Shown here piece after piece: positions 1 to 64,000 of a DNA stretch of 64,000 nt. The stretch is taken from the NCBI GenBank assembly GCA_902826455.1, contig CADEEV010000025.1, forward strand, positions 1-64,000, written 5' to 3'. This DNA comes from an uncultured Acidobacteriota bacterium (lineage in GTDB: Bacteria; Acidobacteriota; Vicinamibacteria; Fen-336). Both the position numbers and the translations under genes were made by a program. A model generated the notes under the pieces. It had not been told where the DNA came from. It did not search any database and saw nothing but the letters and a program-made list of their open reading frames with translations. Numbering within the stretch: the stretch's first letter is position 1; each line of letters begins with the position of its first letter.

Positions 1-561
1 CTGGGATGGGAGTGGAAGTCGAAGGCCGGCAACCCGATCGTCTGCGTGCCGGGCTGCACGATCCAACCCGACAACCTGTCCGAGACGATCCTGTACCTGC
101 TCTACCAGGCGACGGGCGCCGCGCCGATGATCCCGCTCGACGAGTGCCTGCGGCCGAAGTGGCTGTTCGGCGCGACGGTCCACGAGGGCTGCGACCGCGC
201 GGGCTACTACGAGCAAGGCGACTTCACGAAGGAGTACGGCTCGCCCAAGTGCCTCGTGAAGATCGGCTGCTGGGGCCCGGTCGTGAAGTGCAACGTCCCC
301 AAGCGCGGCTGGATCAACGGCGTCGGCGGCTGCCCCAACGTGGGCGGCATCTGTATCGGCTGCACGATGCCGGGCTTCCCGGACAAGTTCATGCCGTTCA
401 TGGACGAGCCCCCCGGCAGCAAGGTGTCGACCGCCGCCAGCGGCCTGTACGGCACCTTCATCCGCGCGCTCCGCGGCATCACCGCGGCCACCGTGGACAG
501 GGAGCCGAAGTGGCGCCACCGGCGCCCCGAGCTCACGACCGGCCACACGAAGACCTGGTGA
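1..561 (+). CDS. hhyS: [NiFe]-hydrogenase small subunit, group 1h (C-terminal part)
   Basis: The gene is cut by the left window edge; 186 codons are visible. This subunit carries the iron-sulfur relay that takes electrons from the NiFe site. In the visible part H61, C64, C84 and C90 fit the distal cluster (HEGC, then two single Cys). C97, C111, C118 and C121 (ending CIGC, followed by PGFPD) fit the medial cluster. There is no C-terminal membrane helix, as is usual for group 1h and unlike membrane-bound group 1d enzymes. The Asp ligand typical of the group 1h proximal cluster lies upstream and cannot be checked. The group is assigned mainly from the adjacent large subunit, 24 bp downstream. 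Confidence 0.93.
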   Translation: MGWEWKSKAGNPIVCVPGCTIQPDNLSETILYLLYQATGAAPMIPLDECLRPKWLFGATVHEGCDRAGYYEQGDFTKEYGSPKCLVKIGCWGPVVKCNVPKRGWINGVGGCPNVGGICIGCTMPGFPDKFMPFMDEPPGSKVSTAASGLYGTFIRALRGITAATVDREPKWRHRRPELTTGHTKTW

Positions 562-585
562 TCGCAAGCGGAAGAGGGGGAGCAC

Positions 586-2379
586 ATGGCGACGACCACG
601 CGACCGATCACGAAGGTTCCGGGCACCAACCTGGTCGAGATGAACTGGGACCCGATCACCCGCATCGTCGGCAGCCTCGGCATCTACACGAAGATCGACT
701 TCGGCCAGCGCAAGGTGGCCGAGTGCCATAGCACCTCGTCGATCTTCCGGGGCTACAGCATCTTCATGAAAGGGAAGGACCCGCGCGATTCCCACTTCAT
801 CACCAGCCGCATCTGCGGGATCTGCGGCGACAACCACGCGACCTGCTCGGTCTACAACCAGAACATGGCCTACGGCGTGCGGCCGCCCCACCTGGCCGAG
901 TGGATCGTGAACCTCGGCGAGGCCGCCGAGTACATGTTCGACCACAACATCTTCCAGGAGAACCTGGTCGGGGTCGACTACTGCGAGAAGATGATCCGCG
1001 AGACGAACCCCGGCGTGTGGGAGAAGGCGGCCCACACCGCCGCTCCCAACGAACAGGCCCACGGCTACAAGACGATCGGGGACATCATGAAGTCCCTGAA
1101 CCCGTTCGAGGGCGAGTTCTACCGCGAGGCGCTCCAGGTGAGCCGCTACACGCGGGAGATGTTCTGCCTGATGGAAGGGCGCCACGTCCATCCCTCGACG
1201 CTGTATCCCGGCGGCGTCGGCACGGTCGCGACGGTGCAGCTCTTCACCGACTACATGGCGCGGCTGATGCGCTACGTGGAATTCATGAAGCGCGTCGTGC
1301 CGCTGCACGACGACCTGTTCGACTTCATGTACCAGGCTCTCCCCGGCTACGAGAAGGTCGGCCAGCGTCGCATCCTGCTCGGCTGCTGGGGCGCGTTCCA
1401 GAACCCGGAGTACTGCAACTTCAGCTACCGCGACATGACGAACTGGGGCCGGAAGATGTACGTGACCCCCGGCGTCGTGGTGGATGGCAAGCTCGTCACC
1501 ACCGATCTCGTCGAGATCAACCTCGGCATCCGGATCCTCCTCGGCAGCTCCTTCTACGACGACTGGACCGGCCAGGAGACGTTCGTCTCGAAGGATCCCC
1601 TGGGGAACCCCGTCGACCGCCGGCATCCCTGGAACCAGCACACCCTGCCCAAGCCGCAGAAGCGCGACTTCGGCGGCAAGTACAGCTGGGTGATGTCGCC
1701 GCGCTGGTTCGACGGCAAGGACCACCTGGCCCTCGACACCGGGGGCGGGCCCATCGCGCGCCTCTGGACGACGGCCCTCGCGGGCCTCGTGGACTGCGGC
1801 TACGTGAAGGCCACGGGCAGCAGCGTCCAGATCCACCTCCCGCGCACGGCGCTCAAGCCCGAGGTCTCCTTCGAGTGGAAGATCCCGAAGTGGTCGAACG
1901 CGATCGAGCGCAACCGCGCGCGCACCTACTTCCAGGCCTATGCCGCGGGCTGCGCGCTCTACTTCCTGGAGCAGGCGTTCAAGGAGATCCGGGCGGGTCA
2001 CACGAAGACCTGGGAGCCGTTCACGGTGCCGAAGGACGGCATCGGCTGCGGCTTCACCGAGGCGGTGCGCGGCGTGCTCTCGCACCACATGGTGATCCGC
2101 GACGGAAAGATCGCGAACTACCATCCCTACCCGCCCACGCCCTGGAACGCGAACCCCCGCGACAGCTACGGCACCCTCGGGCCCTACGAGGACGCGGTGC
2201 AGAACACGCCGATCTTCGAGGAGAACCCGCCCGAGAAGTTCAAGGGCATCGACATCATGCGCGCCGTGCGCAGCTTCGACCCGTGCCTGCCGTGCGGCGT
2301 CCACATGTATCTCGGCGACGGGCGGGTCGTGGAGCAGCGGCACTCCCCGATGACGCTCACCGACGTGGATCTGACGTAA
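586..2379 (+). CDS. hhyL: [NiFe]-hydrogenase large subunit, group 1h
   Basis: Catalytic subunit that binds the Ni-Fe(CN)2CO site and oxidises H2. 597 aa. The N-terminal Ni-ligand motif RICGICGDNH has C77 and C80. The C-terminal motif DPCLPCGVH has C567 and C570 and is followed by a 24-residue tail that the maturation protease should remove after H573. The sequence closely resembles the actinobacterial Hhy/Hyd2-type large subunits (for example the segments SSIFRGYSIFMKGKDPRD and WDPITRIVGSLGIYTKIDFG), which are high-affinity enzymes able to use atmospheric H2. ATG start with a purine-rich GAGGGGGAG upstream. Second gene of the operon. Confidence 0.96.
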   Translation: MATTTRPITKVPGTNLVEMNWDPITRIVGSLGIYTKIDFGQRKVAECHSTSSIFRGYSIFMKGKDPRDSHFITSRICGICGDNHATCSVYNQNMAYGVRPPHLAEWIVNLGEAAEYMFDHNIFQENLVGVDYCEKMIRETNPGVWEKAAHTAAPNEQAHGYKTIGDIMKSLNPFEGEFYREALQVSRYTREMFCLMEGRHVHPSTLYPGGVGTVATVQLFTDYMARLMRYVEFMKRVVPLHDDLFDFMYQALPGYEKVGQRRILLGCWGAFQNPEYCNFSYRDMTNWGRKMYVTPGVVVDGKLVTTDLVEINLGIRILLGSSFYDDWTGQETFVSKDPLGNPVDRRHPWNQHTLPKPQKRDFGGKYSWVMSPRWFDGKDHLALDTGGGPIARLWTTALAGLVDCGYVKATGSSVQIHLPRTALKPEVSFEWKIPKWSNAIERNRARTYFQAYAAGCALYFLEQAFKEIRAGHTKTWEPFTVPKDGIGCGFTEAVRGVLSHHMVIRDGKIANYHPYPPTPWNANPRDSYGTLGPYEDAVQNTPIFEENPPEKFKGIDIMRAVRSFDPCLPCGVHMYLGDGRVVEQRHSPMTLTDVDLT

Positions 2380-2389
2380 GCCCGAACGC

Positions 2390-3253
2390 GTGGAGAACCG
2401 CGACCTTCGTGCGGTCGGCGACCGGATCGAGGAGCTGGTCGGGGCCCTCGGCGCGTCTCCCGATCCTCGCGCGCGAGAGCAGGGCGAGGAGCTCGTCCGG
2501 CTGCTCATGGAGATCTACGGAGCCGGGCTCGCGCGGGTCGTGGAGCTCGCGCCCGAGCTCGGCGAGCGTCTCGCCGACGATCCGCTCGTCGCGAGCCTGC
2601 TCGTGCTCCATGGGCTGCATCCCCTCGACACCGACACGCGCATCCGCAAGGCTCTCGACGGCGTCCGGCCCTACCTCGGCTCCCACGGCGGCGGCGTGCA
2701 CTTCGTGGGCGTCGAGAACGACGTGGCGATGCTGCGGCTCGAAGGCAGCTGCGACGGCTGCCCGTCCTCGACGGTCACCGTGAAGCTCGCGATCGAGAAG
2801 GCCCTGCTCGAGGCCGCCCCCGAGATCAGCCGGGTCCACGTCGAGAACGTGACCGAGCCGGCTCCGGCGAGCCCGCTGCTCCAGATCCAGCGCCGCAAGG
2901 GGAGCCCGCCCGGCGCGGCCCTCGGCCCGGGCGAATGGATCCGCCTCGGCTCGGCCCCGCTCTTCGACGGCTCCGACGTCGCGGCCGTGGACGTGGCCGG
3001 CCAGCGCGTCGTCGTCTGCCGGGTCGGCGAGAGCCTCTACGCCTACCGCGACGCCTGCGCGTGCGGCTCGCTGCTCGCCACCGCCTCGCTCCACGAGGGC
3101 CTGCTGACGTGCCCGACCTGCGCGCGGCGCTTCGACCTCAAGGCCGCGGGACGCTGCCTCGACGACGCGGCGCGTCACCTCGAGCCGCTGCCGCTCCTGG
3201 ACGAGAGCGGCACGGTGCGCATCGCGGTGCCCATGGCCCTCGGAGCCGCATGA
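2390..3253 (+). CDS. NifU-domain / Rieske-like iron-sulfur protein of the hydrogenase cluster (HhyE/HucE-like)
   Basis: 287 aa, GTG start 10 bp after hhyL. Residues about 80-150 form a NifU C-terminal-type domain with the Cys pair C121-x2-C124 (CDGC). Residues about 180-285 resemble a Rieske/ferredoxin fold. The cluster motif there is C223-x-C225-x15-C241-x2-C244, so both histidines of a classical Rieske site (CxH, CxxH) are replaced by Cys. NifU/Rieske proteins called HucE/HhyE accompany uptake hydrogenases and are proposed to pass electrons to the respiratory chain; that role is inferred here from position and architecture. The cofactor could be an all-Cys [2Fe-2S] or a rubredoxin-like metal site. 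Confidence 0.82.
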   Translation: MENRDLRAVGDRIEELVGALGASPDPRAREQGEELVRLLMEIYGAGLARVVELAPELGERLADDPLVASLLVLHGLHPLDTDTRIRKALDGVRPYLGSHGGGVHFVGVENDVAMLRLEGSCDGCPSSTVTVKLAIEKALLEAAPEISRVHVENVTEPAPASPLLQIQRRKGSPPGAALGPGEWIRLGSAPLFDGSDVAAVDVAGQRVVVCRVGESLYAYRDACACGSLLATASLHEGLLTCPTCARRFDLKAAGRCLDDAARHLEPLPLLDESGTVRIAVPMALGAA

Positions 3254-3849
3254 AGCTCCGGCGGTTCCTCGAGCCGCCGGCCCCTCGAGCGCCCGCGGGC
3301 GAGGCGTGCGAGTTCTGCAACGTCCCGATCGGCGAGCCCCACGCCCACGTCGTCCAGGTCGAGCAGCGCCGCTTGATGTGCGCGTGCCGGCCCTGCTACT
3401 TCCTGTTCGCGCCCGAGGGCGCCGCCGCCGGCAAGTACCGCGCGGTGCCCGAACGCTACCTCGCCTTCGGCGCCCAGGCCGTCAGCCACGGGCAATGGGA
3501 CCGCCTCCAGGTTCCGGTCGACATGGCGTTCTTCTTCCACAACTCGAGCCAGAACCGCACCGTGGCCTTCTACCCGAGTCCGGCCGGCGCCACGGAGTCG
3601 CTGCTGCCGATGGACACGTGGGCGGAGCTCGTGGCCGAGAACCCGCACCTGCGCGACCTCGCGGCCGACGTCGAGGCGCTGCTCATCTACAGGCGCCGCG
3701 GCACCTTCGAGTCCTACCTGGTGCCGATCGACGCCTGCTACGAGCTGGTCGGCCGCGTGAAGCGCCACTGGAAGGGCTTCGACGGCGGCGAGGACGCCTG
3801 GCGGGAGATCGAGGCGTTCTTCGACGGCGTGCGGGAGCGGGCCTCGTGA
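3250..3849 (+). CDS. DUF5947-like protein of hydrogenase cluster
   Basis: 199 aa. The ATG overlaps the previous stop (ATGA), implying translational coupling. The N-terminal third has a possible metal site: CEFCN near residue 22 followed by CACRPC near residue 44, so five Cys in about 30 residues. No signal peptide or membrane segment. From memory this matches the DUF5947 family, repeatedly found in group 1h and related hydrogenase operons; its biochemical role is unknown. The Cys cluster suggests metal binding or an assembly function, which is inference only. Confidence 0.8.
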   Translation: MKLRRFLEPPAPRAPAGEACEFCNVPIGEPHAHVVQVEQRRLMCACRPCYFLFAPEGAAAGKYRAVPERYLAFGAQAVSHGQWDRLQVPVDMAFFFHNSSQNRTVAFYPSPAGATESLLPMDTWAELVAENPHLRDLAADVEALLIYRRRGTFESYLVPIDACYELVGRVKRHWKGFDGGEDAWREIEAFFDGVRERAS

Positions 3850-4490
3850 CGCAGCTCGCCTTCCGCGTCGTGGGGGCTCGCGCCGAGCCCTACGCCGCGG
3901 TGCCGACGCTCATGCTGCGACTGCGCGTCGACGAGACGAGCGGCGAGAAGGTCCACGCCCTGGCGCTGCGCGCCCAGGTCCAGATCGAGCCCCGCCGCCG
4001 CCACTACGACGTCGCGGAGAGCGCGCAGCTCTTCGAGCTGTTCGGGGAACCGGGCCGCTTCGGCGACACCCTGCGCACGCTGCTGTGGACCCACGTGCAG
4101 GTCGTGCTGCCGGGCTTCCAGGGCTCGACCGAGGTGGACCTGCCGATCGTCTGCACCTACGACTTCGAGGTCGCGGCCGCGAAGTACCTGCAGGCCCTCG
4201 CCGGCGGCGAGATCCCGCTGCTCCTGCTCTTCAGCGGGACGGTCTTCGTCCAGGGCGAGACGGGCTTCAGCGTCGAGCCGGTGTCCTGGGACAAGGAGGC
4301 GGCGTTCGCGCTGCCGGTCGCCGTGTGGCGCGGCGTCATGGACCGGTACTTTCCCGACAGCGCCTGGCTCCGCCTGCGCCGCGACAGCTTCGAGGCGCTC
4401 TACCGCTTCAAGAGCGAGCGCTCCCTGCCGACCTGGGAGGCGGCGGTCGAGGCGCTCCTCTCCGAGGTGGACGCGGGGAAGCCCGCATGA
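3846..4490 (+). CDS. DUF6084-like protein of hydrogenase cluster
   Basis: 214 aa, GTG start overlapping the preceding TGA (GTGA). No signal peptide, membrane helix or Cys cluster is seen. The protein looks cytosolic and mixed alpha/beta, with several YDFEV/RYF-type hydrophobic strands. It fits the DUF6084 family, which I recall as a conserved neighbour of these hydrogenases. The function is unknown. Tight coupling to both neighbours argues for a structural or assembly role acting at fixed stoichiometry with them. Confidence 0.78.
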   Translation: MTQLAFRVVGARAEPYAAVPTLMLRLRVDETSGEKVHALALRAQVQIEPRRRHYDVAESAQLFELFGEPGRFGDTLRTLLWTHVQVVLPGFQGSTEVDLPIVCTYDFEVAAAKYLQALAGGEIPLLLLFSGTVFVQGETGFSVEPVSWDKEAAFALPVAVWRGVMDRYFPDSAWLRLRRDSFEALYRFKSERSLPTWEAAVEALLSEVDAGKPA

Positions 4491-5824
4491 GCTTCGAGCT
4501 CGGCAGGAGGGTCGCCGACGCGGTGCTCTACGAGGGCTACGTGCTCTACCCGTACAGGGCCTCGTCGGTGAAGAACCAGGTGCGCTGGCAGTTCGGCGTG
4601 GTGGTGCCGCGAGGCTATGCCGAGACCGGCAGCTCCGAGCCCTGGGCGATGCAGACGGAGTGCCTGGTCGAGCCCCAGGGCGCGCCCCGCCTGTCCGTAC
4701 GCGTGCGCTTCCTCCAGGTCCAGGCGCGCAGCCTCGAGCGCCTGACCGCGGACGGCGCCTTCGAGACGGTCGAGAGCCTCGAGGTCGACGGGCGGCGCCT
4801 GGTGACGTGGGAGGAAGGCGTCGAGCGGGAAGTGGACGGGCCCGAGCTCGCGCTCGACGCCGACCTCGACCGCGCGATCCCCCTGGAGATCGCTGGCGGG
4901 CTCGACGTCGAGGACGTGCGCGACGGCCGCGGCGAGCGCGTGGGCCGCATCCTGCGGCGGCGCTGGCCCATCGTCGGCAGCGTGCGCGTCGGCGCCGAAG
5001 CCCTGGGCTCGCTGCTCAAGCTGCGGGTCCGGATCGAGAACCAGGGCGCCTGGCCGGAGGCCGACGATGCCAGCCGCGACCAGGCCGTGCGCCGGTCGCT
5101 GGTCGGAGCCCACACGCTGCGGGCGTTGCGCGGCGGCGCGTTCGTGTCGCTCCTGGAGCCGCCGTGGTGGGCCGCCGAGGCCGTCGCCGGCTGCCGGAAC
5201 CTCCACACCTGGCCGGTGCTAGTGGGCCCGGAGGGAAGCCGCGGCGAGATGCTGTCGTCGCCGATCATCCTCTACGACCACCCGGCGATCGCCCCCGAGA
5301 GCCCCGGGGATCTCTGCGACGCCACCGAGATCGACGAGATCCTCACCCTGCGCGTGATGACGCTGACCGAAGAGGAGAAGGCCGAGGCCCGCGCGACCGA
5401 CGAGCGCGCCCGCCAGATCGTCGAGCGCTCGGACTCGATCCCGCCCGAGGTGTTCGCGCGGCTCCACGGAGCCATGCGCAGCGTGCCGAGCCGCGACACC
5501 CTCGCCGACTGGGAGGATTTCGTGAACCCGCCGGGCACGGCGCCGCCCGAGACGGCCGAGGTCGAGGTCTGCGGCGCGCGCGTCTCGAAGGGCTCGCGGG
5601 TGCGGCTGCGGCCGCGGCGCCGCGCCGACGCCATGGACACGTTCCTCGACGGCCACGTGGGGCGCGTCGAGGGCGTGTACGCCGACCTCGACGACCGGAC
5701 CTACGTGGCCGTGACGGTCGAGGACGACCCGGCCGCGGACCTGCACGCGTCCTTCGGCCGCTTCTTCTACTTCGACCCCGACGAGATCGAGCCCCTCGAG
5801 GCGCCGGAGCGGGACAGCGCATGA
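4487..5824 (+). CDS. Conserved hydrogenase-cluster protein of unknown function
   Basis: 445 aa, ATG overlapping the preceding stop. I do not recognise a named family. It is soluble and acidic. The C-terminal about 85 residues (from VCGARVSKGSRVRLRP) look like a small beta-barrel (KOW/SH3-like) with repeated VGRVEGVYADLDD and YVAVTVEDDP strands. The middle contains a charged helical stretch (LTEEEKAEARATDERARQI). Proteins of this kind sit between the DUF6084 gene and the protease in hydrogenase operons, so an accessory or maturation role is likely, but nothing in the sequence identifies a reaction. Confidence 0.8.
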   Translation: MSFELGRRVADAVLYEGYVLYPYRASSVKNQVRWQFGVVVPRGYAETGSSEPWAMQTECLVEPQGAPRLSVRVRFLQVQARSLERLTADGAFETVESLEVDGRRLVTWEEGVEREVDGPELALDADLDRAIPLEIAGGLDVEDVRDGRGERVGRILRRRWPIVGSVRVGAEALGSLLKLRVRIENQGAWPEADDASRDQAVRRSLVGAHTLRALRGGAFVSLLEPPWWAAEAVAGCRNLHTWPVLVGPEGSRGEMLSSPIILYDHPAIAPESPGDLCDATEIDEILTLRVMTLTEEEKAEARATDERARQIVERSDSIPPEVFARLHGAMRSVPSRDTLADWEDFVNPPGTAPPETAEVEVCGARVSKGSRVRLRPRRRADAMDTFLDGHVGRVEGVYADLDDRTYVAVTVEDDPAADLHASFGRFFYFDPDEIEPLEAPERDSA

Positions 5825-6306
5825 GCGGCCACGGCGTCCTCGTGGCCGGCCTCGGCAACGTCTTCCTGGGCGACGACGGCTTCGGCGTCGAGGTGGCGCG
5901 GCGCCTCGCGGCCGAGCCGCTGCCGGAGGGCGTGAAGGTGGCGGACTTCGGGATCCGCGGCATGCACCTCGCCTACGAGCTCCTCGACGGCGGCTACGAG
6001 ACGGCGATCCTCGTGGACGCGACGTCGCGCGGCGGCGCGCCCGGCACCGTCTACGTGATCGAGCCCGATCTCGGCGAGGATGCTCACGGAGCGGCCGCGG
6101 GCGTCCTGGCGGACGCCCACTCCATGTCTCCCGATGCGGTCTTGCGCTGGCTGCGCTCGCTCGGCGGCACGCCTCCCCGCCTGCTCGTGGTGGGCTGCGA
6201 GCCCGCGCGCCTCGAAGAGGAGATGGGCCTGAGCCCGCCCGTCGAGCGGGCGGTCGGCGAGGCGGCGCAGGTCGTGCGGGAGCTGCTGAACGGAGGTGGA
6301 GCATGA
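5821..6306 (+). CDS. Hydrogenase maturation endopeptidase (HupD/HycI family)
   Basis: 161 aa, ATG overlapping the previous TGA. This protease removes the C-terminal tail of the large subunit after Ni insertion. The family signature is present: GLGNVFLGDDGFG at residues 10-22 with the acidic Ni-sensing residue D19, VDAT near residue 68, and a conserved His in DAHSMSP near residue 100. The length is normal for the family. Its expected substrate is the 24-residue tail of HhyL encoded in the same operon. Confidence 0.92.
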   Translation: MSGHGVLVAGLGNVFLGDDGFGVEVARRLAAEPLPEGVKVADFGIRGMHLAYELLDGGYETAILVDATSRGGAPGTVYVIEPDLGEDAHGAAAGVLADAHSMSPDAVLRWLRSLGGTPPRLLVVGCEPARLEEEMGLSPPVERAVGEAAQVVRELLNGGGA

Positions 6307-6410
6307 CCTGGTGGCAATGGCTGTTGATCCCGGCCGGTCTCGCCTTCGCCTGGCTGCTCTGGGCGACGATCCCGAGCCTCATCACCTACATGCGGATGCG
6401 CCGGATGTGA
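6303..6410 (+). CDS. 35-residue single-pass membrane microprotein (DUF6893-like)
   Basis: ATG overlaps the protease stop (ATGA); the reading frame is 36 codons including TGA. The product starts MTWWQWLLIPAG, has one hydrophobic helix of about 22 residues and ends in a basic tail (YMRMRRM), predicting an Nout-Cin single-pass helix. I recall similarly tiny DUF6893 proteins at this position in actinobacterial hydrogenase operons. Since HhyS lacks its own membrane anchor, this peptide could tether the hydrogenase or the Rieske-like protein to the membrane. That role is inference. Confidence 0.75.
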   Translation: MTWWQWLLIPAGLAFAWLLWATIPSLITYMRMRRM

Positions 6411-6413
6411 TCC

Positions 6414-7076
6414 TCAGGCGCGCGCGGGCATCGGCGCCGCCAGGCGCTCGAGCCAGCGCGCCATGCCGGCGCCCGTGCGGGCCGACACCTCGAGGATCTC
6501 GAGCCCCGGCCGCACTTCGTGGATGTTGTGGAGGGCCGCCGCTCGGTCGAAGCCTGCGGCCTCGGCCATGTCGGTCTTGGTGATCAGCGCGAGATCGGCC
6601 GAGTTGAAGATCGTCGGGTACTTGAGGGGTTTGTCCTCGCCCTCGGTGACCGACAACAGCACGGTCCGCAGGTCTTCGCCGAGATCGTAGCTCGCGGGGC
6701 ACACCAGGTTGCCGACGTTCTCGATGAAGAGGTAGTCCAGGGCGGGGAGGTCCCAGCCCGCGAGGGCCTCGCCGACCATCTGGGCCTCGAGATGGCACAC
6801 GGTGCCCGTGACGATCTGACGCACGGCGACGCCGTCCTGGGCCAGCCGGCGCGCGTCGTTGTCGGTCGCGAGGTCGCCCACGAGCGCGGCGACCCGGGAG
6901 TGGGCCTTCAGCTCCCGGAGCGTGCGCTCGAGGAACGTCGTCTTGCCGGCGCCCGGGCTCGAGACGAGGCTCACGACCGTGACCTCCGCGTGCCGGAAGC
7001 GCTCGCGCAGCTCCCGCGCCAGCAGATCGTTCTTCTTGAGGACGCCCTCCCGGACCTCAACGATGCGCGGCGGCAT
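6414..7076 (-). CDS. hypB: Hydrogenase nickel-incorporation GTPase HypB
   Basis: 220 aa. The SIMIBI-class GTPase delivers Ni to the large subunit together with HypA. P-loop SSPGAGKTT begins at residue 39; DLATDNDARR and the metal-binding CHLEA (near residue 94) follow; the G4-type motif is ITKTD. The N-terminal CxxCGC high-affinity Ni site and His-rich stretch seen in some HypB proteins are absent. The start overlaps the end of hypA by 20 bp. The gene converges with the structural operon with only 3 bp between them. hypC, hypD, hypE and hypF are not in this window. Confidence 0.95.
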   Translation of the reverse strand: MPPRIVEVREGVLKKNDLLARELRERFRHAEVTVVSLVSSPGAGKTTFLERTLRELKAHSRVAALVGDLATDNDARRLAQDGVAVRQIVTGTVCHLEAQMVGEALAGWDLPALDYLFIENVGNLVCPASYDLGEDLRTVLLSVTEGEDKPLKYPTIFNSADLALITKTDMAEAAGFDRAAALHNIHEVRPGLEILEVSARTGAGMARWLERLAAPMPARA

Positions 7077-7422
7077 CTTCCCAGACCTCCAGGGCCCGCA
7101 GCTCGAGCTCGCGGCCGCCCGTGAGCTCCGGCGTGGGAGTGTCGCACACCGGGCAGCGCCGGCGCTGCGCGCTCGCGAGGACGCGCTCCTCGGCGCAGGT
7201 CGGACACAGGACCGTGATCGGCGTGGTCTCGATCACCAGGCGCGCGCCCTCGATCGGCGTGCCCTGGGCCGCCACCTCGAACGAGAACAGCAGCGCGTCC
7301 TTCACGACGCCGGACAGGGGGCCCAGGCGCAGGTGCAGCGCCTCGACCCGCACGCCGCCCATCGCGTGGGCCTTCTCGCACGCCATGTCCACGAGGCTCG
7401 TCGCGACGGAGAGCTCGTGCAC
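7057..7422 (-). CDS. hypA: Hydrogenase nickel metallochaperone HypA
   Basis: 121 aa, GTG start. The N-terminus MHELS provides the Ni-binding His2 typical of HypA. The zinc site is formed by CPTC and CPVC (residues about 73-94). It partners HypB in Ni delivery. It lies 1 bp downstream of the V4R gene and overlaps hypB, so the three form one operon. Confidence 0.95.
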   Translation of the reverse strand: MHELSVATSLVDMACEKAHAMGGVRVEALHLRLGPLSGVVKDALLFSFEVAAQGTPIEGARLVIETTPITVLCPTCAEERVLASAQRRRCPVCDTPTPELTGGRELELRALEVWEDAAAHR

Positions 7423-7423
7423 G

Positions 7424-8038
7424 TCAGCCCTCGAGGGCGACCTCGGTCTGGCACACGGGGTCGCCCTGGGCCATGCAGCGCGTCTCCTCGGTGTGGACGC
7501 GCGCGTCCAGGTAGCGCTCCGCGAACTCCACGATCACGCCCTGGTTCAGGAAGCAGAACGGCGTCTTGCGCTCGAGGCCCCGGCACTCGGGGCAGGCCTC
7601 GATCGTGATGGCAAGGACGCCATCGGGCTTGAAGGCCGCGCGCACGACGCCCGGGTTGTGGCGGGCGGCCAGCACGGCCGCCTGACCGATCAGGAACAGC
7701 TTGTTGGGGTTGTCCGCCATGCGCTCCACGAGGTTGCGGATCTCGTCCACCTTCGGATGGCGCAGGTTGCGCACCAGCGTCCGGCCCGTCTCGAAGGCGA
7801 TCACCTGGAACTTGTCGCCCAGCACCTCGACCGCCGTGTTCCGGTAGTGGAGGTAGTCGACGATCGGCACCCGGCCCGACTCGTCGGTCTGCGGACGCTG
7901 CGCGGCCGTGGCCTGCCCCAGGATCCGCCGCATCACCTCGTCGCCGCTGATCTGCCGCAGCGCGTCGAGGCCCGCCAGCACCAGCCCCGTCTCGAGGGAC
8001 TCGGCCTCGCCGGCGCTGGCTCTCAGGGGGGGAGGCAC
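7424..8038 (-). CDS. V4R-domain protein of the hyp operon
   Basis: 204 aa, GTG start. The C-terminal half resembles the V4R (4-vinyl reductase) domain, a small-molecule-binding fold found in BchJ and XylR-type sensors. It carries the closing Cys-rich signature ETRCMAQGDPVC plus an earlier CPEC and a CF motif that may bind metal. As first gene of the V4R-hypA-hypB operon it may sense a ligand or metal, or assist maturation; the function is unproved. A -10-like TACGAT sits 5 nt upstream of the start with no Shine-Dalgarno, suggesting a leaderless transcript. Confidence 0.82.
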   Translation of the reverse strand: MPPPLRASAGEAESLETGLVLAGLDALRQISGDEVMRRILGQATAAQRPQTDESGRVPIVDYLHYRNTAVEVLGDKFQVIAFETGRTLVRNLRHPKVDEIRNLVERMADNPNKLFLIGQAAVLAARHNPGVVRAAFKPDGVLAITIEACPECRGLERKTPFCFLNQGVIVEFAERYLDARVHTEETRCMAQGDPVCQTEVALEG

Positions 8039-8043
8039 GGCTC

Positions 8044-8049
8044 ATCGTA
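8044..8049 (-). promoter_or_regulatory. Candidate -10 (TACGAT) of the V4R-hypA-hypB operon
   Basis: TACGAT on the minus strand, 5 nt before the GTG start at 8038. The position implies transcription starting at or next to the start codon. No clear -35 is seen. Confidence 0.45.
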
Positions 8050-8147
8050 GGGCCCCGCTTTCGCGAAGGTCAACGGGGAGCCTCATGGGGGGGCGGAAGC
8101 AGGCCCACCCCTCCCGAGGCTGCGGGGGAAAGCCTGCACTGCGAGAC

Positions 8148-8153
8148 TAGAAT
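8148..8153 (+). promoter_or_regulatory. Candidate -10 (TAGAAT) of the LAL regulator
   Basis: TAGAAT precedes the regulator by 24 nt and would place the transcript start near 8160. This supports the TTG start at 8178 rather than the upstream TTG at 8160. No convincing -35. Confidence 0.35.
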
Positions 8154-8177
8154 GCCGATTTGGGGAGGGTGGCGACG

Positions 8178-10790
8178 TTGGAGCTGCTGGAGCGCACCGA
8201 GTCCCTCGACGCCTTGCGGCGCTTCGCGGAGGAGGCGGCGTCGGGCGCAGGACGCCTGGTGCTGCTGGGCGGCGAGGCCGGCGTCGGCAAGACGACGCTC
8301 GTGCGCCACTTCACCGACTCGCTGGCCAGGCAGCGCGTCGCGTGGGGCGCCTGCGACCCGTTGTCGCTGCCGCGCGGGCTGGGGCCGCTCCTGGACGTCG
8401 CCGCCAGCCTGGGGGAGCCCGTGCCCGGGCTGCTCGGCGCCGAGGTGGCGCGTCACCGCCTGTTCTCCGCCGTGCGCGACGCGCTCCAGGCGGCGTCCCA
8501 CGTCCTCGTGTTCGAGGACATGCACTGGGCCGACGACGCCACTCTAGACCTGCTGCGCTACCTGGGCCGCCGCGCCGAGACCACGCGCAGCCTCCTGGTC
8601 GCGACCTACCGCGACGACGAGGTCGGCCCCCGGCATCCGCTGCGCATGGCTCTCGGCGACCTCGCCACGGCGGTCGGCGTGAGGCGGCTCGCGCTGCGGC
8701 CGCTGAGCGTCGCGGGCGTCGCGGCCCTCGTCGGGGACCGCAGCGACGATGCCGGCGAGCTGCACGAGCGCACGGGCGGCAACCCCTTCTTCCTCGCCGA
8801 GCTGCTGTCGGCCGGCAGCGGCCTGCCGTCGCCGACGCTGCGCGACGCGGTGCTCGCCCGGGCCGCGCGTCTCGGCCCGGCCGCGACCGAGGTGCTGCAC
8901 GCCGCGGCCATCCTGGGCCCCCACACCGAATCCGAGCTGGTCGTCGATGTCGCCGACGTCGGCGCGTCCGCCCTCGAGCCATGCCTCGCGTCGGGCGTGC
9001 TGGTCGCCTCGGGCACCGAGGTGGGCTTCCGTCACGAGCTGGTGCGCGACGTGATCCTCGCGTCGATCCCGGCCGCCGCCGCGATCCACCTGCATGCCCG
9101 CGCCCTCGCGACCTGGCGCCGAGCGTATCCCGGGGACGACGACCTCGCCTGCCTCGCGCATCACGCCGAGGCGTCCGGAGACCGGGACGCCGTGCTCGAG
9201 CTCGCGCCGGCCGCGGCCCGCCGCGCCGCCGCCCTGCGCTCGCACCGCGCGGCCGCGGACCAATACGCCCGGGCCCTGCGCTTCGCCGCGATGCTGCCGC
9301 CGCCCGAGCGGGCGCGGCTGTGCGAGGCGCGCTCCTACGAGTGCTACCTGACGAGCCAGATGGAAGAGGCCTACGACGCGCGCGCCGAGGCCCTCGCCCT
9401 CTGGCGCGAGGCCGGCGACGACGCGAAGCTGGGCGAGAACTGTCGCTGGCTGTCGCGTCTCGCCTGGTTCCTGGGGCGCAACGAGGAGGCCGAGCGGTAC
9501 GCTCGCGAAGCCGTGGAACGGCTCGAGCCGCTGGGCCCGGGACTGCAGCTCGGCTGGGCCTGCAGCAACTTCGCGCAGCTCCACATGCTTTCCGGTGACA
9601 CGGACCAGGCCGTGGCCTGGGGCGAGCGGGCGATGGCGATCGCGGAGCAGCAGGGCGATCGCGAGCTGCTGGCCCACGCCCTCAACAACGTGGGCACCGC
9701 GCGCGTGCCGCAGGGCGACGGCTCCGCCGGCATCGCCCTGCTCGAGCGGAGCCTCGCGCTCTCGCTGGAGATCGAGATCGAGGAGCACGTCGCCCGGGCC
9801 TACACCAACCTGTCGTCGGGCCCCACCGCGAGCCGCGACTTCGTCCAGGCGCGGCGCTACCTGGACGCCGGCATCGAGTACTGCACCGAGCACGATCTCG
9901 ACGCCTGGCGCTTCTACATGACCGGCTGGCTGGCGCTGTGCGAGTTCTGGCAGGGGCGCTACGACGAGGCGTCGCGCGTCGCGAGCGAGCTCCTGAAGCA
10001 GCCGCGTCTGGCGGTGCCCACCCGCGTCCAGCCCCTGGTCGCTCTCGGCCGCGTGCGGGCCCGTCGCGGCGAGAGCGGGGTCTGGGAGCTGCTCGACGAG
10101 GCGCTGGCCCTCGCCTCCGGAACCGGCGAGATCCAGCGCATCGGGCCCGTGCGCGCGGCGCGCGCCGAGGCCGCCTGGCTCGACGGCGACTGCGAGAAGG
10201 CGGCGGGCGAGGCCTCGGCGGCGTACGAGCTGGCCCTGGCCCGGGACATTCCGTGGATGGTGGGGGAGCTCGCCTTCTGGCTGTGGCGCGTGGACGGCCT
10301 GCCCGCGGCGCCCGAGCGCGCCGCGCCCGCCTACGCCCTGCAGATCGCCGGTGACCACGCGGCGGCGGTCGAGCACTGGCGGCGGATCGGGTCGCCCTAC
10401 GAGGCCGCCATGGCCCTGGCCGAGCTCGACGACGACGCGTCCCGGCGCGAGGCCCACGCCCTGCTCGAGTCGATCGGGGCGCGCCCACTGGCCGATCGCG
10501 TCGCGCGCGCGCTGCGCGAGCGGGGCGTGCGCGGCCTCAAGCGGCGGCCCCGGAAGTCGACGCGCGCGAACCCCTCGGGCCTGACGACGCGCGAGCTCGA
10601 AGTGCTGCGGCTCGTGGCCGAGGGGCTGCGCAACGCGGAGATCGGCGAGCGCCTGTTCGTGTCGCCCAAGACGGTGGACCATCACGTCTCGGCGCTCCTC
10701 GCGAAGCTCGGGGCGCGCACGCGCTCGGAGGCGGCCGGCAAGGCGGCGGAGATCCTCGCGGATCCCCGCCTGCGGCGGCCCGTCCGCTAG
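8178..10790 (+). CDS. LAL-type LuxR family ATPase regulator (hydrogenase-adjacent)
   Basis: 870 aa from the TTG at 8178. That start aligns exactly with the ATG of the paralogue at 36695-39265 (MELLERTESL versus MQLVERSEPL) and has GGGGAGGG 8 nt upstream; longer starts at 8160 or 8169 are possible. Order: AAA/STAND ATPase with P-loop GGEAGVGKTT (residues about 31-40) and Walker B-like VLVFEDMHWADD, then TPR-like helical repeats (about 330-770), then a LuxR-type HTH at the C-terminus (LTTRELEVLRLVAEGLRNAEI). Such regulators bind an inducer through the helical region. Its place beside hydrogenase genes suggests, but does not prove, that it controls them. Confidence 0.9.
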   Translation: MELLERTESLDALRRFAEEAASGAGRLVLLGGEAGVGKTTLVRHFTDSLARQRVAWGACDPLSLPRGLGPLLDVAASLGEPVPGLLGAEVARHRLFSAVRDALQAASHVLVFEDMHWADDATLDLLRYLGRRAETTRSLLVATYRDDEVGPRHPLRMALGDLATAVGVRRLALRPLSVAGVAALVGDRSDDAGELHERTGGNPFFLAELLSAGSGLPSPTLRDAVLARAARLGPAATEVLHAAAILGPHTESELVVDVADVGASALEPCLASGVLVASGTEVGFRHELVRDVILASIPAAAAIHLHARALATWRRAYPGDDDLACLAHHAEASGDRDAVLELAPAAARRAAALRSHRAAADQYARALRFAAMLPPPERARLCEARSYECYLTSQMEEAYDARAEALALWREAGDDAKLGENCRWLSRLAWFLGRNEEAERYAREAVERLEPLGPGLQLGWACSNFAQLHMLSGDTDQAVAWGERAMAIAEQQGDRELLAHALNNVGTARVPQGDGSAGIALLERSLALSLEIEIEEHVARAYTNLSSGPTASRDFVQARRYLDAGIEYCTEHDLDAWRFYMTGWLALCEFWQGRYDEASRVASELLKQPRLAVPTRVQPLVALGRVRARRGESGVWELLDEALALASGTGEIQRIGPVRAARAEAAWLDGDCEKAAGEASAAYELALARDIPWMVGELAFWLWRVDGLPAAPERAAPAYALQIAGDHAAAVEHWRRIGSPYEAAMALAELDDDASRREAHALLESIGARPLADRVARALRERGVRGLKRRPRKSTRANPSGLTTRELEVLRLVAEGLRNAEIGERLFVSPKTVDHHVSALLAKLGARTRSEAAGKAAEILADPRLRRPVR

Positions 10791-10814
10791 GCTTCGGGCC
10801 CGCGCGTTCTGCGC

Positions 10815-10820
10815 TAAGCT
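10815..10820 (+). promoter_or_regulatory. Candidate -10 (TAAGCT), leaderless-type
   Basis: TAAGCT ends 8 nt before the ATG at 10829; no ribosome-binding site lies between. Fits the recurring TAnnnT pattern of this window. Confidence 0.4.
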
Positions 10821-10828
10821 TCCGGCCC

Positions 10829-11563
10829 ATGAAGGCCGCTCTCGACGTCGGACGCGCGCTGTTCGGCGTGGCGCTCGCCGCGCTCGGGTTCCTCAACTTC
10901 GTCTCCGCCGAAGGCGTGCTCGGACTCGAGCCCGTCCCGCTCTGGGTGCCGGCGCGCGGCGCTCTCGCATTCCTGAGCGGGGCGATCCTCGTGGCGGCCG
11001 GCCTCACCCTCGTGAGCGGCCGCGCCACGCGGCCCGGGGCGATGGTGCTGGCCGGGCTGCTGACGCTCTGGGTGGCGTTCCTGCAGCTGCCGCCGGTGAT
11101 CAGCGCTCCCTACAACGGCGGGCTCTGGACCACCACTTTCGAGACGCTCGCACTCGCCTGCGGCGCGTGGGTGCTGGCGGGGGAGCCGGCCGCGGTCGCG
11201 CGCGTCGCGCGCCTGACGTTCGGCGCGTCGCTGTTCGTGTTCGCGACGCTCCACGTCGTCCACCACGAGTACGTGTCCTTCGTGATCCCGAACTGGATTC
11301 CGTTCCACTCGTTCTGGACCTACGCCACTGCGGTGGCGTTCGCCGCCGCCGGTGTCGCCATCGTCAGCGGGATCCGCGGCCGGCTCGGGGCCACGCTCCT
11401 CGGCGCGATGTTCGGATCCTGGGTGCTGCTCGTCCACGTGCCGCGTGTCGTCGGGGCGCCGACGCTGCGCGCCGAGTGGACGAGCCTCTTCATCTGCCTC
11501 GCGATGTGCGGCGCGGCGTGGATCGTGGCGGGCCGGACGCCCGCCACGGAAGGGGCTGCCTAG
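10829..11563 (+). CDS. DoxX-like integral membrane protein
   Basis: 244 aa with about eight hydrophobic helices and almost no soluble loops. It starts GRALFGVALAALGFLNF, as in DoxX/DoxD-like or related small-solute membrane proteins; the two halves look similar (four helices each), suggesting duplication. No catalytic motif is recognisable. A conserved-looking HVVHHEY lies on a loop after helix five. It converges with the cytochrome c gene downstream. The function is unknown. Confidence 0.7.
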   Translation: MKAALDVGRALFGVALAALGFLNFVSAEGVLGLEPVPLWVPARGALAFLSGAILVAAGLTLVSGRATRPGAMVLAGLLTLWVAFLQLPPVISAPYNGGLWTTTFETLALACGAWVLAGEPAAVARVARLTFGASLFVFATLHVVHHEYVSFVIPNWIPFHSFWTYATAVAFAAAGVAIVSGIRGRLGATLLGAMFGSWVLLVHVPRVVGAPTLRAEWTSLFICLAMCGAAWIVAGRTPATEGAA

Positions 11564-11569
11564 TCCCGG

Positions 11570-12802
11570 CTAGTCGCCCTGGGGCGCCGGGGCGGCCGCG
11601 AGGGTCCTCACGAAGCGCGCGAGGGCCGCGTACTCGCTCTCCTCGATCGTGCCGTCCCACGTCGGCATCGCGATCCCGGGCCTGGTGCGCTCGGGGTGCT
11701 TGATGTAGTCGATGAGCGCCTCGTCGGTGGCATAGTTCGGGATGCCCCGGCGGATGTCGTAGGTGCCGCCGCCGTCGTTGCCATGGCACGAGTTGCATCC
11801 GTACTTGTGGAAGACCTTCCGACCCGCGTCGGCGATCGGCGCTTCCGGCCACGGCGACGGCACCGCGTTGACGATCGGCGGCACCGTGCGCAGGTAGGCC
11901 CAGATCGCGCCCATCTCCGCATCGGTCAGCTCGGGCCGCGCGGTCATCGGCGAGCGCAGCGGCCGGCCGTCGGGCCGCAGGCCGAGCTTCAGCGTGCGGC
12001 GGAAATCCGCTTCGGTCCACGTCCCGAGGCCCGTGGCGTCGGGCGTGAGATTCGCCGTGAAGACGGGATGGTCGTCGCGGTCGCGCATCGAGTTGCCGCC
12101 TCCCAGGAAGCCCTGGGAGTCCTCGGGGACGAGAGCGTCGACCGTGGCGAAGTCCTTCGAGTGGCACGCGTAGCAGTCCAGCCGGCCGACCACGAGGTAG
12201 CGGCCGTAGGCGATCGGGTCCGTGGCCGGCGGCGCGACGACGGGCGCGTCGGGATAGGGCAGCGGCTTGAAGGCGACGCGGGTCAGGAACTTCGTGAAGA
12301 ACGACGGCACCGGCCGGCGATCGGGCACGTGAGCCGGCCGCACCAGGGGATCGTCGGAGCGCAGGAACGCGATCACGTCCTTCAGGTCCTCGTCGGCGAG
12401 GAGCGGGAGCTTGAGCATCCACGGGGGCGTGTAGCGGCCGTCGCGCGTGATGCCGGTGCGGATCAGGTACGCGAGCTCCCCGTCGCTCCACTCGCCGATG
12501 CCGTACTCCCGGTCCTGGGTGATGTTCGGCGAGTAGATCGTGCCGAACTTGGGAGGCGCGTCGGCCATGAGGCGGCCCGTCAGGGCCCGGGTCGTGGGGT
12601 CGTTGTGGCAGCCGGCGCACAGCATCGTGACGAGCCGCTTGCCCCGCTCCGCGCGCTCCGGCGTGTAGTCCACCGGGAACGACACGGCCTTCGGCGTGTA
12701 GCTGGGCAGGTCCGAGAGCTGGATGTAGAGGGCGAAGCCGGCGGCCGCCACGACCAGGGCCGCCACGGCGTAGGCCAGGGCCTTGACCACTTTCTTGATC
12801 AC
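11570..12802 (-). CDS. Membrane-anchored three-haem c-type cytochrome
   Basis: 410 aa, GTG start. An N-terminal helix (residues about 5-28) anchors or exports the protein. Three CxxCH haem sites are present: CAGCH, CYACH and CNSCH, in order, giving three cytochrome c domains facing the periplasm. The arrangement resembles the cytochrome subunits that accept electrons from periplasmic dehydrogenases (alcohol/gluconate dehydrogenase type). No dehydrogenase gene is adjacent, so the electron donor is unknown. It could equally serve a terminal oxidase branch. Confidence 0.88.
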   Translation of the reverse strand: MIKKVVKALAYAVAALVVAAAGFALYIQLSDLPSYTPKAVSFPVDYTPERAERGKRLVTMLCAGCHNDPTTRALTGRLMADAPPKFGTIYSPNITQDREYGIGEWSDGELAYLIRTGITRDGRYTPPWMLKLPLLADEDLKDVIAFLRSDDPLVRPAHVPDRRPVPSFFTKFLTRVAFKPLPYPDAPVVAPPATDPIAYGRYLVVGRLDCYACHSKDFATVDALVPEDSQGFLGGGNSMRDRDDHPVFTANLTPDATGLGTWTEADFRRTLKLGLRPDGRPLRSPMTARPELTDAEMGAIWAYLRTVPPIVNAVPSPWPEAPIADAGRKVFHKYGCNSCHGNDGGGTYDIRRGIPNYATDEALIDYIKHPERTRPGIAMPTWDGTIEESEYAALARFVRTLAAAPAPQGD

Positions 12803-12865
12803 CCCGCTCTTTACGAGGGAAACGCGGCCGGCGTTCCCCGAGAAACCGTGCGCGCCGTCACTCTT

Positions 12866-13954
12866 TCAGCTCTTCACGCAGCGAAAACCGAGGTGGTTGG
12901 TGCCCGTGCGCTCCTCGCCCTTGCCCCGCGTGCCGATCATGTAGCGGGTGCAGAACTGGTCGGTGCACAGGAACGAGCCGCCGCGGTGGACGCGTTTCCG
13001 AGCCCCCGGCTCGGCGGGATCGAAGGGGCCGTCCGGTCCCCTGGGGTTGCGGGCGACGCCGCCGGCCGCAGCCAGCGTCGCGTAGGTGTCGGGCCGATAC
13101 CAGTCGCTCACCCATTCCCAGGCGTTGCCGGCCACGTCGAACAGGCCGTAGCCGTTCGCCGGATAGCGCGCGACGGGCGCGAGCCCCGCGAAGCCGTCCT
13201 CGCCCGGGTCGCTGCCCTTCACGGGGAAGTGGCCCTCGTACACGTTGGCCATGAAGCGGCCCGCGGGCCGAAGCTCGTTGCCCCAGGGATAGAGCTGGCC
13301 GGAGAGGCCGCCGCGGGCCGCGAACTCCCACTCGGCCTCGGTGGGCAGGCGCGCGCCGATCCAGGTCGCGTAGGCGACGGCGTCCTCGTACGCGACCTGG
13401 ACGACGGGAAGGTTCCCGCGGCCCTCGAGGTCGCTCTGCGGTCCCGTCGGGTGCCGCCAGCTGGCCCCCGGCACGTAGCGCCACCACTGGTACTCGTCGT
13501 CGAGGGCGACCGGCTGCGCGGTCGGGTCGAACACCACCGATCCCGCGACGAGGTCCTTCGTCTCGGCGTCGGGAAACTCCTCCTGGGTCGGCCGGGTCTC
13601 GGCGACGGTCACGTACCCGGTGGCCTTCACGAACGCCGCGAACTGCGCATTCGTGACCTCCGTCGCGTCCATCCAGAAGCCGTCGACGGAGACGCGGTGG
13701 ATCGGCCGCGCGTCGTTCATCGGGTCGTGGCCGCCATGCTCGAGGCCGCGCGGGTCGAGGGCGCCCATCGAGAACTCGCCGCCGGGGATCCACACCATCC
13801 CCTTGGGCGGCGGAGAGGGGGCCGGCGCCGCGTTCGCCCGTGTGGGCTGGAAGCCGGGCTCGGGCGTCGCGGTGGGCGGCGTCGCGGGCGCCGTCGTCTC
13901 GGTGCAGCGGCACAGCATCAGCGCCGCGACGATCAGGGCGCAGCGGCGCCTCAC
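12866..13954 (-). CDS. Secreted formylglycine-generating enzyme family protein
   Basis: 362 aa from a GTG that overlaps the ABC transporter stop (GTGA). A short signal sequence (RRRCALIVAALMLC) is followed by a Pro/Ala/Thr linker to about residue 50 and the FGE-sulfatase domain (starts MVWIPGGEFSMG). The catalytic Cys pair of genuine FGE is conserved as C330-x4-C335 in GGSFLCTDQFC, with the closing NHLGFRC motif. FGE oxidises a Cys of sulfatases to formylglycine using copper and O2; many family members instead have other roles. No sulfatase gene is visible nearby. Coupling to the exporter is unusual. Confidence 0.88.
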   Translation of the reverse strand: MRRRCALIVAALMLCRCTETTAPATPPTATPEPGFQPTRANAAPAPSPPPKGMVWIPGGEFSMGALDPRGLEHGGHDPMNDARPIHRVSVDGFWMDATEVTNAQFAAFVKATGYVTVAETRPTQEEFPDAETKDLVAGSVVFDPTAQPVALDDEYQWWRYVPGASWRHPTGPQSDLEGRGNLPVVQVAYEDAVAYATWIGARLPTEAEWEFAARGGLSGQLYPWGNELRPAGRFMANVYEGHFPVKGSDPGEDGFAGLAPVARYPANGYGLFDVAGNAWEWVSDWYRPDTYATLAAAGGVARNPRGPDGPFDPAEPGARKRVHRGGSFLCTDQFCTRYMIGTRGKGEERTGTNHLGFRCVKS

Positions 13955-15867
13955 GGCCGATAGCCCGCGGCCTGGAGCTCGAACAGCTCGGCGTAGCGCC
14001 CGCCGGCCGCGAGCAGCTCCGCGTGGGTGCCGGCCGCCTCGAGCTGGCCCTCGGCCAGCACCAGGATGCGGTCTGCCATGCGCACGCTCGAGAAGCGGTG
14101 CGAGATGAGCACGGCCGTCTTGCCCTCCGACAGCTCCTTGAAGCGCTGGAACACCTCGAACTCGGCGCGCGCGTCGAGGGCGGCCGTGGGCTCGTCGAGG
14201 ATCAGGAGCTGGGCGTCGCGCATGTAGGCTCGGGCGATCGCTATCTTCTGCCATTCGCCGCCCGACAGGTCGACGCCGGTGCGGAAGCGCTTGCCGACCA
14301 CCTGGTCGTAGCCCTGGGGCAGGCGCTCGATCACCTCGTCCGCGAGGCTCGCGTGGGCGGCGGCCTCGATGCGCGGCCGGTCGTCGCGGGCCTCGATGCG
14401 GCCCACCGCGATGTTCTCCGCCGCGGTCAGGTGATAGCGCACGAAGTCCTGGAAGATCACGCCGACGTTCGAGCGCAGCGCCGCGAGGTCGTACTCGCGC
14501 AGGTCGTGCCCGTCGAGCAGGATGCGGCCTTCGTCGGGATCGTAGAGGCGCGCCAGCAGCTTCACGAGCGTCGTCTTCCCGGCGCCGTTCTCGCCGACCA
14601 GGGCGAGCACCTCGCCGGCCTTCAGGGTGAAGGTGAGGTGCCGCACGGCCCAGCGCTCGGCGCCCGGGTAGCGGAAGCCGACGTCCTCGAAGGCGATGCC
14701 CGAGCGGATCGGCACGGGCACCGGGCGCGCGTCGGGAGGCGAGACGATCTCGGGCCGGATCTCGAAGAACGAGAACAGGTCCTCGAGGTACAGGGCCTGT
14801 CCCGCCACCTGCGAGAAGCCGAGGAGCAGCGTCTCGAGCAGGTTCCGCAGGCGCCGGAACGAGCCCGACAGGAACGTGAGGTCGCCGATCGTGAACTCGC
14901 CGCGCAGCGTGCGCCAGGCGATGAAGGCGTAGGCGACGTAGTAGCCGAACGTGCCGATCGCGGTGAGCACGCCCCCCCAGGCCGCGCGGCGTGCCGCGAG
15001 CCTCCGGTTGGCCGCGTAGAAGGCCTCCGACAGGGTCCGGTAGCGCTCGATCAGGAAGGCGTTGAGGCCGAAGATCTTCACTTCCTTCGCGGTCTCGACG
15101 CTCGCTCCGGTCTGGCGGACGTAGTCGAGCTCGCGGCGCTCCGGCGTCCACAGGTAGTTGAGGGAGTAGCTGCGGGCGTTGAAGTGGGCCTCGCCGATGA
15201 AGGCCGGGACGAGCGCCACGAGCAGCAGGAGGATCAGCCAGGGCGCGTAGACCATGAGGCCGGCCGCGAAGCTCGCGATCGTGACCATGTCCTGGGCCTG
15301 ACCGAAGAGCTGGCTCATCAGGCTGGTGCGTCCCGAGCTCTGGCGGCGCGCGCGCTCGAGGCTGTCCTGGAGCTCGCTGTCCTCGAAGTCCTCGAGATCC
15401 AGGGAGGCGGCGTGCTCCATGAGGCGGATGCTCGTGGTGTTCGAGAAGCGCTCCGAGAGCAGGCCGTCGAGGAGCGAGACGACGCGGCCCAGCACGTCGG
15501 AGAGGACGGCGAGCGCGAGCTCGCTCCCGAGCAGCAGAAAGAGGTGATCGAGGCGTCCGCTCCTCAGCCACTCGAGGGCGCCCGCCTGGGACGGGCCCAG
15601 GGCGGAGACCCGCACCACCTCGTCGATGATCAGCTTGCCGACGTAGAGCGTCGCAACCGGAAGGAACGCGCGCGCGAGGCGGCACGCGAGATCCGCGGCG
15701 GTGAGGCCCCGGCTCGTGTTCCAGATGAGCTTGAGGAACGGCGGCAGGTTGCGCAGGGCGCCGAAGCGCTCGCGCAGCGAGGGCGGCGGACCGGCCGGGA
15801 CGCCGCCGTGGCCGGATGCGGCGGCGCCCGGCACGGCGCGACCGCCCTGCGCGTATTGCCGTGGCAC
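13951..15867 (-). CDS. ABC exporter, fused membrane and ATPase domains
   Basis: 638 aa, GTG start. Residues about 40-370 form a type-1 ABC transmembrane domain. Residues about 390-630 form the ATPase: Walker A GENGAGKTT, signature LSGGEWQK, Walker B LLILDEPTAALD and H-loop ISHR. This is the half-transporter layout, acting as a homodimer or heterodimer in the inner membrane. The substrate is unknown; the family spans lipid, peptide and drug exporters. The stop codon overlaps the start of the formylglycine-generating enzyme gene, so the two are co-translated. Confidence 0.93.
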   Translation of the reverse strand: MPRQYAQGGRAVPGAAASGHGGVPAGPPPSLRERFGALRNLPPFLKLIWNTSRGLTAADLACRLARAFLPVATLYVGKLIIDEVVRVSALGPSQAGALEWLRSGRLDHLFLLLGSELALAVLSDVLGRVVSLLDGLLSERFSNTTSIRLMEHAASLDLEDFEDSELQDSLERARRQSSGRTSLMSQLFGQAQDMVTIASFAAGLMVYAPWLILLLLVALVPAFIGEAHFNARSYSLNYLWTPERRELDYVRQTGASVETAKEVKIFGLNAFLIERYRTLSEAFYAANRRLAARRAAWGGVLTAIGTFGYYVAYAFIAWRTLRGEFTIGDLTFLSGSFRRLRNLLETLLLGFSQVAGQALYLEDLFSFFEIRPEIVSPPDARPVPVPIRSGIAFEDVGFRYPGAERWAVRHLTFTLKAGEVLALVGENGAGKTTLVKLLARLYDPDEGRILLDGHDLREYDLAALRSNVGVIFQDFVRYHLTAAENIAVGRIEARDDRPRIEAAAHASLADEVIERLPQGYDQVVGKRFRTGVDLSGGEWQKIAIARAYMRDAQLLILDEPTAALDARAEFEVFQRFKELSEGKTAVLISHRFSSVRMADRILVLAEGQLEAAGTHAELLAAGGRYAELFELQAAGYRP

Positions 15868-15873
15868 GGCTAC

Positions 15874-15879
15874 AGCCTA
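15874..15879 (-). promoter_or_regulatory. Candidate -10 (TAGGCT) of the ABC exporter gene
   Basis: TAGGCT lies 6 nt upstream of the GTG at 15867 and overlaps the stop codon of the upstream DinB gene. No Shine-Dalgarno. Leaderless-type arrangement. Confidence 0.35.
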
Positions 15880-16386
15880 GCCGAAGGTCTTGTCGTCGGC
15901 GGTCGGGCCGTAGATCGACGGCAGCGCGACGTCGTGCATGCGCAGGTAGACGCTCAGCTGGCCGCGGTGGTGCGCCAGGTGCGTGAAGGTATCGGCGATC
16001 ACCGCGTGGCGCGGCGACTCCTGCACGATCTTCTCGGCCACCAGCAGCTTCCAGCCCGTGAGCAGCTTCTCCTCCGTGGTCCCCTCGAGCGCCTTACGGG
16101 CCCTCGCGACGCCCTCGTCGTGCAGCTTCACGAGGTCCGCCGCCTTCGGGTTCTCGGGCGCCTTGAACTGCGAGCCGCCCTTGGGCTGCAGGTCGAGCTC
16201 GTCCTTCACGATGGCCATCTCGATCCAGGACGGCATCATGGCCACCAGGCTCGTCAGGTAGCCGAAAGGCATCGACTTCGGGTGCGGCTTCCAGTCGTCG
16301 TGGCCCTCGGGAACGCGCTCGAGGATCCGGCGCGTGATGGGCGCCTCGCGCTGGAGCTGGGCCAGGAACACCTCGGTTGCCTTCAT
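15877..16386 (-). CDS. DinB-family protein
   Basis: 169 aa. The ATG at 16386 was chosen over an upstream frame extension because AAGGAGAG precedes it at good spacing. It is a four-helix DinB/YfiT-like fold with metal-ligand-type His residues: SLVAMMPSWIEM region, FTHLAHHRGQL near residue 135 (HxxxH) and a conserved C-terminal domain. DinB-superfamily members include bacillithiol/mycothiol-dependent transferases; the specific reaction is unknown. The ABC exporter starts 9 bp downstream. Confidence 0.88.
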   Translation of the reverse strand: MKATEVFLAQLQREAPITRRILERVPEGHDDWKPHPKSMPFGYLTSLVAMMPSWIEMAIVKDELDLQPKGGSQFKAPENPKAADLVKLHDEGVARARKALEGTTEEKLLTGWKLLVAEKIVQESPRHAVIADTFTHLAHHRGQLSVYLRMHDVALPSIYGPTADDKTFG

Positions 16387-16520
16387 GCGCTCTCCTTTCG
16401 AAGGACGAATCGGAGCGGCGCTTTGTAGAAGCGATCCCCTTCCGAGCCGTCGCACGCCCCCTCGTGTGCTGTCATCATTCCCGGGAGCAAGAAGGCTGCC
16501 AGGAAAAAGCGGCGGGAGCG

Positions 16521-16547
16521 TGTCGAGAACGCCGGGTCGGCTCCGAC
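16521..16547 (+). promoter_or_regulatory. Candidate ECF42 promoter (TGTCGA-N17-CGAC)
   Basis: TGTCGA at 16521-16526 and CGAC at 16544-16547 with a 17-nt spacer, 47 nt upstream of the DGPF start. I recall TGTCGA / CGA(T)C as the reported target of ECF42 sigma factors, so this would be an autoregulatory promoter. A CGTC at 16547-16550 is an alternative -10. Confidence 0.55.
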
Positions 16548-16593
16548 GTCTCCTGTGAACGCGCCGATATCCGGCGCCGAGAGGAGTCAAACG

Positions 16594-16992
16594 ATGAAGT
16601 ACATGCTGATGATGCACGCGCCGCGCGGGACGGGGGAGTGGCAGGTGTTCCAGTGGCCCCCGGCCGACCTCAAGGCCCACATCCAGTTCATGATGGACCT
16701 CAACAAGGAGCTGATCGCCGCCGGCGAGCTGGTGGCGGCCGAGGGCCTCGACACGCCCGGCGAGGCCCGCATCGTGAAGGCCGGCAAGAACGGCCAGCCC
16801 GCCGTGACCGACGGCCCGTACCCCGAGGCCAAGGAGTTCCTGGCCGGCTTCTGGATCGTCGACGTGCCGACGACCGAGCGGGCCTACGCGATCGCCGCGC
16901 GCGCCTCGTCCGCGCCCGGGCCGGGAGGTGCGCCCCTCGGCATCGCGATCGAGGTGCGGCAGGTGATGGGCGTGCCGCCCGCGGAGCTCTGA
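16594..16992 (+). CDS. YCII/DGPF-domain protein linked to ECF42 sigma factor
   Basis: 132 aa; the ATG at 16594 has GAGAGGAG upstream. The family motif appears as TDGPYPEAKEF (residues about 71-81, DGPY in place of DGPF). YCII-like proteins are small ferredoxin-like-fold proteins. Genes of the DGPF type are the hallmark neighbours of ECF42 sigma factors and belong to their regulon. The stop codon overlaps the inferred start of the sigma gene. Confidence 0.92.
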   Translation: MKYMLMMHAPRGTGEWQVFQWPPADLKAHIQFMMDLNKELIAAGELVAAEGLDTPGEARIVKAGKNGQPAVTDGPYPEAKEFLAGFWIVDVPTTERAYAIAARASSAPGPGGAPLGIAIEVRQVMGVPPAEL

Positions 16993-18251
16993 CGGAGCGC
17001 CTCGAGCCCGGCGTCGAGGACCTGCTGCGCGAGCTCACGCCGCGGGTTCTCGGCGCGGTGGTGCGCCGCTTCGGGGACTTCGCGTCGGCGGAGGACGCGG
17101 TCCAGGAGGCCCTGCTCGCCGCCTCCCAGCAGTGGCCGACGCAGGGTCTCCCGGAGAGCCCGCGGGCCTGGTTGATCCAGGTCGCGGCCCGGCGCATGAC
17201 GGATCAGCTCCGCAGCGAGCTCGCGCGGCGCCGGCGCGAGACGTTCCTGGTCCAGGGCGCGTCGATCGCCGTGGACCCGTTCGACGCCCCGGACCACGAC
17301 GACGATCCGCTGATCCTGCTGTTCATGTGCTGCCACCCGGCCCTCACCCCGCCCTCGGCCATCGCACTCACGCTGCGCGCCGTCGGCGGCCTCACCACGG
17401 CCGAGATTGCCAGCGCGTTCCTGGTGCCCGAGGCCACGATGGCGCAGCGCATCAGCCGCGCCAAGCAGTCGATCCAGGCCTCGGGCGTCCCGTTCCGCAT
17501 GCCGACCCCGGCCGAGCGCGCCGAGCGCCTGTCCGCGGTGCTCCACGTGCTCTACCTGATCTTCAACGAGGGCTACGCGAGCAGCATCGGTCCGTCCCTG
17601 CAGCGCGTGGAGCTCGCGAGCGAGGCGATCCGCCTCGTACGCGAGGTGCGCCTGGCGCTGCCCGACGATGCGGAGGTGGCGGGGCTGCTCGCGCTCATGC
17701 TCCTGACCGACGCGCGCCGGCCGGCCCGCAGCGGGCCGAACGGCGAGCTCATCCCCCTCGACGAGCAGGACCGTAGCCGGTGGGATGGCGCCGCCATCGC
17801 GGAGGGCATCGCCCTGATCAGCGCGACCCTGCCGCTCGGGCGGGTCGGCGCGTACCAGCTCCAGGCCGCGATCGCGGCCGTCCACGACGAGGCGGCGCGG
17901 GCCGAGGACACCGACTGGCCGCAGCTCGTGGCGCTCTACACCGTCCTGCTGCGGCTCTCCGACAACCCGATGGCCGCCCTCAACCATGCGATCGCCACGG
18001 CCATGGTCGACGGGCCGACCGCGGGGCTCGCGCTGCTCGACCGCCTGGACGTTCCCGGCCGGCTCGCGGGCCACTACCGGCTCGACGCCGTGCGCGCGCA
18101 CCTGTTCGAGAAAGCCGGCGATCGCGCTGCCGCGATCCGGCACTACGAGGCGGCGGCCCGCCGCACGGCGAGCCTGCCCGAGCGGAACTACCTGGCCCTG
18201 CGCGCCGCGCGCCTCGCTGCCCTGGAGCGAAAAACGGTGGTAGGTTCCTGA
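16989..18251 (+). CDS. ECF42-type RNA polymerase sigma factor
   Basis: About 420 aa. Sigma region 2 (FASAEDAVQEALLAA, PRAWLIQVAARR) and region 4 (LTTAEIASAFLVPEATMAQRISRAK) are followed by a C-terminal extension of about 220 residues, TPR-like (LYLIFNEGY, ALLDRL), typical of ECF42, which has no classical anti-sigma factor. No ATG, GTG or TTG exists where homologues start; the best candidate is CTG at 16989, which overlaps the DGPF stop and has GGAG just upstream. The first possible GTG, near 17064, would delete part of region 2. Confidence 0.9.
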   Translation: MTERLEPGVEDLLRELTPRVLGAVVRRFGDFASAEDAVQEALLAASQQWPTQGLPESPRAWLIQVAARRMTDQLRSELARRRRETFLVQGASIAVDPFDAPDHDDDPLILLFMCCHPALTPPSAIALTLRAVGGLTTAEIASAFLVPEATMAQRISRAKQSIQASGVPFRMPTPAERAERLSAVLHVLYLIFNEGYASSIGPSLQRVELASEAIRLVREVRLALPDDAEVAGLLALMLLTDARRPARSGPNGELIPLDEQDRSRWDGAAIAEGIALISATLPLGRVGAYQLQAAIAAVHDEAARAEDTDWPQLVALYTVLLRLSDNPMAALNHAIATAMVDGPTAGLALLDRLDVPGRLAGHYRLDAVRAHLFEKAGDRAAAIRHYEAAARRTASLPERNYLALRAARLAALERKTVVGS

Positions 18252-18252
18252 G

Positions 18253-19143
18253 ATGCAGGAACGAAAGACGGCGGCCGAATTCGATCCCGAGCTCCTCGCT
18301 CTCTTCGACCAGTACGTCCACGGCGGCGTCGACCGCCGCGGCTTCCTCGAGAAGGCGTCGCGCTTCGCCGTGGGCGGCATGACCGCAGCGGGCCTTCTCG
18401 ACGCCCTGAGTCCGCACTACGCCTGGGCCGAGCAGGTCCCGGCCAAGGACGCGCGCCTGAAGACCGAGTACGTGAGCTACCCGTCGCCGAAGGGCTACGG
18501 CACCGTGAAGGGCTATCTCGTGCGTCCCGCCGCCGGCGCGCCCAAGCAGCCGTCGGTGCTGGTGGTCCACGAGAACCGCGGCCTCAACCCCTATATAGAG
18601 GATGTGACACGGCGACTCGGCGTCGCCGGCTTCCTCGCCTTCGCCCCCGACGCGCTGACCTCCGTGGGCGGCTATCCGGGCGACGACGACAAGGGCCGCG
18701 AGCTGCAAGGCGGCCTCGACCGCGACAAGATCCTCGAGGACATGGCGGCGGGCGCGGCGTTCCTGCGCGAGCACCCGGCGTCGACGGGCAAGCTCGGGGT
18801 GACCGGGTTCTGCTTCGGCGGGTGGGTCACGAACGCGCTCGCGGTGCGCCTGCCCGAGCTCGAGGCCGGCGTGCCGTTCTATGGCGTCGCGCCCGACCTC
18901 GCGGGCGTCCCGCGGATCAAGGCCGCGCTGCTGCTCCATTTCGCGGCCACGGACGAGCGGGTGAACGCGAGCTGGCCGCCGTACGAGGCGGCTCTGAAGG
19001 CCGCCAAGGTCGAGTACGCGGCCCACACGTATCCCGGCACGAACCACGGCTTCCACAACGACACGACGCCGCGCTACGACGAGGCCGCCGCGAAGCTCGC
19101 CTGGGAGCGCACCCTCGAGTTCTTCAAGAAGAAGCTCGGCTAG
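18253..19143 (+). CDS. Dienelactone hydrolase family protein, Tat-type signal
   Basis: 296 aa. The N-terminus has DRRGFLEKASRFAVGG, a twin-arginine-like export signal (residues about 27-45). The alpha/beta-hydrolase domain has the nucleophile Cys in GFCFGG, typical of dienelactone hydrolase, with an Asp in FAATDERV and His in GTNHGFHND completing the triad. Such enzymes hydrolyse lactones or esters; the true substrate is unknown. The ATG is 1 bp after the sigma-factor stop, so it is probably part of the ECF42 operon. Confidence 0.9.
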   Translation: MQERKTAAEFDPELLALFDQYVHGGVDRRGFLEKASRFAVGGMTAAGLLDALSPHYAWAEQVPAKDARLKTEYVSYPSPKGYGTVKGYLVRPAAGAPKQPSVLVVHENRGLNPYIEDVTRRLGVAGFLAFAPDALTSVGGYPGDDDKGRELQGGLDRDKILEDMAAGAAFLREHPASTGKLGVTGFCFGGWVTNALAVRLPELEAGVPFYGVAPDLAGVPRIKAALLLHFAATDERVNASWPPYEAALKAAKVEYAAHTYPGTNHGFHNDTTPRYDEAAAKLAWERTLEFFKKKLG

Positions 19144-19250
19144 GAGGCGCCCGCCGCGAAGCCTCTCTTGACTTCTCGCGGAGAGATGTCTCGTGGCTCC
19201 GGCGCAGATCGGACCTGCCCTGACCGGCCGCGGGCGCACGATCGGCCGGG

Positions 19251-20183
19251 ATGGCGAACCCGCACGCCGCGCGCGTCGACGAGGCCCGGCGCCTGGCCGA
19301 GCCCGAGCTGCTCGAGCGACTGAGCGGCGCGGCCGACGGCGAGCGCGCGGCGGCCGTGGCCTTCCTGGCGCTCCTGGCCGAGTTCGACCGGCGCCGCCTG
19401 CACCTCGAGGCTGGCTACACCTCGATCTTCAGCTACTGCACCACCGTGCTGCGAGTGGCCGAGTACTCGGCCAGCAACCGCATCGCGGCCGCCCGGGCCT
19501 GCCGCCGGTTCCCGGTGGTGCTCGAGCGGCTGGCCGACGGCTCGCTCAACCTCGGGACGCTCCGGCTCCTCGCCCCGCATCTCGAGCAGGACAACCACGC
19601 GGCGCTGCTCGAGGCGGTCCGCGGCCGCAGCCGCCGGTACGTCGAAGCCATGGTCGCGGCGCTCGCCCCGTTGCCCGAGGTGCCGCCCTCCATCCAGAAG
19701 CTGCTCTTCGCGCCCGTCGGCGCGCCTCGGCCGGCGGTCGCGCCGCTCGCGGCCGACCGCTACAAGGTCCAGTTCACGGTGGGAGAGGCGACCAGCGAGA
19801 AGCTGCGGCAGGCCCAGGACCTGCTGCGCCGCGAGATCCCGAGCGGCGATCCGGGCGCGATCTTCGACCGCGCGCTGTCGCTGCTGCTCGAAGACGTGGC
19901 CCGGAAGAAGCTGGCCGAGACCACGAAGCCGCGGCCCCCGCGCGGGGCCGAAGCCCGCTCGCGCCACGTGCCGGCCCACGTGAAGCGCGCGGTGTGGCTG
20001 CGCGATTCGGGCCGCTGCGCGTTCGTGGCCGAGGACGGCCGGCGCTGCGACGCCCGCGCCTTCCTCGAGTTCCACCACCTCGAGGCCTTCGGCCACGGCG
20101 GCGAGACGACGGTCGAGAACCTGTCGCTGCGCTGCAGCGCCCACAACGCCCACGAGGCCGAGCGCGTCTACGGCCGGCCCTGA
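19251..20183 (+). CDS. HNH endonuclease domain protein
   Basis: 310 aa. The N-terminal about 200 residues are helical and DUF222-like. The C-terminal HNH domain has RDSGRCAFV, then LEFHHLEAFGHGGETTVENL and HNAHEA, giving the HH..N..H metal/catalytic set. Such genes are abundant in soil bacteria and often lie in variable regions. Whether it acts as a stand-alone nuclease, in defence or in mobility is not shown by context. Confidence 0.88.
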   Translation: MANPHAARVDEARRLAEPELLERLSGAADGERAAAVAFLALLAEFDRRRLHLEAGYTSIFSYCTTVLRVAEYSASNRIAAARACRRFPVVLERLADGSLNLGTLRLLAPHLEQDNHAALLEAVRGRSRRYVEAMVAALAPLPEVPPSIQKLLFAPVGAPRPAVAPLAADRYKVQFTVGEATSEKLRQAQDLLRREIPSGDPGAIFDRALSLLLEDVARKKLAETTKPRPPRGAEARSRHVPAHVKRAVWLRDSGRCAFVAEDGRRCDARAFLEFHHLEAFGHGGETTVENLSLRCSAHNAHEAERVYGRP

Positions 20184-20193
20184 CCGCGTCTGC

Positions 20194-20199
20194 TAAGAT
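20194..20199 (+). promoter_or_regulatory. Candidate -10 (TAAGAT) of the propeller kinase
   Basis: TAAGAT ends 9 nt before the TTG start at 20209, with no ribosome-binding site between. Leaderless-type arrangement. Confidence 0.4.
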
Positions 20200-20208
20200 C
20201 GCGGCGCT

Positions 20209-22755
20209 TTGTCCCTCGCGGCTGGAGCCAAGTTCGGTCCCTACGAGATCACGGCACCCCTGGGCGCCGGGGGCATGGGCGAGGTGTATCGGGCCCACGA
20301 CGCGCGCCTCGGCCGCGACGTGGCCCTCAAGGTCCTGCCGGCGAGCCTCACCGCCGACGCCGAGCGGCTGCGGCGCTTCGACCAGGAGGCGCGGGCCACC
20401 GGCCAGCTCAACCACCCGAACATCCTGCAGGTCTTCGACACCGGCACCCACGACGGGGCGCCCTACGTGGTCGCGGAGCTCCTCGAGGGCGAGACGCTGC
20501 GCGAGCGGATCGGCGCGACGCCGCTGCCGGTGCGCAAGGCGATCGAGTACGCGACCCAGGTCGCGAAGGGCCTGGCCGCGGCCCACGAGAAGGGCATCGT
20601 CCACCGCGACCTGAAGCCCGACAACCTGTTCGTGACCCGCGACGGCCGCGTCAAGATCCTCGACTTCGGCCTCGCGAAGCTGCGGGAGGTGCCGAGCGGC
20701 GAAGGCAGTCACGCGCCGACGGCCACGAACGCCACCGACGCCGGCCAGGTCCTCGGCACCGTGGGTTACATGTCGCCCGAGCAGGTGCGGGCGCAGCCCG
20801 CGGACCATCGCTCCGACATCTTCTCGTTCGGCGCGGTGCTCTACGAGATGCTCTCGGGCCGGCGCGCGTTCCACGCGGGCTCGTCGATCGAGACGATGAA
20901 CGCGATCCTCAAGGAAGACCCGCCCTCGCTCAGCGCCACGAACCGCACGCTGCCGCCGGCCCTCGAGCGCATCGTCGGCCACTGCCTCGAGAAGAGCCCC
21001 GAGGAGCGCTTCCAGTCGGCCCGCGACATCGCCTTCGACCTGGAACAGCTCTCGGGAGTCTCCGAGACCACGACCGTCCCGGCCCTCGGCGGCGGCCGCT
21101 CGACGCCGTCGCGCCGCGCCGTGCTCGCGGGCGCGGGCCTGCTGCTCCTCGGCGGCGGCATCGCCCTGGGCGTGCTCTTCGGAGGGATGGGCCGCAAGAA
21201 GCCCGTCGTCCCGAGCTTCACGCGGGTGACGTTCCAGCGCGAGCTCATCTCCCAGGCGCGCTTCGCCCCCGACGGGCGTTCGGTCGTCTACGAGTCGTTC
21301 GTCGGTTCCGTGCGCAAGCTCCTCGTCGCCCAGGTCGAGCGGCCCGAGTACCGCGCCCTCGACATCGAGGACGCGGCCCTGTGCGGGCTGTCGTCCCAGG
21401 GCGAGCTGGCCGTGCGCCTCCAGCGCGGGCCCGGCAAGCGCACCCTGGCACGCATGCCCATGGCGGGCGGCGCGCCCCGCGACGTCCTCGACGGCGTCGA
21501 CGGCTGCGACTGGAACCCGAGCGGCTCGGACCTCGCGATCCTCCGCTCCGGCCTGCCGCAGTCCCGCATCGAGTTCCCGGCCGGCAAGGTCCTCTACTCC
21601 GCGGCCCAGCTCCGCACCATTCGCATGTCGCCCAAGGGCGACCGCATCGCGTTCACCGAGCACCCGGTGGCGAACGACAATCGCGGCGACCTGGCCATGG
21701 TCGACCTCGCGGGCAAGCGCACGACGCTCTCAGCCGACTGGACGGACCTCGGGGCGATCGCCTGGTCCCGCGACGGCAACGAGGTCTACTTCTCCGGATC
21801 CCGCCTCGGCTCCGACCACAGCGTGCACGCGGTGGACATGTCGGGGCGCGAGCGCCTCGTCTACACCCTGCCGGGCAGCGTCGACGTGGCCGACGTCAGC
21901 CCCGAAGGCGAGCTGCTCCTGATCCTGGGCACGGGCCAGCCCCGCATCTTCGGCCGCGCGCCGGGGGCGGCCGCCGAGCGCGAGCTGTCGTGGCTCGACT
22001 TCGGCATCACCCGCAGCTTGTCGCGCGACGGGAAGACGCTGCTGTTCGACGAGGAGGGCCTCGGCGGCGGGTCCGAGTACACGGCCTACCTCCGCGGCAC
22101 CGACGGGTCGCCACCGGTGCGCCTCGGCACCGGCGCCGCCCAGAGCCTGTCGCCCGACGGCAAGTGGGTGCTGGTCCTCTCGATCTCGGCGCCGGCCCAC
22201 GCGTCGCTCCTGCCCACGGGCGCGGGCGCACGCCGCGAGCTGCCGCCGGGCCCGATCGCCCAGTTCCACGTCGGCGCCTTCGTGAGCGATTCGAAGCGCG
22301 TCATGTACTTCGCCAACGAGGCGGGCCATCAGCCGCGGCTGTGGGAGCAGAACATCGACGGGGGAGAGCCCGTGCCGGTGACCGCCGAGGGCGAGAACAT
22401 CCTGCCGTCGTTCGACCTCGAGGAAGTGGCGACCTTCGACGCCGGCACCGTGAGCATCCGGCCGCTGTCCGGCGGCCCCGCGCGCGTCGTGCCCGGGCTC
22501 TCGCCCAACGAGAACTTCCTCAATTTCACGGCCGATCGCCGGTTCCTCATCGTGCGGGGCCCCGGCCCCCAGCCCGCGAAGCTGTTCAAGGTCGACGTCG
22601 TGACGGGCCAGCGGACGCCGTTCGTGGAGTTCGGTCCTCCTGAGTCCGCCGGCGGCCGGATCACGAGCCTGCACGTCACGGACGACGGCAAGGCCTACGC
22701 CTACACCCACCGCGACCCGCTCAACACGCTGTACGTGGCGGAGGGCCTGAAGTGA
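20209..22755 (+). CDS. Ser/Thr protein kinase with C-terminal beta-propeller
   Basis: 848 aa, TTG start fixed by the near-invariant N-terminus MSLAAG..FGPYEI of this acidobacterial kinase type. The Hanks-type kinase domain covers residues about 10-280: glycine loop LGAGGMGEV, catalytic [13 protein letters not shown] and the SPEQ motif. One membrane helix (about 303-325) follows, then a PD40/WD40-like propeller (about 335-845, with repeats such as [10 protein letters not shown] and [10 protein letters not shown]), presumably outside the membrane as a sensor. It overlaps the next gene by GTGA, so kinase and glycosidase are co-translated. Confidence 0.95.
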
Positions 22756-24821
22756 AGTGGGCGTTGGGCCTGGTCCTCGGCCTCGCCGCCGCGGCTCACG
22801 CCGAGACGCCGGCGCCCTTCGCACGGGTCGACGGCACGCGGATCCTCGGGACCGACGGCAAGCCGCTGCTCCTGCGCGGCATGAACCTGGGCAACTGGCT
22901 GGTACCCGAGGGCTACATGTTCCGGTTCGAGAAGGGCCCGCAGTCGGCGGCCCAGATCGAGGAGCTGTTCCGCGACCTCGTCGGCCCCGAAGCGGCGCGT
23001 GCCTTCTGGAAGCAGTGGCGCGACACGTACGTGACCCGCGACGACATCCAGTACCTGAAGAGGATCGGCCTCAATTCGGTCCGCGTGCCGTTCCACTACC
23101 GCGTGCTCGCCTCTGACGGCGAGCCCGTCGTGTGGCACGAGGACGGCTTCGCGCTGCTCGACCGCGTGATCGCCTGGTCGCGCGAGGCGGGGCTGTACGT
23201 GATCCTCGACATGCACTGCGCCCCGGGCGGCCAGACGGGCGCGAACATCGACGACTCCCACGGCTACCCGTGGCTGTTCGAGGACGCGGCGGCCCAGGCC
23301 CGCACGATCGAGGTGTGGAAGAAACTGGCCGAGCGCTACCGCAACGAGCCGGCGGTGCTCGGCTACGACCTGCTCAACGAGCCGATCCCGCACTGGGAGG
23401 GCCTCGACCGCTACAACCCGTCGCTCGAGCCGCTCTACAAGCGCATCGTCGCGGCGGTCCGCGCGGTCGACCCGAACCACGTGATCTTCCTGGGCGGCGC
23501 GCGCTGGAACACGAACTTCACCGTGTTCGGCCCACCCTTCGACGCGAACAGCGTCTACACGTTCCACAAGTACTGGAACGAGACGAACGACGCGTCGATC
23601 CAGCCGTTCCTCGACTTCCGCGCGAAGCACGAGGTTCCGCTGTGGCTCGGCGAGAGCGGCGAGAACACGGACGAGTGGATCGCGGCTTGCATCAAGCTCC
23701 TCGAGGGCCACGACATCGGCTGGGCCTTCTGGCCCTACAAGAAGATCGACGCCACCAGCTCGATCGTGAGCATCGCGCGGCCCCCGTACTGGGACGAGGT
23801 CGTCGCCTATGCCGCGGCACGGACCTACGACTTCGAGGCGAACTACAAGCTGCGGCCGCCGCTCGAGCACGGCCGTGCGGCCCTCGCCGGCCTTCTCGAG
23901 AACATCCGCTTCGCCAGGACGCGCATCAACCGCGGCTACGTGAAGGCGCTCGGAATGACCCCGGGCGTCGCGGCCCCCGACTGCGCGGTCACCAACCTGA
24001 TGCCGGAGTTCTGGAGCTTCTGGGCCGAGGCCAAGGAACTGCCCGCGGCGCGCCAAGCCGAGCTGTTCCGGGCGCGACTCCACGGCCCGCATCGCGACGT
24101 CTACGACGCGATCCTGGCGAAGATGCCGATGCCGGAGGACGAGCTCGTCCCGAAGGCCCTCGAGAAGTCGAAGCCTTTCGAGGCCCGCATGCGCTCCCTC
24201 TCCGACCAGCTCGCGACCGATCTGCCGAAGGAGCTCGAGCACTTCCGCGCCACGTTCCCGGGCTTCCAGTGCGCGAAGCCGGTGTACGTCCTGTTCTCGG
24301 CCGGCGCCTTCGATGGTGCGGTGAGGACGGTGGCGGGCACGCGCTCGCTGATGTTCGGCCTCGACGTCGCCGCCCGCACCCAGGGCCCGCGCCTCGGACC
24401 ACTCGTCGTCCACGAGCTGTTCCACGTCCACCATCAAGCGGTGGTCCCCGACAGCCCGGACGCTTTCTACTGGGCGCTCTGGTCCGAGGGCCTCGCGACG
24501 TACGTGAGCCGGCAGCTCAACCCGGCCGTGGCCGAGACGGAGGTGTGCTGCCTGCCGGCGCTTCCCGAGACCCAGGCTGCGCTGCCGCGCCTCGTGCCCG
24601 AGGCCCTGCGCCTCCTCGACAGCGAGAGCCCGGCCGACTACGCGCGCTACTTCCTGGGCAGCTCGAACCTGGACATCCCGCAGCGCTCGGGCTACTACCT
24701 CGGCTACCGCGTCGCGGCCGAAGCCGGCCGCACACTCAGCCTCGCGGAGCTGGCGCGCCTGAAGCCGGAGGCGGTGCGGAAGCTAGTGGTCGACACGCTG
24801 CCGACCCTGACGGAGCGCTGA
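22752..24821 (+). CDS. GH5 glycosidase fused to a HExxH metallopeptidase-like domain, secreted
   Basis: 689 aa, GTG start overlapping the kinase stop. Signal peptide residues 1-18 (cut after AHA). The GH5 TIM barrel occupies about residues 25-400, with acid/base E210 (LNEP) and nucleophile E301 (LGESGEN), and ends with the usual FLENIRF-type helix. It then continues without a stop into about 290 residues containing HELFH (H554, E555, H558) and EGLATY (E579), a gluzincin-like zinc site similar to DUF2268-type proteases. GH5 enzymes cleave beta-glucans or related glycosides. I do not know this fusion from characterised proteins. Confidence 0.87.
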
Positions 24822-24825
24822 CGCC

Positions 24826-25416
24826 CTAGCGCATCAGCTTGCCGGCCATCCCCAGGATGTCGTCGAGGGGATTGCCGTCGCCGTTGAGATCGAGCATCGA
24901 CGCGAGCCCGCCCATCGTACCGGGCGCCGCTCCCGGGGGATCCGGCGTGCCGCGCAGCAGCCCGCCCAGCACGCTGCCGAGCCCACCGCCGGCCGGCGCT
25001 TGCGTCTGGCCAGCGTGGTGCTTCGCCATGTAGCCGGCCACCAGCATCGCGAGCATCGGCAGCAGCTTCTTGATCAGCGCCGGGTCGAGCCCGGACTGCG
25101 CCGCGGCGTTCTGCGCGACGCTACGGCTCACGTCCTTGGAGCCGAAGATCTGCCCGAGGATGTCATTGCCACGGCCGATGTCCGTCGCCTCGGGCGCCAG
25201 CACGTTGTCGAGCAGCCCACCGCCGCCGAGCTGTCCCAGCAGGCCGCCGAGCCCATCGAGGCCGGACGGGTGGGCCTGCGCCTGCTTCTTGAACCCGCCC
25301 AGGATCGCCGGCAGCAGCGCCTCGGACGCGGCCGCGACCTGCGACTCGCTCACGCCGAGCTCGCGTGCCATCGACGCCATTCCGCCCATCTGCGAGAGGA
25401 CGTCTGTGATCTGCAT
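24826..25416 (-). CDS. DUF937 protein
   Basis: 196 aa from the ATG at 25416, preceded by GGAAGGAAGG. The N-terminal part matches the DUF937 pattern (MQITDVLSQMGG, then an Ala/Gly-rich helical region with SEALLPAILGGFKKQA). The C-terminus has an EF-hand-like DLNGDGNPLDD calcium loop, common in this family. The function is unknown. It converges with the GH5 fusion gene (4 bp gap). Confidence 0.9.
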   Translation of the reverse strand: MQITDVLSQMGGMASMARELGVSESQVAAASEALLPAILGGFKKQAQAHPSGLDGLGGLLGQLGGGGLLDNVLAPEATDIGRGNDILGQIFGSKDVSRSVAQNAAAQSGLDPALIKKLLPMLAMLVAGYMAKHHAGQTQAPAGGGLGSVLGGLLRGTPDPPGAAPGTMGGLASMLDLNGDGNPLDDILGMAGKLMR

Positions 25417-25622
25417 GCGGGGCCCTTCCTTCCTTCTTTTGGGACGCCGGACGACCAGCGACGTGCCTATCGTAGACCCCAATGCAAGCGGGGGCGCGTC
25501 GGGAAAGAACTGATGCACGCGCCGGGGCCATGCTTTTCAACGCGCACCTTCGTCAAGCCTTCGCCATCCGGACCTCCATGGGCGTGTGCCCGTGCGACTC
25601 TGCCCACCGAGGAGCAGTACCG

Positions 25623-26237
25623 ATGTCGCAATTGGCGCTATTCGATACCGCGGGGGTCGTCCTTCCCGAGGACGAGTACGGGTCTTTCGTCTACACGCCG
25701 GAATGGCTGCCACCGCTCTTCGCGGAGGCCTGGTTCGAAGAGCTGCGCGACACGATCGACTGGCAGGCGCAACGCCGCCTGATGTACGACCGCGAGCTCG
25801 ACGTGCCGCGGCTGACCGCGCACTTCGAGCTGGCGCTGGCGCCGCCGCTGCTCCAGGATGCGGGCGAGCGCTTGTCGGCCAGCGTGGGCGTGGCCTTCAA
25901 CAGCGTCGGTCTCAACCGCTACCGCGACGGCAACGACAGCGTCGCGCCCCACAACGACCATCTAGACGAGCTCGAGCCCGGAGCGCCGATCGCGCTCGTG
26001 TCGCTCGGCGCCACCCGGCGCATGACGCTGCGGCGCAAGGGCAAGAACCAACCGGCCCTCCATGCCGAGCTGGAGGCGGGCAGCCTGCTGCTCATGAGCT
26101 ACGAGACGCAGCTTCACTACACCCATGGCATCCCCAAGACGACCGAGCCGGTGGGCGAGCGGATCAGCCTCGCGTTCCGGGTGAAAGGCCCGGGCGACGA
26201 GCGGCTCCAGGCGATCCGGAGGCGGCAGTACCGCTAG
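25623..26237 (+). CDS. AlkB-like 2-oxoglutarate/Fe(II) dioxygenase
   Basis: 204 aa, ATG with GAGGAG upstream. The metal and cosubstrate residues of AlkB are present: NRYRDGNDSVAPHNDH gives His/Asp of the HxD motif (near residue 111), the second His is in HYTHGIPK, and the 2-oxoglutarate Arg in RISLAFR. AlkB enzymes repair N-alkylated bases in DNA or RNA by oxidative demethylation. It appears monocistronic. Confidence 0.92.
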   Translation: MSQLALFDTAGVVLPEDEYGSFVYTPEWLPPLFAEAWFEELRDTIDWQAQRRLMYDRELDVPRLTAHFELALAPPLLQDAGERLSASVGVAFNSVGLNRYRDGNDSVAPHNDHLDELEPGAPIALVSLGATRRMTLRRKGKNQPALHAELEAGSLLLMSYETQLHYTHGIPKTTEPVGERISLAFRVKGPGDERLQAIRRRQYR

Positions 26238-26255
26238 GGGCTGGCGAGAGGCTGG

Positions 26256-26747
26256 CTACAGCCGCTCGAGCTGGCTCAGGTGGTTGAAGGTGTGGCCTGC
26301 GAGCGAGCGCCACGTCGTGCCCAGGCTCTCCTCGCCACGGCGCGGGTGAACGCTCACGCGCTCGAGCTGCGCCGGCGTCAGGCTTCGCACCAGCTGCAGG
26401 TTCCAGCGCCGCGCCGCGAGGAACGTTTGCAGCGCCGTCTCGGCGTCGATGGTCGGGTACAGATCGGCCCAGAGCCCTTCGTCGTACTCCTGGATCCGAT
26501 GCGGCTCCTGCGTGAGAACCTGCCGCGTGCGATAGGCCACGACCTGCTCGGCGTCGGCGAGGTGGGCGAGGACCTGCACGCCGGTCCACTTGCCCGGGCC
26601 GTAGGGCTCGAGCAGCCGGGCTTGGCCGAGCCGGCGGACCGTGCACTCCACTTGCGCGGCGCCGTCCACGAGGGCATCGACCGTCCGCGCCTCGCCGATG
26701 AACGCGAGCATGCGGTCGAGGTACGACGTGTCGGCGAGGGTCGTCAT
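26256..26747 (-). CDS. DinB-family protein (second copy)
   Basis: 163 aa. The ATG overlaps the stop of the upstream DUF1579-like gene (ATGA). DinB-fold metal residues appear as LAHLADAEQ (near residue 59) and GHTFNHLSQLERL at the C-terminus (HxxxH). It is not closely similar to the DinB protein at 15.9 kb. It forms a two-gene unit under the divergent WYL regulator. Confidence 0.9.
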   Translation of the reverse strand: MTTLADTSYLDRMLAFIGEARTVDALVDGAAQVECTVRRLGQARLLEPYGPGKWTGVQVLAHLADAEQVVAYRTRQVLTQEPHRIQEYDEGLWADLYPTIDAETALQTFLAARRWNLQLVRSLTPAQLERVSVHPRRGEESLGTTWRSLAGHTFNHLSQLERL

Positions 26748-27310
26748 GCGCGGTTCCAGTCCATGAACCAGTTGTCCTCCCAGGTCTTGCCCGCGTCCCG
26801 GGAGATCGACTGCCACCAGCGGCACGACGTCGGCGTGATGCGGTCCCACACGCCCTTCACGCGGATCGGCTTGCCGTCGTCCTCGTCGTCGGCCTCGAAA
26901 ATGCCGGCGCCGTTCTCGAACGAGCCGGTCATGCCGGGGCACGTCAGCACGCCGATGCGCCGGCTCACCCAGTAGTCGGACCACAGCTTCTTCTCGACGT
27001 CGAGGAGCCGCAGGCCCATGCCGACGACGTTGCGGTCGGGAAAGCGGAGCTCCTCGACGCTCCCGACGCCTTCGAGCACCGTCCAACAGGTGGCCTCGCC
27101 GGCGAACGTGATCCAGTCCTTGGTGCCCGCCTTCAGCTGCCGGTGGCTGATTTTCCAGTGGCCGGCCAGGAACTCGAAGTCGCCGGGCTTGCCGGGGGTC
27201 GGGCCGGGCACCGCGGCCGTGGCGGAGGCCGAGGGGAGCATGGAGCCGACGGCCAGGCCGGCCATCGTCTGCAGGAGCTTGCGGCGGTCGGCGTCGTCGG
27301 GCTTGTTCAT
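26744..27310 (-). CDS. DUF1579-like protein with export signal
   Basis: 188 aa. The ATG at 27310 was chosen because it follows the -10/operator region; a longer frame exists. N-terminal DRRKLLQTMAGLAVGSM resembles a twin-arginine signal, with likely cleavage after ATA near residue 33. The body begins FEFLAGHWKISHRQL, as in DUF1579/lipocalin-like proteins, and ends with a repeated strand pattern (WQSISRDAGKTWEDNW). The function is unknown. Confidence 0.82.
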   Translation of the reverse strand: MNKPDDADRRKLLQTMAGLAVGSMLPSASATAAVPGPTPGKPGDFEFLAGHWKISHRQLKAGTKDWITFAGEATCWTVLEGVGSVEELRFPDRNVVGMGLRLLDVEKKLWSDYWVSRRIGVLTCPGMTGSFENGAGIFEADDEDDGKPIRVKGVWDRITPTSCRWWQSISRDAGKTWEDNWFMDWNRA

Positions 27311-27319
27311 GGTGCGGGC

Positions 27320-27325
27320 ATCGTA
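27320..27325 (-). promoter_or_regulatory. Candidate -10 (TACGAT) of the DUF1579-dinB operon
   Basis: TACGAT is 9 nt upstream of the ATG at 27310 and directly adjoins the inverted repeat at 27335-27355, so a bound regulator would block or touch RNA polymerase. Confidence 0.45.
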
Positions 27326-27334
27326 GAAGATCCC

Positions 27335-27355
27335 TCCTGACATCCAACGTCAGGA
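27335..27355. promoter_or_regulatory. Operator-like inverted repeat TCCTGAC-N7-GTCAGGA
   Basis: Perfect 7-bp arms separated by ATCCAAC, in the 64-bp divergent region between the WYL regulator and its presumed target operon. It resembles operators I associate with YafY-type WYL regulators of DinB-like genes. Confidence 0.65.
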
Positions 27356-27374
27356 TTCCCTGGGATATATCGAC

Positions 27375-28343
27375 GTGCACGCGAGCCGGCTCCTCTCGAT
27401 CCTGATCCTGCTGCAGCTCCGGGTGCGCCTCACGGCCGAGGCCCTGGCCGCGGAGTTCGGCGTCTCGGTGCGCACCATCTACCGCGACATCGACCAACTG
27501 AGCGCGGCGGGCGTGCCGGTCTACGGGGACCGGGGACCCGGCGGGGGATTCCAGCTTCTCGGCGGCTATCGAACTGAGCTCACGGGCCTTGCGGCCGACG
27601 AGGCGCAGGCCCTGCTCATGATCGGGCTGCCGGGGCCGGCCCAGGCCCTGGGCCTCGGGGCCGCGGCCAAGAGCGCGCAGCGCAAAGTCCTGGCCTCTCT
27701 GCCGGCGCCGCTGAGCGAAGGCGCCGGCCGGATCGGCGCACGGTTCCACCTCGACCCGGTCGACTGGTACCGCGCGGCGGAGCCCGTCGAGCACTTGCCG
27801 GCGCTGGCGCGCGCCGTGCTCGACCAGCGCGTCGTCCGCATGCGCTACGAGAGCTGGACCCACACCCGCGACTGGCAGGTCGAGCCTCTCGGCCTCGTGC
27901 TGAAGGCCGGCTCCTGGTACGTGGTCGCGCGCAGCGGCAAGACGCCGCGGATCTTCCGAGTCTCGAAGGTGCTGGCGCTGACCACGACCGAAGCCACGTT
28001 CGAGCGGCCCGCCGATCTCGATCTCGCGGCCTTCTGGACGACGGAGCTGCAGCGCTTCGAGGCTGGCCTGCGTCCGGGCAAAGCCACGCTGCGGTCCACG
28101 GCCATCGGGCTCAGGCGGCTCGCGAAGCTCGGCGCCTATGCGGCAGAGGCCGCGGCGAAGGCCGAACCCGCGGATGCCCAGGGCTGGAGGACCGTGGTCC
28201 TGCCGACCGAGACCCTGGAGCAGGCGGCGCTCGCGGTGCTCGGCCTCGGACCCGAGGTCGAGGTCGTGGAGCCGAAGGAGCTGCGGAAGCGCGTGACGGA
28301 AATGGCGCAGGACATGGCCCGGCGCCACGGCGCCAAGGCCTGA
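27375..28343 (+). CDS. YafY-type HTH/WYL-domain transcriptional regulator
   Basis: 322 aa, GTG start. An N-terminal winged HTH (residues about 1-60, LAAEFGVSVRTIYRDIDQL) is followed by a WYL ligand-binding domain (about 140-220; LVLKAGSWYVVARSG aligns with the W-Y-L core) and a WCX-type C-terminus. It is divergent from DUF1579-dinB with an inverted repeat between, the usual layout for a local regulator. It ends 3 bp from the convergent permease gene. Confidence 0.92.
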   Translation: MHASRLLSILILLQLRVRLTAEALAAEFGVSVRTIYRDIDQLSAAGVPVYGDRGPGGGFQLLGGYRTELTGLAADEAQALLMIGLPGPAQALGLGAAAKSAQRKVLASLPAPLSEGAGRIGARFHLDPVDWYRAAEPVEHLPALARAVLDQRVVRMRYESWTHTRDWQVEPLGLVLKAGSWYVVARSGKTPRIFRVSKVLALTTTEATFERPADLDLAAFWTTELQRFEAGLRPGKATLRSTAIGLRRLAKLGAYAAEAAAKAEPADAQGWRTVVLPTETLEQAALAVLGLGPEVEVVEPKELRKRVTEMAQDMARRHGAKA

Positions 28344-28346
28344 ACC

Positions 28347-30713
28347 CTACTCTCGCAGCACGACGGAGGGATCGAGGCGGGCCGCGCCACGGGCCGGAAG
28401 CCAGCTAGCGACGCCGGCCACGGCGAGGAGTACGAGCGGCACCGCCGTGAACGAAAGCGGGTCGTGGGTCGTGACGCCGAACACCAGGCTGCGGAGCAGC
28501 CGGGACAAGGCGAGGGCCGCCGGCAGGCCCAGCGCGACGCCGAGCCCGGCGTAGCGCAGCCCCGAGCCGACCACGAGGCGGCGCAGGGCCGCGGCATCGG
28601 CTCCCAGGGCGGCGCGGATTCCCAGCTCGCGCAGCCGCAGCCGCACGCCGCAGGCCACGACGCCGTAGACCCCCACCGCTCCCAGCACGAGGCCGACCCC
28701 GGCAAACGAGGCGAGCAGGATCAGCACCAGCCGCTGCCGGCCCAGCGAGGCGGCATAGAGCGCGTCCATCGTGCGCACACCGGAGATGGGCACGTCGGGG
28801 TCGAAGGCCGCGATGCCCTCGCGGACCGCCGTCGCGACGAGCGCCGGATCCACGGCCGTGCGCACGATCAGCGAGTTCGCGACCACCACCCTCTGCGCGA
28901 ACGGCACGTACACCTCGGGCCCCGGCGCCAGGTCGAGCGCGTCGTGATGCACGCTCGCGACGACCGCGACGATCTCGGCCCACTCCTCTTGCGTGGCGCG
29001 ACCCAGGCGCACGCGGCGTCCGACCGGGTCCTCTCCTGGGAACAAGGCCGACGCGAAGGCCGTGTTGACCGCCGCGACGCGCGGCGCGTGAGGGCCATCC
29101 GATGCGGCGAAGGCGCGCCCGCGCACGACGGCGACACCCGCGGTCGCGAAGTAGCCCGGCGAGACCGACTGCCAGGCGGTGCGGGGCAGAGCCTCACCGG
29201 GTCCGGCCACGCGGCCTTCGACCGCGGCGTCGGCCTTCCAGCTCCGGCCGCTCGTCGGCAGGTGCAGGATCGTCGCGGCCGAGACGACGCCCGGCACCGA
29301 CTCGACCCGGGCGAGAACCTCGTCCCAGTAGGCCCGGAGCGCCTCGTCGGTGTCGCGGCCCGAAGGCTGCAGGTGCAGCGTCAGGAGGTGGTCGGGTCGG
29401 AGGCCCGAGTCGACCCGGTTCAGCGCCACGAGCGTGCGGCCCATCAACGACGCGCCGGCCGTCAGCACGAGCGCGAGGGCGATCTCGAGGGCGACCACCG
29501 CGCCCCGCGTGCGATCGCCGCCGGCCACGCGACCGTGGGAGCGCAGGCCATGCGCGAGGCCGGCGCGCCGGGCCTGGAGTGCCGGCACGAGGCCGAACAG
29601 CAGGCTGGACCCCAGGGTGAGGATCAGCCCGCCCAGCAGGACGCGCCCGTCGACGGCGATCTCCGACACGCGTGGAAGATCGGCCGGGAGCAGCCTCCGC
29701 AGCACTCCGACCCCGGCGAAGGCGAGGGCCGCGCCCAGGGCTCCACCCAGCGCCCCGAGCGCGAGGCTCTCGCCGATCAGGAGCGCGGCGAGGCGTGCCG
29801 GCGTCGCGCCGAGCGAGGCCCGCACCGCGAGGTCGCCGCGGCGTTCCTCGATCCGCACCAGCAGCAGGTTCGCGACGTTCGAGACCGCGATGAGCAGCAG
29901 CAGGCCGACGGCGACCGTCAGCACGAGCAGCATCGGTCGTACCGGCCCGACCAGCTCCTCCCGCAGCGGGACCACGGCCGCGCCCTGGTTCCAGTCCGGC
30001 GCGAGCCCGAGCGCGTCGCGCACCTGCCGCGCGAGGGGACCGAGCTCGCCCGTGGCGGCGGCCGCCGTGACGCCAGGCTTCAGCCGGCCGTAGGTGAGCG
30101 CCATCGCGCCCGTCCACGTCGCAGCCGCGGGATCGACCGTCATCGGCGTCCACAGGTCGGTTCCGGCGTCGAAGGTCCGGAAGCCCCGAGGCATCACGCC
30201 CACGACCTCGTAGGCGTCGCCGTCCAGGCGGATCGAGCGGCCGATCACCGAGGGCTCGCCGCCGAAGGCCTCGCGCCACAGCGCGTCCCCGAGCACGGCC
30301 ACGCGGTCCTGGCCCGGCCGCTCGTCCGCTTCCGTGAACGTCCGGCCCAGCTGGGGCGGCACGCCCAGCGTCGCGAAGAAGCGGCCCGATACGCGCGCCG
30401 CATCGAGCTGCCGCGGCGTCTCGACGCGGGTGAGGGCCATGAGCCATCCGGGGCTGAAGCTCACGACGTCCTGGTAGCTGCGTGCGCGGGAGCGCACGGC
30501 GTCGATCTCCCGATTGGCCAGGAACTTGCCGGGCCAGATCGCGACCAGGCGCTCGGGCTCGGCGTAGGGGAGCGGGCGCAGCAGCAGGGCGTTCACGACG
30601 CTGAACACGGTGGCGTTGGCCCCGATCGCGAGGCCGAGGCTCACGCTCGAGGCCAGCACGAACGCGGGCCGGCGCGCGAGCGCGCGCAGGACGAAGCGAG
30701 CGTCCAGGAGCAT
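28347..30713 (-). CDS. Acidobacterial-type orphan MacB/FtsX permease (ADOP)
   Basis: 788 aa. Layout: membrane helix near residue 20, MacB periplasmic core domain (about 20-240), three helices of the first FtsX domain (about 265-390), a second periplasmic core domain (about 420-630) and a second FtsX domain to the C-terminus. The duplicated form without an adjacent ATPase is the family described as the acidobacterial duplicated orphan permease. The role is probably export or envelope mechanotransmission; substrate and ATPase partner are unknown. This gene is one of the better taxonomic hints in the window. Confidence 0.93.
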   Translation of the reverse strand: MLLDARFVLRALARRPAFVLASSVSLGLAIGANATVFSVVNALLLRPLPYAEPERLVAIWPGKFLANREIDAVRSRARSYQDVVSFSPGWLMALTRVETPRQLDAARVSGRFFATLGVPPQLGRTFTEADERPGQDRVAVLGDALWREAFGGEPSVIGRSIRLDGDAYEVVGVMPRGFRTFDAGTDLWTPMTVDPAAATWTGAMALTYGRLKPGVTAAAATGELGPLARQVRDALGLAPDWNQGAAVVPLREELVGPVRPMLLVLTVAVGLLLLIAVSNVANLLLVRIEERRGDLAVRASLGATPARLAALLIGESLALGALGGALGAALAFAGVGVLRRLLPADLPRVSEIAVDGRVLLGGLILTLGSSLLFGLVPALQARRAGLAHGLRSHGRVAGGDRTRGAVVALEIALALVLTAGASLMGRTLVALNRVDSGLRPDHLLTLHLQPSGRDTDEALRAYWDEVLARVESVPGVVSAATILHLPTSGRSWKADAAVEGRVAGPGEALPRTAWQSVSPGYFATAGVAVVRGRAFAASDGPHAPRVAAVNTAFASALFPGEDPVGRRVRLGRATQEEWAEIVAVVASVHHDALDLAPGPEVYVPFAQRVVVANSLIVRTAVDPALVATAVREGIAAFDPDVPISGVRTMDALYAASLGRQRLVLILLASFAGVGLVLGAVGVYGVVACGVRLRLRELGIRAALGADAAALRRLVVGSGLRYAGLGVALGLPAALALSRLLRSLVFGVTTHDPLSFTAVPLVLLAVAGVASWLPARGAARLDPSVVLRE

Positions 30714-30754
30714 GGTGGGGGTGAGACGCCGGCCGACGGCCCGGGGTTGGGACG

Positions 30755-31045
30755 CTAGCGGCGGCCCCGTGGCTTCTTGCGGGCGAGCGCCAGCATGTCC
30801 CAGACGTAGCGGTCGAGCACCATCACGTCGCGCTCACGGTTCGCGGTGCGGGTCAGCGACGAGAGCAGGGACCGGTCGTCGTTGCTCAGCGACGAGGGCT
30901 TCCCGCGGAGCCGGTTCCGCAGGTCGTCGTCGATGCCGTACTGGCCGCACTTGGGACACTTGACGCGCGTGCCCGAGTCCTTGCGGCCCTCGACCATCGG
31001 GCCCTCGGTCGTCGTGGCGCCGCAGATGTCGCAGATCGGGGGCAT
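30755..31045 (-). CDS. Small zinc-ribbon-like protein
   Basis: 96 aa. Two Cys pairs, C5-x2-C8 (CDIC) and C30-x2-C33 (CPKC), form a likely zinc ribbon in the first 35 residues; the rest is charged and helical with a basic end (KKPRGRR). No named family recognised. A -10-like TAGACT lies 6 nt upstream of the ATG, supporting this start. It could bind nucleic acid, but nothing shows this directly. Confidence 0.72.
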   Translation of the reverse strand: MPPICDICGATTTEGPMVEGRKDSGTRVKCPKCGQYGIDDDLRNRLRGKPSSLSNDDRSLLSSLTRTANRERDVMVLDRYVWDMLALARKKPRGRR

Positions 31046-31051
31046 CGCGGC

Positions 31052-31057
31052 AGTCTA
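31052..31057 (-). promoter_or_regulatory. Candidate -10 (TAGACT) of the zinc-ribbon gene
   Basis: TAGACT sits 6 nt before the ATG at 31045 without a ribosome-binding site. The palindrome at 31100 would lie just upstream of this promoter. Confidence 0.45.
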
Positions 31058-31099
31058 TCAGGCGGCCTTCGTCGATGTGGGTCAAGCAGTTGGGCGGGC

Positions 31100-31148
31100 C
31101 GGGACAATTGTCCCGACGCCGCCTCGCGATTCCGCCCGAACCGGGACA
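31100..31148. promoter_or_regulatory. Perfect 16-bp palindrome plus a half-site (CGGGACA)
   Basis: CGGGACAATTGTCCCG at 31100-31115 is a perfect dyad. CGGGACA recurs at 31142-31148, exactly 42 bp after the first copy, about four helical turns. The 203-bp intergenic region separates divergent zinc-ribbon and mddA genes, so a dimeric repressor or activator could control either. No regulator gene is adjacent. Confidence 0.6.
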
Positions 31149-31248
31149 GAACACCCATGGCCTCCGCAAGATGGGGAACCTACCCTATGGCCGTCGGGCG
31201 TCCCGCCGCAGATCTTCTGCGAGACGAGGGACGAATCGAGGAGGCCTG

Positions 31249-32007
31249 ATGCGTCGGAGCTTGATCCTTGCTTACGGTATCGCCAGCTACGTGGTGTTCC
31301 TGGCGACGTTCCTCTACGCCATCGCGTTCATCGGCGGGTTCGCCGTGCCCACCCGTCTCGACGGCCCGGCGGTGGGCTCGCTGACTACCGCGTTCCTGGT
31401 CAACGCCGGGCTTCTCGCGCTGTTCGCCGTGCAGCACAGCGTGATGGCCCGCCCCTGGTTCAAGAGCGCCTGGACGAAGCTCGTGCCAGCCGCGGCCGAG
31501 CGCTCGACGTACGTGCTGCTGTCGAGCCTCGCCCTGATCCTGCTCTTCTGGCAGTGGCGCCCCATGGGCGGCGTCGTGTGGTCGGTCGAGAACCCGGCCG
31601 GCCGTGTCGCGTTGTGGGGCCTGTACGCCGGCGGCTGGGCGCTGCTGCTCTGGTGCACGTTCCTGATCAACCACTTCGACCTGTTCGGCCTGCGTCAGGT
31701 GTGGCTCGAGTTCCGCGAGCGCCCGTACCGCCCGCTCTCGTTCGTGACGCCGGGGCCCTACGGCATCGTGCGCCATCCGCTCTACTGGGGCTGGCTCATC
31801 GCGTTCTGGGCGACGCCCACCATGACCGTGGCGCACCTGGTGTTCTCTGTCCTGACGACGGTCTACATCCTGGTCGCGATCCAGTTCGAGGAGCACGATC
31901 TCATCAAGGAGCACGGCGGCCGCTACGCGCAGTACCGGACCCAGGTGCCGATGCTGCTGCCGTTCGGGCGCCGTCGCGCGGTGGAGAAGTCCGTAACCGC
32001 GCACTGA
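31249..32007 (+). CDS. mddA: Methanethiol S-methyltransferase MddA
   Basis: 252 aa, ATG with GAGGAGG upstream. Integral membrane methyltransferase (five to six helices) of the NnrU/isoprenylcysteine methyltransferase-like superfamily. The MddA pattern is clear: YVVFLATFLYAIAF at the N-terminus, FAVQHSVMARPWFK, FLINHFDLFGLRQVW and the SAM-binding region RHPLYWGWLIAFWATP with a final EEHDLIKEHG. MddA methylates methanethiol to dimethyl sulfide with S-adenosylmethionine, a widespread soil and sediment DMS source independent of DMSP. Confidence 0.88.
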   Translation: MRRSLILAYGIASYVVFLATFLYAIAFIGGFAVPTRLDGPAVGSLTTAFLVNAGLLALFAVQHSVMARPWFKSAWTKLVPAAAERSTYVLLSSLALILLFWQWRPMGGVVWSVENPAGRVALWGLYAGGWALLLWCTFLINHFDLFGLRQVWLEFRERPYRPLSFVTPGPYGIVRHPLYWGWLIAFWATPTMTVAHLVFSVLTTVYILVAIQFEEHDLIKEHGGRYAQYRTQVPMLLPFGRRRAVEKSVTAH

Positions 32008-32052
32008 GCCTCGAGCCGACGCCCTCCCCCGGGCGCGGTTGCTGAGTCGTAC

Positions 32053-32528
32053 CTAGTCGCGGAGCCGGCGCTCGCAGCGAAAGCAGGGCACCGGCACGGG
32101 ACCGTTCGTGGTCTCGGCCTGGTACTCGAACGCGTCCCTCTCGACCCAGCCGCTCTTCGCGTAGAAGCGGCGGGCGTGATGGTTCTCGGTCGCGACCGCG
32201 AGCCAGATGAGCGGGTATCCCGCCGCCGCCACGGCCGCCTCGGCATGGGCGATCAGGCGCGGTGCGATGCCCTTGCCGCGGCCGGCGCGATCGACGAACA
32301 GCTGCTCGAGCTCGTCGTGGTGGATCACCGCGAAGCCCAGGACGCGGCCGTCGGCTTCGGCCACGGTCGTGATCGGAATGCGCGTGCCCATGCGCTCGAC
32401 GAACGAGGCGAGCGTGCGCTCGGGCCCGAGCTGCGGCGCGAAGTAGGGATGAGCGTCCCACCAGCCCTCGTGCCAGATGCGCGCGAGCTCGTCGCGGTCG
32501 TCGGGGGTGGCGGGGCGCAGCAGCACCG

Positions 32529-32532
<4 letters not shown>
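32053..32532 (-). CDS. GNAT-family N-acetyltransferase
   Basis: 159 aa, ATG overlapping the stop of the upstream GH16 gene (ATGA). GNAT core: LGFAVIHHDELEQLFVDRAGRGKGIAPRLI contains the acetyl-CoA motif (R/Q-x-x-G-x-G/A as RAGRGKG, near residue 84), followed by NHHARRFYAKSGWV. The substrate is unknown. The C-terminus ends with a small CFRCERR. Confidence 0.9.
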
Positions 32533-33380
<848 letters not shown>

Positions 33381-33386
33381 GCCCCG

Positions 33387-33392
33387 ATCGTA
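33387..33392 (-). promoter_or_regulatory. Candidate -10 (TACGAT) of the GH16-GNAT operon
   Basis: TACGAT lies 6 nt before the ATG at 33380, no Shine-Dalgarno. Same hexamer as upstream of the V4R and DUF1579 genes. Confidence 0.45.
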
Positions 33393-33402
33393 GCTCACGC
33401 CG

Positions 33403-34410
33403 CTAGGGTTCCACCCAAGCGCCGGTCTCCGCGGACCGGAACACGGCCGCGATCACGCGCATGTTCGCGAGGGCGTCCTCGAGGGGGATCGGCGTCGGCA
33501 GGTCCTCGAGGATGGCCCGGGAGAAGAGCTCGGCCTGGATCGTGTACTGGTCGCAGGCCTCGAACGTCAGCGTCTCGATCCCCGAGCCGAACACGTCGCC
33601 GCCGTCGTCGACGCGCACGCGGCACGGCCGGTCGTTCGGGGCGTTGAACGGGATCTCGACCTCGACGCGGCCCTTCGTCCCGAAGGCCTGGACGCGCTGC
33701 GAATGGACGATCTGGGTGCCGACGGTGAACGTCGACTGTCCGGAAGGGAAGTCGAGGACACCCGACGTGAGCCGGTCGACGCCGTAGCGCGGGTCGCGCT
33801 CGACGAGGCCCAGCACGCGCCGCGGCTCCTCGCCGAAGAGGAAGCGCGAGATCGTGATGGGGTAGCAGCCGATGTCCATGAGCGCACCGCCTCCCCACTC
33901 GGGAACGTTGCGGACGTTCGCGGGGTCGTCGTTGAAGTAGCTGAAGTGGCTGCCGATGGCCCGGAGCGCGCCGATCCGCCCGGAGCGCACGATCTCGCGC
34001 ACGCCCAGCCACTGGGGATGGGTGCGCACCATGAAGGCCTCCTGGACGCGGCGGCCGGTGCGGTCGCGCGCGGCGATCAGGCTCTCGACCTCCGCGACGT
34101 CCAGGCCGATCGGCTTCTCGCACAGCACGTGCTTGCCGCTCTCGAGGGCGCGGATCGACCACGGCACGTGGAGATGGTTCGGCAGCGGGTTGTAGACCGC
34201 GTCGATCGTCGGATCCGCGAGCAGCGCCTCGTACGAGTCGTGGACCCTGGGGATCCCGAGCTCGCCCGCCGCCGCCTCGCCCTTGGCGCGATCGCGCGAC
34301 GCGAGGGCCGCGACGTCGCAGAAGGCGCTGCGCTGCATCGCCGGGATCACCTTCCTGACGGCGATCCGCGCCGCGCCGAGAACGCCCCAACGGACCTTGC
34401 GCTGAGCCAT
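33403..34410 (-). CDS. Gfo/Idh/MocA-family oxidoreductase
   Basis: 335 aa. N-terminal Rossmann fold (GVLGAARIAVRKVIPAM, residues about 9-25) for NAD(P), the family motif CEKPIGLDVAE with its Lys near residue 98, and a C-terminal substrate domain with GGGALMDIGCYPI. Members oxidise or dehydrate sugars and cyclitols. Resemblance to D-xylose or trans-dihydrodiol dehydrogenase types is possible, but the substrate cannot be read from the sequence. Confidence 0.92.
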   Translation of the reverse strand: MAQRKVRWGVLGAARIAVRKVIPAMQRSAFCDVAALASRDRAKGEAAAGELGIPRVHDSYEALLADPTIDAVYNPLPNHLHVPWSIRALESGKHVLCEKPIGLDVAEVESLIAARDRTGRRVQEAFMVRTHPQWLGVREIVRSGRIGALRAIGSHFSYFNDDPANVRNVPEWGGGALMDIGCYPITISRFLFGEEPRRVLGLVERDPRYGVDRLTSGVLDFPSGQSTFTVGTQIVHSQRVQAFGTKGRVEVEIPFNAPNDRPCRVRVDDGGDVFGSGIETLTFEACDQYTIQAELFSRAILEDLPTPIPLEDALANMRVIAAVFRSAETGAWVEP

Positions 34411-34415
34411 GCCTG

Positions 34416-34427
34416 ATCCTATAAGCT
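34416..34427. promoter_or_regulatory. Back-to-back -10 elements between Gfo/Idh and YciI-like genes
   Basis: ATCCTATAAGCT contains TAGGAT on the minus strand (5 nt before the start at 34410) and TAAGCT on the plus strand (6 nt before the ATG at 34434). The two candidate promoters abut within the 23-bp divergent gap. Confidence 0.5.
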
Positions 34428-34433
34428 CGAACC

Positions 34434-34721
34434 ATGTTCGTCATCGAGCTCACGTACACGGCGGCGCTCGCCGAGGTCGACAAGCACATGAAGGCCCACA
34501 TGGCATTCCTGGACGCGAACTACGCGGCCGGGCGCTTCGTGCTCTCGGGCCGCAAGCTCCCGCGCGACGGCGGCATCATCCTGGCGACCGGCGGCACCAA
34601 GGCCGAGGTCGAGGCGCTCGCGCGCCAGGATCCGTTCGTCGCGCGCGGCGTCGCGGAGGTGCGCGTGATCGAGTTCCGCGCGAGCCAGCGCGCTCCCGAC
34701 GTGCCGTCGCGCATCGAGTAG
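34434..34721 (+). CDS. YciI-like protein
   Basis: 95 aa; ferredoxin-like fold family YciI. The usual features are visible: MFVIELTYTA, DKHMKAHMAFLDANYAAGRFVLSG with the conserved His and later DPF motif (RQDPFVARGVAEVRVIEF). The function of YciI proteins is mostly unknown. It precedes the SDR gene by 28 bp and could be co-transcribed. Confidence 0.92.
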   Translation: MFVIELTYTAALAEVDKHMKAHMAFLDANYAAGRFVLSGRKLPRDGGIILATGGTKAEVEALARQDPFVARGVAEVRVIEFRASQRAPDVPSRIE

Positions 34722-34749
34722 GGCCGTCGAAAGGCTGGAGGAATCGGAG

Positions 34750-35604
34750 ATGGGGAAGCGGAGCGTCGTCGTCACGGGAGCCTCGACCGGGATCGGAGCC
34801 GCCACGGCCCGCGTCCTGGTCCAGAAGGGCCTGCGCGTCTTCGGCAGCGTGCGCAAGGCGGCCGACGGCGAGCGCCTGCGCTCGGAGCTCGGGCCGGACT
34901 TCGAGCCGCTGGTCTTCGACGTCACCGACGCGGCGGCGGTCCAGGCGGGAGCCGCCCGGGTGCGCGAGGCGCTGGGCGGCGAGACCCTCCTCGGCCTCGT
35001 CAACAACGCCGGGATCGCCGTCGGCGGGCCGCTGCTCCTGCTCGGCCTCGACGAGCTGCGGCGCCAGTTCGAGGTCAACGTGTTCGGCGTCGTCAGCGTG
35101 ACCCAGGCCTTCGCGCCCCTGCTCGGCGCCGACCGGAGCCTGCGCGGCGGTCCCGGCCGGATCGTCAACATGAGCTCGGTCGCCGGGAAGCTGGCCGCGC
35201 CGTTCCTCGCGCCCTACGTGGCGTCGAAGCATGCCCTGGAGGGCCTCTCGCAGTCGCTGCGCCGCGAGCTGCTCGTCTACGGCATCGACCTCGTGATCGT
35301 CGGGCCCGGCGCCGTGGTCACGCCGATCTGGGACAAGGCGGAAGAGATCGACGTCGCACGCTTCGCCGGCAGCGACTTCGACGCGCCGCTGCGCAAGTTC
35401 GTGACGAACTTCGTCGAGAGCGGCCGCAAGGGCCTGCCGGCCGAGGACGTCGGCGCTCTCGTCCATCACGCGCTGACGACGCCGAAGCCGAAGACCCGCT
35501 ACGCGATCCTCAGGAACCGCATGTCGCGCTGGCTGCTGCCCCGCCTGCTTCCCGATCGCACCCTCGATGGCGTCCTGGGCAAGCAGCTCGGCCTGATCCG
35601 CTAG
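34750..35604 (+). CDS. Short-chain dehydrogenase/reductase
   Basis: 284 aa, ATG with GGAGGAATCGGAG upstream. Classical SDR: cofactor motif TGASTGIG (residues 9-16), NNAG near residue 86, catalytic Ser in MSSVAGK and YVASK. The C-terminal segment (FVESGRKGLPAEDVGALV, PKTRYAILRNR) resembles the retinol or acylglycerol dehydrogenase-like group acting on hydrophobic alcohols. It is followed without a gap by the nitronate monooxygenase gene. Confidence 0.93.
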   Translation: MGKRSVVVTGASTGIGAATARVLVQKGLRVFGSVRKAADGERLRSELGPDFEPLVFDVTDAAAVQAGAARVREALGGETLLGLVNNAGIAVGGPLLLLGLDELRRQFEVNVFGVVSVTQAFAPLLGADRSLRGGPGRIVNMSSVAGKLAAPFLAPYVASKHALEGLSQSLRRELLVYGIDLVIVGPGAVVTPIWDKAEEIDVARFAGSDFDAPLRKFVTNFVESGRKGLPAEDVGALVHHALTTPKPKTRYAILRNRMSRWLLPRLLPDRTLDGVLGKQLGLIR

Positions 35605-36690
35605 ATGGCCTGGAACCGCAACCGTCTCACGGCACGGCTCGGCATCGAGTATCCGATCGTCCAGGGCCCGTTCAGCGGCCTCTCGTGCCAGAGGCTGACC
35701 GCGGCCGTCTCGAACTTCGGCGGGCTCGGATCCTTCGGCGCCCATGGCCTGCCGCCCGAGGCGATTCGCGACGTGGTGGCCGAGATCCGCGGGCTCACGG
35801 CCCGGCCGTTCGCGATGAACCTGTGGGTGTCGATGGAGGACGCCGGCGCCCGGACTTCCGATGCGGCCGCCTTCGAGCGCAGCCTCGCGCGACTCGCCGG
35901 CCACTTCACCTCTCTCGGCGCGTCTCTTCCCGGCTACGAACCCTACGCGCCGCGCCGCTTCGAGGACCAGGTCCGGGTCCTGATCGACGCCAGGGTCCCC
36001 GTGTTCAGCTTCGTCTTCGGCGTGCCCCCGCGCGAGATCCTCGACGAGTGCCGCACGCAGGGCATCGTCACGGTCGGCACGGCCACGACGCCCGAGGAGG
36101 CCTCGCTCCTCGAGCAGGCGGGGGTCGACGCCGTCGTGGCGTCGGGCTTCGAGGCCGGAGGCCATCGCGGCTCGTTCCTTCGGGAGGCCGAGGACTCGCT
36201 GACGGGGACGTTCTCCCTCGTGCCGAGGATCGCCGATCGCGTCGCGATCCCGGTGATCGCGGCGGGGGGCGTCGCCGACGCGCGGGGTGTCGTCGCCGCC
36301 CTGGTCCTCGGCGCCCAGGCGGTGCAGATGGGGACGGTGTTCCTGTCGTGCGAAGAGTCGGGCTCGAGCGCGATCCATCGCGACGCCCTGAGCGGCGACC
36401 GCGCGGGTCACACCGCGCTCACGCGCGTGTTCACCGGTCGCCTCGCTCGCGGGATCCACAACCGCCTGATGGGCGAGCTCGCTCCGAAAGACGCCGAGCT
36501 GCTGCCCTATCCGCTCCAGCGCGCCCTCACGAAGAGCCTGGCCGTTCCGGCGGAAGCCGCGGGACGGGCCGATCTGATGCCCTTGTGGGCCGGCCAGAGC
36601 GCGCCGCTCGCGGCGTGCACGGACGTGAAGGCGTTCCTGAGCCGCCTGGTCGAAGACGTCACGGCGGTCGCCCCTCGACGCCCTCGTTGA
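35605..36690 (+). CDS. Nitronate monooxygenase family flavoenzyme
   Basis: 361 aa; the ATG directly follows the SDR stop. It is an FMN-binding TIM barrel of the NPD/NMO family: YPIVQGPFSGLS at the N-terminus, VFSFVFGVPP, GFEAGGHRG with the catalytic-type His near residue 187, and IPVIAAGGVADARGV plus QMGTVFL for phosphate binding. These enzymes oxidise alkyl nitronates or act as related FMN reductases. Operon with YciI-like and SDR genes likely. Confidence 0.9.
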   Translation: MAWNRNRLTARLGIEYPIVQGPFSGLSCQRLTAAVSNFGGLGSFGAHGLPPEAIRDVVAEIRGLTARPFAMNLWVSMEDAGARTSDAAAFERSLARLAGHFTSLGASLPGYEPYAPRRFEDQVRVLIDARVPVFSFVFGVPPREILDECRTQGIVTVGTATTPEEASLLEQAGVDAVVASGFEAGGHRGSFLREAEDSLTGTFSLVPRIADRVAIPVIAAGGVADARGVVAALVLGAQAVQMGTVFLSCEESGSSAIHRDALSGDRAGHTALTRVFTGRLARGIHNRLMGELAPKDAELLPYPLQRALTKSLAVPAEAAGRADLMPLWAGQSAPLAACTDVKAFLSRLVEDVTAVAPRRPR

Positions 36691-36694
36691 CCGC

Positions 36695-39265
36695 CTATCC
36701 CAGGATCTCGGCGGCGCGGCCCGCCAGCTCGGCCCGGCTGCGGGCGTTCAGCTTGCCGAGCAGCGCGGAGACGTGGTGGTCCACGGTGCGCGTCGATACG
36801 AACAGGCGCTCCGCGATCTCCGCGTTGCGCAATCCCTCCGCCACGAGCCGCAGCACGTCGACCTCGCGCGCGGTCAGGCCCGACGGCCTCCCCTGCGAGG
36901 CCGGCCGAGCTTTCATCTTGCGCACGCCGTGGCTGCGCAGGCGCTGGCGCAGGCGATCCGCCATGGGCGTCGCTCCGAGGCGCTCGAACGTGTCGTGGGC
37001 TTCGCGCAGCGCCGCCTCGTCGTCGAGATCGGCGAGGGCCATGGCCCTTTCGTAGGGAGCCCCCACGGCCCGCCACGCGTCCGCCGCGGCCCGGGCGTCG
37101 CCCTGGACCTGCAGGCGATAGGGGAGCGCCGCGCGGGCCGGCGCCTCGTGGAGGTCGCCCGCCCGCCACAGCCACGAGGCGAGTTCGCCGACCGCGAGAT
37201 GGTTGCGATCGCGAGCGCGCTCGAAGGCCGGGCGCGCGATCTCCCGGACGCGCTCGAGGTCCCCCGCGAGCCAGGCCGCCTCGGCGCGCGCGACGGCCAC
37301 GGGGCCCACGCGCTGCAGCTCGTCGGTCTCGGCGGCGAGGGCATGCGCCTCGTCGAGCAGCTCGGACGCGCCGGGCTCGCCGCGCCGCGTCCGCAGCCGC
37401 GCGAGCACCACGAGGGGCTGCACGCGGCCGGGCCCGCTCAGCCGCGGGTCGCGCAGGACCTGTTCCGCGAGGGCCGCGGCCTGGTCGAAGCGCCCTTCCC
37501 AGAACTCGCACAGGGCGAGCCACCCCAGCAGGTACAGGCGATAGGACTCGAGGTCGTGCTCGCTTGCGTAACGCAGCCCGTCGTCGAGATAGCGGCGCGC
37601 GGCCTCGAAGCGCAACAGGGCCAGGGTCCGCGTGGCGAGGTTCGTGTAGCCACGCGAGACGTGGTCCTCGTACTGCAGCTCGAGAGCCAGGGCCAGGCTG
37701 CGCTCGAGGATCACGGCGCCGCTGTCGTCGGTCTCGTGGTAGCGGGCGAGGCCCACGCTGTTGAGCGCGTGGCAGAGGATCTCGCTCTCGCCGAGACTCT
37801 CGGCCAGGTCGATCGCGCGCTGCCCCCAGTCCTTCGCCTCCTGGACGCGGCCGGCGAGGACGTGGAGCTGGGCCAGGTTCGCGTAGGCCCACGCGAGCTG
37901 GGGCCCGGGCCCGATCCCTTCCAGGGCCGCAAGGGAGAGCTGCGCCTCGCGCTCGGCGTCCTCGTTGCGTCCGAGGAACCAGGCGAGACGCGACAGCCAG
38001 CGGTGGCTCTCGCCGATCTTGGTGCCGTCGCCGAGGCTGCGCCAGATCTCGAAGGCGCGCCTGCGGGCGGCGAGCGCCTCCTCGAACGCGCTCGTGAGGT
38101 AGCCCTCGTAGGAGAGCGCCTCCTCGAGGGCCGCGCGTTCGGCCGGCGGCAGGGGCGCCGCCCAGCGCAGCGCCCGCGCGTACTGCGCGGCGGCCTCGCG
38201 GTGCGCGCGCAGGGCGGCCGAGCGGCGCGCGGCCCGGGGTGCGAACTCGAGGACGGCGGGGCCGTCGCCCGCGGCCTCGGCGTGGGCGGCGAGCATCGCG
38301 AGGGCCTCGGGATCCGAGGCGAGGTGCCGTCGAACGCCGAGCGCCCGGGCGTTGAGCTCGGCCGCGCGCGCCGGCGCCAGCATCCGGAGGATGGCGTCGC
38401 GCGAGAGCTCGTGACGGAACGCGACGAGGCCCGCGTCCTGCACCAGGACGCCGACGCGAAGGCTCTCCTCGAAGCTCGTGGCCTCGATGCCCATCTCGGC
38501 GAGCTGTGACGCCGGGAAGCGCGGACCCAGCACGGCCGCCGCCTCCAGGGCGCGCCGGCCCGGGTCGCTCAGGCGCGCCGCACGCGCGAGGATCGCGTCG
38601 CGCAGCGTCGGCGGCAGCGTGTCGCCGTCGGTCGCCAGCACCTCGGTCACGAAGAACGGGTTGCCGCCGGTGCGTACATGGAGCGCGCCGGGGTCGCGTC
38701 CGGTGCCGTAGGCGAGCCGGCCGACGCCCTCCGGGCTCAGCGGCTTCAACCGCAGGCGCTGGGCACCCCAGGCCACGAGGCCGTCGCGGACGATCCGGAA
38801 AGGATGCTGTGGAGAGATCTCGTCGTCGCGGTAGGTGACGACCACGAGGCTGCGGAGTCCCTCGAGGCTCCGGCCCAGGTAGGCGAGGAGATCGAGCGTC
38901 GCCTCGTCGGCCCAGTGCACGTCCTCGAGGACGAGCACGCAGGGGGACGCGGCGAGGATGTCGCCGAGTGCCGCAAAGATCCGGGCCGGCGGCGCCTCCC
39001 GCTCGAGAAGGCGCCGGAAGCCCGCGTCGAGGCCAGTCGCGACGTCGACCAGGGGTCCGAGCGGAGTCGGCAGCGACGACGGATCGCAGGCGCCCCACAG
39101 GACGCCGAGGTCGGCCGGTCGCGCCTGGCAGAAGCTGCGGACGAGCGTGGTCTTGCCGAGGCCCGCCTCGCCTTCGACGAGGGCGAGCCGTCCGCGGCCC
39201 GACGCGGCCTCGGCCGCCAGCCGGCCGAGGGCCTCGAGCGGTTCGCTGCGTTCGACCAGTTGCAT
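36695..39265 (-). CDS. LAL-type LuxR family ATPase regulator (katG-adjacent paralogue)
   Basis: 856 aa from the ATG at 39265, colinear with the regulator at 8178-10790 throughout. AAA/STAND ATPase with P-loop EGEAGLGKTT and VLVLEDVHWADE, helical repeats sharing blocks such as WLSRLAWFLGRNE and GWLALCEFWEGR, and a C-terminal LuxR HTH (LTAREVDVLRLVAEGLRNAEI). It lies downstream of katG behind a strong terminator whose T-tract ends only about 15 bp before the start, leaving little room for its own promoter. Target genes are unknown. Confidence 0.9.
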   Translation of the reverse strand: MQLVERSEPLEALGRLAAEAASGRGRLALVEGEAGLGKTTLVRSFCQARPADLGVLWGACDPSSLPTPLGPLVDVATGLDAGFRRLLEREAPPARIFAALGDILAASPCVLVLEDVHWADEATLDLLAYLGRSLEGLRSLVVVTYRDDEISPQHPFRIVRDGLVAWGAQRLRLKPLSPEGVGRLAYGTGRDPGALHVRTGGNPFFVTEVLATDGDTLPPTLRDAILARAARLSDPGRRALEAAAVLGPRFPASQLAEMGIEATSFEESLRVGVLVQDAGLVAFRHELSRDAILRMLAPARAAELNARALGVRRHLASDPEALAMLAAHAEAAGDGPAVLEFAPRAARRSAALRAHREAAAQYARALRWAAPLPPAERAALEEALSYEGYLTSAFEEALAARRRAFEIWRSLGDGTKIGESHRWLSRLAWFLGRNEDAEREAQLSLAALEGIGPGPQLAWAYANLAQLHVLAGRVQEAKDWGQRAIDLAESLGESEILCHALNSVGLARYHETDDSGAVILERSLALALELQYEDHVSRGYTNLATRTLALLRFEAARRYLDDGLRYASEHDLESYRLYLLGWLALCEFWEGRFDQAAALAEQVLRDPRLSGPGRVQPLVVLARLRTRRGEPGASELLDEAHALAAETDELQRVGPVAVARAEAAWLAGDLERVREIARPAFERARDRNHLAVGELASWLWRAGDLHEAPARAALPYRLQVQGDARAAADAWRAVGAPYERAMALADLDDEAALREAHDTFERLGATPMADRLRQRLRSHGVRKMKARPASQGRPSGLTAREVDVLRLVAEGLRNAEIAERLFVSTRTVDHHVSALLGKLNARSRAELAGRAAEILG

Positions 39266-39280
39266 CACGGGACTCGAACC

Positions 39281-39319
39281 AAAACAAAAAAGGGCCGGGC
39301 AGCCGCAGCTGCCCGGCCC
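39281..39319 (-). terminator. Rho-independent terminator of katG
   Basis: Perfect 12-bp stem GGGCCGGGCAGC (39292-39303) with GCTGCCCGGCCC (39308-39319) and a 4-nt loop. On the minus strand it is followed by TTTTTTGTTTT (39291-39281). It begins 11 bp after the katG stop. Confidence 0.9.
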
Positions 39320-39330
39320 CCGAGACGGCT

Positions 39331-41620
<2,290 letters not shown>

Positions 41621-41628
41621 GTCTCTCG

Positions 41629-42564
41629 ATGGCTGCCCTCCCGACTCTCCGCCAGCTCGCCTACCTGGTCGAGCTCTCCGAGCACCTGAACTTCCGGGTC
41701 GCGGCGGAGGCGCAGTTCGTCACGCAGTCGACGCTGTCCGCGGGCATCAAGGAGCTCGAGAGCCTGCTGGGCGTGCAGCTCGTGGAGCGCGACAACCGCA
41801 ACGTGCGGCTCACGACGGTGGGGGAGGACGTCGTCGCCCGTGCCCGCGAGCTGCTGGCGGCTGCGACGGACCTGTCGGAGGCGGCGCGCTCCGCGACGCG
41901 GCCGCTCTCGGGGGCGCTGCGGCTCGGCGCCATCCCCCCGATCGCTCCCTACCTCCTGCCGCGGCTGCTCCCCGACCTGCGCCGGGCCCCTCCCGAGCTG
42001 ACGCTCCACCTCTGCGAGGACCTCACGAAGCGCCTGCTCGAGCGGCTCCACGCCGGGCGTCTCGACGTGGCCTTGATCGCCCTGCCCTTCGACACCGGCG
42101 ACCTCTACGTGCGCGAGCTGTTCGAGGACGAGTTCTCGTTCGTGGCGCGCGAGGGCGATCCCGCGATCAAGGAGAAGGACATCGCCCTGCGCAAGATCGA
42201 CAGCGGCGACGTGCTGCTCCTCGAGGAGGGTCACTGCCTGCGCGACCACGCCATCGCGGCGTGCAGCCCGCGCCGCGGCCGCTGGGACTCGCGGGTCGAG
42301 GCCACCAGCCTTCCGACCCTGATCCAGATGGTCGAAGGCGGGCTGGGCGTCACGCTGCTGCCCGGCATCGCGCTCGACGCCGGCATCCTCAAGGGCACGC
42401 GGCTCGTGGTGCGTCCCCTGCAGGCCCCGGTGCCGTCGCGGACCCTGGCCTTGGTCGCGCGCCGCACCTCGCCGCGCTGCCGCGACGCGGACCTGCTGGC
42501 GGAGTACCTGCTCGCGGAACACCGTCACCCGAAGGGGTTAGGCAAGAAAACTCCGTTCTCGTGA
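41629..42564 (+). CDS. oxyR: Hydrogen-peroxide-sensing LysR regulator OxyR
   Basis: 311 aa. N-terminal LysR HTH (FRVAAEAQFVTQSTLSAGIKELE). The regulatory domain has the redox pair C203 and C212 in EGHCLRDHAIAAC, nine residues apart exactly as C199/C208 of E. coli OxyR. Peroxide should form the disulfide and activate katG. Divergent from katG. Confidence 0.95.
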   Translation: MAALPTLRQLAYLVELSEHLNFRVAAEAQFVTQSTLSAGIKELESLLGVQLVERDNRNVRLTTVGEDVVARARELLAAATDLSEAARSATRPLSGALRLGAIPPIAPYLLPRLLPDLRRAPPELTLHLCEDLTKRLLERLHAGRLDVALIALPFDTGDLYVRELFEDEFSFVAREGDPAIKEKDIALRKIDSGDVLLLEEGHCLRDHAIAACSPRRGRWDSRVEATSLPTLIQMVEGGLGVTLLPGIALDAGILKGTRLVVRPLQAPVPSRTLALVARRTSPRCRDADLLAEYLLAEHRHPKGLGKKTPFS

Positions 42565-42587
42565 TGCCTCGCGGAGGGCCGCGGTCC

Positions 42588-42593
42588 TAGAGT
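42588..42593 (+). promoter_or_regulatory. Candidate -10 (TAGAGT), leaderless-type
   Basis: TAGAGT ends 6 nt before the ATG at 42600. No ribosome-binding site. Confidence 0.45.
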
Positions 42594-42599
42594 TTCGCC

Positions 42600-43469
42600 A
42601 TGCCCTTCACGCGGATCACGACGGCAGGCGCCGGCACGATGGGATCCCAGGTCGCGTGGCAGATGGCCTTCCACGGCAAGCACGTGACGGTCTACGACGC
42701 GATTCCCGCGGGCCTCGAGAAAGGCAAGGCGTTCCATCGGGAGTACGCGGAGCACTTCGCGCGGGCGAGGGGCGCGACGCGGGAGCAGATCGCCGGAACC
42801 TTCGCGCGCCTCGCGTACACGACCGACCTGGCCGCGGCCGTCCGCGAGGCCGATCTCGTGAGCGAGTCCGTGCCCGAGTCGCTCTCGATCAAGGAGGCGT
42901 TCTGGCGCGAGGCGGCGGCCCACGCCCCGGCCCGCACGGTCTTCACCACCAACACCTCGACGCTGGCTCCGAGCGCCCTCGCGGGCTTCGTCGACCGGCC
43001 CGCGAAGTTCCTGGCCCTGCACTTCGCGATCGGGGTCTGGGAGTCCAACATCGGCGAGGTGATGGGCCATCCCGGCACCGACCCGGCCGTGTTCGAGGAC
43101 GTGCTGCGCTTCGCGGCGGAGATCGGTCTCGTGCCGATCCCGATCCGCAAGGAGCAGGAGGGCTACATCGTCAACAGCCTGCTCGTGCCCTGGTGCACCG
43201 GAGCCCTCGACCTGCTGGTGCGCGGCGTGAGCGACCCCGAGAGCATCGACCGCACCTGGATGATCACGCTGCGGACCGGCCTGGGCCCGTGCGGCATGAT
43301 GGACCGCATGGGCCTCGGCGTCGTGTACCACGTCGCGCAGCGGATCGGCGACGACTACGCGCGCTACCTCGACGAGAACTTCGTCCGGAAGGGTCACCTG
43401 GGAGTCGCGAGCGGCCAGGGCTTCTATCGCTATCCCGATCCCGCGTTCGCCCGGCCGGGGTTCCTCTAG
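42600..43469 (+). CDS. 3-hydroxyacyl-CoA dehydrogenase family protein
   Basis: 289 aa. Rossmann NAD site TAGAGTMGSQVAW (residues 8-20), SESVPESLSIKEAFW, NTSTLAPS with the catalytic region, and the catalytic-type His in LALHFAIGVWE (near residue 141). The C-terminal domain is present (GPCGMMDRMGLGV). Family enzymes oxidise L-3-hydroxyacyl-CoA or related hydroxy acids such as 3-hydroxybutyrate derivatives. No other beta-oxidation genes are adjacent, so the exact substrate is open. Confidence 0.92.
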   Translation: MPFTRITTAGAGTMGSQVAWQMAFHGKHVTVYDAIPAGLEKGKAFHREYAEHFARARGATREQIAGTFARLAYTTDLAAAVREADLVSESVPESLSIKEAFWREAAAHAPARTVFTTNTSTLAPSALAGFVDRPAKFLALHFAIGVWESNIGEVMGHPGTDPAVFEDVLRFAAEIGLVPIPIRKEQEGYIVNSLLVPWCTGALDLLVRGVSDPESIDRTWMITLRTGLGPCGMMDRMGLGVVYHVAQRIGDDYARYLDENFVRKGHLGVASGQGFYRYPDPAFARPGFL

Positions 43470-43475
43470 GGCTCG

Positions 43476-45335
43476 CTACCAGATCGAGCAGCGTGTCTCG
43501 ACCGGCCGACACCCGAAGGCCTGGGCGAACTCCGGCAGGTTGGCGAGGGTGCCGAGCACGCGGAAGCGACCCGGCGCGTGGGAGTCGGTCTTCGCGAGGG
43601 CACGCAGGGTCTCGGGCGTCGCCGCTTCCGCGCGGGCGTGGGCCCAGGCCTCGAAGAAGCGCTGCTCGGCCGTGACCCCGTCCCGGACGGGGACCGGGTG
43701 CTCCGCCAGCGCCTTCACGAGCGCACGGTAGGCGAGGCGCACGCCGCCCAGGTCGCCGATGGCCTCGCTCTCGACCCGCTTGCCGTCGAGCCGCAGGCCG
43801 GGCTCCACCTCGAACGCGGCGTACTGGTCGTCGACGCACGCGGCGCGCGCCTGGAACTGCTCGCGATCCGAAGCGCTCCACCAGGGCAGCGGCCGGCCCT
43901 GGGCGTCGAAGTCGGCGCCGCCCGCGTCGATCGCGTGGGTGATGTCGTGGGCGACGCCTACTCCGATCCCGCCGTAGAGCTCGGGATCCTCGATCCCGGG
44001 CCGGAAGCCCAGGCCCAGCAGGAAGCCGGCGGGGAGCACGATCTGGTTGAGCTGGGCGTCGATGTAGGCGGCCGAGGAGGACGCCGGCAGCAGCCAGACG
44101 TTGCGGTCGGTGGGCCGGCCGATGCGCCGACGGTCGTCCTGGACCGCGAAGTGCCGGGCGACCACGACGTTGGCCCAGAAGGCGTCACGCTGGATCGGCA
44201 GGTTGCTGAGGTTCTTCCACGAGTGAGGTGCTGCGACCTGCGCGTCGTAGGCGGCGAGCTTCTCGAGGGCCCGCGTGCGCGTAGCCGGGCTCATCCACGC
44301 GGCGCTCGCGACGCCTTCGTCGACGGCGGCCCGAAGACTCGTGACCATCGCCTCGACACGGGCCCGCGCCGCCGGCGGAAAGTGGCGCTCGACGTAGATC
44401 TGGCCGACGGCATCGCCGAGCAGGGCCTCGGTGGTCTCGGCGCAGTGAGCCGCCCGCGCCTTGCCTCGGGCCGGCGAGGCCTCGACGAACGCGTGGGACA
44501 GATACGGCGCGGCCGCGTCGAGGAGCCGATAGCGGAGGTAGCTGCGCCAGACGGCGACAGGCGTCTGGCGCAGCGCGCGATCGAGCTGGCGCAGCAGGCG
44601 CGGCTCGGCCACGTTGACGGCGTCGTGGCCCAGCCCGGCCTCGTCGAGGTAGTTCGCCCAGTCGACGGACGGGGCGAGCGCCACGAGCTCGGTGAACGTG
44701 GTGGGGTGGTCGAGCTGCGCCGGATCGACGGAGGGGTCGAGCGCGCCCTGGCTCAGCGCGGCCTCGAGCGCCACGATCGCATCGGCTTCCGCGGTGCCGC
44801 CGCCCAGGGCGAGGATCGCGGCGACGTGCGCGCGGTCGGCCGGCGCGTCGAACCGGCCGGCCGAGACGTTGAGGACGAAGCGCTTCGGGTCCTGGTAGGA
44901 CGGTGCGCCTGCGGTGGTGAAGCCGACGGAGACGCCGATCGCGTGGAGGTGCCGCAGGACCCGCTGGACGTCCGACGGTGTTTGCGCCGCGTCGATCTCG
45001 GCGAGCAACGGCTGGAGCGGCGCGACACCCGCGGCGTCCACGCGCGGTTCGTCCAGGCACGAGGCGTAGAAGTCGCCCGCGAGCCGCTCGGCGCTTCCGG
45101 CCGGGGCGTGGCTCGCGTCCGCGTCCGTGAGCAGTGTCTGCAGACGACGCTGGTTCTCGACACGGCCGGCGCTGCGCGGGCTCCAGCGCGACTGGCCTTC
45201 GGGAATCGGGTTGGCCGTGAGCCAGGCCGTGTTGGCGTAGGCGTAGAAATCCGCGCACGGCTCCGCGGGTCCTTCGGCAAGGAGCAGCGGAGCGAGGAGC
45301 AGGAGAGAGCCGGCCGCGAGCCCGTGGATCTTCAT
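43476..45335 (-). CDS. M13 (neprilysin-type) peptidase with altered active site, secreted
   Basis: 619 aa; the ATG overlaps the isochorismatase stop (ATGA). Signal peptide residues 1-20 (LLLLAPLLLAEG). M13 domains cover the whole protein, including CADFYAYAN at the start and the closing CSIW. The zinc motif reads H463-D464-I-T-H467, so the catalytic Glu of HExxH is Asp; the third ligand E524 and D528 (EAIGD) are kept. The substrate-binding NAYY motif is reduced to AAY. The protein may be weakly active, specialised or a binding protein. Confidence 0.9.
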   Translation of the reverse strand: MKIHGLAAGSLLLLAPLLLAEGPAEPCADFYAYANTAWLTANPIPEGQSRWSPRSAGRVENQRRLQTLLTDADASHAPAGSAERLAGDFYASCLDEPRVDAAGVAPLQPLLAEIDAAQTPSDVQRVLRHLHAIGVSVGFTTAGAPSYQDPKRFVLNVSAGRFDAPADRAHVAAILALGGGTAEADAIVALEAALSQGALDPSVDPAQLDHPTTFTELVALAPSVDWANYLDEAGLGHDAVNVAEPRLLRQLDRALRQTPVAVWRSYLRYRLLDAAAPYLSHAFVEASPARGKARAAHCAETTEALLGDAVGQIYVERHFPPAARARVEAMVTSLRAAVDEGVASAAWMSPATRTRALEKLAAYDAQVAAPHSWKNLSNLPIQRDAFWANVVVARHFAVQDDRRRIGRPTDRNVWLLPASSSAAYIDAQLNQIVLPAGFLLGLGFRPGIEDPELYGGIGVGVAHDITHAIDAGGADFDAQGRPLPWWSASDREQFQARAACVDDQYAAFEVEPGLRLDGKRVESEAIGDLGGVRLAYRALVKALAEHPVPVRDGVTAEQRFFEAWAHARAEAATPETLRALAKTDSHAPGRFRVLGTLANLPEFAQAFGCRPVETRCSIW

Positions 45336-45904
45336 GCGCGCCTCCCGCCCTCGGAGAGGAGCGTTCGCGTGTCGACGACCGAGGCGAACTCGCCGTGCAG
45401 GTCGGACAGCGCCACGGCGTGGACGAGCTCCGCGGGGTAGAGCACCTCGTCGGGGCCCGTGCGGTCGAAGGCCGCGGTCGCGTCGGAGACGACCCAGGCG
45501 TCGTAGCCCAGATTGCCGGCCATCCGCGCCGTCGTCGAGACGCAGTGGTTCGTGGTAAGTCCCGCCAGGACGAGGCTCGTGATGCCGGAGCGCCGCAGGT
45601 CCGCGTCGAGGGTGGTGCCGATGAAGCAGCTGTTGACGCTCTTCTCGATCACCGGCTCGGTGGAGCGCGGCGCCGTCGCGGTCTTGAACTCGTTGCCGGG
45701 CTGACCGGGCCGCAGCGGCGAGGTGGGCAGCGTCGACATGTGGCGGGCGTGGAGAACGGGAAGGCGGCGGGCCCGCCACACGGTGAGCAGGGCCGCGACG
45801 TGCTCCTCGAGCTCGGGGTTGTTGCGGCGGCCCCAGACGGGATCGTCGAAGCCCTTCTGGACGTCGATGACGAGGAGCGCTGCGGTGCTGGCTTCGCTGT
45901 TCAT
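45332..45904 (-). CDS. Isochorismatase-family cysteine hydrolase
   Basis: 190 aa from the ATG at 45904; a longer in-frame extension reaches into the regulator region and is unlikely. Catalytic triad of the family: D14 (LLVIDVQ), Lys in IEKSVNSCF and Cys in TTNHCVSTTARMA. Such enzymes hydrolyse amides or vinyl ethers (nicotinamidase-like); the substrate is unknown. Translationally coupled to the M13 peptidase and divergent from a LysR regulator. Confidence 0.9.
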   Translation of the reverse strand: MNSEASTAALLVIDVQKGFDDPVWGRRNNPELEEHVAALLTVWRARRLPVLHARHMSTLPTSPLRPGQPGNEFKTATAPRSTEPVIEKSVNSCFIGTTLDADLRRSGITSLVLAGLTTNHCVSTTARMAGNLGYDAWVVSDATAAFDRTGPDEVLYPAELVHAVALSDLHGEFASVVDTRTLLSEGGRRA

Positions 45905-45973
45905 GAGCCTTGTGTACCGGAGCGAGGTCCCCGCGCCAAAGCGCCGATTCTCCGCATCGGCCGCGGCGATGGT

Positions 45974-46882
45974 ATGAAGGGGACCGTGAAGACCGACCTC
46001 GAGCTCCGCCACCTCCGCGTTTTCGTGAGCGTCGTGGAGACGGGCGGCCACACCCGCGCGGCCCGCAGCCTCGGCCTCTCGCAGTCCACGGTCTCCGAGA
46101 CGCTGACCTCGCTCGAGCGCGCCCTCGGGACAGAGCTGTTCCGCAAGGCGGGGAAGGGGATCAGCCTCACGCGCTCGGGCGAGACGCTACTGCCCTATGC
46201 GCGGCGCGTCCTGGGCCTCACCAGCGAGATCGTCGCGCAGCTCGCCGTCGTCGCGAGCGACGTGAAGGCCACCCTGACCGTGGCCGCGGTCGAATCCATC
46301 AGCACCTACGTCCTGCCCGCGCGCCTGGCGGAGCTGCGCGAGAAATGGCCCCGCGTGAGCCTGGAGGTGGCGACGCGCGTTTGCGCCGAGATCCGCGAGA
46401 GCGTCGCGGCCGGCCAGAGCGACCTCGGCCTGGTCCTGGAGATGGACGCGGGGCGGAACGACGACACGATGCTCACGCGCGGGCGGCTCGTGATCTTCGG
46501 TGCGCCGGCGCATCCGCTCGCCGGCCGCACGGCCTCGGCCGACGACCTGGCGCGATGCGATTTCTACATGAGCGACGCGGCAGGCGACTACCACCAGGCC
46601 CTGCGCCGGCACTTCGAGGCCGCCGGTCTGCCGCATCCCCGCACCCAGGCCCTCGGCACCGTCGAGGGAGTGAAGCGCGGCATTCTCGCCGGAGGCACGG
46701 CGCTCGGCCTGCTTCCGGCTCACGCCTTGAAGCCCGAGCTGGCCGCCGGGGCTCTCGTCGAGGTGCGCGTACGGCCCGCGCTCCCGGGCCTCGTGCTCCG
46801 TGCCGTGACCACGCCCGAGGCGGACGCGTCGCCCCTCGTGCAGGAGCTCGTCCACGGCCTGCGGGGCCTGGCGCTGGGCTAG
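45974..46882 (+). CDS. LysR-family transcriptional regulator
   Basis: 302 aa from the ATG at 45974; a GTG at 45986 preceded by AAGGGG is an alternative. N-terminal HTH (HTRAARSLGLSQSTVSETLTSLE), then a substrate-binding domain. Divergent from isochorismatase-M13, 69 bp apart, so a likely regulator of that pair. The stop codon overlaps that of the convergent Cys-rich gene in a shared CTAG. Confidence 0.92.
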   Translation: MKGTVKTDLELRHLRVFVSVVETGGHTRAARSLGLSQSTVSETLTSLERALGTELFRKAGKGISLTRSGETLLPYARRVLGLTSEIVAQLAVVASDVKATLTVAAVESISTYVLPARLAELREKWPRVSLEVATRVCAEIRESVAAGQSDLGLVLEMDAGRNDDTMLTRGRLVIFGAPAHPLAGRTASADDLARCDFYMSDAAGDYHQALRRHFEAAGLPHPRTQALGTVEGVKRGILAGGTALGLLPAHALKPELAAGALVEVRVRPALPGLVLRAVTTPEADASPLVQELVHGLRGLALG

Positions 46883-47421
46883 TTGTAGCAGCGCGTCAGG
46901 AACGCCTTGCCGACACCGGTCTTGTTGGCCGGCGCGCAGGTCAGACCTTCCGGCGCGCAGCACCAGCACTCGCCCATGGCCTCGGCGCGGCCGCCGACCG
47001 GGATCGTGTTGTGGTCGGCGGGCGCGCCTGCCGCCTTGCACACGCCGTCGGTCATCGCGCTGCTGAACAGCTCCACGCGCTCGCTCGTGGTGTTGACGTA
47101 GACGGGCGTCTTCGTGGCGCCGGGGAACGCCACGGCCGTGACCGCCTTGTCGGCGCCGAGCTGGCGATAGATGACGATGACGGCGTCGCCGGGCTTGAAG
47201 GCGGCGAGCTCGCCGACGACACCCTTCTCGAAGCGCCAGCTCACCTGCTTGCCGTCGTCCGTCTTCATGTTGAGCGCGTTCAGGGTCGTGTCGACGGCGA
47301 TCAGGGTACCCCTCACGCTCTTGTGCTCCGAGGCGGCCGCGGCGGTCTGCGCCTGCACGGTCGCTCCGGCGCCGAGCGCCGAGACGAGGGCGAAGGACAA
47401 CACGGCGTTCTCGAGCTTCAT
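46879..47421 (-). CDS. Secreted Cys-rich protein of unknown function
   Basis: 180 aa. Signal peptide residues 1-25 (cut after VQA). The central region has beta-strand character (SVRGTLIAVDTTLNALNMKTDDGKQ). The C-terminal third carries seven Cys (GVC, GECWCC, LTC, RCYN), suggesting disulfides or a metal site. No family recognised. It overlaps the LysR stop by 4 bp, convergently. Confidence 0.78.
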   Translation of the reverse strand: MKLENAVLSFALVSALGAGATVQAQTAAAASEHKSVRGTLIAVDTTLNALNMKTDDGKQVSWRFEKGVVGELAAFKPGDAVIVIYRQLGADKAVTAVAFPGATKTPVYVNTTSERVELFSSAMTDGVCKAAGAPADHNTIPVGGRAEAMGECWCCAPEGLTCAPANKTGVGKAFLTRCYN

Positions 47422-47472
47422 GGCCGGGAGCATCACGCCGATCGCGGGCATCGTCAAGCGAGCCGTCTCGGC

Positions 47473-47478
47473 TAGACT
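47473..47478 (+). promoter_or_regulatory. Candidate -10 (TAGACT) of lepA
   Basis: TAGACT is 36 nt upstream of the lepA ATG; GGAG lies 5 nt before the start, so this would be a leadered transcript. Confidence 0.35.
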
Positions 47479-47514
47479 GACGGGTCTGCTGGCCGGATCG
47501 CAGCCCCGGAGACC

Positions 47515-49323
47515 ATGAACCACATCCGCAATTTCTGCATCATCGCCCACATCGACCACGGCAAGTCGACGCTCGCCGACCGCCTCATCCAGCGCTGCGG
47601 CGCCGTGGAGGACCGCGAGTTCCGCGACCAGATCCTCGACTCCATGGACCTGGAGCGCGAGCGGGGCATCACGATCAAGGCGAACACCGTCACGCTGCCC
47701 TACACCGCGAGGGACGGGAAGACCTACGAGCTCAACCTGATCGACACGCCGGGCCACGTGGACTTCTCCCACGAGGTGCGGCGCTCGCTGATGAGCTGCG
47801 AGGGCGCCCTGCTGGTGGTCGACGCCTCCCAGGGCGTCGAGGCGCAGACGGTCGCGAACCTGTACCTCGCCATGGAGTTCGGCCTCACCGTCGTGCCCGT
47901 CATCAACAAGATCGACCTGCCGTCCGCCGAGATCGACCGGGTGATGGAGGAGATCGACCGCGACCTGGGCCTCGACCCGTTCGAGTCGATCCAGGTCTCG
48001 GCCAAGATGGGCACGGGCATCGACGACCTGCTCGAGGCGATCGTCACGAAGCTGCCGCCCCCCAAGGGCGACCCGGAGGCGCCGCTCAAGGCGCTGCTGT
48101 TCGACGCCCAGTACGACTCCTACCGCGGCGCCGTGCTCCTGGTGCGGCTCTTCGACGGCACGCTCAAGGTTCCGACCCGCGTGCGGCTGATGCACTCGGA
48201 CGCCGAGCACAAGGTCGAGGAGGTCGGCAACCAGACCCTGAAGCGCGTGCCGGTGAAGCAGTTGTCGGCGGGAGAGGTCGGCTACGTGCTCGCCGGCATG
48301 AAGAGCCTCGCGGGCCTGGCCATCGGCGACACCCTCACCGAGGCCGACCGCCCCGCGGCGGAGCCGGTTCCGGGCTATCGCGAGGCGAAGCCCGTCGTCT
48401 TCTCGTCGCTCTACCCGATGTCGACCGACGACTACGAGGAGCTGACCAAGGCCCTCGAGAAGCTGAAGCTCAACGACGCGTCGCTCATCTACGAGAAGGA
48501 CAGCTCCGCGGCCCTGGGCTTCGGCTTCCGCTGCGGGTTCCTGGGCCTGCTGCACCTCGACGTGGTGCAGGCGCGCCTCGAGCGCGAATACGACTTGTCG
48601 CTGATCCTCTCGGCGCCCTCGGTGCGCTACCGGATCGTGCTGAACGACGACAGGGAAGTCTGGATCGACAACCCGAGCTTCTATCCCGACCCCGCCTCCA
48701 TCAAGGAGGCCTACGAGCCGTACATCAAGGCCGCGATCATGACGCCCGAGCGCTACCTCGGCGCGGTCATGGAGCTGTGCCGCGAGCGCCGCGGCGTCGA
48801 GACCACGTACACCTTCCTGGCCGCGGGGCGCATGGAGGTCACGAGCCAGCTGCCGCTGGCCGAGGTGCTGTTCGACTTCTACGACCGCCTGAAGTCGATC
48901 ACCCAGGGCTACGGCTCCTTCGACTACGAGATGCTCGACTACCGGCTCGGCGACATGGTGAAGGTCGACATCCTCGTGAACGGCGAGAAGGTCGACGCCC
49001 TCTCGCAGCTCGTGCACCGCGAGTTCTCGCGGCCGCGGGCGCTGCGCTACTGCGAGCGCCTCGCCAAGAAGATCCCGCGCCAGCAGTTCAAGATCGCGAT
49101 CCAGGGCGCGATCGGCGGCCAGATCATCGCGCGCTCGACCATCAACCCCTTCCGCAAGGACGTGACGGCGAAGTGCTACGGCGGCGACATCAGCCGCAAG
49201 CGCAAGCTGCTCGAGAAGCAGAAGGAAGGCAAGAAGAAGATGAAGATGGTGGGGAACGTCGAGATCCCCCAGTCCGCCTTCGTGTCGGTGCTGAAGACGG
49301 AGGACGACAACGACGACGAGTAG
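47515..49323 (+). CDS. lepA: Elongation factor 4 (LepA)
   Basis: 602 aa. Ribosome-associated GTPase linked to translation under stress and to ribosome assembly. G1 AHIDHGKST, G3 DTPGHVDF, G4 NKID, then domain II, the EF-G-like domains and the LepA-specific C-terminal domain (GGQIIARSTINPFRKDVTAKCYGGDISRKRKLLEKQ split here for length). A housekeeping gene useful for phylogenetic placement. Followed at once by hemW, a common pairing. Confidence 0.97.
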   Translation: MNHIRNFCIIAHIDHGKSTLADRLIQRCGAVEDREFRDQILDSMDLERERGITIKANTVTLPYTARDGKTYELNLIDTPGHVDFSHEVRRSLMSCEGALLVVDASQGVEAQTVANLYLAMEFGLTVVPVINKIDLPSAEIDRVMEEIDRDLGLDPFESIQVSAKMGTGIDDLLEAIVTKLPPPKGDPEAPLKALLFDAQYDSYRGAVLLVRLFDGTLKVPTRVRLMHSDAEHKVEEVGNQTLKRVPVKQLSAGEVGYVLAGMKSLAGLAIGDTLTEADRPAAEPVPGYREAKPVVFSSLYPMSTDDYEELTKALEKLKLNDASLIYEKDSSAALGFGFRCGFLGLLHLDVVQARLEREYDLSLILSAPSVRYRIVLNDDREVWIDNPSFYPDPASIKEAYEPYIKAAIMTPERYLGAVMELCRERRGVETTYTFLAAGRMEVTSQLPLAEVLFDFYDRLKSITQGYGSFDYEMLDYRLGDMVKVDILVNGEKVDALSQLVHREFSRPRALRYCERLAKKIPRQQFKIAIQGAIGGQIIARSTINPFRKDVTAKCYGGDISRKRKLLEKQKEGKKKMKMVGNVEIPQSAFVSVLKTEDDNDDE

Positions 49324-49330
49324 GCCCGGG

Positions 49331-50491
49331 CTGTATCTCCACATCCCGTTCTGCTCGTCGATCTGCCCGTACTGCGACTTCTCGGTGATGGAGGCGGCAT
49401 CGCCGGTCCGGCGGCGCTTCACCTCGCGGCTGATCGCGGAGGTCGCGCTCGCGGCCCCCGGGTGGCAGGACCCGCACCCGTTCGACACCGTCTACTTCGG
49501 CGGCGGGACGCCGTCGCAGCTTCCCGCGGGCGAGCTCGCCCGTATCCTCGACGCCTGCCGCAGCCATCTCGCCTTCGCCACGCCCGCGCCGTGGGTCTTC
49601 CTCGAGGCCAACCCCGAGGACGTCACGCCGGAGGCGTGCGCCGCCTGGCGCGCCCTCGGCGTCCGCACGCTGTCCCTCGGCGTGCAGTCGTTCTCGGACG
49701 AGGCCTTGCGTTTCCTCGGCCGCCGTCACGACGGCCCGCAGGCGCAGGCCGCGGTGCGGACGGCCCTGGCCGCCGGCTTCGACACGGTCTCGGTCGATCT
49801 CATCTTCGGCCTGCGGGGACAGACGGCCGAGGACTGGCAACGCGACCTGGCCGCGGCCGTCGTCCTCGAGCCCCAGCACGTCTCGTGCTATCAGCTCACG
49901 ATCCACGAGCGCACCCGCTTCGGCGTCCTCGCGAAGCAGGGCCAGCTCTCGGAGATGCCCGAGGAGCAGCAGGCGGCGCTCTTCGACCTCACGCACCGTT
50001 TTCTCGCGGACGCGGGCTGGCCCGCCTACGAGGTCTCCAACTTCGCGCGGGGCGAGGCGCACCAGTCGCGGCACAACCGCAAGTACTGGGACCACACGCC
50101 GTACCTCGGCCTCGGGCCGTCGGCGCACTCGCTCGCGGCGCCCGACGCGGGGGCGACCGCCCGCCGCTGGTGGAACGAACGTGCGACGCCGAAGTGGGAG
50201 GCGCGGCTGGCATCGGGCGAGCGACCGGTCGAGGCCGAGGAGCGGCTCGGGCCGAAGGAGCTGGCCGAGGAAGCGCTGCTCCTCGGCCTGCGCACGACCG
50301 CCGGCATCGACCTCGCCTCCTGGCAGCGACGCTTCCGCGCCGACCTGCTGGCCACGAACGCGACGCTCGTGTCGCGTCTCGTGGACGAGGGCCGGATCGT
50401 CGTGACCCGGCAACGCCTCGTGCCGACGCTCGCAGGCCTCGCCGTCGCCGACGGCCTGGCCGCGGCGTTCGACCTGCCGGCCTCGGTGTAG
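49331..50491 (+). CDS. hemW: HemW-like radical SAM haem chaperone
   Basis: About 386 aa. The radical SAM motif is C8-x3-C12-x2-C15 followed by D-F (CSSICPYCDF), the HemW type rather than HemN, which has a further Cys. GGGTPSQLP and a C-terminal HemN-like domain follow. HemW is thought to carry haem for insertion into respiratory proteins. The family start (xxGLYLHIPFC) has no ATG, GTG or TTG in frame between the upstream in-frame stop at 49292 and the Cys motif; CTG at 49331, 7 nt after the lepA stop, is the only near-cognate candidate. Starting at 49385 would remove the cluster. Confidence 0.88.
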   Translation: MYLHIPFCSSICPYCDFSVMEAASPVRRRFTSRLIAEVALAAPGWQDPHPFDTVYFGGGTPSQLPAGELARILDACRSHLAFATPAPWVFLEANPEDVTPEACAAWRALGVRTLSLGVQSFSDEALRFLGRRHDGPQAQAAVRTALAAGFDTVSVDLIFGLRGQTAEDWQRDLAAAVVLEPQHVSCYQLTIHERTRFGVLAKQGQLSEMPEEQQAALFDLTHRFLADAGWPAYEVSNFARGEAHQSRHNRKYWDHTPYLGLGPSAHSLAAPDAGATARRWWNERATPKWEARLASGERPVEAEERLGPKELAEEALLLGLRTTAGIDLASWQRRFRADLLATNATLVSRLVDEGRIVVTRQRLVPTLAGLAVADGLAAAFDLPASV

Positions 50492-50494
50492 AGT
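50489..50494 (+). promoter_or_regulatory. Candidate -10 (TAGAGT) of the MFS gene
   Basis: TAGAGT overlaps the hemW stop and ends 7 nt before the ATG at 50502. Leaderless-type. Confidence 0.4.
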
Positions 50495-50501
50495 GCGCGC
50501 G

Positions 50502-51740
50502 ATGAACGAGACCGGGACGGCGCGGACACCCTACCTCCTGTGCGCCGTCGTGGGCCTCGGCGGACTCTTCTTCGGCGTCACCGGGCCGCTCCTCAGCAAC
50601 TTCATCCCGCCGATGGTGCGGCAGGTGGTAGGGGAGGAGCGCACGCTCATCGGCCTGGTGCTGGCGCTCGACAACGTCATCATGTTCCTGCTCGTGCCGT
50701 GGTCGGGGGGCTTGTCCGACCGCCTGCGCACCCGCGGAACCGGCCGGCTGCCGCTCGTCCTCTCCGGCCTCGTGCTGGCCGCGGTCGGCATGGCCGTGCT
50801 TCCGTCGTCTCCGGCCCTCGGCCTCGCGGGGTTGATCGGCGCGATGGTCGTCCTCTACTCCGGCATGAACATCATGCGCGCCCCGTTCCAGGCCCTGGTG
50901 GCCGACCTGGTGCCCTCGCGCTTCCGCTCCTTGGGCACCGCCTCCGTGACCTTCCAGATGTGCGTCGGCGCGATCGTGTTCCTGATGCTCGGCCTCAAGC
51001 TCGGGATGCGGCCGGCGTTCCTGATCGCGGCAGCCACGGTGCTCGGAATCGCCGTCACGTTCCTGCTCTCCCTGCGCGAGCCCAGGGAGCGTCAGGGCGA
51101 CAATGCCGAGGCGGAGGAGAACACGTTCCGCGCGCTCTTCGGGGCGCTCGGCGCGGCCGTGGGCGGGACCCTGCCGGGGATCCGGGGCATCTTCCTCATG
51201 GCCCTCCTGCTGCAGGTCACGTTCCAGAGCTTCGCGAGCTGGTACGTGCTCCACGGCACGGAGCGCTTCGGCGGCACGCCCGAGGACATGACCCTCGGCT
51301 TCATCGCCTGGGCGGTCGGCGGGGTCATCGGCGCGCTGCCGGCCGGTTTCATCGGCGTGCGCATCGGCCGCCGCAACGCGATCCTCCTCGGCCTCGCCCT
51401 GATGGCCGCGACCTTCGTGGTCGCCGATCGCGTCTCGACCCCGAAGGCGGCCACGATCCTGCTCGCCCTGGCGTCCGTGTTCTGGACCCTGCCGTCGGTG
51501 AACGCCTACCCGCTCTTCATCGAACCCGCGCCGAAGGAGAAGCGGGGGATCCTCGCTGCTCTCTTCGTGCTCTGCCTTGCCCTGGGCGGCGTGGCCGACC
51601 CGCTGAACGGGGCCATCTTCGATCTCCAGGGAAGCTATCGGTCCCTGTTCCTGCTCCTGGCCGTCTACACCGCCTGCGCGTTCGTGGCCGTGTTGTTCGT
51701 CCCCCGCGGCGCCGGGGAAGTGGGCACCGGGACTTCCTGA
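50502..51740 (+). CDS. MFS transporter
   Basis: 412 aa from the ATG at 50502 (GTG at 50493 is possible). About 12 hydrophobic helices; conserved loop after helix two (PWSGGLSDRLRTRGTGR) in the major facilitator style. It resembles the sucrose/glycoside-cation symporter-like MFS branch, but the substrate is unknown. Confidence 0.88.
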   Translation: MNETGTARTPYLLCAVVGLGGLFFGVTGPLLSNFIPPMVRQVVGEERTLIGLVLALDNVIMFLLVPWSGGLSDRLRTRGTGRLPLVLSGLVLAAVGMAVLPSSPALGLAGLIGAMVVLYSGMNIMRAPFQALVADLVPSRFRSLGTASVTFQMCVGAIVFLMLGLKLGMRPAFLIAAATVLGIAVTFLLSLREPRERQGDNAEAEENTFRALFGALGAAVGGTLPGIRGIFLMALLLQVTFQSFASWYVLHGTERFGGTPEDMTLGFIAWAVGGVIGALPAGFIGVRIGRRNAILLGLALMAATFVVADRVSTPKAATILLALASVFWTLPSVNAYPLFIEPAPKEKRGILAALFVLCLALGGVADPLNGAIFDLQGSYRSLFLLLAVYTACAFVAVLFVPRGAGEVGTGTS

Positions 51741-51814
51741 CGACGGCTTTGTCACCTCCGGCCTTCTCGCGACTCCATTCAGTGAGGGGTCGTTTCGGCA
51801 GAAGGGGGAGACAG

Positions 51815-52327
51815 ATGAAGACGGCAAGCCGGATCGGATTCGTGACGGCGGCAGTCACGCTCGCAGCGCTGCTCGGCGCGGGCACTTCACAGGCCGCCGA
51901 GCCCGAGAAGAGCCTCTACGAGCGCCTCGGCGGCGTCTTCGCCGTCGCGGCGGTCGTGGATCACTTCAGCGACGCGGTGGTGGAGAACCCGGTGGTCGGC
52001 AAGAACTCGAAGAACCCGGCCCTGCGCAAGTGGCACACACAGAACCTGGACCGGCTGCCGGGCCTGAAGTTCATGCGCACGCTCTGGGTCTGTGCCGCGG
52101 CGGGAGGGCCGTTCCAGTACACGCCGGTGCGGCCGGGCAAGACCCTGCTCGGACTCGAGAACGCGCACCGGGACCTCCACATCTCGCCTGCGGAGTTCGA
52201 CGAGGTCGCGGCCGAGCTGGGCCGATCCCTCGACTTCGCCAAGGTGCCCGCCCGCGAGAAGGGCGAGGTGCTCGCGGCCTTCGCCGCGCACAAGGGCGAG
52301 GTGACGGCCGGCTACGTGGCTCGCTAG
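51815..52327 (+). CDS. Truncated haemoglobin (group 1) with signal peptide
   Basis: 170 aa, ATG with AGAAGGGGGAG upstream. Residues 1-27 form a signal peptide (cut near SQA/AEP), followed by a 2-on-2 globin: LYERLGGVFAVAAVVDHF, GPFQYT and the proximal-His helix ENAHRDLHISPAEFDEV. Export to the periplasm is unusual, since most truncated globins are cytosolic. It could detoxify NO or peroxide, or bind O2, outside the inner membrane. Confidence 0.9.
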   Translation: MKTASRIGFVTAAVTLAALLGAGTSQAAEPEKSLYERLGGVFAVAAVVDHFSDAVVENPVVGKNSKNPALRKWHTQNLDRLPGLKFMRTLWVCAAAGGPFQYTPVRPGKTLLGLENAHRDLHISPAEFDEVAAELGRSLDFAKVPAREKGEVLAAFAAHKGEVTAGYVAR

Positions 52328-52343
52328 CTAGCGGTCACGAGGA

Positions 52344-52375
52344 CGACGGGCGGCCCCTCCGAGGGCCGCCCGTCG
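52344..52375. terminator. Strong bidirectional hairpin between convergent genes
   Basis: Perfect 13-bp stem CGACGGGCGGCCC / GGGCCGCCCGTCG with a 6-nt loop, between the globin stop and the convergent gene at 52389. There is no T-tract on either side, so it may be a Rho-assisted or mRNA-end-protecting structure. Confidence 0.65.
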
Positions 52376-52388
52376 AGTGCGCGCCGTT

Positions 52389-52892
52389 CTAGAACGAGAT
52401 GTGAAGGGCGATGCCGGGCCGCTGCGGGTAGCGCCGGTTGAAGAGGTAATACCCGTCGTTCACGTAGTCCACGTAGACGTCGTCGTTCTGGTACCAGTTG
52501 GGACCCCAGTACTCGGGATAGGGGTCGACCGAGCTGAACCAGTAGCCGTTGAACTGGAAGCGCGGCGAGCCGTCGACGATCCGGAAGGGCTGCCTGTAGA
52601 CGCGGAAGTAGTGATTGCGGCCGTAGTACGCGCGAAAGTAGGAATCGGTGATGCGGGGGCCGCTGTAGCCTCCGCGCTGCTGCCAGGTGCGATGCTCGGT
52701 CTCCCAGGAGCGCGCGCGATAGCGCTGCCAGGCCTCGCGCTGCTCACGCTCCTGGGCTCGCTGCTGGTCTCGGCTGCGACGCTCCTGCCGGTTCCGCCAC
52801 TGCTTGTGGTCGTTCTTGTCGTCGGCGTGACCGACGGGACTCAGGACCGCGAACGACAAGGCGGCCATGACGATGACTCCAAGACGCTTCAT
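52389..52892 (-). CDS. Secreted basic/aromatic-rich protein of unknown function
   Basis: 167 aa. Signal peptide residues 1-23 (cut after GHA). Then a highly charged Arg/Gln/Glu helical stretch (about 25-70), then a Tyr/Phe/Trp-rich half (SYFRAYYGRNHYFRV, DPYPEYWGPNWY, YVNDGYYLFN). This layout is common in small acidobacterial secreted proteins; no known function. Confidence 0.78.
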   Translation of the reverse strand: MKRLGVIVMAALSFAVLSPVGHADDKNDHKQWRNRQERRSRDQQRAQEREQREAWQRYRARSWETEHRTWQQRGGYSGPRITDSYFRAYYGRNHYFRVYRQPFRIVDGSPRFQFNGYWFSSVDPYPEYWGPNWYQNDDVYVDYVNDGYYLFNRRYPQRPGIALHISF

Positions 52893-52977
52893 AAGATCAC
52901 CTCACGCCATGAGCCCATGCAGGAATGAGGCCAGCGCTTGGCGTCCACCCTCGATGCGGACAGGATAGAAAGGCCTC

Positions 52978-54087
52978 ATGAAGCGAGCATGCCTAGAACG
53001 CTGGCTCCTGGTCGCGGCTGGCATCGGAGTCGGGGCGACCTGTCTGGCGCAGACGCCTCGCCCGCAGCCGCCGACCCGGGATCCGCACACCGCCGGCTTC
53101 GTCGCTGCGCGGGAGCTGCCGGACGGTGCGGTGCCGCCGCCCGACGTGGACGGCAACTTCATCCTCGGGCCCACTCACGCCCCGGCGCCGGAGACGATCC
53201 CGCACGACGGCGTGCCTCGAGGCGCCGTCTCCACGTTCACGATGCGCTCGGCCGACAGCAGGATCTACCCCGGCATCGCGCGTGATGCCGGAACGTTCGG
53301 CACGCCGGATCCCAACGATCCCACGCGCCTGATCGTGACGACCAGCCGTCCGGCGCCGTACACCCGCAACGTCGCGGTCTACGTGCCCAGGCAGTACGTG
53401 GCCGGCACGGCCGCTCCGTTCATCGTCGGCGCCGACGGTCCGGACCCCCTGCTCTTCACGACCCTGGACAACCTGATCGCCCGGAAGCGCGTGCCGGCGA
53501 TGATCGCGATCTCGATCGGCAACGGCGGCGGCGACGCTCAAGGCAGCCAGCGCGGCCTCGAGTACGACACGATGTCCGGTCGCTACGCCGAGTTCGTGGA
53601 GACGGAAGTCCTGCCCGAGGTCGAGAGGCGATACGGCGTGACCCTGACGAAGGACCCGGAAGGCCGCGCGACGATGGGCGGGAGCTCGGGCGGATCCGCG
53701 GCCCTGATCATGGCCTGGTACCGGAACGACCTCTATCGCCGCGTCCTCGCCTACTCGATCACGGCCATCAACCAGCAATGGCCGCACGATCCCGGGCTGC
53801 CCGGCGGTGCCTGGGAATTCCACGAGACCCTCATCCCGAACAGCCCCGTGAAGCCGATCCGCGTCTGGCTCGCCGTGGGCGACCGCGACCTGCTGAACCC
53901 GAACGTGATGCGCGACGAGCGGCACGACTGGGTGCTCGCGAGCGAGAACATGGCGCGCGTGCTGGCCGCGAAGGGTTACCACTACCAGTTCAGCTTCGTG
54001 CGCAACTCGGGTCACACGGACTTCGAGACCAAGCAGCAGACCCTGCCGCAGGCGCTCGAGTACGTGTGGAGTGGCTACCCCCGGTAG
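52978..54087 (+). CDS. Secreted esterase of the enterochelin/feruloyl esterase type
   Basis: 369 aa. Signal peptide (cut after CLA, near residue 24). Alpha/beta-hydrolase domain with nucleophile Ser in GGSSGGSA, an Asp in VGDRDLLNPN and His in NSGHTDFE. The N-terminal part has the IPHDGVPRG and RNVAVYVPRQY strands seen in Fes-like and CE1-like esterases. The natural ester is unknown. No siderophore genes are nearby, which favours a polysaccharide- or plant-derived substrate. Confidence 0.88.
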   Translation: MKRACLERWLLVAAGIGVGATCLAQTPRPQPPTRDPHTAGFVAARELPDGAVPPPDVDGNFILGPTHAPAPETIPHDGVPRGAVSTFTMRSADSRIYPGIARDAGTFGTPDPNDPTRLIVTTSRPAPYTRNVAVYVPRQYVAGTAAPFIVGADGPDPLLFTTLDNLIARKRVPAMIAISIGNGGGDAQGSQRGLEYDTMSGRYAEFVETEVLPEVERRYGVTLTKDPEGRATMGGSSGGSAALIMAWYRNDLYRRVLAYSITAINQQWPHDPGLPGGAWEFHETLIPNSPVKPIRVWLAVGDRDLLNPNVMRDERHDWVLASENMARVLAAKGYHYQFSFVRNSGHTDFETKQQTLPQALEYVWSGYPR

Positions 54088-54106
54088 GCCCGAGCCGATC
54101 GGCGCG

Positions 54107-57100
54107 CTAGGCCGCCGAGCCCTCGAGTCGCTCGAGGGCTCGCGGCTCGAGCGCAGCCCGCTGCGTCCAGCCGCGCCGCGCGAGGAGGTAGTAGACGACC
54201 GGGACCGCGAGCCGCGAGAGCAGGGTCGCCGCCACCTCGCCCGTCATCAGGCTGATGGCGAGACCCTGGAAGATCGGGTCGAAGAGCATCACGAACGAGC
54301 CGACCACGACCGCCGCGGCCGTCAGCAGCATGGGGCGGAAGCGTTCGACGCCCGCCTCCACCACGGCTTCCTCGAGGTCCATCCCGAGAGCCAGCTTCAG
54401 CTCGACGAAGTCCACCAGGATGATCGAGTTGCGCACGATGATCCCCGCCCCGGCGATGAAGCCGATCAGGGACGTGGCGTTGAAGAAGGCGCCGAACAGG
54501 AAGTGACCGGGGAGGATCCCGATCAGCGACAGCGGGATGGGCAGGAGGATCGCGAGCGGCACCCCGAAGGACTTGAACCAGCCGATCACCAGGATCGCGA
54601 TGAGGACGAGCACCGCGGCGAACGCGATGCCGAGGTCGCGGAACAGGTCGTACGTGATCTGCCACTCACCGTCCCACTTCAGGGCCACGCGATCGCTGGT
54701 CCGGGGAGGGGCCGTCGAATAGCGCTCGATGCCCGTGCCGCCCGGGAGCTGTAGCGCCTCGAGCTTCCGGTCGAGCTCGAGGATCGCGTAGACGGGGCTC
54801 TCGCTCGCCCCGGCCAGGTCGCCCATCACGTACACCACGGGTTTCAGGTCCTTCCGCACGAGCGCGGGGAGCTCCGGCACGCGCTCCGCCCGCGCCAGCT
54901 CCCCGACCGAGAGCTGCGCCCCGGTGGCGGCCTCGACGCGGAGGGCGAGACGGCGTTCGGTGCTCGCCCGGTCGGCGGCGGAGAGCCGCACGCGCACGGG
55001 CACCGGCTCGCGCGAGGCAGGATCCTCGATCCGGGCGACGTCGCGCCCGGCGCCCGGTCCGGCGAGGGTCTCGACCGCGGCCGCCGCGGAGATGCCCTTG
55101 AGGCCCGCCTTCTCTCGGTCGATGCTGACGTGCACGCGGGCCCGTTCCGCCTCCATCGAGTCGTGTACGTCCACGATGTCCGCGGTCGTCTCGAACAGGG
55201 CGCGCACCCTCTGTGCCGCCTCCCGGCGCGCCTCCGGGGTCGGGCCATGGATCTCCGCCACCATGGTGTCCATCACGGGCGGACCTGGCGGGACCTCCAC
55301 GACCTTCACGCTCGCGCCCCGGCCCTTCCCGATCGCTGCCAGGACGGGCCGCACGCGCTTGGCGATGTCGTGGCTCTGCTCGCTCCGGTCGTGCTTGGAG
55401 GAGAGGTTGACCTGCAAGTCCGCGAGGTGGGGAGCCCGTCGCAGGAAGTAGTGGCGGGCGAGGCCGTTGAAGTTGAAGGGGGCGGAGGTGCCGGCGTAGA
55501 GCTGCAGGTTCCGGACCTCGGGGACCGAGGCGAGCGAATCCTTCAGGCGCCGCGCCGTCTCGAGCGTGACCTCGAGGGGCGTCCCCTCCGGGTGATCGAC
55601 GAGCACCTGGAACTCGCTCTTGTTGTCGTAGGGCAGCATCTTGACCCTGACCCGCTTCAAGCCCACGAGGGCGAGCGAGCCCGCGAAGAGCGCGAGCACC
55701 ACGGCGAGGAACGCCCAGCGCGCGGAGCGCCGCGCGAGGAGGAGCCTCATCGTCCGGCGGTAGACGCGGGTGGAGAGCCCCTCGCGCCGCTCGACCGGCT
55801 CGGCCGCCGCGTCGCGGCGGAAGATGCGCGCCGCCGCCCAGGGCGTGACGACGAACGCCACGGCCAGGGAGATCAGCATGGCCGCGGAGGCTCCGTTCGG
55901 GATGGGCCTCATGTAGGGCCCCGACAGCCCGCCCACGAAGGCCATGGGCAGGATGGCCGCGATCACGGTGACGGTGGCGAGGACGGTGGGGCTTCCCACC
56001 TCGTCGATCGCCTCGACCGCGACGCGCAGGAAGGGATGTCCCGGCTTCTCGCGATGGTGGCGCTCGATGTTCTCCACGACCACGATCGCGTCGTCGACGA
56101 GGATGCCGATCGAGAAGATGAGCGCGAAGAGGGTGATCCGATTGAGGGTGTAGCCGGCGACGTAGTAGATGAAGACGGTCAGGGCGAGCGTGACCGGCAC
56201 CGCGATGCCGACCACGAGGCCGCTGCGCCAGCCCATGGCGAGGGAGACGAGCATCACGACCGAGAGCGTGGCGAGGAGCAGGTGCTCCACGAGCTCGTTC
56301 GACTTCTCCTGCGCCGTCTCCCCGTAGTTGCGCGTGACCTCGACGCGGACCTCCGCGGGGAGCAGGCCCGGCCGCAACGCCTCCACCTTGCGCAGGACTT
56401 CGGCGGCGAGCGCCGTGGCGTTCGCGCCGGCACGCTTGGAGAGGGCGATCGTGACGGCCGGGTGTTCGCCGCCCGGGATTCCCTCGCCGGACGGCCCCGC
56501 GGCGAAGAAGACGGCGTCCGTCGCTTCGTCCGGACCGTCGATCACGCGGGCCACCTGCGACACGTACACCGGGCGCCCCTGGGAGAGGCCGACGACGACC
56601 GGGCCGACCTCCTCCGAGCTGCGGAAGAGCGAGCCCACCTCGACGCGGATCTCCCGGTTGTCACGCACCGACGACCCCGCGGGCAGGCGGCTGGAGGCCG
56701 CCTGCAGCGCGCCCGTGAGCTGCGTCCACGTGATTCCTGCCGCGGCCATCCGGTCGGGGTCGGGCTCGACTCGCACCACCCGCGGCTGGCCGCCCGTGAG
56801 CTGCGCGCGGCTCGTGTCGGGTACCTCCGAGAGCTCCTGGGCCAGCTCCGCAGCGAGGCCTCGCAGGCGGTCGCTCGACCAGCCCTCGCCCCAAAGCGTG
56901 AGCGTCAGGAACGGCACGTCGTCGATGGTGTGCAGCTCGACGATCGGCGGAAGGGCGTCCCGCGGCATCAGCCAGCCCATCGCGGACTGACGCTCGTAGA
57001 CCTTGACGAGGCTGGCCTCGTTCGACTCGTTCACCCTGAACCGGACGCTGACCATCCCCAACCCGGGGCGGGAGACCGAGTCGACGTGCTCGACGCCGGG

Positions 57101-57346
57101 CACGCCCCAGAGCAGGCGCTCGAGGGGCGCCACGACGCGGCTCTCGACCTCGGCTGGCTCGGCGCCCGGCCACGCCACCCTGACGTCCACCATGGGCACG
57201 CGGATCTGCGGCTCCTCCTCCCGCGGCGTGGCGAGGAGCGCAAAGGCGCCGAGTCCGAGCGCGGCTGCGATCAACAGCGGGGTGAGCTTGCTGTCGATGA
57301 AGAAGCGGGCCACCCTCCCCGCGAATCCGGCGCGCACGCTACTCAC
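54107..57346 (-). CDS. RND efflux pump, inner-membrane transporter
   Basis: 1079 aa, GTG start, overlapping the membrane-fusion gene by 8 bp. AcrB-like layout of two 6-helix halves with large periplasmic loops. The proton-relay Asp pair is conserved (GILVDDAIVVVENI in helix 4). It falls nearer HAE-type drug exporters than metal exporters; no metal-binding CxxxxM motif is seen. Last gene of the four-gene AurF-like/TolC/fusion/RND operon. Confidence 0.94.
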   Translation of the reverse strand: MSSVRAGFAGRVARFFIDSKLTPLLIAAALGLGAFALLATPREEEPQIRVPMVDVRVAWPGAEPAEVESRVVAPLERLLWGVPGVEHVDSVSRPGLGMVSVRFRVNESNEASLVKVYERQSAMGWLMPRDALPPIVELHTIDDVPFLTLTLWGEGWSSDRLRGLAAELAQELSEVPDTSRAQLTGGQPRVVRVEPDPDRMAAAGITWTQLTGALQAASSRLPAGSSVRDNREIRVEVGSLFRSSEEVGPVVVGLSQGRPVYVSQVARVIDGPDEATDAVFFAAGPSGEGIPGGEHPAVTIALSKRAGANATALAAEVLRKVEALRPGLLPAEVRVEVTRNYGETAQEKSNELVEHLLLATLSVVMLVSLAMGWRSGLVVGIAVPVTLALTVFIYYVAGYTLNRITLFALIFSIGILVDDAIVVVENIERHHREKPGHPFLRVAVEAIDEVGSPTVLATVTVIAAILPMAFVGGLSGPYMRPIPNGASAAMLISLAVAFVVTPWAAARIFRRDAAAEPVERREGLSTRVYRRTMRLLLARRSARWAFLAVVLALFAGSLALVGLKRVRVKMLPYDNKSEFQVLVDHPEGTPLEVTLETARRLKDSLASVPEVRNLQLYAGTSAPFNFNGLARHYFLRRAPHLADLQVNLSSKHDRSEQSHDIAKRVRPVLAAIGKGRGASVKVVEVPPGPPVMDTMVAEIHGPTPEARREAAQRVRALFETTADIVDVHDSMEAERARVHVSIDREKAGLKGISAAAAVETLAGPGAGRDVARIEDPASREPVPVRVRLSAADRASTERRLALRVEAATGAQLSVGELARAERVPELPALVRKDLKPVVYVMGDLAGASESPVYAILELDRKLEALQLPGGTGIERYSTAPPRTSDRVALKWDGEWQITYDLFRDLGIAFAAVLVLIAILVIGWFKSFGVPLAILLPIPLSLIGILPGHFLFGAFFNATSLIGFIAGAGIIVRNSIILVDFVELKLALGMDLEEAVVEAGVERFRPMLLTAAAVVVGSFVMLFDPIFQGLAISLMTGEVAATLLSRLAVPVVYYLLARRGWTQRAALEPRALERLEGSAA

Positions 57347-58373
57347 GCGGCTCGACGACGGCGGAGCCGTCGCGGAGTCCTTGCGGGTCGAGCACCACGC
57401 GTTCGCCGGCCTCGAGGCCGGCCCGGATCTCGATGCCGCCCTCGCCGGGCGCGCCGAGGGCCACCCAGACGAGGCGAGCCCGGCCGTCGCGCACGACGAA
57501 GAGGCCCGTCAGCCCGCCCCGTTCGAAGACTGCCGTCGCCGGGACGACGACGCGCGCCTCGGCCTGCAACCCGGGGACGAGGAGGCGCGCGAACAGCCCC
57601 GCTCTCAGCTCCGGGACCGGCGGCAGATGCGCCTTCAGATCGAAGCGATGCGTGGTCGCGTCCCCGGAGGGTGCGACGGCGGTGACGGTGGCCGCAACGG
57701 GAACCGGCTGACCGTCCACCACGGCCCGCATCCTCGCGCCGGGGCGCAGCGTGGCGGCGATCGTCGAGTCGACCGTCGCTCGCAGCTCCAGCCCGTCGCC
57801 TCCCTCGATCTCGACGAGCGGCAGGCCCGGGCTCACCACGTCGCCCACGTTCACCCGGCGCGCCGCCAGCCGGCCCGCGAACGGCGCGCGCAGCGCCGAG
57901 TAGGCGAGGCTGTCCCTGGCCGCCGTGAGCTGGGCCCTCGCGGCGATCGCGACGGCCGTCGTCTGTTCGAGCTCGCGAGGCGTCGCGGCGCCTTTCGCGA
58001 GGAGCGTCCGCGTGCGCTCGAGATCGGACTCCGCCGCACGCGCGCCCGCGTCCGCGGCGGCTCCGGCGGCCCGGAGCGCCGCGTCGGCCAGGCGGACCAC
58101 GACCGCGCCCGCCGCGACCGACTCGCCTTCGTCGTAGGGCAGCGCGACGACCGAGGCCACGATCCGGGCCGAGAGCACGGCACGCATCCGGGCCTGCACG
58201 GTCCCGGGCACGGCCACCTCGCCCGGTCCCGCCGAGCGGACGGCGGCGACGGTCCTCACCAGCACCGGCGTCCCGGGAGCCTCGGACGCTCTCGGCGTCC
58301 CGCGGCTCCCGCAGGCGACCAGCCCGACGGCCGCGACCAGCATCGCTCCTCCGCCCAGGCGTCGCATGGTCAC
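57339..58373 (-). CDS. Periplasmic membrane-fusion protein of the RND pump (lipoprotein)
   Basis: 344 aa from a GTG that overlaps the TolC gene stop (GTGA); an ATG at 58367 is the alternative. The lipobox LVAC anchors it to the inner membrane. Typical fusion-protein order: lipoyl half (VPGTVQARMRAVL), helical hairpin (ESDLERTRTLLAKGAATPREL), second lipoyl half (YSALRAPFAGRLAARRVNVGD, split here) and beta-barrel. It bridges the RND trimer and the outer-membrane channel. Confidence 0.93.
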   Translation of the reverse strand: MTMRRLGGGAMLVAAVGLVACGSRGTPRASEAPGTPVLVRTVAAVRSAGPGEVAVPGTVQARMRAVLSARIVASVVALPYDEGESVAAGAVVVRLADAALRAAGAAADAGARAAESDLERTRTLLAKGAATPRELEQTTAVAIAARAQLTAARDSLAYSALRAPFAGRLAARRVNVGDVVSPGLPLVEIEGGDGLELRATVDSTIAATLRPGARMRAVVDGQPVPVAATVTAVAPSGDATTHRFDLKAHLPPVPELRAGLFARLLVPGLQAEARVVVPATAVFERGGLTGLFVVRDGRARLVWVALGAPGEGGIEIRAGLEAGERVVLDPQGLRDGSAVVEPRE

Positions 58374-59704
58374 AGCTCCCCTGCGGCGCGTCGGAGCGCC
58401 GCGTCCGCCACCGCGACCTCCGCGGCGGCCGCGATCTCCTGGAGCGCCGCGCCGAGCGCGGCCGTCTCCGTGTCCAGTTCGTCGGTGAGGGTCGCCAGTC
58501 CCGCCTTCCGTCGCTCCTGCACGACACGGAAGGCCTCCCATCCCTCCTCGAGCCCGCCGACCGTGGCCGCGTGGCGTGCGCGTGCCGACACGGCGCGGCG
58601 ATACGCGATGACGACTTCGAGGCGCACCTGGTCCGAAGCCGCCCTCGCGTCGAACGCGGCCGCCCGTTCCTCGGCGGCGGCCGCCGTCTCCCGCGTGCGC
58701 CGCGACGGGTCGAGGAGTCTCCAGCGGAGCGTGAGGCCGACCGAGAACGACTGCTTCCCGTGGCTCACCTCGATCCGGTCGTCCCGGACCTGCCCGAACA
58801 GGTCGACGTCGGGGAGCCGGCCACTCTTCTCGTGCCTCGCGACGGCCGAGGCGGCGGCGGCCCTGCGGCGCGCGCTCTCGAGGCCGGGTCGCTCGCGGAG
58901 GGCCCTCTCGACCCACGCCGCTTCGTCGCCCTGCAGCGAGTCGACCGGGCCCGGCCCCCCCGTGGTGCGGTAGCTCGTTCCCGCGGGAGCTCCCAGCAGG
59001 CGGTCGAGGCCCGCCTCAGCCATGCGCCGCCGGGACGTGCGCTCCGCGAGCTCGGCCTCGCGGTCGCGCCGGCGCACGCGCGCCCGCAGGAGGTCCGCCT
59101 GCAGCACGCCGCCCGCCTCGACGCGCGCCTCGATCTCCGCTTCCCTGGCTCGGGCGACGGCCAGGACCCCCTCGACGACAGCGACCGTCCGACCGGCCAG
59201 GTCGGCCTGGCGATAGGCTTCGATCACTCGCAGCCGAACCTCCAGGACCGCGTCGCGCGCGCCCGCCGAGGCGGCGTCCCTCTCGGCAGCGGCGGCCGTC
59301 GCGAGACGGCGCGTCTTGCCAAAGGGATCGACGGGCACCTCGAGCGACAGGCTCGTGCCCAGGTGGCCCAGGGCGTCCGGGTCGTTCATCGCGCCGCCTT
59401 CGGAGTCAGCAGCGAACCGGCCGGCATCGAGCCGGCTCGCGAACACCCCGGCCGGCTGGTCCGTGCGGACCCAGTCCATGGCCAGGCCGAGGCGAGGCCG
59501 TCGCGACCGTCGCACCGCCTCGGCGCGCGCCGCCTGGGCGTCGACACGGGCGGCGTCCGCCTGCAGCTCCGGGTTCGCCCGCACTGCGAGGTCGAGCGCC
59601 TCGGCCAGCGTGATCGGGACCTCGTTCGCCTCGACCGTCGCCCGCGCTCCGGGTGCGAGCGCGAGCACGAGCCCCAGCGCCGGGAACGCGCTCTTCGCCT
59701 TCAT
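58370..59704 (-). CDS. TolC-family outer-membrane efflux protein
   Basis: 444 aa with a signal peptide (cut after ARA, residue about 22). Two OEP repeats with long helical stretches and the N-terminal ITLAEALDLAVRANPELQ typical of the family. Starts 3 bp after the AurF-like gene. Forms the outer-membrane channel of the tripartite pump. Confidence 0.93.
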   Translation of the reverse strand: MKAKSAFPALGLVLALAPGARATVEANEVPITLAEALDLAVRANPELQADAARVDAQAARAEAVRRSRRPRLGLAMDWVRTDQPAGVFASRLDAGRFAADSEGGAMNDPDALGHLGTSLSLEVPVDPFGKTRRLATAAAAERDAASAGARDAVLEVRLRVIEAYRQADLAGRTVAVVEGVLAVARAREAEIEARVEAGGVLQADLLRARVRRRDREAELAERTSRRRMAEAGLDRLLGAPAGTSYRTTGGPGPVDSLQGDEAAWVERALRERPGLESARRRAAAASAVARHEKSGRLPDVDLFGQVRDDRIEVSHGKQSFSVGLTLRWRLLDPSRRTRETAAAAEERAAAFDARAASDQVRLEVVIAYRRAVSARARHAATVGGLEEGWEAFRVVQERRKAGLATLTDELDTETAALGAALQEIAAAAEVAVADAALRRAAGEL

Positions 59705-59707
59705 CCC

Positions 59708-60658
59708 TCAGCTCGCCTGCCGCGACGCCAGGATCGGTCGCAGGGCCGACTGGATGCGCGCCGCCTGGTCGGCGTCGACCAGGCTCCCGAGGATCTTGAG
59801 GAACCGTTCGTCGGTGACACCGGAGCCGATGTACTGCCAGCGGTAGGCCCGCAGGAAGCTCTTGCGGACGGCCTCGGCCTGGTCTCGGGCGAGGTCGCGT
59901 TCGCACGCGCCGATGAAGTATTCGCCGTCGGCGGTCGCCTGGACCTGCAGGATGGCGTCCACGGCGCGCACGAGCTCGATCAGGTCGGCCACGCCGGCGT
60001 CGCGCTGCTCTTTCGTGAGAGCGGCGTCCTCGCGCCGCCACTCGAGCTCGTCCAGGATCGCGTGCTGCGACTCCTCGAGCCAGTGGTAGCGGAACACGTC
60101 CTTCCAGAGCTCCGAGATGCCGGCCTCGTGCTCGATGGCCTGGAGGTAGTGCGCCAGGGTGAAGAGCTCGATGTGGCAGGTGAGGCCGAGCACCGCCCAC
60201 GTCGAGCTCGCGAGGACGGCCTGCGCCACGCGGTTGGGCTCGGGCGCGAAGGCGTAGCCCGCCGGCATGCCCGCCGCGGTCATGGCTTCGAGCCGGCGGA
60301 ACAGCTCCTGGTGCTTGATCTCCTCGTCGGACAGCCGGACGAGGGCTTCGAGGGCGACCTGGTCGCCCAGCCCGCGCTCGTGGCTCAGCTCGAGGACCTT
60401 CACGGTGATGAAGCGCTCCACCAGCCCGAACATGTTCGCGTAGGTGCGGCCCTGGATCTGGCTGACCAGGCGCTGCTCCTCCGTCGTGAGGAAGGCCAGG
60501 TCGCGGACCCCCGAGAGGCCGTCCGGGAGGAACTTCGTCGAGAAGTCCATGACGCGGCCGCGAATCACGTCGCGGTCGATCTCCCAGCGGACGCGCTTGG
60601 AGACTTCGACGCACCGGGCGTAGCGATCGACCTCGGTGTCTTGAACTGCGGTCTGCAT
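59708..60658 (-). CDS. AurF/CmlI-like diiron N-oxygenase candidate
   Basis: 316 aa, ATG with GGAAAGGA upstream. It is an all-helical ferritin-like protein with a full set of diiron ligands: E81, E113-x2-H116, E164, then H192-x3-E196-x2-H199. The extra His four residues before the last ExxH is the feature that distinguishes AurF and CmlI (aminoarene N-oxygenases that turn Ar-NH2 into Ar-NO2) from ordinary ferritins; spacings are close to theirs (31-32, 51, 28). Substrate and reaction here are inferred, not shown. It heads the efflux operon and is divergent from an AraC regulator. Confidence 0.78.
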   Translation of the reverse strand: MQTAVQDTEVDRYARCVEVSKRVRWEIDRDVIRGRVMDFSTKFLPDGLSGVRDLAFLTTEEQRLVSQIQGRTYANMFGLVERFITVKVLELSHERGLGDQVALEALVRLSDEEIKHQELFRRLEAMTAAGMPAGYAFAPEPNRVAQAVLASSTWAVLGLTCHIELFTLAHYLQAIEHEAGISELWKDVFRYHWLEESQHAILDELEWRREDAALTKEQRDAGVADLIELVRAVDAILQVQATADGEYFIGACERDLARDQAEAVRKSFLRAYRWQYIGSGVTDERFLKILGSLVDADQAARIQSALRPILASRQAS

Positions 60659-60697
60659 GATCTCTGGTCCTTTCCGAGCCCCCACGAGCCCTGCTGC

Positions 60698-60751
60698 TAT
60701 ACTCGGCTCGCGATCCAATCCAGACTTGACGCAAGCGCCATGGTTCTTGCG
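60698..60751. promoter_or_regulatory. Divergent control region of the AurF-like/efflux operon
   Basis: The 126-bp gap holds a -10-like TATACT (60698-60703, plus strand) and an inverted repeat CGCAAG-N10-CTTGCG (60730-60751), arms 16 bp apart, a plausible site for the AraC regulator. Which strand the promoter serves is unclear. Confidence 0.4.
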
Positions 60752-60784
60752 CGCGCCGCCGTACTTGATCTCGACCCCTGATCC

Positions 60785-61744
60785 GTGGACCACCTCTCGC
60801 AAGTCCTCAAGACCCTCCGCCTGGAGGCCGGCGTCTTCTTCGACGCGGAGTTCACCAGCCCGTGGTGCATCGACTCGGCGCCGGGCGGGGTCGACACGCG
60901 CAAGATCCTGCCGAGCGCCGAGCACGTCGCGATCTACCACCTGGTCGTGGAGGGAGGCTGCCGCGCCCGGCTGCCCGGCGAGGGCGCTTCCCTGGAACTG
61001 CGCACGGGCGACCTGATCCTGTTCCCGCACGCCGACGCGCACCTGCTCGGCAGCGACGTGCGGCGCGGTCCGCTGCGCGCCGAGACCCTCGTCCAGGCCT
61101 CTCCGGGGGGCGGGCTCGCCCGCATCGTGCACGGCGGCGGCGGCGACCGGACGCGGTTCATCTGCGGTTACGTCGCCTGCGACAGCCGGCTGTGCCGGCC
61201 GATGATCGGCGCGCTGCCGCGCATGCTGCGCGTGCCGCTCGGCGAGAGTCCCTCCGCGGCCTGGATGGTGACGACCCTCCGGCACGCGGCCGAGGAGAGC
61301 CGCGCGCCGCGGGCCGGCACCGATGCCGTGATCACCAAGCTGTCGGAGCTGCTCTTCGTCGAGGCGCTCCGTTCCTACCTGGAGACGGTTCCGGACCAGG
61401 AGCGGACCTGGCTCGCGGGCCTGCGCGATCCCCACGTGGGCCGCGCCCTCGGGCTGATGCACGCCGATCCGGCCCGCCAGTGGACCGTGACGGACCTGGG
61501 TCGGGAGTCAGGGCTCTCCCGTTCCGCGCTCGGGGACCGCTTCGGGCTCCTCATCGGCGAGCCGCCGATGCAGTACCTGACGCGATGGCGGCTCGCGCTG
61601 GGAGCGCGGGCGCTCAAGGAGGGAAGCGAGCCCGTGATCCACGTGGCCCAGCGGGTCGGCTACGAGTCCGAGGCCGCTTTCAACCGGGCCTTCAAGCGCG
61701 AGTTCGGCATGCCCCCCGCGACCTGGCGGCGTCGCAGTCGCTGA
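60785..61744 (+). CDS. AraC-family regulator with cupin sensor domain
   Basis: 319 aa, GTG start. N-terminal cupin-like domain (cupin_6 type, residues about 5-190, LRTGDLILFPHADAHLL and several Cys near CGYVACDSRLC). C-terminal double HTH (about 215-315, WTVTDLGRESGLSRSALGDRF and YESEAAFNRAFKREFGMPP). Such regulators often sense small organic or redox-active molecules. Divergent from the AurF-like/efflux operon, which it probably controls. Confidence 0.92.
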   Translation: MDHLSQVLKTLRLEAGVFFDAEFTSPWCIDSAPGGVDTRKILPSAEHVAIYHLVVEGGCRARLPGEGASLELRTGDLILFPHADAHLLGSDVRRGPLRAETLVQASPGGGLARIVHGGGGDRTRFICGYVACDSRLCRPMIGALPRMLRVPLGESPSAAWMVTTLRHAAEESRAPRAGTDAVITKLSELLFVEALRSYLETVPDQERTWLAGLRDPHVGRALGLMHADPARQWTVTDLGRESGLSRSALGDRFGLLIGEPPMQYLTRWRLALGARALKEGSEPVIHVAQRVGYESEAAFNRAFKREFGMPPATWRRRSR

Positions 61745-63712
61745 TCAACGAGGTCCCGGGCCGAAGCCACGGAATCGGTAACCGTGGCCCTTGACCGTCT
61801 CGACGGTCCCGTTCTCGCTCCCGAGCTTCTTGCGGAGCGTCCGGATCACCGCGTCGACCACGTTGCTCCCACCGAACGGCTGCTTCCACACCTCGCGCAG
61901 CAGCTCCTCGCGCGTCACCACGCGGCCCTCGTTGGTAGCGAAGTACTCCATCACGCCGAACTCGAGGCGCGTCAGCGGCACGCGGCGCCCGTCGAGCACG
62001 AGCGCTCGCGACGGCACGTCGAGCCCGAGGCGTGGCGTGGGCACGCCGTAGAGAGCGTCCACCAGCCGCGCGATCCAACCCGGGATGCCGCCCGGCCCGA
62101 AGTCCAGCATGACCGTCGCCAGCTCCCGGCCGTCCTGCTCGACCGCCAGCTCCTCGAGCACCCGGAAGCCGAGAGGCTGGAAGACCGCGAGAAGCTCGTC
62201 GTCGGGATGGATCGCGGCGTAGATCCGGGCCGCGCGAGGAGTCTCGAGGTACGTGCGCTTGATGTCGAGGAAGCAGGCCGCGCGCTCGATCGAGGGACGT
62301 TCGCCGCCGTCGCGCGTGAGGAGGCGCCGGGAGAAGAGGACCGGCCGGTCCGTGGGTAGCTGTGCCAAGGCCGCGTGGGCGCGCCAGGCCGCGGCCACCG
62401 GGTCCTGCCTCTCGAGGCGGGCGCTCACCTGCCCTGCGAAGGCCAGGATCGAATAGGCCACCACCTCGCCGCGAGGTCCGCGCACGACCGAGAACGCCTC
62501 CGACAGCTCCTGCCACCAGGCGTCGACCGCCCGGGCCCCTTCGGGTCCGTCGTGCCGCAGCGTGATCGCCGCGACCGCCGCCGCGTCGTCGGGCCGGGCC
62601 GGCTCCACGAGCTGCTGTGGGATGTCGGTGGGGAAGAAGGCCTCGCGGATCGAGGGCTGCTCCACCAGGTAGAGGATGTCGGCCGTGTAGCGCCAGAGTT
62701 GGACGCGGCCGACGGACTCGACCTCGCGCTGCAGGCCGTTCCAGGCGAGACGCCTCAGGTCCTGGTAGCGCTGGGGATCGAGGGCGTTCAGCGAGCGGGC
62801 GAGGGCCGAGCGCACGGCCTCGTGGATCACCAGGCCGTCGTGGGCCAGCGTGACGAAGGGCAGCGCCTGCAGCCGCGCGAGGATCGGATCGATCGCCTCC
62901 GTGCCGAGCATGGCGGCCAGCAACGAGCGGGTCGCGCGGCGCAACACGGCGGCGGCGGTCAAGGCCCGGCGCGTCTCGGCGTCCTCGACGTCGTCCAGGA
63001 AGCGCGCGGCCAGGGCGGCGACCACCTGATCCGGCTCCATGGACGCTGCAGGCGATCCAGCAGCGTCCACCTTCGCGCCCGCGGCAAGGCGCAGCGCGAG
63101 CGGGTGACCCCTGGCGAAGGTCCGGATCCGTTGCAAGGCCTGAGCCGGCACATGCTCGCTCTCGAGCAGGGCGTCGGCGGCCGTGTCGTCCAGGGGGCCG
63201 AGGCTCAGCGTGTACGACAGGCCGCGCCAGCCCGCGGCGAGCGTCCAACCGTCGGCCGGCGCCTCCCGGCTGAGGAGCAGCGTCCGGGACTGGCCGGGAA
63301 GGGCGGGGATGAAGTCCCGCCTCAGCCACGCGTCGAGCAGCCGGAAGCTCTGGTAGTCGTCGAACGCCAGGGCGACCCGGCCCATCTCCGCCAGGGCCCT
63401 CGCGGCTGCGTCGACGGAGGGCACGTCGCGCGCGAGCCGCTCGCCCAGCGCGTGGAGCAGGCCGCGGGGCGTCGGCTCGATCGCCCCACAGTCGAACCGG
63501 AGCAGCGCCACTCCAGTTTCCTGGATGCGACGCTCGAGGGCGTCGAGCAGGCTCGTCTTGCCGATGCCGCCGATGCCGTGGACGAACACCACGGCGGGTC
63601 CGCCGTCGTCGACGAGACGCGCCTGGAGATCGGCGAGCTCCCGCTCGCGCCCGAAGAAGCCTGCCGCCTGCTCGCGCTCGAGGCGCTCGCGGATCGTGCC
63701 GTTCCTTCTCAT
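61745..63712 (-). CDS. STAND/AAA ATPase with C-terminal winged-helix DNA-binding domain
   Basis: 655 aa. P-loop HGIGGIGKTS (residues 45-54) and Walker B-like VALAFDDYQ, then helical sensor domains (about 200-330). A central region of about 420-545 looks GNAT-like (GEVVAYSILAFAG, LAVFQPLGFRVLEEL). A PhoB/OmpR-type winged helix (about 560-650; RLEFGVMEYFATNEGRVVTREEL, VDAVIRTLRKKLG, KGHGYRF) binds DNA. The last base of its gene abuts the AraC stop. Target genes are unknown; the divergent YdhR-like gene is one candidate. Confidence 0.85.
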   Translation of the reverse strand: MRRNGTIRERLEREQAAGFFGRERELADLQARLVDDGGPAVVFVHGIGGIGKTSLLDALERRIQETGVALLRFDCGAIEPTPRGLLHALGERLARDVPSVDAAARALAEMGRVALAFDDYQSFRLLDAWLRRDFIPALPGQSRTLLLSREAPADGWTLAAGWRGLSYTLSLGPLDDTAADALLESEHVPAQALQRIRTFARGHPLALRLAAGAKVDAAGSPAASMEPDQVVAALAARFLDDVEDAETRRALTAAAVLRRATRSLLAAMLGTEAIDPILARLQALPFVTLAHDGLVIHEAVRSALARSLNALDPQRYQDLRRLAWNGLQREVESVGRVQLWRYTADILYLVEQPSIREAFFPTDIPQQLVEPARPDDAAAVAAITLRHDGPEGARAVDAWWQELSEAFSVVRGPRGEVVAYSILAFAGQVSARLERQDPVAAAWRAHAALAQLPTDRPVLFSRRLLTRDGGERPSIERAACFLDIKRTYLETPRAARIYAAIHPDDELLAVFQPLGFRVLEELAVEQDGRELATVMLDFGPGGIPGWIARLVDALYGVPTPRLGLDVPSRALVLDGRRVPLTRLEFGVMEYFATNEGRVVTREELLREVWKQPFGGSNVVDAVIRTLRKKLGSENGTVETVKGHGYRFRGFGPGPR

Positions 63713-63759
63713 CGACTTCTCACGTGGATCTCGAGCAGCGCGGCGGCACGCTGCCTACA

Positions 63760-63770
63760 TTCACTGTGAA
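63760..63770. promoter_or_regulatory. Small dyad TTCAC-T-GTGAA upstream of the YdhR-like gene
   Basis: Perfect 5-bp arms around a single T, 17 nt before the start at 63788 and just after TACATT, a possible -10. A regulator bound here would block transcription. Confidence 0.35.
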
Positions 63771-63787
63771 CACAGGAGAAGGATGAA

Positions 63788-64000
63788 ATGCAACGCACGA
63801 CACTTCAAGTCCACTTCAAGCTGAGGCTGCCCACCGAGGACTACCGGGCCCTGTGCGCCCACGTGGCGCCGGCCATCGCCAGCATGCCCGGTCTGCATTG
63901 GAAGCTCTTCACCCTCGACGAGAAGACGTCCACGGCGGCCGGACTCTACCTCTTCGCCGACCGCGCGTCGGCGGAGGCGTACGTCGCGAGTCCGATCATC
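63788..64000 (+). CDS. YdhR-like putative monooxygenase (truncated by window end)
   Basis: 71 codons visible, continuing past the edge. The ATG at 63788 has AGGAGAAGGA upstream; an earlier ATG at 63783 is in another frame. LQVHFKLRLP, GLHWKLFTLDEKTSTAAGLYLF and ADRASAEAYV match the YdhR family of small dimeric ferredoxin-fold proteins annotated as monooxygenases. It faces away from the ATPase regulator. Confidence 0.82.
   Translation, partial: MQRTTLQVHFKLRLPTEDYRALCAHVAPAIASMPGLHWKLFTLDEKTSTAAGLYLFADRASAEAYVASPII

Follow-up and report, generated by a model that had tools for sequence, protein, structure and literature searches.

HhyE of an Acidobacteriota group 1h hydrogenase operon with a shortened form of the family's four-cysteine site on a Rieske-fold domain

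The protein encoded directly after the group 1h [NiFe]-hydrogenase large subunit in the 64,000 nucleotides analysed here (the window; contig CADEEV010000025.1 of an uncultured Acidobacteriota bacterium) is best explained as an ordinary HhyE with a rubredoxin-like Fe(Cys)4 or Zn(Cys)4 site on a Rieske fold, maybe weakened in this genome, that would serve the hydrogenase in its assembly or as an accessory protein; the probability of this reading is put at roughly 0.57. The four-cysteine site is a known feature of the HhyE family, and what is new, as judged from the alignments, is the first ligand pair of the window protein, shorter by one residue. HhyE is required for atmospheric H2 oxidation by the group 1h enzyme in M. 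smegmatis. The Rieske fold with rubredoxin-type ligands makes a simple prediction, namely mononuclear Fe or Zn and not [2Fe-2S]. The CxC pair of the window corresponds in nature to a variant that, when engineered, assembled its cluster poorly.

The features of the operon and of the protein are as follows.

1..561, forward strand: 3' part of hhyS (hydrogenase small subunit), truncated by the window start (Pfam NiFe_hyd_SSU_C)
586..2379, forward strand: hhyL, group 1h [NiFe]-hydrogenase large subunit (Pfam NiFeSe_Hases)
2390..3253, forward strand: hhyE, 287 aa, in frame from a GTG start to a TGA stop, with a NifU-like domain and a C-terminal Rieske-fold domain
2642..2836, forward strand: NifU-like domain, residues 85-149 (Pfam PF01106, 81 bits; CxxC of C121 and C124; PDB match CnfU 2z51)
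2936..3226, forward strand: C-terminal domain, residues 183-279, predicted Rieske fold (Pfam Rieske; AlphaFold2 model; Foldseek TM about 0.8 against Rieske ferredoxins)
3056..3064, forward strand: first ligand pair C223-x-C225, CxC here and CxxC in 51 of the 51 relatives examined
3110..3121, forward strand: second ligand pair C241-x2-C244, invariant among HhyE
3250..3849, forward strand: DUF5947 gene, in overlap with the stop codon of hhyE (Pfam PF19372, 245.9 bits; conserved Cys/His motif)
3846..4490, forward strand: DUF6084 gene (Pfam PF19562, 306 bits)

After the DUF6084 gene follow genes for a protein of unknown family and for a hydrogenase maturation protease. The window HhyL is 79% identical to a Cupriavidus necator H16 enzyme of the actinobacterial type (group 1h), against only 24% identity to the large subunit of a Thermus NHL-type operon, and no second [NiFe] large subunit was found in the genome. 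The protein was therefore identified as HhyE from its neighbours (group 1h hhyL, DUF5947 and DUF6084) and from this single large subunit. HhyE of M. smegmatis (MSMEG_2718) has the same NifU-like and C-terminal four-cysteine domains, and its gene likewise stands directly after hhyL and before the DUF5947 and DUF6084 genes (PMC6883350); it differs from the window protein in its first pair, CxxC instead of the CxC left by a one-residue deletion. The nearest full-length relative of the window HhyE is that of locus L067 (59% identity), and the NifU cysteines C121 and C124 are invariant among the aligned full-length HhyE.

The Rieske-like character of the C-terminal domain, proposed in the first-pass annotation, was borne out, and a Rieske-ferredoxin fold, more than a chance pattern, is the reading of the structural models. 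Residues 184-259 score 22.9 bits with Pfam Rieske (PF00355), above the cut-off of 20.3, and Rieske is the most frequent family over this domain, being found in 15 of 21 members. In the AlphaFold2 model of the window protein, built from 22 HhyE sequences, the C-terminal core reaches a block pLDDT of 91-97, and its best PDB matches are the Rieske ferredoxins 5bok, 2qpz and 4nbc, with TM of 0.80-0.83 of target; the model of the CxxC-type relative L067 is likewise a Rieske fold, so that both forms of the first pair are predicted with this fold. The predicted fold is thus like that of the Rieske-type ferredoxins 5bok, 2qpz and CarAc (TM about 0.8), whereas both of their His ligands are lacking in the window. 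NirD proteins were also among the fold matches, NirD being a Rieske-fold protein that is not known to carry a cluster. The C-terminal profiles of HhyE and HucE are homologous with a probability of 98.5%, and HucE of the group 2a enzymes (e.g., Thermus L120) shares the layout of NifU and Rieske-fold domains. A zinc ribbon alone was rejected, because the zinc-ribbon families that score in some members do so over the knuckles only and the zinc-finger PDB matches span the cysteine stretch only, while both models are full Rieske folds.

The cysteines C223, C225, C241 and C244 (codons 3056-3058, 3062-3064, 3110-3112 and 3119-3121) stand where they had been reported in the 287-residue frame, and no His occupies a ligand position in the window protein, which thus has four Cys in place of the true Rieske set CxH...CxxH retained by HucE (L120-L122). 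Cysteine at the former His positions proved to be a clade feature, as an alignment of homologues had been expected to decide: the other full-length HhyE, collected from group 1h loci of genome contigs, from the window's phylum, from a mycobacterial plasmid and from actinobacterial genomes, carry four Cys in all 51 cases, with His at none of the ligand positions, and the four Cys columns are invariant in the 22 aligned sequences. Conserved His ligands elsewhere, which would have spoken against the site, were not found, no conserved His column being present at either ligand loop of the aligned HhyE. The all-cysteine site as such is not novel, since Islam et al. in 2019 had already described HhyE with two C-terminal CxxC motifs and HucE with a His-containing Rieske motif (PMC6883350). 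Of these two HhyE hallmarks, the second is kept as CxxC in the window and the first is reduced to CxC, with the Cys columns retained; the pair of motifs is not strictly defining for the family, as truncated HhyE lack the whole domain.

The pattern in the window is C-x1-C-x15-C-x2-C, against C-x2-C-x15..23-C-x2-C in the 51 relatives; one of them, L025, has CACSNC, in which a CxxC is still present. Thus, the two CxxC knuckles of the rubredoxin type are present in all the relatives and not in the window protein, whose CxC first pair occurs in one genome only. The loop following the second Cys can be aligned without gaps to that of the relatives with a 15-residue loop, and therefore the missing residue was placed inside the first knuckle. 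The "exact Rieske spacing" noted earlier holds nominally, as CxC-x15-CxxC; however, the distance from ligand 1 to ligand 3 is 19 residues both in HucE (CxH-x16-C) and in short-loop HhyE (C-x2-C-x15-C) and 18 in the window because of the deletion, so this spacing was not retained from the ancestor. A sequencing error behind the deletion would need an exact loss of three bases, which only the reads could exclude. The domain is otherwise well kept, with a profile score of 118.7 bits against 123.9 for L067, and the CxC form may accordingly be fully functional.

Equivalent ligand patterns have been engineered into the Rieske ferredoxin ARF of Sulfolobus solfataricus, as reviewed by Iwasaki (PMC2946596). 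The variant H44I/K45C/H64C, corresponding to the CxxC/CxxC of the HhyE family, formed mononuclear Fe(Cys)4, whereas in H44C/H64C, corresponding to the CxC/CxxC of the window, the cluster assembly was largely impaired; His44Cys alone failed to assemble a cluster and His64Cys alone assembled a low-potential [2Fe-2S] cluster (PMC2946596). These are laboratory mutants of an archaeal ferredoxin and not of a hydrogenase protein. By analogy with them, a mononuclear site is expected in the HhyE family, and weaker metal binding in the window form. The Rieske His/Cys ligands have given way across the HhyE family to four Cys in the rubredoxin spacing (CxxC and CxxC), most likely binding one Fe or Zn and no [2Fe-2S] cluster, and the window site, with one residue fewer in its first CxxC, is probably a strained or weakened form with a presumably reduced metal affinity. 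Against this reading it counts that the effect of CxC is extrapolated from an archaeal mutant and that CxC is confined to one genome.

The first-pass annotation had instead proposed an all-Cys site that would have a much lower potential than a true Rieske centre and would change the exit of electrons from the hydrogenase. On this reading, a low-potential all-Cys [2Fe-2S] centre, relaying electrons from the enzyme within a Rieske fold, would be consistent with the fold, with four Cys in two ligand loops at the nominal CxC-x15-CxxC spacing, with the cluster of ARF His64Cys and with the electron-transfer leaning of PMC6883350. The failed or largely failed assembly in ARF H44C and H44C/H64C (PMC2946596) argues against it, as do the poor fit of a strongly negative centre to atmospheric H2, the potential of which is about -136 mV (PMC10017518), the dispensability of the domain across many operons and the lack of these Cys in the C. 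necator homologue; we regard it as quite unlikely. That the deletion reverted a rubredoxin-like mononuclear site to a binuclear CxC/CxxC one, giving a natural all-Cys [2Fe-2S] cluster in a Rieske fold, is very unlikely.

The distribution of the domain bears on its role. It is absent in 66 of 94 group 1h operons, in a sample rich in Streptomyces, the proportions of which should not be over-read, and on the large-subunit tree its presence or absence changes 8 times, at least 5 of them on supported branches. The homologue on the megaplasmid of C. necator H16 (L123:5989-6564) has neither the NifU CxxC nor any of the C-terminal domain, and its one cysteine lies in neither motif. Because the domain is so often lost where the enzyme is kept, and because both Cys sites are missing from the homologue of C. 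necator, the C-terminal Cys site is unlikely to be an obligatory electron exit; the repeated natural loss argues against a necessary relay via these cysteines, and the changed electron exit proposed earlier is likewise not supported. In the truncated HhyE, a six-frame profile search of each locus for the C-terminal domain in another frame found none except in L074.

The genetic data from M. smegmatis bear on both roles. HhyE and HucE are both required for H2 uptake, and the artificial acceptor NBT does not make up for the loss of either (PMC6883350), which likewise speaks against the proposed change in electron exit. The same authors favour an electron-transfer role and name an assembly role as possible, and cite native gels on which HhyE migrated together with HhyL and HhyS (PMC6883350); both their preference and this co-migration stand against our reading. 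In a later review (PMC10657181), the 2019 paper is the reference given for further proteins of assembly and maturation. Purified Huc was shown by Grinter et al. in 2023 to reduce menaquinone directly, HucE being unmentioned (PMC10017518); however, Huc is a group 2a and not a group 1h enzyme, which weakens its bearing on HhyE.

It is also conceivable, while unlikely on balance, that in the organisms keeping the domain a rubredoxin-like Fe(Cys)4 site near 0 mV relays electrons from HhyS to menaquinone. Rubredoxin potentials would suit atmospheric H2, which counts in favour of such a relay. The mononuclear site obtained with CxxC/CxxC in the engineered Rieske fold (PMC2946596) and the co-migration of HhyE with the hydrogenase point the same way, whereas the lack of the domain in the 66 operons and the failure of NBT to bypass the loss of HhyE (PMC6883350) point away from it. 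An assembly or accessory role would fit better than a relay. Under this preferred reading, HhyE would most likely act on the group 1h hydrogenase as an assembly or accessory factor and not as the obligatory electron exit, with a putative part in maturation; its NifU part may deliver a cluster to the hydrogenase, and its C-terminal part may provide metal-stabilised docking, or thiol or iron chemistry.

The repeated loss is also consistent with a further explanation, in which the site is a structural Zn site or a decaying metal-free one and the domain is heading for loss in the lineage, CxC being an early step. The nearest relatives by the NifU region (L134, L135 and L039) are already without the full C-terminal domain, L135 retaining a stub only; most truncated streptomycete HhyE (e.g., L063, L066 and L117) have CxC (GGCGCG), one residue shorter, in place of the NifU CxxC, which is lost in other truncated HhyE; and NirD, among the fold matches, shows that a Rieske fold can persist without a cluster. 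In the window, nevertheless, all four Cys are preserved along with the remainder of the domain, with a score close to that of L067. This explanation is regarded as unlikely. A joint loss of the C-terminal domain and the NifU CxxC was not significant: all informative pairs agree in direction, 3.6 to 0, with a median p of 0.125.

Several minor observations were made in the same loci. The NifU CxC of truncated streptomycete HhyE is the same kind of shortening as that in the C-terminal knuckle of the window. The hhyE of L074 changes frame within the C-terminal domain, and the hhyL of G388 (L033/L036) is split over two frames, by decay or assembly error in each case. In L135 (G550), HhyE with its remaining stub of the C-terminal domain continues into DUF6084 within a single open frame, and DUF5947 is missing from between the two. 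In L016 (G043), an HhyE/HucE-like protein (ORF 1474-2352, reverse strand) encoded next to a hydrogenase large subunit has CxA and not CxH as the first pair, while its second Rieske pair stays CxxH and its NifU CxxC is lost. The DUF5947 protein of the window (3250-3849) contains the motif C20xxC23-x7-H31xH33-x10-C44xC46xxC49. This motif, conserved at 88-89 of the 91 group 1h loci, is a candidate metal site of more universal occurrence than either of those in HhyE.
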